Shown here: positions 1-35,831 of the stretch, in pieces | Layout: every line of letters begins with the position of its first letter | How positions within the stretch are numbered: position 1 is the stretch's first letter | Source of the DNA: Bacilli bacterium | Lineage (GTDB): Bacteria > Bacillota_I > Bacilli_A > RF39 > UBA660 | DNA: 35,831 nucleotides | Direction: 5' to 3' | NCBI GenBank assembly: GCA_029100965.1 | Contig: JAQXQC010000081.1 | Span: 1-35,831, forward strand | Translations under genes and position numbers: made by a program | The notes under the pieces: generated by a model | The model's database searches: none | Seen by the model: the letters and a program-made list of their open reading frames with translations, nothing else | Told to the model about the DNA's origin: nothing

Positions 1-1
1 T

Positions 2-2008
2 AATGCAACATCAGCAGATTTCTTTCCTTTAACGATTAATTATCAAGAGAAATTTTATTCTGTTGGAAAAATACCAGGAGGATTTATTAAAAGGGAAGGT
101 AGACCTACGGAACAAGCTATTCTAGCCGCTAGATTAATTGATCGACCAATTCGTCCATTATTTAAAGAAGGATTTCGCAATGAAGTACAAGTAATAAATA
201 CTGTTCTTTCCGTAGAACAAGATTGTACTCCAGAAATGACAGCATTGTTTGGTTCATCATTATGTTTATCTATTAGTGATATTCCGTTTGAAGGACCAGT
301 AGCAGGAGTTGTTGTCGGACATATTGACGATAAATTTATCATTAATCCAAGTGTTGAAGAATTAGAAAAAAGTGACATTAATTTATCAGTAGCAGGTACT
401 AAAGACGCTATTAACATGGTAGAATCTGGTTCAAAAGAAGTATCGGAAGAACTAATGATTGAAGCCATTATGTTTGGACATGAAGCAATTAAAAAATTGG
501 TTTCTTTCCAAGAAGAAATTGTCAAAGAAGTCGGTAAAGAAAAAATAGAAGTAACTTTAGCAAAATTAGATGAAGATTTAGTTCATGAAGTAAATGAATT
601 TGCAAAAGAGAAAATGTGTAAAGCAATTCAAATTAAAGATAAATTAGAAAAATATGCTGCAATTGATCAAGTAAAAGAAGATAGTGTTACTTATTTCCAA
701 GAAAAATATCAAGATAAAGAAGAATTAGACAAAATTCTTACAGATGTGAAGAAAATTGTTGATAACATTGAAGCAGAAGAAGTAAGAAGATTAATTACAG
801 AAGAACATATTCGTCCTGATGGTAGAGCTATGGATGAAATTAGACCATTATCCGCAAGAATCGATATCTTACCTCGAACACATGGTTCAGGATTATTTAC
901 TAGAGGGCAAACTCAAGTATTATCCACAACAACATTAGGTGCTTTAGGGGAACATCAAATTTTAGATGGACTTGGAATAGAAGAAGAAAAAAGATTTATG
1001 CACCATTATAACTTCCCATCATTTTCTGTTGGAGAAACGGGAAGATATGGAGCGCCAGGAAGAAGAGAAATTGGTCATGGTGCCTTAGGAGAAAGAGCAT
1101 TATCACAAGTTATTCCTAGTGAAGAAGAATTTCCTTATACCATACGTGTCGTTAGTGAAGTATTAGAAAGCAATGGTAGTTCTTCTCAAGCATCTATTTG
1201 TGCTGGTTGCCTATCATTAATGGCAGCAGGTGTTCCAATAAAAGCTCCAGTAGCAGGTATTGCTATGGGACTAATTACTAAAGATGATAAATATACAATA
1301 TTAACCGATATTCAAGGCTTAGAAGATCATATGGGAGATATGGACTTTAAAGTAGCTGGAACAAGAGAAGGAATTTGTGCTATGCAAATGGATATTAAAA
1401 TCAAAGGCGTTAGTCGTGAAATTTTAAGTGAAGCCCTATCTCAAGCCAAAAAAGCTAGAATGCAAATTTTAGATTTAATGGAAAGTGTCATTCCAGAACC
1501 AAGAAAAGAATTATCAAAATATGCGCCAAAAATAGAAACCATTCAAATTAATCCAGAAAAAATTAAAGATGTCATTGGTCGCGGCGGAGATATGATTACT
1601 AAAATTATCTTAGAAGCCTCTAATGTAAAGACCGTTCAAGATAAAGATGCAGTAAAAGTTGATTTAGAAGACGACGGAAGAGTAATAGTATATCATACAG
1701 ATCCAGAGATTATTAAAAAAACCATAAAAATGATAGAGGACGTTGCAAGAGAAGTAGAAATTGGAAAAACTTATACTTGTAAAGTCGTGTCAACTCAAGA
1801 ATTTGGTGCTTTTGTTGAATTATGGCCAGGCTGTGAAGGACTTATTCATGTATCACAACTAGATACTAAAAGAGTAGAAAAAGTTAGTGATATTGTAAAA
1901 GTTGGAGATGAAGTAGTAGCCATCGCGACTGGATACGACAAGAAAGGGAAACTTAACTTATCCAGAAAAGAAGTACTTTTAAAAAATAAAAAAACCAAAA
2001 CTTTATAA
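2..2008 (+). CDS. pnp: Polyribonucleotide nucleotidyltransferase (PNPase), 5' end missing
   Basis: This is a phosphorolytic 3'-5' exoribonuclease of the RNA degradosome. The frame is open from position 2, before any Met codon. It begins in the conserved [11 protein letters not shown] segment of the first RNase PH domain, so about 50 N-terminal residues lie outside the window. In order it shows RNase PH domain 1, an all-alpha linker (about 500-800), RNase PH domain 2 with the [20 protein letters not shown] block near 1045-1100, a KH domain with a GRGG loop near 1575, and an S1 domain near 1760-1950 containing [20 protein letters not shown]. It stops a few residues after S1 with no acidic or Gly-rich tail, as in a minimal Firmicute PNPase. 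A strong terminator follows at once. Identification is secure. Confidence 0.97.
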
Positions 2009-2032
2009 AACTTAATTCTACACAAAAGTTAG

Positions 2033-2072
2033 AAAAATATTTCTAGAGAAATTCTTTAGAAGTATTTTTTTT
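2033..2072 (+). terminator. Intrinsic terminator after pnp
   Basis: A 15-bp stem (2033-2047 with 2055-2069, two G-U pairs) closes a 7-nt loop and runs into eight T residues at 2065-2072. It lies 25 bases after the pnp stop codon. Confidence 0.8.
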
Positions 2073-2092
2073 GTAAAAATATATTCAAAATA

Positions 2093-2101
2093 TGGTATAC
2101 T
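2093..2101 (+). promoter_or_regulatory. Extended -10 promoter for the 2130/2684 gene pair
   Basis: TGGTATACT at 2093-2101 is an extended -10 element, with a possible TTGTAA -35 at 2071-2076 (19-bp spacer). It sits between the pnp terminator and the ATG at 2130. The same GTATACTATAAT string recurs in the promoter upstream of fhs near 14975. Confidence 0.55.
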
Positions 2102-2129
2102 ATAATTATAAAATAAAAGGAGTAGAACA

Positions 2130-2681
2130 ATGAAGAAAATAGGAATAAGTATTTTAGCAATTCTTCTATTAGGAATTACAATAGGGTTAATATATACCAA
2201 AAATTTTACAGAAGATAAAAATAAAAGTCTTCAAAAAATGAATCAGATTAAAGAAAACAACAACATTTTAAAGAATAATATCATCTCTTACAATAAAAAT
2301 AAAAAAGAAATCACAGAGTATTTATCTATTTATTATGAAGAACAATTTATCAAAGATTACCCAACAATTATGGATCTATTTAATAAAAATGAAACCATAA
2401 TCAAAGAAGTTTCTCAACAGGAAAAGAAATTAAATACCAATTGCAAAAATCAAATTTATCGAGATAAAGAAGTTAATAATATTTGTAAAACACATGCTAA
2501 TACTTATCAAAAATTATTAGAGGTCTATCAAAAAGATATAGATTCTTTTAATCAAACAATTACGATTTATAATGATAATACAGAAGAAAAATTAAATCTT
2601 TTTCAATCTAAATATATAAAAAATAATAATTTGAATACAAAAAATGATGTAACACCTGATATAACAAATACTGAGGAGTAA
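2130..2681 (+). CDS. Membrane-anchored coiled-coil protein of unknown function
   Basis: The family is not recognised. The 183-residue product starts with Lys-Lys followed by one hydrophobic helix (about residues 4-23, rich in Ile/Leu/Gly). This is an uncleaved anchor or signal peptide without an obvious lipobox Cys. The rest is a Lys/Asn/Glu-rich, largely helical, outward-facing region with two Cys residues (in NTNCKNQ and NNICKTH) that could form a disulfide. An Asn/Thr-rich tail follows. AAAGGAG lies 8 bases before the ATG. The gene ends two bases before the next ATG and its last codons carry that gene's ribosome binding site (GAGGAG), so the two are translationally linked and probably act together at the cell surface. 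Confidence 0.7.
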   Translation: MKKIGISILAILLLGITIGLIYTKNFTEDKNKSLQKMNQIKENNNILKNNIISYNKNKKEITEYLSIYYEEQFIKDYPTIMDLFNKNETIIKEVSQQEKKLNTNCKNQIYRDKEVNNICKTHANTYQKLLEVYQKDIDSFNQTITIYNDNTEEKLNLFQSKYIKNNNLNTKNDVTPDITNTEE

Positions 2682-2683
2682 TC

Positions 2684-3724
2684 ATGAAAAAAGTTAAAAA
2701 AACAAAAAAAATAAATAAAAAGAAAAAAATCTTAATTGGTTTATCTTCATTCCTTGTTACTTTAATATTAGGAGGGTTATTCTTACTATATGGACCACTT
2801 CCAAATTTTAGAAATTGGCTTGTAACAACAGCAATGACAACAATGAATCATCAATATTTAGCCAAAATGTTTTATAGTAATAAAACTATTGAAAAAATAT
2901 TAGAAGAAAATAAAATTATAGAACCTACTCAAGATACAGATCTATCCATCATTGATACTTCAGATATTACAACAACAATCTATAAAGATAAATATGAAAA
3001 AGAAATTCTTGAACATAAAAAATCAGAAAAATATAAAATGATTGAAATATCAGGAAAAAACTACTCTGGATACTTAGTTGCTATTTATGATCCATCTAAA
3101 GTCAGTGTTGTAACCAGTAAAGATATAGGAACTAAAGGACAATACTTAGTAGATATGGCAAAAGAAAATAAAGCATTAGTTGCCATTAATGGAGGAGGCT
3201 TTATTGATGAGAATGGATTAGGAACAGGAGCAGAAGTATCAGGAATTGTAATTCGCAATGGGAAAATACTAAATCGAAATAGATATACTAGAGCAGGTGG
3301 ATTAATTGGCTTTACAAAAGATAATAAATTATACCTAGGAAGAGTAAAAAGTGCAGAAGAAGCCATTCAACTAGGAATACGTGATGCTGTTGAATTTGGT
3401 CCATATCTCATTATCAATGGAGAGGCCTCCAAAATAGTTGGCAATGGAGGATATGGTCTTCATCCAAGGACAGTAATTGGCCAAAGAAAAGATGGCGTAG
3501 TACTATTTTTAGTCATCGATGGAAGAAGAGTAGGTTGCATGGGAGCAGATATGGATGATTTAATTGAAATTATGGAGCGCTATGGTGCTTATAATGCAGC
3601 TAACTTAGATGGAGGAAATTCCAGTGCTTTAATCATTAAAAATAAGCTCATCAACCATCCTATTAACTGGGATGAAAAAGAAGAAACAAGACCAATAGCA
3701 ACAGGTTTTATGTTGAAAGAATAA
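2684..3724 (+). CDS. Membrane-anchored phosphodiester glycosidase (NAGPA-domain) protein
   Basis: The 346-residue protein has a very basic N-terminus (a run of Lys), one transmembrane helix at about residues 16-38, a helical stalk, and a C-terminal phosphodiester glycosidase/NAGPA domain (about 125-346). Visible family signatures are the ALVAINGGGFIDENG segment, the HPRTVIGQRKDG strand and LDGGNSSAL near the C-terminus, matching the family's LDGGGSS motif. Members hydrolyse or bind sugar-1-phosphodiester bonds, and bacterial ones are linked to cell-wall or exopolysaccharide glycans. The exact substrate cannot be deduced. It is the second gene of a two-gene unit with the 2130 gene and is followed by a strong terminator. 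Confidence 0.85.
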   Translation: MKKVKKTKKINKKKKILIGLSSFLVTLILGGLFLLYGPLPNFRNWLVTTAMTTMNHQYLAKMFYSNKTIEKILEENKIIEPTQDTDLSIIDTSDITTTIYKDKYEKEILEHKKSEKYKMIEISGKNYSGYLVAIYDPSKVSVVTSKDIGTKGQYLVDMAKENKALVAINGGGFIDENGLGTGAEVSGIVIRNGKILNRNRYTRAGGLIGFTKDNKLYLGRVKSAEEAIQLGIRDAVEFGPYLIINGEASKIVGNGGYGLHPRTVIGQRKDGVVLFLVIDGRRVGCMGADMDDLIEIMERYGAYNAANLDGGNSSALIIKNKLINHPINWDEKEETRPIATGFMLKE

Positions 3725-3728
3725 TCAA

Positions 3729-4661
3729 CTAAATTTTAGAATAATGAGACTTTATCCAACCAATCTCTTCAATTGGATAAAGTTTTTTAAAATAATCAAA
3801 AATATCCCCTAAGTATTTTTCATACTCATTAATTCTAGAAGTAATCTTTAAAACTTCAGACTCATTTATTTTTTGATTAACTACTTCATCATAAATTTCA
3901 AAATAAAAACTTGGATAAAGAACTCTAGCAATCACTAAATGAATTCCATAATTAGAAAAATAATTATGTTTAAAATATTCTGTTAATTCATCAAAAATTT
4001 GATAATTATCTATAAAAAAAGATAACTTAATATATTCACCTATATCTCTAGCCTTATGATCAATAATTATATTTAGAGGATTATATAGGGCATAGATACT
4101 ATCATTGATTGATAACTTATCATGAGAAATTAATCCAATATCTACATTTTCAGGAGCAAGTTGATGGACCGTTTTATTTAAGTAACTAATTGCATTCTCA
4201 CTCATCCCAACAAAATAATCAAAACAACTAGATAAAAGAGGATATTTATGATAATTTTGTTCATGATGATATTCTAAATAATCAATCTTATTCGCCCATA
4301 AATTAGCCCAATTACCACGCATTAAGTTTTTATCATAATGAATACGCAGATTAGATAAATAATGAATTTCAGCTAGATTAATTGCTTTATTAGTATTTAC
4401 CACTACTTTCATTAAAAGATAAGGCGTTTGATTATAATAAGTTAAAATAGTCCCCATTTGATTATTAATAATCTCATTTACTAAAACATTATTTTTTACT
4501 AATTCCTGGTTAAGTTGATAAATCGATTGAATTAAAGATTTATCCTTTTCATAAATTACAAAATAATACAGTTCTTGTTGAAAATAAAAATAGTAATACT
4601 GAAATAAATGATTGATTTTCTCTGGGTTTAAGTTATAATAATAATTAATGATATTTTTCAT
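3729..4661 (-). CDS. Kinase-fold protein resembling the CotS/YutH spore-coat family
   Basis: The 310-residue soluble protein is rich in Tyr and Asn. The pattern suggests a degenerate aminoglycoside-phosphotransferase/protein-kinase-like fold of the CotS/YutH type. An N-lobe-like half contains YLLMKVVVN, a central VGMSENAISYLN resembles the family's (L/M)-(S/A)-E-N-A-I motif, GLISHDKLSIND sits where a catalytic HxD loop would be, and IIIDHKARDIGEYIK occupies the DxD-like metal loop. The assignment rests on recalled family pattern only and sequence divergence is large. The start was moved to the ATG at 4661 because GAGGG lies five bases upstream. The longer frame begins at a TTG that precedes this ribosome binding site. 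The gene converges on the 2684 gene and its end contains that gene's terminator. Confidence 0.5.
   Translation of the reverse strand: MKNIINYYYNLNPEKINHLFQYYYFYFQQELYYFVIYEKDKSLIQSIYQLNQELVKNNVLVNEIINNQMGTILTYYNQTPYLLMKVVVNTNKAINLAEIHYLSNLRIHYDKNLMRGNWANLWANKIDYLEYHHEQNYHKYPLLSSCFDYFVGMSENAISYLNKTVHQLAPENVDIGLISHDKLSINDSIYALYNPLNIIIDHKARDIGEYIKLSFFIDNYQIFDELTEYFKHNYFSNYGIHLVIARVLYPSFYFEIYDEVVNQKINESEVLKITSRINEYEKYLGDIFDYFKKLYPIEEIGWIKSHYSKI
3749..3788 (+). terminator. Terminator of the 2130-3724 operon, inside the opposite-strand gene
   Basis: A perfect 11-bp stem (3749-3759 with 3773-3783) has a 13-nt loop and six T residues at 3783-3788 on the + strand. The hairpin lies within the last 20 codons of the convergent reverse-strand gene, so coding sequence and terminator share the same bases. 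Confidence 0.8.
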
Positions 4662-4727
4662 AGTATCCCTCAACTAATTTTATGTAAAAAAAGTCTTAAA
4701 ATGAAAAGTTTAGAAAGGATGGATAGA

Positions 4728-5930
4728 ATGGAAGTAGAGATTGTTCGATTAAATCATACAGGAGATGGTGTTGGAAAAATAAATGGTAAAATTGTTTTTG
4801 TCAAAAAAACTCTTCCTGGAGATATTGTTACCGTAAAAAATATAGTGGATAAGAAGAAGTATTTACTTGCCGATAAAGAAAAATACTTAGCAAGAAGTCC
4901 ACTTTCTATAGAAGCAAAATGCCCCTTTTATGAAGAATGTGGTGGCTGTCAAATTATGACTCTTCCTTATCAAGAACAATTAAACTATAAAAAAAATAAA
5001 GTGATAGATATCTTTAAAAAATATACTTTATTAGAAATTAATCCAGAAATTATTGCTTCTCCTAAAATCTTTAATTATCGAAATAAAATTACTCTTCAAG
5101 TAGAGAAAGGTAAAATTGGTTTTTATCACTTTAAAACAAATCAATTAATTCCTATTAAGAATTGCCCTTTAGCAAAAGAAAAGACAAACGAAATTATTAA
5201 CTTACTTAGTGAAAGTAAATTCTTAACTAATGTAAATCAAATTATTATTAAAGAATTCCAAGAAAAAATAATGATCCAAATAAAAGGAAAAGTAGAAGAA
5301 AAAGATTTGATCAGTATTTTAAAAGATAAAGTATCTTCTATTTATATTAATGATAAATTAGTTTATGGAAAAGAAAAATTAACTGAAACATTAGAAAGTT
5401 ACCATTATTCAATTTCTCCTAACTCTTTCTTCCAAGTAAATAAAGAACAAACGATTCATTTATATAATCAAGTAAGAAAATACTTAGAAAGTGATACTAA
5501 AAATATTCTAGACTTATATTGTGGTATGGCATCCATTGGAATTTACGTAAGTGATATTGCCAAAAATATTACAGGAATTGAATTAAATCCATCATCTGTA
5601 AAAGATGCTAAAGAAAATATAAAAAAAAATCATCTTACCAATATTAAAGTAAGAGAAGGAGATGTAGGAAAGTTATTAGATGAAAAAAATACTTATGACG
5701 CTATTATTGTCGATCCACCAAGAAGTGGACTAGATAAGAAGACAAAATCCGAATTATTAAAGATAAAAAGTAAAAAGATAATTTATGTATCTTGTAATCC
5801 TATAACTCTAGCAAGAGATATTGATGATTTAAAAGAAGAATATGAATTAGAAGACATAATGTTGTTTGACTTATTTCCAAATACTTATCATGTTGAAAGT
5901 ATTTGCGTAATGGAAAGAAAAAAATTATGA
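4728..5930 (+). CDS. rlmD: 23S rRNA (uracil-5-)-methyltransferase, RlmD/RlmCD type
   Basis: This is a SAM-dependent RNA m5U methyltransferase of the TrmA/RlmC/RlmD family. The 400-residue protein starts with a TRAM RNA-binding domain (about 1-57). The iron-sulfur signature CPFYEECGGC follows, with the likely fourth Cys in NCPLAKE. Next is a Rossmann methyltransferase domain with ILDLYCGMASIGIYV (motif I), IELNPSSV, DAIIVDPPRSGLD (motif IV), and YVSCNP containing the nucleophilic Cys, ending with FPNTYHVE. The start at 4728 is preferred over in-frame ATGs at 4701 and 4719 because AAAGGA lies eight bases upstream and TRAM domains start with this M-E-V-E-I pattern. Its TGA overlaps the next ATG (ATGA). 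The rRNA position modified cannot be decided from sequence alone. Confidence 0.9.
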   Translation: MEVEIVRLNHTGDGVGKINGKIVFVKKTLPGDIVTVKNIVDKKKYLLADKEKYLARSPLSIEAKCPFYEECGGCQIMTLPYQEQLNYKKNKVIDIFKKYTLLEINPEIIASPKIFNYRNKITLQVEKGKIGFYHFKTNQLIPIKNCPLAKEKTNEIINLLSESKFLTNVNQIIIKEFQEKIMIQIKGKVEEKDLISILKDKVSSIYINDKLVYGKEKLTETLESYHYSISPNSFFQVNKEQTIHLYNQVRKYLESDTKNILDLYCGMASIGIYVSDIAKNITGIELNPSSVKDAKENIKKNHLTNIKVREGDVGKLLDEKNTYDAIIVDPPRSGLDKKTKSELLKIKSKKIIYVSCNPITLARDIDDLKEEYELEDIMLFDLFPNTYHVESICVMERKKL

Positions 5931-6430
5931 AAAATTTTAAAATAATAAATTTTGATGTTAATAATATTGAACATATAAAATTATTAAAAGATTTTATTTC
6001 ATCACCTGGTAGTGAGTTAGTTTCAAATAATGTATCTAGATTTGTCATTAGAAATTTAGAATTAAATAAAAAAGATAATATCACAAATGTTTTTATTGTA
6101 GAAAATGACAACAATAAAATAGGTTTAGCATTTTTAAATTATCATCCTAAAGAAGAACGTAATGGAGTTATCCTTCAAGAAGAAATTGAGATAGGTTTAG
6201 GTTTATTACCTGAATATAGGGGAAAACATTTGGGGACATTATTTCAAAAAGAGTTTAGTGAATATTTACTTGATAAGTATAAAAATTTTAATGAAATTGT
6301 TGCTAGAGTAGATGATGATAATATTAAATCCAAAAAGGCAGTTATGAACTCTGGTTTTATTCATATACAAGATAATGAATATCATTATAAAAGAACAAAT
6401 AAAACTAAAATAGAAAGAAGTAAAAGATGA
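5927..6430 (+). CDS. GNAT-family N-acetyltransferase
   Basis: The 167-residue protein belongs to the acetyl-CoA-dependent GNAT superfamily. Motif A is visible as LLPEYRGKHLGTLFQKEF (pyrophosphate loop R-G-K-H-L-G). The motif B-like region NIKSKKAVMNSGFIHIQ follows and matches the usual N-x-(A/S)-x-x-(A/L)-Y-x-K-x-G-F pattern. The substrate is unknown. Its ATG overlaps the rlmD stop (ATGA), so it is translationally coupled. The 3' end coincides with a junction: the last 17 bases overlap, in another frame, a fragment of a NUDIX gene. The basic C-terminal tail may therefore be a junction product rather than the original end. Confidence 0.85.
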   Translation: MKNFKIINFDVNNIEHIKLLKDFISSPGSELVSNNVSRFVIRNLELNKKDNITNVFIVENDNNKIGLAFLNYHPKEERNGVILQEEIEIGLGLLPEYRGKHLGTLFQKEFSEYLLDKYKNFNEIVARVDDDNIKSKKAVMNSGFIHIQDNEYHYKRTNKTKIERSKR

Positions 6431-6611
6431 AAATACTATTTTTATCAGATTAGTATATCTTTGTAATTTAAATGATGATATTAAAAATATAAAACTACAA
6501 GTTGAAGAACATACAGAATATAGATTAATTAATTCATTAAAAGATTTGAAAGAAGAAAAAATATCGCCGTTCTTAATTGAATTATTTAATCATGATTTAG
6601 AAATTAATTAA
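6414..6611 (+). pseudogene. 3' fragment of a NUDIX hydrolase gene (duplicate of 7648-8064)
   Basis: The frame is open from 6414 to the TAA at 6609-6611 and encodes the C-terminal half of a NUDIX protein (starting around TIFIRLVYLCNLNDD and ending FNHDLEIN). It has no start codon and no NUDIX box. From 6438 it is co-linear with 7891-8064 without gaps and differs at only four bases, so it is a recent partial copy of the intact downstream gene. Confidence 0.85.
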
Positions 6612-6620
6612 AGAAGTTAG
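6438..6620 (+). repeat. Direct repeat, copy A (NUDIX 3' end)
   Basis: This segment of 183 bases matches 7891-8073 at a constant offset of 1453. I counted four substitutions and no indels. Similarity fades into a gapped match to about 6640. Confidence 0.9.
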
Positions 6621-6798
6621 GTAAGGTTTAGAATAGAAATACCATCTATTATTTGAAAACAATCTAGGTACTTTGAGACTGTAGTTTTATTAAAATATAG
6701 TAAGCCTTATAAAATAAGAAAATTATCATATAAAACTATTTATAAGAATTAAAAAAAGTTTTTGGTTATAACAATTAAATATACGAGGAGGAAATAGA

Positions 6799-7341
6799 AT
6801 TAAAAATATTCTAATAATAGGAGTTGCAAGAGCCGGTAAATCTACCTTAGCAAAGAAATTTAATAAAAAAATATATAATCATATTCCAGTAGATTATTTA
6901 ACCTCATCCCTAAAACATAATTTTAGTGAAATAGGAATAACTAGTAATGTCGTAATAGATAAAGAAAGTAGTAAAAAACTCTCACTTTTACTTTCTAATA
7001 TTATTCACATAATGGAAGAAAAAGAAGAAAAATTTATAATAGATTCAGCACATCTTTATCCAGTAGATATAATGAAATATATAGATCTAAATAAATGGGA
7101 TGTATATTGTGTAGCCTATCCTAATATTGATGCTAATAAAAAACTATCCTTAATTAGAAAATATGATAACAGCAGCGATTGGACTTATAATAAAACAGAT
7201 GAAGAAATGATAAATATTATAAAAGAACTTATAAAAATAAGCAAAGAACTAGAACTTCAAAGTAAAAAACTTGGTATCAATTTTATTGATGCAAGTGATT
7301 ATAATACAATTGAAGATTTAACAATTAATTATTATTCTTAA
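6799..7341 (+). CDS. P-loop NTPase/kinase-like protein with apparent ATT start
   Basis: The frame encodes about 180 residues with a Walker A motif GVARAGKST at residues 8-16. The first in-frame ATG (7012) falls well after the P-loop, so initiation must be upstream. The only position with a ribosome binding site is ATT at 6799, after GAGGAGGAAATAGA. It reads ATT AAA AAT ATT where related genes would have ATG-Lys-Asn-Ile. AUU is a rare but known start codon (infC). Otherwise an ATG-to-ATT change has weakened or silenced the gene. The family is probably a small adenylate-kinase-like or 2-phosphoglycerate-kinase-like P-loop protein, but I see no decisive substrate motif. It lies between the two copies of the NUDIX repeat. 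Confidence 0.6.
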   Translation: MKNILIIGVARAGKSTLAKKFNKKIYNHIPVDYLTSSLKHNFSEIGITSNVVIDKESSKKLSLLLSNIIHIMEEKEEKFIIDSAHLYPVDIMKYIDLNKWDVYCVAYPNIDANKKLSLIRKYDNSSDWTYNKTDEEMINIIKELIKISKELELQSKKLGINFIDASDYNTIEDLTINYYS

Positions 7342-7399
7342 AATTAGCAATATTCATTAACTTAAAATAAAAATACTTATAAGTATTAAAAAAAGTTAT

Positions 7400-7590
7400 T
7401 TTATCATCAATATTTGAATAATGATTTTTACTTTTATTAAAAATAAATTCTATAAGTTCTTCAACAGAAGATTCAGCAATTTGATCTGGAGATACAAATT
7501 CTTCTAGGAAAGAAGAAGTATCACCAAACAAATTAGAAAAAGGTAAATCACTTTTGCTTGCAGATATTAAGCCAGAGAAAGAAAAATATA
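7400..7590 (-). pseudogene. IS110-family transposase remnant
   Basis: The reverse strand encodes a short stretch resembling the region between the two domains of IS110 transposases: LPFSNLFGDTSSFLEEF, then SPDQIAESSVEELIEFI, then KSKNHYSN. This matches the family pattern of an F-P-x-L-x-x-x-F segment, a P-x-x-I-A-x-x-S-x-E-E-L helix and a K-x-R-x-x-F/Y-x-D/N element. No start, no DEDD catalytic residues and no C-terminal Tnp_20 domain are present. It is unlike the intact IS110 gene at 13453 in sequence, so it derives from a different element. Confidence 0.5.
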
Positions 7591-7647
7591 AATTTGTTAA
7601 ATCTTATCAATTCTCTACAAAAAACTATTATACAAGGAGTGATAACG

Positions 7648-8064
7648 ATGAATGGAAATAAAATTATTGTACATACCTTGATCAAAAGTAATGAAAAATA
7701 TTTAGTGACGAAACGCTCAAGACAGGAGACAACATATCCTGAATATTGGGATATACCTGGTGGTCTAGCAGATTATGGAGAATTACCTAAAGAGGCAGTA
7801 ATTAGAGAAACTAAAGAAGAAGTAGGATTAAATATTATTCCAACAAAAATTATTCATGAAGATAGCAACTATGATAAAGAGAAAGACCTAATTTTTATCA
7901 GATTAGTATATCTTTGTAATTTAAATGATGATATTAAAAATATAAAACTACAAGTTGAAGAACATATAGAATATAGATTAATTAATTCATTAAAAGATTT
8001 GAAAGGAGAAAAAATATCGCCATTCTTACTTGAATTATTTAATCATGATTTAGAAATTAATTAA
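7648..8064 (+). CDS. NUDIX hydrolase
   Basis: The 138-residue protein hydrolyses nucleoside-diphosphate-linked compounds. A NUDIX box GLADYGELPKEAVIRETKEE(VGL) is complete for G-x5-E-x7-R-E-x-x-E-E-x-G, with the metal-binding Glu residues present. It is preceded by YWDIPGG as in MutT-like proteins. AAGGAG followed by GATAACG precedes the ATG at 7648. The longer frame from 7558 has no ribosome binding site and was rejected. The 3' 174 bases are duplicated at 6438-6611. The upstream 100 bases derive from unrelated debris, including the IS110 remnant, so the promoter is not obvious. The substrate is unknown. Confidence 0.9.
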   Translation: MNGNKIIVHTLIKSNEKYLVTKRSRQETTYPEYWDIPGGLADYGELPKEAVIRETKEEVGLNIIPTKIIHEDSNYDKEKDLIFIRLVYLCNLNDDIKNIKLQVEEHIEYRLINSLKDLKGEKISPFLLELFNHDLEIN

Positions 8065-8073
8065 AGAAGTTAG
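7891..8073 (+). repeat. Direct repeat, copy B (3' end of the intact NUDIX gene)
   Basis: Partner of 6438-6620. Together the two copies bracket about 1.3 kb containing the P-loop gene, the IS110 remnant and the 5' part of the NUDIX gene. Confidence 0.9.
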
Positions 8074-8372
8074 GATAAGGGAAAAAATAGAAATATTTTA
8101 TTACAGCAAACAAAAAAATTTAATTATATTACTTTTTTATTACACCATTATTCGTAATTTGATGCAAATAAATTTGTATTATTAATGTATGTAATATTAT
8201 AAATTTTAAAAGATTTATTACTTAGAATGAAAGTTTCTTTAGTAATTAATTAGACTGTTGATAAAATTAAGTTTTATTAGAAGGAGGAATATTTAAAAAG
8301 AAAAAATAATATTGACTGATAAAAAATATGAAAGAACATGAATTGAATAATGATGAATGAAATTTAGAGGAG
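8065..8372. other. AT-rich intergenic region without a gene
   Basis: No supported gene is present. A good Shine-Dalgarno-like AAGGAGG at 8281-8287 is followed by no start codon or open frame, which suggests debris of a lost gene. No clear terminator is seen after the NUDIX gene. Confidence 0.5.
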
Positions 8373-8381
8373 ATGAAAAAG

Positions 8382-8819
8382 ATGAATAATATTAGTATTG
8401 GAAATGCTGGAGAATATTTTGTCGCTGGTGAATTGGAAAGACATGGTTTCACTGCGGCAATTCCTATGTCTAATACAAAAGATTTTGATATTCTTGCAAT
8501 TAACAGAAGGAATTATAAACAATTTGCCATCCAAGTGAAAACAACTAAATATAAACAGAAAAAATGGACACTGGGAAAGAAAAACGAAACATTAATTGGA
8601 GATAATATTATTTACTTTTTTGTTTCCCTTAATGAGTTGGATTTTCCAGAATATCATATAGTACCAAGCAAAATAGTTTCTAAAGTTATTACTGAAAAAT
8701 ATAATCATTGGATAAATTCTGTTGGAAAATTAGGGCAAAAACATAATGATAATGATTTAAGAATTTTTACAGATAAGGAAGATATTTATCTAGATAGATG
8801 GGATTTTTTAGATGAGTAA
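8382..8819 (+). CDS. Hypothetical protein with PD-(D/E)XK nuclease-like pattern
   Basis: The 145-residue protein has a GNAGEYFVAGELERHGF helix (acidic residue after G-N-A-G), a strand DFDILAIN, then QFAIQVKTTK. Spacing of Glu, Asp and Q-V-K matches the E...D...(E/Q)xK core of the restriction-endonuclease-like (PD-(D/E)XK) fold. A Trp-rich C-terminus follows (HWINSVG, RWDFLDE). This is pattern recognition; nuclease activity is inference. The start at 8382 is preferred over the ATG at 8373 because GAGGAG directly abuts the first ATG but lies nine bases before the second. The gene stands alone in the decayed patch and ends before a terminator at 8947. Such stand-alone proteins are often mobile. 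Confidence 0.65.
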   Translation: MNNISIGNAGEYFVAGELERHGFTAAIPMSNTKDFDILAINRRNYKQFAIQVKTTKYKQKKWTLGKKNETLIGDNIIYFFVSLNELDFPEYHIVPSKIVSKVITEKYNHWINSVGKLGQKHNDNDLRIFTDKEDIYLDRWDFLDE

Positions 8820-8946
8820 TTTGATTTAAAAAACTAATAACAAATATAAATTTTTTCCAAATTTGCCATAGATAAAGTCAAATTCTTATCTTAAGAGAAA
8901 AGAAAATAAAAAGAAATAAGCAAATTAAGTATTATTAAAAAAATAG

Positions 8947-8979
8947 AAAATCAAACTCTAAAGATGAGCTTGATTTTTT
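8947..8979 (+). terminator. Intrinsic terminator
   Basis: An A-rich stem (8947-8958 with 8966-8977, one A-C mismatch) has a 7-nt loop and a T-run at 8974-8979. It separates the 8382 gene from the VanR/VanZ chimera promoter. Confidence 0.65.
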
Positions 8980-8992
8980 AAAAACTAAATTC

Positions 8993-9035
8993 TTAAGAAT
9001 AAATTAAGAATTCAAAAATTAAACTATGCTATAAT
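8993..9035 (+). promoter_or_regulatory. Response-regulator-type operator plus extended -10 promoter
   Basis: Two direct repeats TTAAGAAT (8993-9000 and 9004-9011) have an 11-bp period, the arrangement bound by OmpR/PhoB-family dimers such as VanR-like regulators. They sit where a -35 would be for the extended -10 TGCTATAAT at 9027-9035, and no good -35 hexamer is present. This is the layout of an activator-dependent, autoregulated promoter. The gene it drives now encodes only the first part of the regulator. Confidence 0.55.
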
Positions 9036-9070
9036 ATACTAAAGTTAGTAAACAAAGGAGAGAAAACTTT

Positions 9071-9448
9071 ATGGCAAATATTTTAATAGTAGATGATGAA
9101 AAAGAAATAGCAGATTTGGTAGAGATATATTTGAAAAATGAAAACTATACTGTTTATAAATATTATTCTAGTAAAAAAGTATTAGAAAATAAAAAGATAA
9201 TTTTTTTAGGATTTATATTAAGTTTTACCTTAGAAACAATGCAATTTATCTTTAGTATTGGGGCTTCTGATATTACAGATATTATTACCAATACAATAGG
9301 TACAATTGTAGGACTATTTCTTTATCTTATTTTAGAGAAATGTTTAAAAGATAAGACTAAAACGAATCAAATTCTAAATGTATTAGGAATGATTGGATCA
9401 GTACTTTTTATTTTTCTTATTCTCCTATTAATAATTGGGAATCTTTAA
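9071..9448 (+). CDS. VanR N-terminus fused in frame to VanZ C-terminus (deletion chimera)
   Basis: Residues 1-33 (MANILIVDDEKEIADLVEIY and on to YYS) are the start of an OmpR-family receiver domain with the acidic DDE pocket. Residue 34 onward is the C-terminal half of a VanZ-like membrane protein: one helix IIFLGFILSFTLETMQFIF, the family's R/S-x-x-D-I-x-D-I-I-x-N-T-x-G block (SDITDIITNTIGTIVG), and two more hydrophobic helices. The phosphoacceptor Asp, the dimer face and the DNA-binding domain of the regulator are absent, as is the first half of VanZ. The junction falls near 9170. The likely origin is an in-frame deletion across a vanR-(vanS)-vanZ-like cluster. It has a good ribosome binding site and an operator-type promoter, so it may be expressed as a 125-residue membrane protein. 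It could instead be a pseudogene. Confidence 0.75.
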   Translation: MANILIVDDEKEIADLVEIYLKNENYTVYKYYSSKKVLENKKIIFLGFILSFTLETMQFIFSIGASDITDIITNTIGTIVGLFLYLILEKCLKDKTKTNQILNVLGMIGSVLFIFLILLLIIGNL

Positions 9449-9490
9449 TAAAAGTAAGAAACATTAATAAAAATAAGTAACCACAATAAA

Positions 9491-9823
9491 ATGGCTAAGT
9501 TATTTCATTTAAATTTATTAAAAAGTGATGAATATATTGTATTAGCCAACTATAAAGAAATCTCTCAAATCAGAGAAGAAGTATTAAAAATAAAATCTCC
9601 AAAAATGCAACTTATCCCTTTTTCATTTATTATAGATTGGATGAAAGAAATTGTGATATCATAAGGAAAGAAACATCTAAAATATATTATATTTTTTACT
9701 TACTTTGTAATAATTCCTTATTTATGGAAAGGAAAAACAATAAGAAGTAATTTTGTTCATGTAAAATTTGAATTTAAAAAGCATACTATTTTAAGATTAT
9801 TTATTAAAGCAATCACCCCATAA
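9491..9823 (+). pseudogene. Debris including an RDD-like membrane protein fragment
   Basis: One frame is open from ATG 9491 to TAA 9662-9664 (57 codons, not recognised) and resumes in the same frame to the TAA at 9821-9823. The second part contains YFVIIPYLWKGKTIRSNFV, which resembles the IPYLWKGKTIGK-type signature of RDD membrane proteins. RDD domains are often attached to VanZ domains, so this may be the tail of the same lost membrane protein. No ribosome binding site is seen for 9491. Confidence 0.45.
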
Positions 9824-9936
9824 AGTTCAATTAAAATATAAAAATAACCAACATTAAGTCTAATAACTGGCTAAAAATGATTTGCTAATTTTCTTAAAAA
9901 ATGATAGAATATAAATCAATTAAAGGGGGAATATAC

Positions 9937-10776
9937 ATGAAAATACAAGCTTATCATAAGATATTTGCTTATCTATCTAATGAGATTTTAGAAAATAATT
10001 TAGGAACAAATAAAGAACCAATCACAAGAAAAATTACGGATGTAAAAGAATTAGAAGAAATATTAAAACAAGCAAATGGAATTGATTTAAATTTATTAAA
10101 TTCTTTTGGAACGGTAAAAGAGGTAAGAGCAGAAGAATGGTTCTATGAGAACGGTTTAAAGTATATCATTTGTGAAATGGATTATAGCAAAAATAAAGAT
10201 GAAGATGAAATCCAAACAATCGAAAAAAGAATTTTAACAGCTAATTTTTTAAGTAATCCAATTATGATGTTAGATTTTACAAGAAACAGAGTAGCACCAG
10301 AGCAATTTCTAGCACCAAAATCTACTTCTTCAATACTTTTTCCTAAAGAAGAAAGAACAATAGAAATCAATGAAATGACAGTTTCACTAAATGGACTATG
10401 CACAGGATGTTTTAAAGAAATAAAAAACTTAAAAACCAATCAATTATTAAAAGAAGAATATTTACAGTATTATCCTATCATAAAAGGAACAGGCTTTTCT
10501 AAAAAATTTATCAATCTATGTGGTTGTGGAGAGAGAAAATTAGAACTTCTTTATCATAATGATAATCCAGTATTTGCAGATTTTTCTGGTAAACATACCA
10601 TAGAAATGATTGGACTACAGGCAAATAAGAAAGAAGATATTCAAAAAATAATAGCACTCATTAATGAAGAAGTAGAAGCTATCACACAAAAAATATCTTC
10701 AAGCATAAAAATTTACAGAAAACAGAATCAACCAAAAATAAGAAGTAGAAAAAAAGAAGATAAAAATACGGATTAA
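9937..10776 (+). CDS. Conserved hypothetical protein with CxxC/CxC zinc-site pattern
   Basis: The family is not recognised. The 279-residue soluble protein has a helical N-terminal third and a middle region with Arg/Glu-rich strands. A Cys cluster follows, C155-x-x-C158 and C195-x-C197, consistent with a four-Cys zinc knuckle. A helical Lys-rich C-terminus ends in a positively charged tail (RKQNQPKIRSRKKEDKN) that suggests nucleic-acid or ribosome contact. GGGGGA lies six bases before the ATG at 9937. The longer frame to 9901 has no ribosome binding site of its own. It is the first gene after the decayed patch, and no clear terminator separates it from the phospholipase-D-like gene. Confidence 0.65.
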   Translation: MKIQAYHKIFAYLSNEILENNLGTNKEPITRKITDVKELEEILKQANGIDLNLLNSFGTVKEVRAEEWFYENGLKYIICEMDYSKNKDEDEIQTIEKRILTANFLSNPIMMLDFTRNRVAPEQFLAPKSTSSILFPKEERTIEINEMTVSLNGLCTGCFKEIKNLKTNQLLKEEYLQYYPIIKGTGFSKKFINLCGCGERKLELLYHNDNPVFADFSGKHTIEMIGLQANKKEDIQKIIALINEEVEAITQKISSSIKIYRKQNQPKIRSRKKEDKNTD

Positions 10777-10880
10777 AAATTCTTCTAACAATAGAGTGCC
10801 TCTTAATAAGTATTTTTAAATTCTAAATTAAATGACATGTTTAAAGACAATCTATCCATAATAAATAAGAGGTGATAGCA

Positions 10881-12041
10881 TTGTCTTTTTTTCAGGATAA
10901 CTTATCCAAACAACTACAAATGCAAATAGATACAGATAAAAAATATCTATTTTATCCCAATGAAATTCCTAAAAAAAATAATTTAGAAAAATACTTACCA
11001 AATTCTTATCCCATTTCCACTCGAGGAAGTAGTAGATATTTTTCCAAGCCTATAGAGTGGTTTTCTTCTTTAATCAGTGAACTAAAAAAAGCCAAAAAAT
11101 TTATTTTTTTGCAATTCTTTTCGATATCACCAGGAATTATGTGGGAAGAAATATTCAATATTTTAAAATTAAGAAAAAATGAAGGAGTAGAGGTAAGAAT
11201 AATTTATGATAACTTAATTAGTGCCTCTAAATTACCTAAAGATTTTTCTAATCAATTAAATCAAATAGGAATCTTATGTCAACCGTATTATCAGAAAAAT
11301 CGTTTAATTGGCATTTTAAACAATCATCATTTACATCGAAAGGTAGTAATTATTGATGGAAAAATTGCTTTTACAGGAGGAATGAATATAGGAGATGAAT
11401 ACTTAAATTTAATGAAACCATATGGAATATGGCAAGATGTAGGAATCTCTCTTACAGGAAATTCTATCTGGAACTTTACCGTAATGTTTTTAAGTGTTTG
11501 GAATACTTTAGCCAATACCAAAGAAGATTACTGGAAATATTATCCTAAAATTAAAAAAGAAAATTATTCTTCAACTTATTTAGTCTATGGAGATAATCCC
11601 TTAAATAATACTAGAATTAGCGAAAATCTTTTTTGCTCTTTAATTGATCGAGCCAAAAATTCAATTGATATTTATACCCCATATTTTATCCCTACAAAGA
11701 AATTAATTCAATCATTCATTGGTGCCAAAAAAAGAAAAGTCAAAGTTACCATAATTTTACCAGGAATTCCAGACAAAAAAATAATTTATTTTTTAACCAA
11801 ACAATATGCACTTTTTTTAAAAGATAATTTTTTTGATATTTATTTTTATCATGAAGGATTTATCCATGGAAAAGTATTATTAGTAGATAAAACAATCGCC
11901 AGTATTGGAAATGTCAATTTAGATTACTATAGTTTACATTATAATTTTGAATATAATATCTTATTAGAAGAAGAAAGTACAATAAAAAGTATTTTAAAAG
12001 ATATCAAAGAAATAAAAAATCATTCTCAAAAATGGGAATGA
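10881..12041 (+). CDS. Phospholipase D-family protein, cardiolipin synthase-like
   Basis: The 386-residue protein carries two HKD motifs: HRKVVIID starting at His152, followed by GKIAFTGGMNIGDEYL, and HGKVLLVD starting at His329, followed by IASIGNVNLD. Both match H-x-K-x4-D with the downstream G-G/S-x-N of bacterial cardiolipin synthases, which condense phosphatidylglycerols at the membrane. The two N-terminal transmembrane helices of classical Cls are absent. This fits a ClsB/YwjE-like or other PLD-family phosphatidyltransferase, and the exact reaction is uncertain. The start is read as TTG 10881 because AGAGGTGAT lies seven bases upstream. GTG 10872 lies inside that binding site. Confidence 0.8.
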   Translation: MSFFQDNLSKQLQMQIDTDKKYLFYPNEIPKKNNLEKYLPNSYPISTRGSSRYFSKPIEWFSSLISELKKAKKFIFLQFFSISPGIMWEEIFNILKLRKNEGVEVRIIYDNLISASKLPKDFSNQLNQIGILCQPYYQKNRLIGILNNHHLHRKVVIIDGKIAFTGGMNIGDEYLNLMKPYGIWQDVGISLTGNSIWNFTVMFLSVWNTLANTKEDYWKYYPKIKKENYSSTYLVYGDNPLNNTRISENLFCSLIDRAKNSIDIYTPYFIPTKKLIQSFIGAKKRKVKVTIILPGIPDKKIIYFLTKQYALFLKDNFFDIYFYHEGFIHGKVLLVDKTIASIGNVNLDYYSLHYNFEYNILLEEESTIKSILKDIKEIKNHSQKWE

Positions 12042-12046
12042 TTTTT
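12015..12046. terminator. Bidirectional terminator between convergent genes
   Basis: A 13-bp stem (12015-12027 with 12034-12046, one G-U pair) has a 6-nt loop. The left arm starts with A residues and the right arm ends with T residues, so it can terminate both the + strand PLD gene, whose last codons it overlaps, and the - strand gene ending at 12062. Confidence 0.8.
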
Positions 12047-12061
12047 ATCAGTCAATAATTA

Positions 12062-13132
12062 TTATTTTAATTTTCTTTCAAGAACAAGAATATTTTCTAA
12101 GTGTTTTCTTTGTTTCTTTTCACTTCTAAAAGCATTTTCTTTTCCTGTAATAAGAAGATCAAAATCTCTAAAAATTGTCCTTAAATTTTCATTTTGGGAA
12201 AAATGAGTAATATCATATTGCATTAAAGTATTTTTTTGATTTTGATAAAATGTTTTAGCATAGCTTATTGCTTCATTTAAAAGTTCTTTTTCCTTATCAC
12301 TTAACTGTTCAAAAGAAATACTTTTTAAAAAGACATTACTTGTAATAAAACTATAAATTAATTTTTTTTCAATAAAAGAAAAATTAGGATGTTGAATTAC
12401 TTCGATAAGACTTTTACAAGTATAATCATCCCTTAAAAAAATCTCAGTGATTTTATTCGGTAAAGCAAATTTTTTATTCCGTGAAAGAACAGATTGAGAC
12501 TCTTTGTAACGAAGTTGCATAACCAAAACATAGCGATTAATGGTATCCATAGGGTCATAGGAAAAATAATCAACAATAAATTTATTTTCTAAATCTTTAT
12601 AAGTATCTTTAATTTTTTCAAATTGATCAGGATAATTTTTCAAAAATGCTTCCTTAGCTTTATGGATACCATATAAATTTGCCCCAATTTCTGAAGAATA
12701 TTTATCATGATTGTGATTGTAATCCTCATTAAAATCAAATATTCGAATATTATATTCAATATATTTTAAATATCCATCTAAAGTATCTATCGGAAAAGTA
12801 TAATCTTGATATAAATGCCTCATCTCATGATAACAAACAAATAACAAATCAAATAAACACAAATTAACATCTTTAATTTGCATAAATCGATTTAAAAAAA
12901 TAACTATCTCTTGACGAGAAGAATGACAAAAACCAACAGAATTAAAAGGAAACGAAGAATAAAATATTTTTTCCCATAAACTATACTCTTTAGATAATAA
13001 AAGTTTTTGATAAAATTCTAATATAGTAACAGGAAGAATTTCGCACTCAAGATGATTTTTTTGAAGTTCTTGCTCAGTTGTACGATAAACGATTTTTCTT
13101 ATTTCTTGAATATTTAAATGATTCTCTTTCAT
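12062..13132 (-). CDS. Putative zincin-like protein with HExxH motif, family unknown
   Basis: The 356-residue protein is not assigned to a named family. The sequence CYHEMRHLYQ contains H102-E103-x-x-H106, the zinc-binding helix of zincin metallopeptidases. Glu148 in SSEIGANLYG is a plausible third ligand 42 residues later, as in gluzincins. The second half is helical and charged. There is no signal peptide or transmembrane segment, so the protein is probably cytoplasmic. GAGGAAAAAG precedes the ATG at 13132. It ends against a bidirectional terminator and its promoter region adjoins the IS110 element. Peptidase activity is inference from the motif; HExxH can occur by chance in helical proteins. 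Confidence 0.6.
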   Translation of the reverse strand: MKENHLNIQEIRKIVYRTTEQELQKNHLECEILPVTILEFYQKLLLSKEYSLWEKIFYSSFPFNSVGFCHSSRQEIVIFLNRFMQIKDVNLCLFDLLFVCYHEMRHLYQDYTFPIDTLDGYLKYIEYNIRIFDFNEDYNHNHDKYSSEIGANLYGIHKAKEAFLKNYPDQFEKIKDTYKDLENKFIVDYFSYDPMDTINRYVLVMQLRYKESQSVLSRNKKFALPNKITEIFLRDDYTCKSLIEVIQHPNFSFIEKKLIYSFITSNVFLKSISFEQLSDKEKELLNEAISYAKTFYQNQKNTLMQYDITHFSQNENLRTIFRDFDLLITGKENAFRSEKKQRKHLENILVLERKLK

Positions 13133-13153
13133 CTTTTTCCTCGTATAATCAAT

Positions 13154-13180
13154 CTTATAGAAATTATTAATTAATTCTAT
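13154..13180. repeat. Inverted repeat upstream of the 13132 gene
   Basis: TATAGAA and TTCTATA are separated by an AT-only centre. This is a possible operator of the reverse-strand gene, or sequence near the insertion point of the IS element. Confidence 0.3.
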
Positions 13181-13210
13181 AGTTGATTAATCCTTTCTAT
13201 TATATTTTTT

Positions 13211-13242
13211 GCATTATTATTAAACTAGTAATATAATAATGC
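13211..13242. repeat. Perfect 10-bp hairpin at the left flank of IS110
   Basis: The arms 13211-13220 (GCATTATTAT) and 13233-13242 (ATAATAATGC) enclose a 12-nt loop. It may mark the left end of the element or the first stem of its noncoding RNA. Confidence 0.5.
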
Positions 13243-13440
13243 TCGAACTGTGGATTTGTATCTATGTTTTTACAGCAATTAAATTGACTGGTCAAAGGAG
13301 ACTCAAACCGCAGATTTCTATTTTAATTGTTAATTAGTTAGTTAACACTTTAGTTCTTGCTAAATGATGTTTTATTAAATTACGAGATTACAAGATAGAC
13401 AATCTAGTGGCAAACAATCAGTGCAAACAAAACTAATAAG
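13243..13440 (+). ncRNA. Candidate IS110 bridge-RNA region (left-end noncoding RNA)
   Basis: IS110 elements carry a noncoding stretch between the left end and the transposase that encodes the bridge RNA. Here about 200 non-coding bases precede tnp and contain several stems: CAATTAAA (13279-) with TTTAATTG enclosing a large internal region, TTGACTGGTCAA, GTTAA/TTAAC, TTTAG/CTAAA and AGATT/AATCT. There are also repeated blocks (AACTGTGGATTT and AACCGCAGATTT; GCAAACA twice, 13 bp apart). The position and multi-stem character fit. Exact ends and guide loops cannot be set by eye. Confidence 0.35.
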
Positions 13441-13452
13441 GAGGTGCTTACA

Positions 13453-14616
13453 ATGATATATTACGTTGGAATAGATATATCAAAGTACAAACACGATTTC
13501 TGTATTATCTCAAATACAGGTGAAGTAATTGTTAAAAATGAATCTTTTGAAAACAACAAAAAAGGATTTCAAACTCTATTGGAACGATTGAAACCCTATA
13601 ATAAATCTGATGTCCATATTGCTTTTGAAGCAATTGGACATTACTCAATGAATTTGGAACTGTATTTAATTAAACAAGAGTATTCATTTATGAAAATGAA
13701 TCCACTTATCATTCATCAGTTTTTAAAAACTCGAAGTTTAAGACGAACAAAGACAGACAAGACTGATAGTTTGACTATAGTTAGTTATCTAATGTCCGTT
13801 CCATATAAACCAAATTCAGATTTATTATACAATATTTATACGTTAAAGTCACTATGTAGAAGTAGAGAATTTTTAATTAAAGAAAGAAGTAAATTCAAAA
13901 TTTTATTAACAAATGAATTAGATAAGTCTTTTCCTGAACTTAAATCATTTTTTAATAATAGAATTTCAACTACCTTACTATATATTTTAAAAGAATATAA
14001 AAATAGAAAACATATTTCATTAATGCGTGACTATGAAACAATAAGAAAATTATCACACGGAAAATTTACTTATGTAAAATTTGCCAAACTTAAGCAACTA
14101 GCAAAAAATTCTATAGGTCATTATGATGATAATACAGATTTACTTATTACTACATATGTTTCTATTATAGAAAACTTTAACAAAAAAATTGATCCAATAG
14201 AAAAACAAATTTCAACAATTATCAAAGAGCTTAATCCAAAAATGTTATCAATTCCTGGATTAGGCGAAATTACTACTGCTACAGTATTATCCGAATATGG
14301 TGATATAAATAATTTTTCATCACCTGGAAAAATGCTTGCATTTGCAGGATTAGAACCAAGTATAATTGAATCAGGCACTCTACAGTCAAGAGGTAGAATG
14401 GTTAAACATGGTTCAGGTCATCTAAGATATTCTATTATGAATATTGCAATGACTATTTTAAGTAATTCACCTACGTTTTATGACTATTACTTAAAGAAAA
14501 GATCTGAAGGCAAATGTCATAGAGTTGCTTTATCTCATGTATGTAAAAAACTTATTAGAGTTATTTATTATTTGGAGAAAAAGCAAATTGATTTTAATCC
14601 GTCTTTGCTCAAATAA
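13453..14616 (+). CDS. IS110-family transposase (DEDD recombinase)
   Basis: The 387-residue protein appears intact. The N-terminal RuvC-like DEDD domain starts YYVGIDISKYKHDF. Candidate catalytic residues are Asp8, Glu59 (in AFEAIGH), and Asp102/Asp105 (in KTDKTDS). A helical linker leads to the C-terminal Tnp_20 domain with LSIPGLGEITTATVLSEYGD and FAGLEPSIIESGT, where the Ser of E-S-G is the expected nucleophile, then KHGSGHLRYSI. The start at 13453 is chosen because AAGGAGG lies 8 bases upstream. The GTG at 13444 abuts that site. IS110 enzymes insert circular intermediates at short core sequences using a bridge RNA and usually leave no terminal inverted repeats. Confidence 0.95.
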   Translation: MIYYVGIDISKYKHDFCIISNTGEVIVKNESFENNKKGFQTLLERLKPYNKSDVHIAFEAIGHYSMNLELYLIKQEYSFMKMNPLIIHQFLKTRSLRRTKTDKTDSLTIVSYLMSVPYKPNSDLLYNIYTLKSLCRSREFLIKERSKFKILLTNELDKSFPELKSFFNNRISTTLLYILKEYKNRKHISLMRDYETIRKLSHGKFTYVKFAKLKQLAKNSIGHYDDNTDLLITTYVSIIENFNKKIDPIEKQISTIIKELNPKMLSIPGLGEITTATVLSEYGDINNFSSPGKMLAFAGLEPSIIESGTLQSRGRMVKHGSGHLRYSIMNIAMTILSNSPTFYDYYLKKRSEGKCHRVALSHVCKKLIRVIYYLEKKQIDFNPSLLK

Positions 14617-14639
14617 TTTGTTTTATGCCGAGAAAACTT

Positions 14640-14760
14640 TTGACAAGTAAAAAAATATTTTTTACCTTAATGGAGTTTAATAATTTATATTTTCATTTTT
14701 TGAAAATATAAATTATTTAAACGACTATAAATTAATAAAAATATTTTTGCTTGTCACAAG
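14640..14760. repeat. Large nested palindrome 3' of the IS110 transposase
   Basis: The inner arms 14675-14694 and 14702-14722 pair over 20 bases with a single bulged A and a 7-nt loop. Outer arms of about 20 bases (GACAAGT then A-run/TATTTTT at 14642-14662, and AAAAATATTTTTGCTTGTC ending near 14757) pair around them. The whole 120-base stretch can fold into one long cruciform or hairpin. It is non-coding. Confidence 0.75.
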
Positions 14761-14790
14761 GAAATTGGAATAAATTAAATTATTTAATTA

Positions 14791-14823
14791 ACTTCAAATT
14801 AACAAATGTATTTGAAGTCTTTT
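14791..14823 (+). terminator. Weak hairpin, possible terminator upstream of fhs
   Basis: A perfect 9-bp stem (14791-14799 with 14810-14818) is followed by CTTTT. It could stop transcription leaving the IS element. The remaining 14824-14957 holds no gene. Confidence 0.4.
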
Positions 14824-14957
14824 GGCATGGGAAATTTTCCAATTTAAAATTTTTAGAAAAAAACTATTGACTTTTAATAGTTAGTCTCCTTTCCAAAAAG
14901 TAAAGTTTATTATACCAAATTTTCCAAAAAAATAAAGAGAAATCCCATGAATTTTAA

Positions 14958-14986
14958 TTGTAAAACAAAATAAAGTATACTATAAT
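14958..14986 (+). promoter_or_regulatory. Promoter of fhs-hemW
   Basis: TTGTAA (14958-14963), a 17-bp spacer and TATAAT (14981-14986) lie 31 bases before the fhs ATG, with a strong AAAGGAAAGGG binding site between. Confidence 0.7.
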
Positions 14987-15017
14987 ATTAATAGTTTAGA
15001 AAGGAAAGGGAAGTAGA

Positions 15018-16643
15018 ATGGATATTGAAATTGCCCATCAAGCAAAATTACAAGATATTTCAGAAATTGCAAAGAAATTAAAAGTCGAAAAATACTTAGA
15101 AAGTTATGGAAAGAATAAAGGCAAAATTGATTTTTCTAAAGTAGAAATGCCTCTTAAAGGGAAGTTGATTTTAACAACGGCTATTTCTCCCACTCCTTAT
15201 GGAGAAGGAAAAACAACAGTTAGTATAGGACTAAATGATGCCCTAAGAAAACTAGGAAAAAATTCAATCGCCGCATTAAGAGAACCATCTTTAGGGCCAG
15301 TCTTTGGAATAAAAGGAGGAGCAACAGGAGGTGGCTACGCACAAGTTGTTCCAATGGAAGAAATCAATCTGCATTTTACTGGAGACTTCCATGCTATTAC
15401 TTCTGCAAACAATCTAATTAGCGCAGCAATTGATAATCATTTATATTTTGGAAATAAACTCTCTATCGATCCAAATCAAATTTGTTTTCATCGTTGCCTT
15501 GATGTAAACGATAGAGCCTTACGTCATGTCAAATTACAAAATAGAGATGAGTCCTTTAATATTACAGCAGCTAGTGAAATCATGAGTATTCTTTGCTTAG
15601 CAAAAGACCTTAACGATTTAAAAACAAGATTAGGAAGTATTTTAATTGCCTTTAACACCAACAAAGAACCTATCTATGCAAAAGACCTAAAATTAGAAGG
15701 AGCTCTTACAGTATTATTAAAAGATGCTATTAAACCTAATTTGGTACAAAGTCTAGAAAATAATCCTATCATTATTCACGGAGGACCATTTGCCAATATT
15801 GCCCACGGGTGTAGCAGCCTCATTGCCACTAATTTAGGATTAAAAGTAGCAGATTATGTGATTACAGAAGCAGGATTTGGTTCTGACTTAGGAGCAGAAA
15901 AATTCTTTGATATTAAGTGCAGAAATGCATCTTTAAAACCAGATGCCATTGTTTTAGTAGTAACAACAAAAGCATTAAAACATCAAGGGGGAATAACCAA
16001 AGAAAATATCCAAAAAGAATCCCTAGAAGGAATCAAAAAAGGACTTCCTAATCTAGAAGCACATTTAGAAAATATCAGTAAATTCACTAAAAATATTGTT
16101 GTTTGTCTAAATCAATACAACACAGATACCAAAGCAGAAATAGAAATTATCCAAAAATTTGTTCAAGAAAAAAAATATGCCTTTGCAATAACAACCTCTT
16201 ACCAAGATGGGGGAGAAGGATCCATTAATCTAGCCAAAGAAGTAATCAAGTTATGTAGTAAAGAAAATGATTTCCAACTTCTTTATCCCAATCATCTTCC
16301 TCTTTTAGAGAAAATAGAAAAATTGGCTCACGAAATTTATCATGCTACTTCTATAAAAATCAGTGATAATACAAAAGAAAAATTAAAAACATATGAACAA
16401 ATGGGATATCAAGATTTTCCAATATGTATAGCAAAAACACAGTACTCTATCAGTGATAATCCCAATCTTTTAGGCTATCCAAAAGATTACGAATTAAAAA
16501 TAGATGATGTAAATATCTATACAGGAGCCAAATTTGTAGTAGTCTACTTAGGAAATATAATGACTATGCCAGGCTTACCTCTTCATCCTAATTATGAACA
16601 AATTGATATTGATAATAAAGGAAATATTAAAGGATTATTCTAA
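15018..16643 (+). CDS. fhs: Formate--tetrahydrofolate ligase
   Basis: This enzyme makes 10-formyl-tetrahydrofolate from formate, THF and ATP, feeding purine and formyl-Met synthesis. The 541-residue length is close to the usual 555. Visible landmarks are the P-loop TPYGEGKTT near residue 60, LREPSLGPVFGIKGGATGGG, the INLHFTGDFHAI block, GGPFANIAHGCSS, TEAGFGSDLGAEKFFDIKCR, and the C-terminal MTMPGLPLHPNYEQIDID. The start at 15018 has a strong binding site and its own promoter. It shares one base with the next gene (TAATG), so hemW is translationally coupled. The IS110 element sits just upstream but leaves the promoter intact. Confidence 0.97.
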   Translation: MDIEIAHQAKLQDISEIAKKLKVEKYLESYGKNKGKIDFSKVEMPLKGKLILTTAISPTPYGEGKTTVSIGLNDALRKLGKNSIAALREPSLGPVFGIKGGATGGGYAQVVPMEEINLHFTGDFHAITSANNLISAAIDNHLYFGNKLSIDPNQICFHRCLDVNDRALRHVKLQNRDESFNITAASEIMSILCLAKDLNDLKTRLGSILIAFNTNKEPIYAKDLKLEGALTVLLKDAIKPNLVQSLENNPIIIHGGPFANIAHGCSSLIATNLGLKVADYVITEAGFGSDLGAEKFFDIKCRNASLKPDAIVLVVTTKALKHQGGITKENIQKESLEGIKKGLPNLEAHLENISKFTKNIVVCLNQYNTDTKAEIEIIQKFVQEKKYAFAITTSYQDGGEGSINLAKEVIKLCSKENDFQLLYPNHLPLLEKIEKLAHEIYHATSIKISDNTKEKLKTYEQMGYQDFPICIAKTQYSISDNPNLLGYPKDYELKIDDVNIYTGAKFVVVYLGNIMTMPGLPLHPNYEQIDIDNKGNIKGLF

Positions 16644-17719
16644 TGTATATTTATATTCATATCCCTTTCTGTAACCATATCTGTACTTATTGTGATTTTC
16701 CCAAAATGCTCTATGACAAAAAATTTGTAAAAAAATACTTAAAAGTATTAGCCACTGAAATTAACACAAGATATCAAGATGAAGAAGTATTATCCATTTA
16801 TATCGGTGGTGGCACTCCAACTAGTTTAAGTTTAGAAGAATTAAAATACTTATTAGAAATTACCCAAAGATTTAAGAAAGCAAACCAAATAGAATTTACA
16901 GTTGAATCCAATATTGAAAGTTTAACCAAAGAAAAAATTAAATTACTAAAGCAATCTGGTGTAAACAGAATTAGTTTAGGTGTTCAATCCTTTCAAGAAA
17001 AAAATTTAAAAACTTTAGGAAGACATCACCATACACAAATGGTAAAAGAAAAAATAAAAGAATTAAAAGAAGTAGGATTTAAAAATATTTCTATTGATTA
17101 TATTTATGGAATATCTGATAATATAAAGGAAGTAGAGGAAGATATTCATACATTTTTAACATTAGATATTCCCCATATTTCAACTTATTCTCTAATCATT
17201 GAAAAAAATACTATTTTTGGGATTCAAAAAAGAGAATATATTGAAGAAGAAAAAGAATACAAAATGTATAAAAAAATAAAACAAATCTTAGAAAAAAATC
17301 ATTATCAGCACTACGAAATATCTAATTATGCCAAATTAGGATATGCATCAAAACATAACCTCAATTATTGGAATAATGGAAATTACTATGGCTTTGGATT
17401 AGGAGCAGTTAGTTATATTCACAATAAAAGAATAAATAATACCCTAAATTTTAGTAAATATTTAGAAAATAAATATCATCAAGAAGTAATAGAAGAAGAG
17501 AAAAAAATAAGAATATCTAATGAATTTATCTTAGGACTTCGAAAAATAGAGGGAATAGATAGAAATGATTTTAAAAGAAAATACCAAGAAGATATTTTAA
17601 ATATTCCTGAAGTAAAAAAACTTCTTCAAGAAAAAAAATTAATTTTTCAAAATAATCATCTCTTTATTTCAAATAAATATTTATATTTATCTAATGAAAT
17701 CTTAATAAATTTTGTTTAA
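16643..17719 (+). CDS. hemW: HemW-like radical SAM protein (CPDH-like)
   Basis: This 358-residue radical SAM protein resembles HemN. The cluster motif C-N-H-I-C-T-Y-C near residues 10-17 (CxxxCxxC) is followed by DFPK. GGGTPTSL, the VESN strand, GVNRISLGVQSFQ and the HISTYSLIIE segment are typical of HemW, as is NYWNNGNYYGFGLGA. HemW proteins are heme-binding chaperones rather than coproporphyrinogen oxidases, and the window has no other heme genes. In such genomes HemW may serve another role. The gene overlaps fhs by one base and is followed by the RNA gene at 17758. Confidence 0.9.
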   Translation: MYIYIHIPFCNHICTYCDFPKMLYDKKFVKKYLKVLATEINTRYQDEEVLSIYIGGGTPTSLSLEELKYLLEITQRFKKANQIEFTVESNIESLTKEKIKLLKQSGVNRISLGVQSFQEKNLKTLGRHHHTQMVKEKIKELKEVGFKNISIDYIYGISDNIKEVEEDIHTFLTLDIPHISTYSLIIEKNTIFGIQKREYIEEEKEYKMYKKIKQILEKNHYQHYEISNYAKLGYASKHNLNYWNNGNYYGFGLGAVSYIHNKRINNTLNFSKYLENKYHQEVIEEEKKIRISNEFILGLRKIEGIDRNDFKRKYQEDILNIPEVKKLLQEKKLIFQNNHLFISNKYLYLSNEILINFV

Positions 17720-17722
17720 GAA

Positions 17723-17751
17723 TTGTAATTTTATTTAAATTATGCTATGAT
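17723..17751 (+). promoter_or_regulatory. Strong promoter for the structured RNA at 17758
   Basis: TTGTAA (17723-17728), a 17-bp spacer and TATGAT (17746-17751). The predicted start about 7 bases downstream coincides with the first base of the RNA's closing stem. Confidence 0.7.
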
Positions 17752-17757
17752 ATATTT

Positions 17758-17873
17758 AGATGAGGAGATTTTTAACAAAAGTGGAAGACAAGTAGATCTT
17801 ATAACTCTCAGGAAATATTATAAGAAAAAAGTAACTACTAACAATCCCACTAAAAAATTATCCTCATCTTTTT
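17758..17873 (+). ncRNA. Rod-shaped small RNA with own promoter and terminator, unidentified
   Basis: This stretch of about 115 bases folds into one long rod. AGATGAGGA (17758-17766) pairs with TCCTCATCT (17861-17869), then an A/T helix, AGTGG/CCACT (17780-17784 with 17847-17851), AGTAG/CTACT (17791-17795 with 17835-17839), and CTTATAA/TTATAAG (17798-17804 with 17818-17824). The apical loop is CTCTCAGGAAATA. Unpaired, purine-rich internal loops separate the helices. The closing stem runs into five T residues, so it doubles as terminator. It has no open frame with a ribosome binding site. It does not show T-box, SRP, tmRNA or RNase P signatures that I know. It may be a free small RNA or an attenuator leader of gltX. 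Confidence 0.6.
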
Positions 17874-17961
17874 CATGAATTTTAATGTAACATCAAAATC
17901 ATCTAAATAAGGAGAAAAGATAATTTTCAGTATTTTTAATAAAAAGAAAGAAGTGATAAAA

Positions 17962-19614
17962 ATGACAAATAAAGATTTAGCAAATTTAATATTTCCAGAA
18001 GTAAAACATGACATCAATTACTATGAAGAAAAATACCCAAAAAGAAATTTAAAAGAAGGAGAAGTGGTAACCAGAGTAGCCCCATCTCCAACAGGATATA
18101 TGCATTTAGGAACTCTATTTCAAGCAATAATTGATTATATTTTAGTCAAAAATAGAGGAGGAGTATTTTATTTAAGAAACGAAGATACCGATACTAAAAG
18201 AGAAATAGAAGGTGCTGTTAAATTAGTAATTGATACATTAAAAGAATATGAAATCATGCCAGATGAATATGAAGTAGAAGGAAAAGTAGTAGGAGAGTAT
18301 GGACCATATCGCCAAACAGAAAGAAAAGAAATCTATCATACATTTATTAAACATCTAATTGAAAAAGGGGAAGCTTACCCATGCTTTTGTACAAAAGAAG
18401 AATTAGCAGAAATGAGAAGTACACAAGAAAAAAGTAAAATTAGAACAGGTTATTACGGAAAGTGGGCGAAATGTAGAAATCTAACAATAGAAGAACAAGC
18501 AGAAAAAATAAAAGCAGGAACTCCTTATGTTATTCGCTTTAAATCCCATGGCGACTTTGATAAAAAATTTATTTTTGAAGATTTAGTAAAAGGAAAATTA
18601 GAATTATCTCTTAATGATGAAGATTTTATTATTATGAAATCATCAGATCAATTACCAACTTATCACTTTGCTCATTTGGTTGATGACCACTTAATGGGAA
18701 CTACACATGTTATCCGTGGAGAAGAATGGCTACCATCTGTAGCAAAGCATATTGAATTATTTAGAGCATTTGGCTTTAAACCACCAAAATATATTCATAC
18801 CCCATTAATTATTAAAAAAGAAGGGAACACTGTTCGAAAATTAAGCAAAAGAAAAGATCCTGAAGCATCAATGTCTTACTATAAAGAATGTGGCTATCCT
18901 AAGAAAGCAGTAATTGAATCTCTAATGACGATTATTAACTCAAATTATGAAGAATGGCACAAAGCAAACCCTAATAGTACTTATTTAGAATTTAAATATA
19001 GTCCAAAGAAGATGAGTGCATCAGGAGCATTATATGACTTAGATAAATTAAAAAATATTTCTAAAAATATTATCTCCAAAATGACCAAAGAAGAATTAAT
19101 GCAAGAGTCTTTAACTTGGGCAAATTCTTATTCAGAGAAATTAAAGAAATTAATTGAAAGAGATAAAGAGTATTACATGAATATTTTAAATATTGAGCGT
19201 GAACAAAAGAAACCAAGAAAAGATATCGCAAAATATGATGAAATTATAGAGAATATCTGGTACATGTATGATGATTTATATGAAGAAAAAGAAAAAGTTT
19301 ATGAATGGCAAAAAATTACTGATCCAAAAGAAATACAAACAATTACTACAACTTATATGGATAAATACTTTACTACTAGTGATAAAGAATTATGGTTCAA
19401 TGGCGTAAAAGAACTATCTGAGGATCTTGGTTATGCAAGTAATATGAAAGACTATAAAGAACATCCAGAAAATTATAAAGGATCTGTTGCTGATGTTTCA
19501 ACAGTATTAAGAGTAGCCTTAACTTCCAAATCAACAACTCCAGATCTATACGAAATTATGTCTCTACTTGGAAAAGAAAGAATTACAAAAAGATATACTA
19601 GTTTAGCCAAATAG
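17962..19614 (+). CDS. gltX: Glutamate--tRNA ligase
   Basis: This class I aminoacyl-tRNA synthetase charges Glu onto tRNA-Glu. The HIGH signature appears as PSPTGYMHLGT near residues 41-51. The family residues NEDTDTKRE, HLVDDHLMGTTHVIRGEEWL and KMSKS-type loop KLSKR (about 293-297) are clear. At 550 residues it is longer than the usual 460-500, with a highly charged alpha-helical anticodon-binding half (many Lys/Glu, YEEKEKVYEW). The ATG at 17962 is preferred over GTG 17953 because the purine-rich AAAGAAAGAAG lies just upstream of the latter. It follows the structured RNA by 90 bases without an obvious promoter, so readthrough from that unit is possible. Whether it also charges tRNA-Gln cannot be told here. 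Confidence 0.93.
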   Translation: MTNKDLANLIFPEVKHDINYYEEKYPKRNLKEGEVVTRVAPSPTGYMHLGTLFQAIIDYILVKNRGGVFYLRNEDTDTKREIEGAVKLVIDTLKEYEIMPDEYEVEGKVVGEYGPYRQTERKEIYHTFIKHLIEKGEAYPCFCTKEELAEMRSTQEKSKIRTGYYGKWAKCRNLTIEEQAEKIKAGTPYVIRFKSHGDFDKKFIFEDLVKGKLELSLNDEDFIIMKSSDQLPTYHFAHLVDDHLMGTTHVIRGEEWLPSVAKHIELFRAFGFKPPKYIHTPLIIKKEGNTVRKLSKRKDPEASMSYYKECGYPKKAVIESLMTIINSNYEEWHKANPNSTYLEFKYSPKKMSASGALYDLDKLKNISKNIISKMTKEELMQESLTWANSYSEKLKKLIERDKEYYMNILNIEREQKKPRKDIAKYDEIIENIWYMYDDLYEEKEKVYEWQKITDPKEIQTITTTYMDKYFTTSDKELWFNGVKELSEDLGYASNMKDYKEHPENYKGSVADVSTVLRVALTSKSTTPDLYEIMSLLGKERITKRYTSLAK

Positions 19615-19639
19615 AATGGTTTTCACTTTTAAAATAACA

Positions 19640-19672
19640 AAAAATGACACTTAATGTTGAGTGCCATTTTTC
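19640..19672. terminator. Bidirectional terminator between gltX and the reverse operon
   Basis: AAAAATGACACT (19640-19651) pairs with AGTGCCATTTTT (19660-19671) with one mismatch around an 8-nt loop. A- and T-runs on the two sides allow use in both directions. It overlaps the stop of the DUF1292-like gene. Confidence 0.7.
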
Positions 19673-19911
19673 ATTTTTTCTAAAAACATTGCTGAAATCC
19701 TCTCAGCTTCATTTTGATCTTCAATATCATGGAAAGTTAAATTAGCATTTTCTAATTCTAATTCTACAACAAAAAATTGATTTTCATCTATTGATTCATC
19801 GTTTGCATGATACAATGAAAGAAACAAATATTTTTTGTCATGATGATCTAATTCATCTAAAACATAATATTCTTTTTTGTCATTTAAAACAACAATTTTA
19901 TTTTTTAACAT
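19651..19911 (-). CDS. DUF1292-like small protein
   Basis: The 86-residue acidic protein has the pattern of DUF1292 (YrzB-like) proteins: a short first strand (KIVVLNDKKEYYVLDEL), a strand with YLFLSLY, an acidic turn, then FFVVELELE and a C-terminal helix ending with EAERISAMFLEKM. Function is unknown in the family. The ATG at 19911 overlaps the stop of the preceding large frame by one base (TAATG read on the reverse strand), so it is translationally coupled to it. It resembles the 82-residue protein at 22201-22449, suggesting two paralogs at the two ends of one operon. Confidence 0.75.
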   Translation of the reverse strand: MLKNKIVVLNDKKEYYVLDELDHHDKKYLFLSLYHANDESIDENQFFVVELELENANLTFHDIEDQNEAERISAMFLEKMKNGTQH

Positions 19912-21968
19912 TATCTAGCCCTTCCTGAAGAAACACTGGTTAACATTTCTTCAACTTCTTCTTTTGGAAACCAAGCATAACCAGCTCCATTAGCCTGTTT
20001 AAAGTGAACCCAAGTTTGTCCGTTAATAACATTTGTTTTATCAAAAACAGCATTTACTCCACGATTATTTAATAAATGTACAGCAGGTTGACCAGGACCA
20101 GCATATCCATATTCAAGACCACTAATATCCATAACATTACCAGTTTTAAAAGTAGGAATATCAGGTGCTGAAGGAGTAGTAGAAGCAACAGGAGTGGTAG
20201 TTACAGTAGCGGTTGGAGTAGTGGTAACTTTAGGAGCAGTCGTTACAGTTTCTGTAACAGATGCACTAGGAGTAGGGGTAGGTGTCTCTGTAGGAGTAGG
20301 AGCAGTTAACTTATCTTCATCAACAACAGTAACTGTAGTATCAGGTTGTGGCGCAATAAAACGTTGATAAATATTTGCACTAGTATATCCTAAAGATAAT
20401 CCATTCACAAAACTTCTAAAATAAGGATTACTAGGCTTCTCAAAAATTGTTTTAGCAATATTTTGTACTTTAGCAGGAATAACACTCTTAATTCCAGAAA
20501 TAATTTTTGGCTCATTTCCTTTATTAATTTTAGTTGAAATAGAACAAGTCAATTTAGAAGCATTATAAACTGTTCTAGCTAAAGTATAAGCAGTAGCAAC
20601 TGTTCCTAAAACAGGATTTGTTTTTAAAACAATTTCTAATCCAATACCAGCAGCAAATCCTAAACTACCAATAAGAGCTTTTTGCCATTTATTAATATCT
20701 TTGCCATTATTTTTAACTGTACCTTTTTCTTTTTTTGGATCTAAAATTTCCTTATAAATATCATTCTTTAAATCCATCTTCAATTGTTCAGGATTATCCC
20801 AACGATCAAAATTCTTAACAGCATCATATAAATTTAAATTCCCATCAATCATTTGATTAACTTTTCTTTCTTTACCCCTAGAATTTAAATTCTCAAAACT
20901 TTTATCTTTAGCTATAGCTTTACTAATAGAATTAGAAATATCTTCAAAGGCACTAATATAACTTTGGTAAATATCTTTTAATTTATCTAATTCAGCTTTC
21001 ATATTTTGAATTTCTATTTCAGTATTTTCATCTTTATCTAATTCATCTTCATAAAAACGAATATAAGTTTCTATCTTTTTAATCTCACTAATTCCTTCTA
21101 AATTTGAATTCTTTATAATATCTTCCTTTAACTCATCAACTAATTTAGAAGTATTTTCCCAATTTAATAAACTTTTATATTTATCAGTTTTTAATTTATC
21201 ATCAGTAAATTTCTTATTTAAAACTTTCAAAATATCTTGATCCATTTTTTCAATTATTTTTTTTCTATCCTTATTAGCGATAGCTTTAGCCTTATTCATA
21301 AAAAGTTGATTAGAAAAATCTGCTTTTCTTTGAGAATAAGTTCTTTTAATATCTTCTAATTTTTTAATTTCTTCATTAATTTCAGAATCAGCATTTTCAT
21401 AAGACTTCATAATTTGAAGTGTTTTTTCAATTTTTTCAATCTCTCTTAAACTAGAATCCATCTTAATATCTTGAACTGTTCTTTTCAAATCTTCAATTGG
21501 CTTAAGTTTACGAACAAACGTATCAACAACTAAAATTCTTCCTTTTTCTAACAAAGCCTCAGTTATTTTATCATTATTAGTAACCTTAATTTCTTTATTA
21601 GCTCTATCATAAAGTTCTTTCTCTAAATCAGTTGTATCTAAATCTTTGACCTTATCATCATTAGCAATTTCTTCTTTAATTTTATCTACACCAACTTGAA
21701 TAGCAGATTCAATCTCTTTAATAAGATCATCAACAATTTTAATTTGTTTTTCAACAAAAACAAAATTATCACTATATTTATCATGATAATCTTTCTTTAA
21801 CTTATTTAACTGATTAATAGTTTGATCAAAAGTTAAATTCTTATTAAGACAAATATTCTCGATTTGAGCATAAAACTCCTTAGAAATTGTTTCTTTATCT
21901 GAATTATGATTGTCATTATCTTTTGAAGTATCATCCTGTTTAGAAGAAGTATTATTTTTTTTTACGAA
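19911..21968 (-). pseudogene. Large coiled-coil/Pro-Thr/SH3-like protein, 5' part cut off by a TAA
   Basis: The frame is open for 685 codons from 21968 down to the TAA at 19911-19913. No ATG occurs for the first 169 codons; the first is at 21461. The only nearby alternatives, such as TTG 21554, have no ribosome binding site. The reading frame is the same as that of the 66-codon gene ending at 21969. The simplest reading is one gene of about 752 codons interrupted by a single in-frame TAA. Predicted parts: a long Lys/Glu/Asp-rich coiled coil (21900-20800), a hydrophobic Gly/Ala-rich segment (about 20680-20550), a Pro/Thr-rich linker (about 20320-20160) as in surface proteins, and a C-terminal SH3-like domain with Trp/Gly/Tyr residues (GQTWVHFKQANGAGYAWFP). 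Family unknown; surface or envelope role inferred. Confidence 0.65.
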
Positions 21969-22169
21969 TTATGTAATAAATTGACTATAAGCAGCATTAA
22001 TATCTATATTCTCATTAAGTAACTCTTTAGGAATAACCCCCAAAAATCCTTCAAACTTTTCTTTAGTAACATCATTACCCTTTTGGATAAGTTCATCTAA
22101 AGATTGAATAAAAACATTAGCATAAATACTATTTGGCTCTTTAAATAATAAACTTTTTAAATCTTTCAT
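21969..22169 (-). CDS. 66-residue protein, probable N-terminus of the large coiled-coil gene
   Basis: This frame runs from ATG 22169 with a strong GGGGGAG nine bases upstream to TAA at 21969-21971. Its helical sequence (KDLKSLLFKEPNSIYANVFI onward) has no family I recognise. It continues in the same frame after the TAA for 685 more codons, followed immediately by a run of nine A residues. It is either a true small protein or the expressed N-terminal stub of a gene broken by one nonsense change. It lies between the 82-residue DUF1292-like gene and the large frame on the reverse strand. Confidence 0.6.
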   Translation of the reverse strand: MKDLKSLLFKEPNSIYANVFIQSLDELIQKGNDVTKEKFEGFLGVIPKELLNENIDINAAYSQFIT

Positions 22170-22200
22170 AAAATATCTCCCCCTTGATTGATTATTTTTT

Positions 22201-22449
22201 TCATAAATTACTTATTTCTTCCTTTACTTTTTGTTGAAAGATAGGTACTAAATACTGAAAAAGTTTCATATCTTTAACAACTTTTAATTCTTCCTTATCT
22301 TGATAAAATATAAAATAAGATTGTGTAGGTTCTTCATCATTAGCAAGTTCATTAACAAAGAAATATTCACTATCAAGATAATGCATAGAAGTTAACACAA
22401 TATACTTAATATTATCAATTTGTATAATATCTTGCTTTGAAATTTCCAT
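22201..22449 (-). CDS. DUF1292-like small protein, first gene of the reverse operon
   Basis: The 82-residue protein resembles the 19651-19911 product: an initial strand (DIIQIDNIKYIVLTSM), YFFVNELANDEE, YFIFYQDKEELKVV and a C-terminal amphipathic helix. This fits DUF1292 loosely. GGAGGG lies 6 bases before the ATG at 22449 and a well-spaced promoter lies just upstream. It heads an operon of 82-residue protein, 66-residue stub, large coiled-coil frame and 86-residue protein. Function unknown. Confidence 0.7.
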   Translation of the reverse strand: MEISKQDIIQIDNIKYIVLTSMHYLDSEYFFVNELANDEEPTQSYFIFYQDKEELKVVKDMKLFQYLVPIFQQKVKEEISNL

Positions 22450-22473
22450 TTTTCCCTCCTTCTTTTGATTGAT

Positions 22474-22502
22474 ATTATACTATTAGTTTACACGAAAATC
22501 AA
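22474..22502 (-). promoter_or_regulatory. Promoter of the reverse coiled-coil operon
   Basis: On the reverse strand TTGATT (22502-22497), a 17-bp spacer and TATAAT (22479-22474) lie 25 bases before the ATG at 22449. Confidence 0.7.
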
Positions 22503-22586
22503 GAAATATCAATGATTTTTTAATAAAAATATATAACATTAAATTAAAAAATTAATTAGTTATAAAAATATAGACTAAAAATTTGG

Positions 22587-22615
22587 TTGACAAACTATAA
22601 AAAAAATTATAAAAT
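22587..22615 (+). promoter_or_regulatory. Promoter of tRNA-Glu
   Basis: A perfect TTGACA (22587-22592), a 17-bp spacer and TAAAAT (22610-22615) lie 21 bases before the mature tRNA 5' end. It is divergent from the reverse operon promoter. Confidence 0.7.
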
Positions 22616-22636
22616 AAGTTACGAAGTCAAAGATAT

Positions 22637-22713
22637 GGCCTGTTGGTGAAGTGGTTTAACACGCGCGCCTCTCAAGCTCGTATTCACGGGTTCAAACCCC
22701 GTACAGGCTACCA
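22637..22713 (+). tRNA. tRNA-Glu (anticodon CTC)
   Basis: The 77-base cloverleaf includes an encoded CCA. The acceptor stem GGCCTGT pairs with ACAGGCT (first pair G-U), the D arm is GTG...CAC, and the T arm is ACGGG-TTCAAAC-CCCGT. The anticodon loop CTCTCAA (22669-22675) gives anticodon CTC at 22671-22673, reading GAG. The anticodon stem CGCGC/GCTCG has a C-U mismatch at its middle pair (22666 with 22678). Overall it resembles Firmicute tRNA-Glu. Glu isoacceptors in such AT-rich genomes usually have TTC; a CTC species is unusual and would read GAG only. Confidence 0.9.
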
Positions 22714-22724
22714 ATTGTAAATTT

Positions 22725-22745
22725 AACCCTTTCTAAAGGGTTTTT
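22725..22745 (+). terminator. Terminator after tRNA-Glu
   Basis: AACCCTT (22725-22731) pairs with AAGGGTT (22736-22742) around TCTA and runs into T residues to 22745. It separates the tRNA from the adenosine deaminase gene. Confidence 0.8.
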
Positions 22746-22777
22746 ATTATGTTAAAATATAGTAGGAGGTCGAAAAG

Positions 22778-23752
22778 ATGATTGATGAATTAAAAAAATT
22801 ACCCAAAGTAGAATTACATCTCCATTTAGATGGATCAATTCCTATAAATTTAGCTAGTAAATTATCTAATTTTGACAGAAAAAAATTAGAAGAAGTAATG
22901 ATAGCACCAAAAAAATGTAAAAACTTAAGTGAATATCTAACAAAATTCGATTTACCAATTCAATTAATGCAAACAAAAGAAAATTTGACCAAAATAGCTA
23001 GTAATTTAGTGGATGAATTAGAACGAGAAAATGTTATTTATGCTGAAATTCGATTTGCTCCAAATTTTCATACAAAAAAAGATTTATCTTTAGATGAAGT
23101 AGTGAATTCTGTCTTAAAAGGTTTATCTCAAAATAAGAAAGTAAAAACGAATTTAATTTTATGTATGATGAGAGGAACAAGTGTGGAAGAAAATAAAAAA
23201 GTAATCGATTTAGCTGAAAAATATTTAAATAAAGGAGTATGTGCTATTGATTTAGCAGGAGCAGAAGATAAATATCCACTTCAAGAATACTTACCACTTT
23301 TTTCTCTAGCTAAAGAAAAAAATATTCCCTTTACTATTCATGCAGGAGAAAATGGAAGTGCTAGTGAAGTAGAGAAGGCAATAAAGATAGGAGCAACAAG
23401 AATAGGACATGGAATTCATTCTATTTCTAATCAAAAAGTATTAGATTTAATCAAAGAAAAAGATATTTTATTAGAAATTTGTCCAACAAGTAATGTTCAA
23501 ACAAATGCCATAGATACTTATGCTAATCACCCAATAAAAAAGCTTTATCAAAACCATATTGCTTTAAGCATTAATACAGATAACAGAACAGTTTCTAATA
23601 TAACTTTAACAGAAGAATATCAAAAATTATATAAAACATTTTCTTTTACATTAAATGATTATCAAGAAATGAACAAAAGTGCAATTTTGCATAGTTTTCT
23701 ATCTAATAAAGAAAAAGAAGAATTATTAAAAAAATTAGTAAATAATATTTAA
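22778..23752 (+). CDS. add: Adenosine deaminase
   Basis: This zinc enzyme converts adenosine to inosine for purine salvage. The 324-residue TIM-barrel protein shows H14-L-H16-L-D-G-S (first metal ligands), FAPNFH, the TIHAGENG loop with the third His and catalytic Glu, GHGIHS, ICPTSNVQT, and SINTDNRTVSN, where the first Asp is the metal ligand. The second Asp of the classical D-D pair is Asn here, a variant that also occurs in clostridial enzymes. AGGAGGTCG lies before the ATG. A TTAAAATATAG -10-like element lies in the 30 bases after the tRNA terminator. Confidence 0.92.
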   Translation: MIDELKKLPKVELHLHLDGSIPINLASKLSNFDRKKLEEVMIAPKKCKNLSEYLTKFDLPIQLMQTKENLTKIASNLVDELERENVIYAEIRFAPNFHTKKDLSLDEVVNSVLKGLSQNKKVKTNLILCMMRGTSVEENKKVIDLAEKYLNKGVCAIDLAGAEDKYPLQEYLPLFSLAKEKNIPFTIHAGENGSASEVEKAIKIGATRIGHGIHSISNQKVLDLIKEKDILLEICPTSNVQTNAIDTYANHPIKKLYQNHIALSINTDNRTVSNITLTEEYQKLYKTFSFTLNDYQEMNKSAILHSFLSNKEKEELLKKLVNNI

Positions 23753-23850
23753 AAATAATTATTTTTAGTGTATAATTTAGATTATATATATAAGAAATTT
23801 GAAATAAATTCTATATATAAATTTTTATTAATTAATAGTGTGGTGATAAA

Positions 23851-24099
23851 ATGTATGAATACAAAAGTCAAGAAGAACTTTATCAAGGGTTAGTACCAGC
23901 CCTTCATGTAAAACTAAAATTATTAAAAAGAGGAAATTACAATATGATTACAGAAAATGATATTTGGAATTATCTAAGAGAAAGTAAATGGGAAAATAGC
24001 GTTAATTTAACATTATCTGAGATGGTACAAGATATCCTTCATACAGATAATAGCGAATTTGCTAAATATAAAGAAAAAATAAAAGAAAATATATTTTAA
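23851..24099 (+). CDS. ComN-like post-transcriptional regulator family protein
   Basis: The 82-residue protein matches the pattern of the Firmicute post-transcriptional regulator family that includes B. subtilis ComN: an N-terminal helix (EELYQGLVPALHVKLKLLK), the ITENDIWNYLRESKW segment and the LTLSEMVQDILHTDN helix. In Bacillus, comN lies close to secDF, and here it is 11 bases upstream of secDF, which supports the call. A TATAAT at 23771-23776 is the likely -10. The target RNA is unknown here. Confidence 0.75.
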   Translation: MYEYKSQEELYQGLVPALHVKLKLLKRGNYNMITENDIWNYLRESKWENSVNLTLSEMVQDILHTDNSEFAKYKEKIKENIF

Positions 24100-24110
24100 G
24101 GGGGAAGAAA

Positions 24111-26471
24111 ATGTTAACAACAATATATATAGCACTAACAGTTATTGCAATAATAAGTATTTTATTATTCTTTAAATTAAAAAATAAATTACAAAAATTT
24201 TTATTTGGAACATTAATTTGTATTTGTATAATTATTACATGTATAATCTCTTATCAACCACTACTAGATAAAATTAATTATGGATTAGATTTACAAGGAG
24301 GATTTGAAGTATTATATAAAGTAAGTCCAATTGATAAAAAGAAAAAATTAGATAGTGACATGTTATATAATACATATAAATCCCTTCTAAAAAGAATAGA
24401 TATTTTAGGGGTTAGTGAACCAGAAATTACCATTGAAGGTGATAATCAGATCCGTGTTAAATTAGCTGGAGTAACCAATAAAGAAGAAGCGAGAGAAGTT
24501 TTATCTTCAACAGCCTCTTTAACATTTAGAGATACATCTAATCATTTATTAATGACATCAGATGTATTAGGAGGAAATGCAAAAGTTTCAACAGATCAAA
24601 ACGGAAAACCAGCAGTAAGTCTTTCAATTAAAGACAAAGATAAATTTTATGAAGTAACAAGTAAAGTTTCTAAAATGACCAATAACTTAATCGTTATATG
24701 GTTAGATTATGATGAAGATAAAGATAGTTATTCTAGTGAAAAAGAAAAATGTGGTAGTTTATCAGATTCTCACTGTCTAAGTGCCGCAACAGTATCTCAA
24801 GGATTCTCAAGTGACGTTATCATTAGTGGAAGTTTTACTGAAGATGAAGCTAAAAACCTAGTAGAATTAATTAATTCAGGAGCATTACCTACAAAATTAG
24901 AAGAAATATCATCTAGAACAGTAGAAGCAGAATTTGGAGAATCAAGTTTAAATAAAACTTTAACTGCTGGAGTATTAGGAATTATTATCGTTGTTTTGAT
25001 TATCACTACAATTTATCATTTCTCTGGATTTATTGCATCTATTGGTGTTCTTCTATATACAGCATTAACATTCTTAATATTCTACCTAATTAATGGTGTT
25101 TTAACCTTACCTGGAATCTCTGCAATGCTACTGGGAATAGGAATGGCAGTGGATGCTAATGTTATTTCTTTTGAAAGAATAAAAGAATTATTAAAAATAG
25201 GAAAACCATTAGATGAAGCATTTAAAGAAGGAAATAAAGCCTCACTTAGTAGTATATTAGATTCTAATATTACTACAATGATAGTAGCCATTATCTTGTT
25301 CATTTTAGGAGAATCTAGCGTTAAAGGATTTGCAACAATGCTTATTATTAGTATTATTGTAACGGTTTTAGTGATGGTTGTCTTCGTAAAAACAATTTTA
25401 AAATTTTTTGTGGAAACCAGATTTTTTGATGACAAACTAAATTTCTTTATTGGGGTAAGAAAAAAACAAATTATTCCAAGTGAAAGTGTTCATATTCCGT
25501 TTAAGAACTTAGAATTTGTTCGCAATAGAAAATTCTTCTTAAGTTTAACTGTGATGATTATCGCAGTAGGAACAATCCTATCTTTTGTAAGAGGAATTAA
25601 CCTAGGTGTAGATTTTACTGGAGGAACAACGATTACCGTAACCAAAAATGAAAAAGTAAAATTAAAAACATTAGAACAAGAATTAAAAGATTCTAAGTAT
25701 ACCATCAAAAAAACTGAAGATAGTAAAAATGATATTACAGTTACAATAGATGAAGTACTAGATAAAAATCATATTAAAAAATTATCTCAGAAAATAGAAA
25801 AAGAATATAATACTGATACAGATATTTATACAGTAAGTAAAGTAGTAAAACAAGAATTAACTAAAAATGCAATTAAGTCATTATTATTTGCATCAATCGG
25901 TATTCTAATTTATGTAGCATGTCGATTCAAATTTAATTATGCGATTTCAGCTTTAGCAGCACTACTTCATGATGTCGTAATGATAATCTTATTCTTTTGT
26001 ATCTTTAAATTAGAAATTACCAGTATCTTTATAGCAGCAATACTAACCATTATCGGATATTCTATTAATGATACCATTGTTACATTTGATATGATAAGAG
26101 AAAATTATAAAAAGACATTACAACAAAAAATAGGAAAAAGAAAGAAGAATATAGAAGATATTCATTTAAATGATGAAGAATTAATTGACTTAGTAAATGA
26201 TAGTGTTCGTATTACTTTCACAAGAAGTGTTTTAACAACACTAACAACCATATTTCCAGTAATTTGTTTATTATTATTTGGTGCAAAAGAAATCTTTAAC
26301 TTTAATATTGCTTTATTAGTAGGATTTATTGCTGGTGTATATTCATCAATCTATATTTCTAATCAACTGTGGTTAATATTAGAGTCAAGAAGATTAAAGA
26401 AACCACAAAAAAAAGATGATAGTGATAAAAAAGAAATTAGTGAAATAGAGATTAAGGGAGTTAATTGCTAA
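24111..26471 (+). CDS. secDF: SecDF protein-export fusion protein
   Basis: This RND-type accessory of the Sec translocase uses ion motive force to pull secreted proteins out. The 786-residue protein is SecD and SecF in one chain, as in Bacilli. The SecD half has an N-terminal transmembrane helix, YGLDLQGGFEV, a periplasmic-type domain (residues about 60-285), then membrane helices with GIGMAVDANVISFERIKE. The SecF half begins near FVRNRKFF with FVRGINLGVDFTGGTT, then five helices with GYSINDTIVTFDMIRENYKK carrying the essential Asp. GGGGGAAG precedes the ATG. It is coupled with the ComN-like gene and ends in its own terminator. Confidence 0.96.
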   Translation: MLTTIYIALTVIAIISILLFFKLKNKLQKFLFGTLICICIIITCIISYQPLLDKINYGLDLQGGFEVLYKVSPIDKKKKLDSDMLYNTYKSLLKRIDILGVSEPEITIEGDNQIRVKLAGVTNKEEAREVLSSTASLTFRDTSNHLLMTSDVLGGNAKVSTDQNGKPAVSLSIKDKDKFYEVTSKVSKMTNNLIVIWLDYDEDKDSYSSEKEKCGSLSDSHCLSAATVSQGFSSDVIISGSFTEDEAKNLVELINSGALPTKLEEISSRTVEAEFGESSLNKTLTAGVLGIIIVVLIITTIYHFSGFIASIGVLLYTALTFLIFYLINGVLTLPGISAMLLGIGMAVDANVISFERIKELLKIGKPLDEAFKEGNKASLSSILDSNITTMIVAIILFILGESSVKGFATMLIISIIVTVLVMVVFVKTILKFFVETRFFDDKLNFFIGVRKKQIIPSESVHIPFKNLEFVRNRKFFLSLTVMIIAVGTILSFVRGINLGVDFTGGTTITVTKNEKVKLKTLEQELKDSKYTIKKTEDSKNDITVTIDEVLDKNHIKKLSQKIEKEYNTDTDIYTVSKVVKQELTKNAIKSLLFASIGILIYVACRFKFNYAISALAALLHDVVMIILFFCIFKLEITSIFIAAILTIIGYSINDTIVTFDMIRENYKKTLQQKIGKRKKNIEDIHLNDEELIDLVNDSVRITFTRSVLTTLTTIFPVICLLLFGAKEIFNFNIALLVGFIAGVYSSIYISNQLWLILESRRLKKPQKKDDSDKKEISEIEIKGVNC

Positions 26472-26482
26472 CTTCTTTTTTT
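26457..26482 (+). terminator. Terminator of comN-secDF
   Basis: GGAGTTA (26457-26463) pairs with TAACTTC (26469-26475, one G-U) around a 5-nt loop, then seven T residues. The stem overlaps the secDF stop codon. Confidence 0.75.
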
Positions 26483-26545
26483 ATAGTGTTAACTATTTTT
26501 TTATAGTCAGTAATATTTAAAAGAAGAAAAACTTTTTCAGTATTA

Positions 26546-26574
26546 TTGACACATAAAAAAATAAAGTTTAATAT
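26546..26574 (+). promoter_or_regulatory. Promoter of rel
   Basis: A perfect TTGACA at 26546-26551 with TAATAT at 26569-26574 (17-bp spacer); TATGAT at 26572-26577 is an alternative. Confidence 0.55.
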
Positions 26575-26606
26575 GATAGTATAGTTTTTTAAAGGAAGTG
26601 ATAGTG

Positions 26607-28766
26607 ATGAATGATGAATATAGAAATATAACAATAGAAGATTTAATTGAAAAAGTAAAGACTTACAATACCAATGAAAAAGATATAGAACTAATTAATA
26701 AAGCTTTTGATTATGCTTATAAAAAGCACTTTGGACAAAAAAGAATTAGTGGAGATGATTATATTACACATCCATTGAATGTTGCAATGATTTTAACGGA
26801 TATTAATGCCGATGCGACTTGTCTTGCAGCAGCCTTACTCCACGATACGATAGAAGATTCAGATAGTACAAAAGAAGAAGTTACCAAACTATTTGGAGCA
26901 GATGTTGCCTTATTGGTAGATGGTGTTACCAAGATTAATCGTCTTCATTTTTCTAATGCAGGAGAACAAATGGCAGCAAACCAAAGAAAAATCTTAGTAG
27001 GATTATCAGAAGATGTTAGAGTAATTATTATTAAATTAGCTGATCGTTTGCACAATATGAGAACATTATATGTTATGCCAGAAGAAAGGCAAAAGAAAAA
27101 AGCAAGAGAAACTCTAGAAATTTTAACTCCTGTAGCAGATAGATTGGGAATCAATAAAATTAAAAGTGAATTAGAAGATTTATCATTACGTTACTTAAAA
27201 CCAGATGTTTATTTTGATATTGTTGAAAAATTAAATGCTAAGAAAACAGAAATGGATGAAGATGTAAATGATATGTTAAAAGAAGTATCTAGTTTACTAA
27301 ATGAGCATAATATTAAACATGAAATCTTTGGAAGAAGTAAGAGTATTTATAGTATTTATAAAAAACTAGATAAAGGGAAAAAATTTAATGATATTTACGA
27401 TATCTTAGCCTTAAGAGTTTTAGTAGACACAGAACAAGAATGTTATTTAGCACTAGGATTAATCCATTCAAAATATAAACCAGTGCCTAATCGCTTTAAA
27501 GATTATATTGCTATGCCTAAAACTAATCTTTATCAATCTTTACATACGACTGTATTTGGGGTAGATGGAAAATTATTTGAAATTCAATTACGTACTTATG
27601 AAATGCATAAAATTGCTGAATATGGTATTGCCTCTCACTGGTCATATAAAGCACACGGTAGCGTAAAAACAGTAAAAGATTCTATGGAAGCAAAACTACA
27701 AATCTTTAGGAGTATTATGGAATTAAATGAAGAATCAGATACTCCAGAAGAATTTATCAGTAGTATTAAACAAGATGTCTTAAATAATAATTCCATTTAT
27801 GTATATACCCCTAAAGGAGATGTTTTAGAATTACCAGCAGGAGCAACTCCAGTAGATTTTGCTTATAAAGTCCATAGCGAAGTAGGAAATACTTTAGTAG
27901 GAGCTATTGTTAATGAAAATATAGTTCCTTTAGATTATCAGTTAAAAACAGGAGATATCATTAAAGTTAATACCAATAAATCCAGCAAAGGACCAAATAA
28001 AGATTGGCTAAATTTTGTTATTACTAGTCAAGCAAAAAATAAAATTAAATCTTTTTATAGCAAATTAGATAAAGATGAAAATCTAAATAAAGGACAAGAG
28101 ATTTTAACCAATGAATTAAGAAAAAACAATTTACCAGTTCATGAAAGTTTAACTGGTGAAAAATTAGATACTATCTTGGAAGAATTAAACTTAAAAACAT
28201 TAAATGAGTTGTATATGTTAGTAGGAACTTCAAAAGTTACTCCTCAATCTGTTGTTAAAATTTTAACTAAAGAAGAAGAAAAAGTAGATATTACTAGTAA
28301 AATTAATGAAAGTAATAATAAACCTATTATCAATAAAAATGATATTTTAGTAGAAGGATTAGATGATATTAAAGTAAATTTAAGTGGATGTTGTAAACCA
28401 ATACCAGGAGATAAAATTATTGGTTATATCACGAAAGGATCAGGAATTACAGTTCATAGAGCAATCTGCCAAAATATAGCAGATTTAGGAGAGAGATTGG
28501 TCAGTGTTAAATGGAATAATGACTTATCGAAAAAATACTTTACAGATTTAATTATTCATACCAATACATCAGATAACTTATTAGATATTATTACAAAAGC
28601 GAGTCTAAATAATATTACAATTGATAGTATTTCAACAATTAATAAAAGTGAATATAAAGTTTATAGCTTAACTGTATTAGTAGAAAATACAGAAAAATTA
28701 AATAAATTTATTACTGACTTAACAAACTTACCATTCACTTTAAAAGTAGAAAGATTATTAAAGTAA
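26607..28766 (+). CDS. rel: Bifunctional (p)ppGpp synthetase/hydrolase (Rel)
   Basis: This long RSH enzyme makes and degrades the starvation alarmone (p)ppGpp. The 719-residue protein has an HD hydrolase domain with YITHPLNVA and intact HDTIED. The synthetase domain has GRSKSIYSIYKK, DIYDILALRVLVD, NRFKDYIAMPKTNLYQSLHTTV and EIQLRT. A TGS domain (IYVYTPKGDVLELPAGATPV), a Cys-containing zinc-finger region (SGCCKPIPGD) and a C-terminal ACT domain follow. Both catalytic halves look intact. The ATG at 26607 was chosen because AAAGGAAG lies 8 bases upstream; GTG 26598 lies too near that site. It is separately terminated from the tandem synthetase gene downstream. Confidence 0.95.
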   Translation: MNDEYRNITIEDLIEKVKTYNTNEKDIELINKAFDYAYKKHFGQKRISGDDYITHPLNVAMILTDINADATCLAAALLHDTIEDSDSTKEEVTKLFGADVALLVDGVTKINRLHFSNAGEQMAANQRKILVGLSEDVRVIIIKLADRLHNMRTLYVMPEERQKKKARETLEILTPVADRLGINKIKSELEDLSLRYLKPDVYFDIVEKLNAKKTEMDEDVNDMLKEVSSLLNEHNIKHEIFGRSKSIYSIYKKLDKGKKFNDIYDILALRVLVDTEQECYLALGLIHSKYKPVPNRFKDYIAMPKTNLYQSLHTTVFGVDGKLFEIQLRTYEMHKIAEYGIASHWSYKAHGSVKTVKDSMEAKLQIFRSIMELNEESDTPEEFISSIKQDVLNNNSIYVYTPKGDVLELPAGATPVDFAYKVHSEVGNTLVGAIVNENIVPLDYQLKTGDIIKVNTNKSSKGPNKDWLNFVITSQAKNKIKSFYSKLDKDENLNKGQEILTNELRKNNLPVHESLTGEKLDTILEELNLKTLNELYMLVGTSKVTPQSVVKILTKEEEKVDITSKINESNNKPIINKNDILVEGLDDIKVNLSGCCKPIPGDKIIGYITKGSGITVHRAICQNIADLGERLVSVKWNNDLSKKYFTDLIIHTNTSDNLLDIITKASLNNITIDSISTINKSEYKVYSLTVLVENTEKLNKFITDLTNLPFTLKVERLLK

Positions 28767-28825
28767 AATACTGATAAATCTGTTTTCTAAAAGAATATTT
28801 CTACTTCTCTAAATTTGAGTAGTCT

Positions 28826-28857
28826 AAAATAACATCTAAACTTTTAGATGTTATTTT
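28826..28857. terminator. Strong terminator after rel
   Basis: A perfect 15-base inverted repeat (28826-28840 with 28843-28857) has A-rich and T-rich ends. The remainder of 28858-29044 is AT-rich and holds no gene that I can see. Confidence 0.85.
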
Positions 28858-29044
28858 CATATCTTATAATTCCTTTAAATAAATTAACTTAAGCACTTTA
28901 TAAAAATTTAAAATTATGATTAAGTATTTTTGCAATAACCATTTTAAGTAACTTTTTTCAAATTAAAAGAATAAAAAACTGTCATTATTAAACTTTTTTC
29001 CTTTATACAAGTTAACTACAAATTGATAAATATTCATAAAGTAC

Positions 29045-29073
29045 TAGACAAAAAGCATTTAATGTATTATAAT
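29045..29073 (+). promoter_or_regulatory. Promoter of the tandem alarmone synthetase gene
   Basis: TAGACA (29045-29050), a 17-bp spacer and TATAAT (29068-29073). The 5' leader would be about 70 bases, ending in a very strong AAGGGGGGAG binding site. Confidence 0.65.
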
Positions 29074-29151
29074 ATATATCCATATCAAAAAGAACTATAA
29101 TTAAATTTATGCAATTTAATAAAGAAAATTAATAAAAAGGGGGGAGATTTT

Positions 29152-30435
29152 ATGGAACAATTAGATTTAATTTATCAAGTTGCAATGGATAAACTAAAAT
29201 ATAAATTTAATTCTCTTTCAAAAGAATTTTCCCTTTTAGAAGAGAATAATCCCATTGAGCATATTAAATATCGAATAAAAAAGAAGGATAGTATTGAAGG
29301 AAAACTTAAAAAAAAGAATCTTCCTATTACAGAAGAAAGTATTCGTAATTTAAATGATATCTTAGGAGTGAGGGTAGTTTGCTCTTTCTTAGATGATGTA
29401 GAAGTTTTAATTAAAACAATTGAAAGTGATCCAGAGATTACTATATTGAAGTGTAAAAATTATATTGATACACCCAAAAATAATGGTTATATGAGTTATC
29501 ATTTAAATATTGAATTTCCTGTTTTAGTGAATGGGGTAGTAGAAAAAGTAAAAGCAGAAATTCAAGTTCGTACAATTGCTATGGATATGTGGGCAAGTTT
29601 AGAACATAAAATATGGTATAAAAAAGGAATAGAATTACCAGAAGAAATGACTAATGAAATTTATCAAATGGCAGATTTTTGTAAAATAGTGGATGAAAGA
29701 TTAAATGTTTATGCAAGAAATGCTGAATTTAGAACACCAACTAAAAAGATTGAGTACCCTTTTCTCCAAGATAAAAAATATTCCATTACCAAACTAAAGC
29801 ATGAAGCAGCATTAAAAATAATGGAAGAAAAAATTCAGTCTATTGTAGAAGAGTATGGTTTAAGTGATAGCCCTAATCCTATTGAACATGTTAAAAGTCG
29901 CCTAAAGTCAGATGATTCTATTGGTTTAAAGTTACAAAGAGAACAAAAAACATTAACAGTAAATTCCATCGAAGAAAATATCAATGATTTTGCAGGGATT
30001 CGTATTGTTTGTTCATTTAAAAGCGATGTAGAAAAAATCGTAACATTACTAAAAGATGACGCTACAATGGAAATTGTTGAAGAACAAGACTACATTACTT
30101 ATCCAAAAGATAGTGGCTATAAATCCTATCATCTATTAGTCAATGTACCAATTTATTTGCAAAATGGAGTAGAGAAGATTAAAGTGGAAATCCAAATCCG
30201 TACCATTGCTATGGATATGTGGGCAAGTTTAGAACATAAATTATGTTATCACAAAGAAGTAGATTCACGAACTAACTTAGAGTTAAAAAGAATAGCAAAT
30301 GTAGTAGGAAACATCGATGAAAGCATGGAAGAAATCATCAAAAAATCAAGAAATTTAGTAGCCCAAAAAAGTAAAAAGAAAGTAAGAAAAAAAGAAATTA
30401 CTGATTCTATGCTAAATAAAGAAAACCAAAGTTAA
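29152..30435 (+). CDS. Tandem double small-alarmone-synthetase protein
   Basis: The 427-residue protein contains two RelA/SpoT synthetase domains of the RelQ/RelP (YjbM/YwaC) type. Domain 1 spans about residues 1-205 and domain 2 about 206-405. Each has the full motif set: IEH-(I/V)-K-x-R-(I/L)-K with D-S-I-x-x-K-L (29262- and about 29892-), N-D-x-x-G-(V/I)-R-(V/I)-V-C-S-F, D-Y-I/N-Y-I with P-K, G-Y-(M/K)-S-Y-H-L, and E-I-Q-(V/I)-R-T-I-A-M-D-M-W-A-S-L-E-H-K. Domain 1 has Met where the G-Y-x-S-Y-H motif usually has Lys/Arg; domain 2 has Lys. No hydrolase domain is present. A Lys-rich tail ends the protein. Normal members are about 210-250 residues and form tetramers. This protein would supply two subunits per chain. 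Product ((p)ppGpp or another alarmone) is inferred. Confidence 0.9.
   Translation: MEQLDLIYQVAMDKLKYKFNSLSKEFSLLEENNPIEHIKYRIKKKDSIEGKLKKKNLPITEESIRNLNDILGVRVVCSFLDDVEVLIKTIESDPEITILKCKNYIDTPKNNGYMSYHLNIEFPVLVNGVVEKVKAEIQVRTIAMDMWASLEHKIWYKKGIELPEEMTNEIYQMADFCKIVDERLNVYARNAEFRTPTKKIEYPFLQDKKYSITKLKHEAALKIMEEKIQSIVEEYGLSDSPNPIEHVKSRLKSDDSIGLKLQREQKTLTVNSIEENINDFAGIRIVCSFKSDVEKIVTLLKDDATMEIVEEQDYITYPKDSGYKSYHLLVNVPIYLQNGVEKIKVEIQIRTIAMDMWASLEHKLCYHKEVDSRTNLELKRIANVVGNIDESMEEIIKKSRNLVAQKSKKKVRKKEITDSMLNKENQS
29575..29610 (+). repeat. 36-bp perfect direct repeat within the tandem synthetase gene, copy 1
   Basis: This is identical to 30205-30240 (offset 630 bases, 210 codons) and encodes the I-A-M-D-M-W-A-S-L-E-H-K block. 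Identity extends through all synonymous positions of twelve codons, while flanking codons differ. Confidence 0.95.
30205..30240 (+). repeat. 36-bp perfect direct repeat within the tandem synthetase gene, copy 2
   Basis: Partner of 29575-29610, in the second synthetase domain. Confidence 0.95.
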
Positions 30436-30462
30436 ATATAAGTAAATGATTTTAAATAAGGG

Positions 30463-30493
30463 ATAATCTAGAAATGGATTATACTCTTTTTTT
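30463..30493 (+). terminator. Probable terminator after the tandem synthetase gene
   Basis: ATAATC (30463-30468) pairs with GATTAT (30477-30482) around an 8-nt loop; a T-run at 30487-30493 follows after four bases. The stem is short, so strength is uncertain. Confidence 0.45.
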
Positions 30494-30604
30494 GTCTTCA
30501 AGAAAAATATTAGATAATTTTTTTATATAAAATTTTAATCTAATGAAGTATTTTTCTTATAAAATTATTTTCTTCTTCTTTTTGATAAAAAAATCAAAAA
30601 GGTA

Positions 30605-30632
30605 TTTACTTAAAATTTTAATTTGATATAAT
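30605..30632 (+). promoter_or_regulatory. Promoter of the arginine deiminase operon
   Basis: TTTACT (30605-30610), a 16-bp spacer and a consensus TATAAT (30627-30632) lie 55 bases before the arcA GTG. I did not find a clear ARG box or cre site. Confidence 0.6.
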
Positions 30633-30687
30633 TAAGGTAGATAATAGGAGAAACTTATTATCAATATAGATAAAAAGGAGAAAAAAA

Positions 30688-31935
30688 GTGAGTAATATTT
30701 ATGTAACAAGTGAAATAGGAAAATTAAAAAAAGTTTTACTACATCGACCTGGAAATGAATTATTAAATTTAACCCCAGATACATTAAGTGAACTATTATT
30801 TGATGATATTCCTTATTTAAAAGATGCGCAAAAAGAACATGATGCTTTTGCAAAAGCATTAATGGACAATGACATTGAAGTAGTTTATTTAGAAGATTTA
30901 GTTAGTGAAGTCATTGCTAGTGATGAAGAAATTAGAGATAAATTTATTAAACAATTTATTTATGAGGCTGGCATTACTACAATTAAGTACAGCACATTAA
31001 CATATAATTTTCTAGATAGTATCAAAGATTCAAAAAAATTAGTCTTAAAAACAATGGAAGGAATTCAAATTAGGGATATTCCTAAAAGAAAAAGAGAAAT
31101 TGAAAAAACTTTGGTAGATCTAGTAGAAGAACCAGAAAAATTCATTGCACCACCTATGCCTAATTTATACTTTACAAGAGATAATTTTGCTAGCGTGGGA
31201 AGAGGAGCAAACTTAAATCACATGTATTCTATAACAAGAAATAGAGAATGTATATATGCAGAATATGTATTTAAATATCATCCTGATTTTAAAGAATGTC
31301 CTTTATATTATGATAGAAGTTATCATTGGCATACAGAAGGTGGAGATTTTTTAAATATTAACGAAAAAGTGGTAGCCATTGGGATTTCTCAACGTACAGA
31401 ACCAGCTGCAATCGATCAATTGGCAAAAAACTTTTTTAGAGATCCAAGATGCAAAATTGAAACAATCTTAGCTTTTAATATTCCAGTATCCCGTGCTTTT
31501 ATGCATTTAGATACAGTATTTACCCAAATTGACAAATATACTTTTACGTACCATCCTGGAATTTCTGATACATTACAAGTATTTGAGATTACAGAAGGAT
31601 TTGATCCTACAACATTTGAAGATTTAAATGTAAAAGAATTAAAGGGAAGTTTAAAAGAAATATTAGAAAAATACTTACATCATCCAGTCACTTTGATACC
31701 ATGTGCTGGTGGAGATAAAGTAGCTTCTGAACGAGAACAATGGAATGATGGATCTAATACGTTATGTATTGCCCCTGGAGTAGTAGTAGTATATGATAGA
31801 AATAATGTTACTAATGATGCACTACGTAGAGCAGGAATTAAAGTAATCGAAGTACATGGTTCTGAACTTGGTCGTGGTCGTGGAGGTCCTAGATGTATGT
31901 CTATGCCACTTGTAAGGGAGGATGTACAATGGTAG
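30688..31935 (+). CDS. arcA: Arginine deiminase
   Basis: This enzyme hydrolyses arginine to citrulline and ammonia, the first step of the arginine deiminase pathway. The 415-residue length is typical. Landmarks are [12 protein letters not shown] near the N-terminus, [24 protein letters not shown] with the catalytic His/Asp region, and [13 protein letters not shown] with nucleophile Cys403. The start is GTG 30688, supported by AAGGAG seven bases upstream and the [12 protein letters not shown] beginning of the family. The end overlaps arcB by seven bases (31929-31935), giving a tightly coupled operon. Confidence 0.97.
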
Positions 31936-32921
31936 ATTTAAGAGGAAGAGATTTTTTAAAACTATTAGATTTTACTCCAACAGAAATTAGACACTTATTA
32001 GATGTAGCAAAGACATTAAAAAAACAAAAAAGAAATGGAGAATCTCATCGTTATTTAAAAGGAAAACAAATTGCCATGATTTTCGAAAAAGATTCAACTA
32101 GAACAAGATGTGCTTTTGAAGCAGGTGCCCATGATCTGGGAATGGAAGCAACTTACCTAGGACCTACAGGTTCTCAATTAGGAAAGAAAGAAACAATAGA
32201 AGACACTGCTCGTGTTTTATCAGGAATGTATGATGGAATTGAATATCGAGGATTTGATCAAAAAATTGTTGAATCATTAGCAAAATACAGTAAAGTTCCA
32301 GTATGGAATGGACTTACCAATGAATTTCATCCAACACAAATGCTTGCAGATATCATGACAATTCAAGAAGAATTCGGTAACCTAAAGGGAAGAAAATTAG
32401 TTTTTTGTGGAGATGCTAGAAATAATGTTGGAAATTCTTTAATGGTAGTTTGTGCAAAATTAGGAATGCATTTTGTTTGCTGTGCACCTAAAAATTTATG
32501 GCCAGAAGAAAATTTAACAGATGAATGTCGTAAAATTGCAGAAGGAACTAATGCAAAAATAGAAATGACAGAAGATATCATGGAAGGTACTAAAAATGCG
32601 GATGCTATTTATACTGATGTTTGGGTATCTATGGGAGAACCTATGGAATTATGGGAGGAAAGAATTAAATTATTAAGCCCATATCAAGTTAATGCTAAAG
32701 TAATGAAAAATGCTAAAAAAGAAGCTATTTTCTTACATTGTTTACCTTCTTTTCATAATAATGAAACAACTATAGGAAAACAAATAGAAGAAAAATTTGG
32801 AATTAAAGAAATGGAAGTTACAGATGAAGTATTTGAATCTAATCAGTCACGTGTATTCGAAGAAGCAGAGAATAGATTACATACAATAAAAGCTGTAATG
32901 TTGGAGACGTTGAAAAAATGA
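31929..32921 (+). CDS. arcB: Ornithine carbamoyltransferase, catabolic
   Basis: This enzyme converts citrulline and phosphate to ornithine and carbamoyl phosphate in this operon context. The 330-residue protein shows the carbamoyl-phosphate loop [63 protein letters not shown], and [11 protein letters not shown] with the catalytic Cys. The ATG at 31929 has GGGAGG eight bases upstream inside arcA; upstream starts in this frame lie within arcA coding sequence and were rejected. Its TGA overlaps the next ATG (ATGA at 32918-32921). Confidence 0.96.
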
Positions 32922-35305
32922 GTAAAATAGTAATAGCGTTAGGTGGAAATGCGCTAGGAAAAACTCCACAAGAACAACATGATTTAATTGAAAAAACAGT
33001 AAAACATGTTGTTGACTTAGTAGAAGATGGTAATCAAATCGTTATAACACATGGTAATGGACCACAAGTAGGAATGATATATGACTCTATGCAAAAAGAG
33101 AAAATGCCATTTGCTGAAAGTGGTGCTATGTCCCAAGGGTATATTGGCTATCAACTACAACAAACATTAAAAGATGAACTTAATAATAGAGGAATCGAAA
33201 AAAGCGTTGTAACGGTAGTTACACAAGTTGAAGTAGATCCTAAAGATAATGCTTTTAAGAATCCTACCAAGCCTATTGGAGAATTCTTAACTAAAGAAGA
33301 AGCAACTAAAAGAGCAAAAAAAGACAAAGCAGTTTATAAAGAAGATTCTGGTAGAGGATATCGAAAAGTAGTTGCCTCACCTATGCCAAAAAAAATATTA
33401 GAATTAAATACAATTGAAAAATTAGTTAATGATGGAACAATTGTCATTGCTTGTGGCGGTGGTGGAATTCCAGTAGTTATGACTAAAAAAGATGGCTATG
33501 AAGGAATAGACGCTGTTATCGATAAAGATAGAACAAGTGCATTACTTGCTAAAGAAATTAATGCAGATGAATTATTAATTTTAACAGCAGTAGATCAAGT
33601 TTCTTTAAATTTTAATAAAAAGAATGAAGAAAAACTATCAAAATTATCAGTATCAGATGCAAGAGTTGCTATTAGAAACGAAGAATTTGGTGAAGGAAGT
33701 ATGTTACCAAAAATTGAAGCAGCATGTTATTTTGCTTCAAAAACAGGAAAGAAAGCTATAATTTCTTCTCTAGAGAAAGCAAGAGATGCAATTGATGGTA
33801 AAAATGGTACACTAATTTATCAAGATGAAGCACAAGAAAAATCAAAAAAGAAAAGAATATCTTTCTCTTTAAGTGCATTTACAATTATTTTAATCTTGAT
33901 TTATTTACTAGCAGCAGCAACACATATTCTTCCAGCCGCTCAATTTGATGGAAAAGATATTATAAATGGTACAGGGGTAGTAGGAGCAACACTATCACAA
34001 GCCTTATTAGCACCAATTAAAGGCTTTGGAGATGCTATTGATATTTGTGTTTTTGTACTTATTTTAGGATCATTCTTAAAAATAGTTAATTCAACAAATG
34101 CAATAGAAACGGGAATTCAAGTATTAATAAAAAAATTACATGGACATGAATTAATATTAATACCTATTTTAATGATTTTGTTTTCAATAGGTGGAACAAC
34201 ATATGGAATGTTAGAAGAAACTGTTGGATTTTATGCTCTACTTGCCGCTGCAATGGTAGCAGCAGGTATGGATACTATTGTATCATCAGCAATTGTTTTA
34301 TTAGGTGCAGGTTCAGGAGTGCTAGGATCAACAGTAAATCCATTTGCAGTTGGAGTTGCTGTTGATGCTGCGAAATCTGTTTTACCAGCAGGAACTACAA
34401 TTAATCAAGGTGTTATCATTGGATTAGGTGCAATTTTATGGATTACTACATTATTAATTTCAATTATATTTGTAATGTCGTATGCTAAGAAAGTAATTGC
34501 CAAAAAAGGATCAACAATTTTAAGCCTACAAGAAGTTAAAAATATGGAAGCAACATACGGAGATGAAGGAATTGGTAAGAAGAATGTTAAATTATCAGGA
34601 AGACAAAAATTAACTTTAATTCTTTTTGCATTTACTTTTGTTATCATGATTATTAGTTTTATTCCATGGGAAGATTTTGGGGTTACATTATTTGCAGATT
34701 CTAAATTTATTGGATTATCTTGGCTAGTTGGTTGCCCATTAGGACAATGGTACTTCCAAGAAGCAACTTTATGGTTTTTAATGATGGCTATAATTATTGC
34801 TATTGTAAACAAAATGTCAGAACATGAAATAGTTGATAAATTGGTTGATGGAGCAGATGATATGGTAGGAGTTATTTTAATCATTGCGCTTGCTCGTGGT
34901 GCATCAGTTTTAATGAGTCAGACTTATTTAGACAATTATTTAATTTATAATGTATCAAAAGTATTAGAAATGGTACCAAGAATAGTATTTGCCCCTCTTA
35001 ACTATATTTTCCACGTTGGATTATCAGTATTAGTTCCATCAAGTAGTGGACTTGCTACATTATCGTCACCAATTATGGCACCACTTGCACAGAAAGTAGG
35101 ATTTAGTGTAGAAACTACAATTATGGAAATGGTAGCAGCTAATGGTTTTGTTAATTTATTTACTCCAACTTGTGGAGCTATCATGGGAGGACTTGCCCTT
35201 GCAAAAGTTGAATATACAAGTTGGTTAAAATGGGTATCAAAAGTGCTTGTTTGTATAGCTCTTGCTAATATCTTAATATTAACTATAGCAATGCTTATTT
35301 TATAA
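32918..35305 (+). CDS. arcC-arcD: Carbamate kinase fused to YfcC/ArcD-type arginine-ornithine antiporter
   Basis: The 795-residue fusion joins two complete proteins. Residues 1-300 are carbamate kinase, which makes ATP from carbamoyl phosphate and [65 protein letters not shown] and [13 protein letters not shown] are all present. A charged linker of about 13 residues ([12 protein letters not shown], 301-313) follows. Residues 314-795 are a polytopic YfcC/DcuC-superfamily transporter with about 12 hydrophobic segments and the motifs [33 protein letters not shown] and [18 protein letters not shown]. YfcC proteins in arc operons act as arginine/ornithine antiporters. No in-frame ATG or ribosome binding site lies at the junction, so a separate transporter is unlikely. 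The kinase would face the cytoplasm. Confidence 0.93.
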
Positions 35306-35315
35306 AAACTTTAGA

Positions 35316-35340
35316 AAAGACTTTAAAAAGGTCTTTTTTT
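35316..35340 (+). terminator. Terminator of the arc operon
   Basis: A 9-bp stem (35316-35324 with 35328-35336, one G-U) with a 3-nt loop runs into T residues to 35340, 11 bases after the fusion gene's stop. Confidence 0.75.
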
Positions 35341-35375
35341 ATGTTATTCTTATTTTAGAGAGTAGGTGAATAAAA

Positions 35376-35831
35376 ATGAGAAGATATAGAAATTTTTTAA
35401 TGTTATGTTGTCTTTTAATAATTACTGTTTTAACTACAGGATGTATGAAAGAAGAACAAGAAGAACTTACATTAGTAACTGAGGCTGGATTTGCCCCTTA
35501 TGAATATTATTCTAATGGAGAAATTGTGGGAGTCGATATAGAAATTGCTCAAAAGATAGCAAAAAATTTAGGAAAGAAATTAGTAATTAAAGATGTTGCC
35601 TTTGATTCTATTATTAATGAAGTAAAAACGAAAAAAAGTGATATTGGTGCAGCAGGAATTTCTTATACAGAAGAAAGGGCAAGAGAGGTGGCTTTTACAG
35701 ATAATTATTCTGTTTCAAAACAGGTTATTATAGTAAATAAAAATAGTTACATTACTTCTAAAGAAAATTTAGTGGGTAAAGTTGCTGTTCAACTAGGAAC
35801 AACAGCAGATACTTATTTAACCAAAAGTACA
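35376..35831 (+). CDS. Amino-acid ABC transporter substrate-binding lipoprotein, 3' end missing
   Basis: The 152 codons in the window start at ATG 35376 (AGGTGAATAAAA just before). A hydrophobic signal peptide ends in T-T-G-C with Cys23 as the probable lipidated residue. The mature part is the first lobe of a type 3 solute-binding protein: LTLVTEAGFAPYEYY, GEIVGVDIEIAQKIAKNLGK, DIGAAGISYTEERAREVAFT, and VAVQLGTTADTYL. This is the pattern of polar or basic amino acid binding proteins (His/Arg/Gln). The context after the arc operon makes arginine or a related amino acid a reasonable ligand, but that is inference. The rest of the gene and the permease lie beyond the window. Confidence 0.9.
   Translation, partial: MRRYRNFLMLCCLLIITVLTTGCMKEEQEELTLVTEAGFAPYEYYSNGEIVGVDIEIAQKIAKNLGKKLVIKDVAFDSIINEVKTKKSDIGAAGISYTEERAREVAFTDNYSVSKQVIIVNKNSYITSKENLVGKVAVQLGTTADTYLTKST

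Follow-up and report, generated by a model that had tools for sequence, protein, structure and literature searches.

Small alarmone synthetases (SAS) of the RelP and RelQ types are drawn with one synthetase domain per chain, and they form homotetramers held together by helix 1 and helices 5/6 (PMC5794853). Because SAS have been characterised as homotetramers, the contributions of single subunits are inseparable. The window analysed here, a 35,831-nucleotide stretch of DNA from a Bacilli bacterium, contains a gene that appears to join two such domains in one chain, and it raises the questions of whether this architecture is real, how it arose, and whether its two halves have equal roles.

Two synthetase domains in one open reading frame

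The gene starts with ATG, and a profile search with its product gave two PF04607 matches (190.7 bits and E = 9.1e-57 for the whole protein), the core of domain 1 covering residues 41 to 159 (E = 4e-28 alone) and that of domain 2 residues 249 to 369 (E = 1.2e-29 alone). As in other SAS, the synthetase domains are unaccompanied by HD, TGS, or ACT domains, and the protein departs from the SAS pattern only in having two of them, in a single open frame that is kept in relatives. Equivalent residues at invariant columns (R41/R250, Y113/Y323, and E136/E346) are 209 to 210 codons apart. The predicted model, made from a two-row alignment, has two complete SAS folds by secondary structure (mean pLDDT 72, pTM 0.59), and a structure search matched it to SaRelP 6ewz (E = 1.2e-16, TM to target 0.83) and also to BsRelQ; at this pTM the relative orientation of the two domains is not confidently modelled. 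These data bear out the sequence-only reading of two complete synthetase domains with a period of about 210 codons. Features of the locus are collected in Table 1.

Table 1. Features of the tandem SAS locus, in window coordinates
Feature	Position	Strand	Basis or remark
Long bifunctional-type Rel (HD, synthetase, TGS, ACT)	26598..28766	+	Profile search; upstream of tandem gene
Sigma-70-like promoter match TAGACA-17-TATAAT, 11/12	29045..29073	+	Consensus only; shuffles give more matches than the region
Shine-Dalgarno-like GGGGGGAGA 5' of ATG	29139..29147	+	Sequence
Tandem SAS gene, 427 aa	29152..30435	+	Open reading frame and two PF04607 matches
Domain 1, residues 1-196, 13/13 active-site positions retained	29152..29739	+	PF04607, residue alignment
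36-base identical stretch, copy 1, codes IAMDMWASLEHK	29575..29610	+	Possible small gene-conversion tract, permutation p 0.009
Inter-domain linker, approximate, residues 190-207	29719..29772	+	Less confidently modelled stretch separating helix 164-189 from helix 208-236
Domain 2, residues 204-410, 13/13 active-site positions retained in window protein, unlike most relatives	29761..30381	+	PF04607, alignment
36-base identical stretch, copy 2	30205..30240	+	Permutation p 0.009

Two objections named beforehand would have made the gene less interesting: that the halves come from the assembly collapse of two adjacent genes, and that the architecture is already described as common. The first is ruled out, as the same architecture is found in 11 other genomes. 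In total, 12 tandem proteins were found, all from one family, in five genomes of the window's genus (g1: G000, which carries the window, G002, G004, G005, and G006) and in three other genera (g165: G282, G793, and G852; g44: G221 and G314; g39: G216 and G816). A sister genome has a tandem open reading frame that is 54 to 55% identical, in the same secDF-rel-SAS-arcA locus, and ten more tandem proteins came to light besides. The fusion is nevertheless uncommon. Among 386 genomes of the family, 96 carried a matching SAS, which was tandem in 11 of them (G005 came from a separate search), the other SAS-bearing genomes, about 85 in number, having single-domain SAS only. In a class sample of 395 genomes, 90 had an SAS match, seven of them family members, and none of the 83 SAS-bearing genomes outside the family had an open frame long enough for two domains. 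The phylum sample consisted mostly of the same class, and the distribution result therefore covers the family and the class. Within the window's genus, G003 retains both rel and the gene located just after the tandem SAS in G004 to G006, with no SAS between or near them (L164); as this rel neighbourhood lies on one contig, the SAS looks lost in G003. The genome of G001, from the same genus, is only 58% complete.

As to the second objection, the literature searched contained neither a description of the architecture as common nor any report of an SAS with a second synthetase domain fused to it, which is weak evidence, subscription papers being outside its coverage. To that extent the fused double-synthetase SAS appears to be a variant without a published account, SAS being otherwise described as single-domain. 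The second domain of the dual-domain SAS of Mycobacterium smegmatis is RNase HII, whereas here both domains are synthetases. The likeness to that protein (PMC7591505) lies in an SAS domain being fused to another domain.

The tandem gene lies between the long Rel and arginine-deiminase-type genes; of the five genomes of the genus with a tandem gene, four have Rel as its upstream neighbour. A toxin-antitoxin or defence reading was rejected, the sole match being the PADLOC candidate model PDC-S33 and the neighbours being rel and the arginine-deiminase-type genes. A phage or plasmid origin was likewise rejected: among the listed matches, both query halves map to the same single-domain gene, and viral contigs gave two weak matches with the tandem query and zero with single halves.

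Affinity of the halves with RelP

The sequence-only reading had described the halves as RelQ/RelP-like. That they are synthetase domains stands, and their affinity is with RelP, not RelQ. In a domain tree rooted on BsRelQ, a branch supported at 100/100 splits BsRelQ and one SAS of the class from all other domains, and the tandem halves cluster with single-domain SAS of the family, apart from BsRelQ. The G-loop proline (SaRelP P146), which is His in BsRelQ, is present in 24 of 24 tandem halves, so that the flexible, proline-free G-loop of the RelQ type is found in neither half of the window protein, and both of these halves have all the RelP-type residues R78, K80, S84, K88, D107, R112, Y151, E174, and H190 (SaRelP numbering). 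The closest solved structure to domain 1 in a sequence search was RelP/YwaC (E = 7e-49); among the listed structure matches that cover domain 2, RelQ/YjbM was closest (E = 3e-31). An NCBIfam YjbM-type model matches both halves, yet under its curated cut-off of 320 bits. Each half resembles RelP/SAS2/YwaC (6fgk, 6ewz, and 6fgj) in fold, in ATP-site and guanosine-site residues, and in the G-loop proline, and is 46 to 47% identical to BsRelP; the difference is that RelP is a one-domain homotetramer, whereas here two domains are fused and the C-terminal half loses active-site residues in relatives. With RelQ/SAS1/YjbM (5dec, 5ded, and 5f2v) the halves share the synthetase fold and catalytic residues, but they are only 28 to 35% identical to it and lie on a separate branch. 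Judged by residues and tree position, both halves are RelP-side SAS domains.

This assignment affects how the protein might be regulated. RelQ, in which His111 replaces the G-loop proline, is stimulated by pppGpp, and BsRelQ R117, the equivalent of SaRelP R152, couples pppGpp binding to the G-loop, its replacement having abolished stimulation; characterised RelP lacks this stimulation (PMC5794853). The argument from allosteric sites made in the sequence-only reading applies to RelQ and, given the G-loop proline of the halves, fails to carry over, so RelQ-like allostery was put aside. Nor did the proposal fare better that domain 1 had specialised by losing a normally basic residue (GYMSYH instead of GYKSYH). 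The site varies freely among the 43 single-domain SAS of the family (at position 152, S in 20, T in 7, I in 5, R in 5, and M in 3), ruling out specialisation on this ground.

Origin of the fusion

The domain-level phylogeny (87 rows, IQ-TREE, LG+G4) placed the halves with their own genus: the N- and C-terminal halves of g165 form one group (100/97), with G177's single-domain SAS branching outside it (100/99), the halves of g44 (99/81) and of g1 (94/88) likewise form one group each, and the g39 halves are long-branched. In AU tests, one clade of N-terminal halves from g1, g165, and g44 was rejected (p = 3.1e-6). Restricting that clade to g1 and g165 also led to rejection (p = 3.4e-4), joining every tandem half in one clade was rejected weakly (p = 0.035), and a single duplication within g1 was not rejected (p = 0.38). 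Some of these groups were defined once the tree had been seen, which makes the p values optimistic. Five neighbour genes match in order between G177 and G282 of g165, and the single-domain SAS of G177 occupies the place of the tandem gene, on a contig that ends 122 bases past the SAS stop codon. Since the halves group by genus, the N-terminal clade is rejected, and a single-domain gene stands at the syntenic place in g165, the fusion probably arose repeatedly within one family, through at least two and probably three separate duplications.

The main alternative, which we consider improbable, is that one ancient tandem gene was present in the family ancestor, its halves being homogenised genus by genus through gene conversion and most genera being later reduced to one domain. 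The p values for g1 and for all tandem halves leave some room for such a history, and possible conversion tracts are consistent with it: in the window, 36 bases over the catalytic segment are identical between the halves (permutation p = 0.009), and G793 has a second candidate (permutation p = 0.022). However, the conversion signal is absent over most of the gene length and in the other eight proteins tested, and a single ancestral gene is hard to reconcile with the rejected N-terminal clades, with a single-domain gene in G177 that branches outside both g165 halves, and with the different loci at which other genera carry the tandem gene.

Inequality of the halves and assembly

That the halves differ is indicated by thirteen active-site positions (SaRelP 78, 80, 84, 88, 107, 112, 146, 151, 155, 174, 176, 178, and 190; PMC5794853). 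All thirteen are invariant in the 43 single-domain SAS of the family and, except for one P146Q, in 17 single-domain SAS of the class. Domain 1 keeps all of them in 11 of the 12 tandem proteins, the exception being H190W in G216. In domain 2, at least one is changed in 9 of the 12, although losses within a genus share ancestry and these are not nine independent events: S84 is A, R, or N in G002, G005, and G006; H190 is D or E in G005, G282, G793, G852, and G816; R112K, H155K, and Q176L/I occur in G216 and G816; and G221 has R178K. Only the window protein, G004, and G314 are unchanged in domain 2. Changes equivalent to H190 or S84 may weaken catalysis and not abolish it. In every pair tested, pN was far lower than pS for each half, so purifying selection still acts on domain 2, which is not simply dead. 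The earlier suggestion that the halves have specialised thus holds as an inequality across the set, but its assignment of a regulatory role to domain 1 and a catalytic one to domain 2 does not, as it is domain 1 that is conserved and domain 2 that loses residues, with neither doing so in the window protein. Both halves of the window protein look competent, and, because its two active sites look intact, specialisation is inferred from its relatives.

The tandem protein could also be read as having two equal catalytic domains that both make alarmone, the fusion fixing only stoichiometry or dosage and the losses in relatives being lineage-specific drift without a regulatory role. The three proteins with both sites intact fit this, as does the 36-base tract, which suggests occasional homogenisation of the catalytic segment, but we regard it as rather unlikely overall: against the 9 of 12 tandem proteins changed in domain 2, only 1 of 12 is changed in domain 1, and among the family's single-domain SAS the figure is 0 of 43. 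The loss also runs in the same direction in each of the three separable groups. Less credible by far is a gain by domain 2 of a different nucleotide specificity or product, such as ATP-directed or pGpp synthesis, in place of a pseudo-subunit role. The recurrent H190 change to D or E could repurpose an ATP-ribose contact, and constraint on domain 2 persists; the substitutions nevertheless differ from protein to protein, which suits relaxed constraint better than a single new specificity.

The helices that hold RelP and RelQ tetramers together were scored region by region against the family's single-domain profile, with the expectation predicted from the core in single-domain controls. Helix 1 and helices 5/6 are more diverged than the core predicts in 24 of 24 tandem halves (residuals of -0.2 to -3.5 control sd), a score that depends on the alignment near the linker and that is also low in helices 5/6 of some divergent single-domain SAS. 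This divergence would suit a changed assembly.

On balance we favour, by a modest degree, a history in which a single RelP-side SAS gene was duplicated in place and joined in frame, yielding a covalent dimer with domain 1 as a constrained catalyst and domain 2 as a partner with relaxed active-site constraint. The most likely product of the protein, as for its family, is (p)ppGpp or a related alarmone, formed from ATP and GDP or GTP. By comparison with the homotetramers that single-domain RelP and RelQ build through helix 1 and helices 5/6, the two-domain chain is probably a covalent dimer, two chains of which would give a four-domain assembly. The residue pattern suggests that domain 1 is held under strict constraint as the catalyst; domain 2 is competent-looking here, has ATP-site or guanosine-site changes in most relatives, and may in these serve as a scaffold or a regulatory pseudo-subunit. 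A tandem chain acting as a pseudo-heterodimer, as the sequence-only reading proposed, is plausible. More tentatively, the repeatedly evolved fusions of this family could pair an N-terminal catalyst with a C-terminal pseudo-synthetase acting as its nucleotide-sensing regulator. Trypanosomatid deoxyhypusine synthase offers an analogy, an active and a catalytically dead paralogue occurring in one assembly (PMC3663545), although that enzyme is unrelated, its copies are separate chains, and the arrangement was shown experimentally.

Covalent fusions of this kind, which probably arose repeatedly within the family, allow each subunit to be mutated alone, making subunit communication and pseudo-subunit evolution in alarmone synthesis directly testable. 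The tandem set ranges from proteins with two intact halves to proteins with one degraded half, a natural series that bears on how a homomeric enzyme turns asymmetric. If the pseudo-synthetase reading is true, the series would include a built-in pseudo-heterodimer among enzymes characterised as homotetramers.

The tandem SAS of g39 (G216, L089 6288-7640; G816, L132) stand apart, their halves being 20 to 25% identical, with R112K and H155K in both second domains, and they possibly have a different function. A truncated Rel paralogue of about 480 to 505 aa with HD, synthetase, and a TGS-like end was also seen (L003 1069-2586 on contig C83 of G000; L158; L159), with similar frames in G001, G023, G034, G041, and G049. 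It looks hydrolase-only, since the HD motifs remain but residues of the synthetase are gone (Gln or another residue for the catalytic Glu, Lys for Arg). Downstream of the tandem gene, positions 30688 to 35305 hold what we take, from reading the sequences, to be arcA-, argF-, and arcC-like genes. The last product (32918-35305, 795 aa), presumably a carbamate kinase fused to a membrane transporter, is conserved at 98% in G002.
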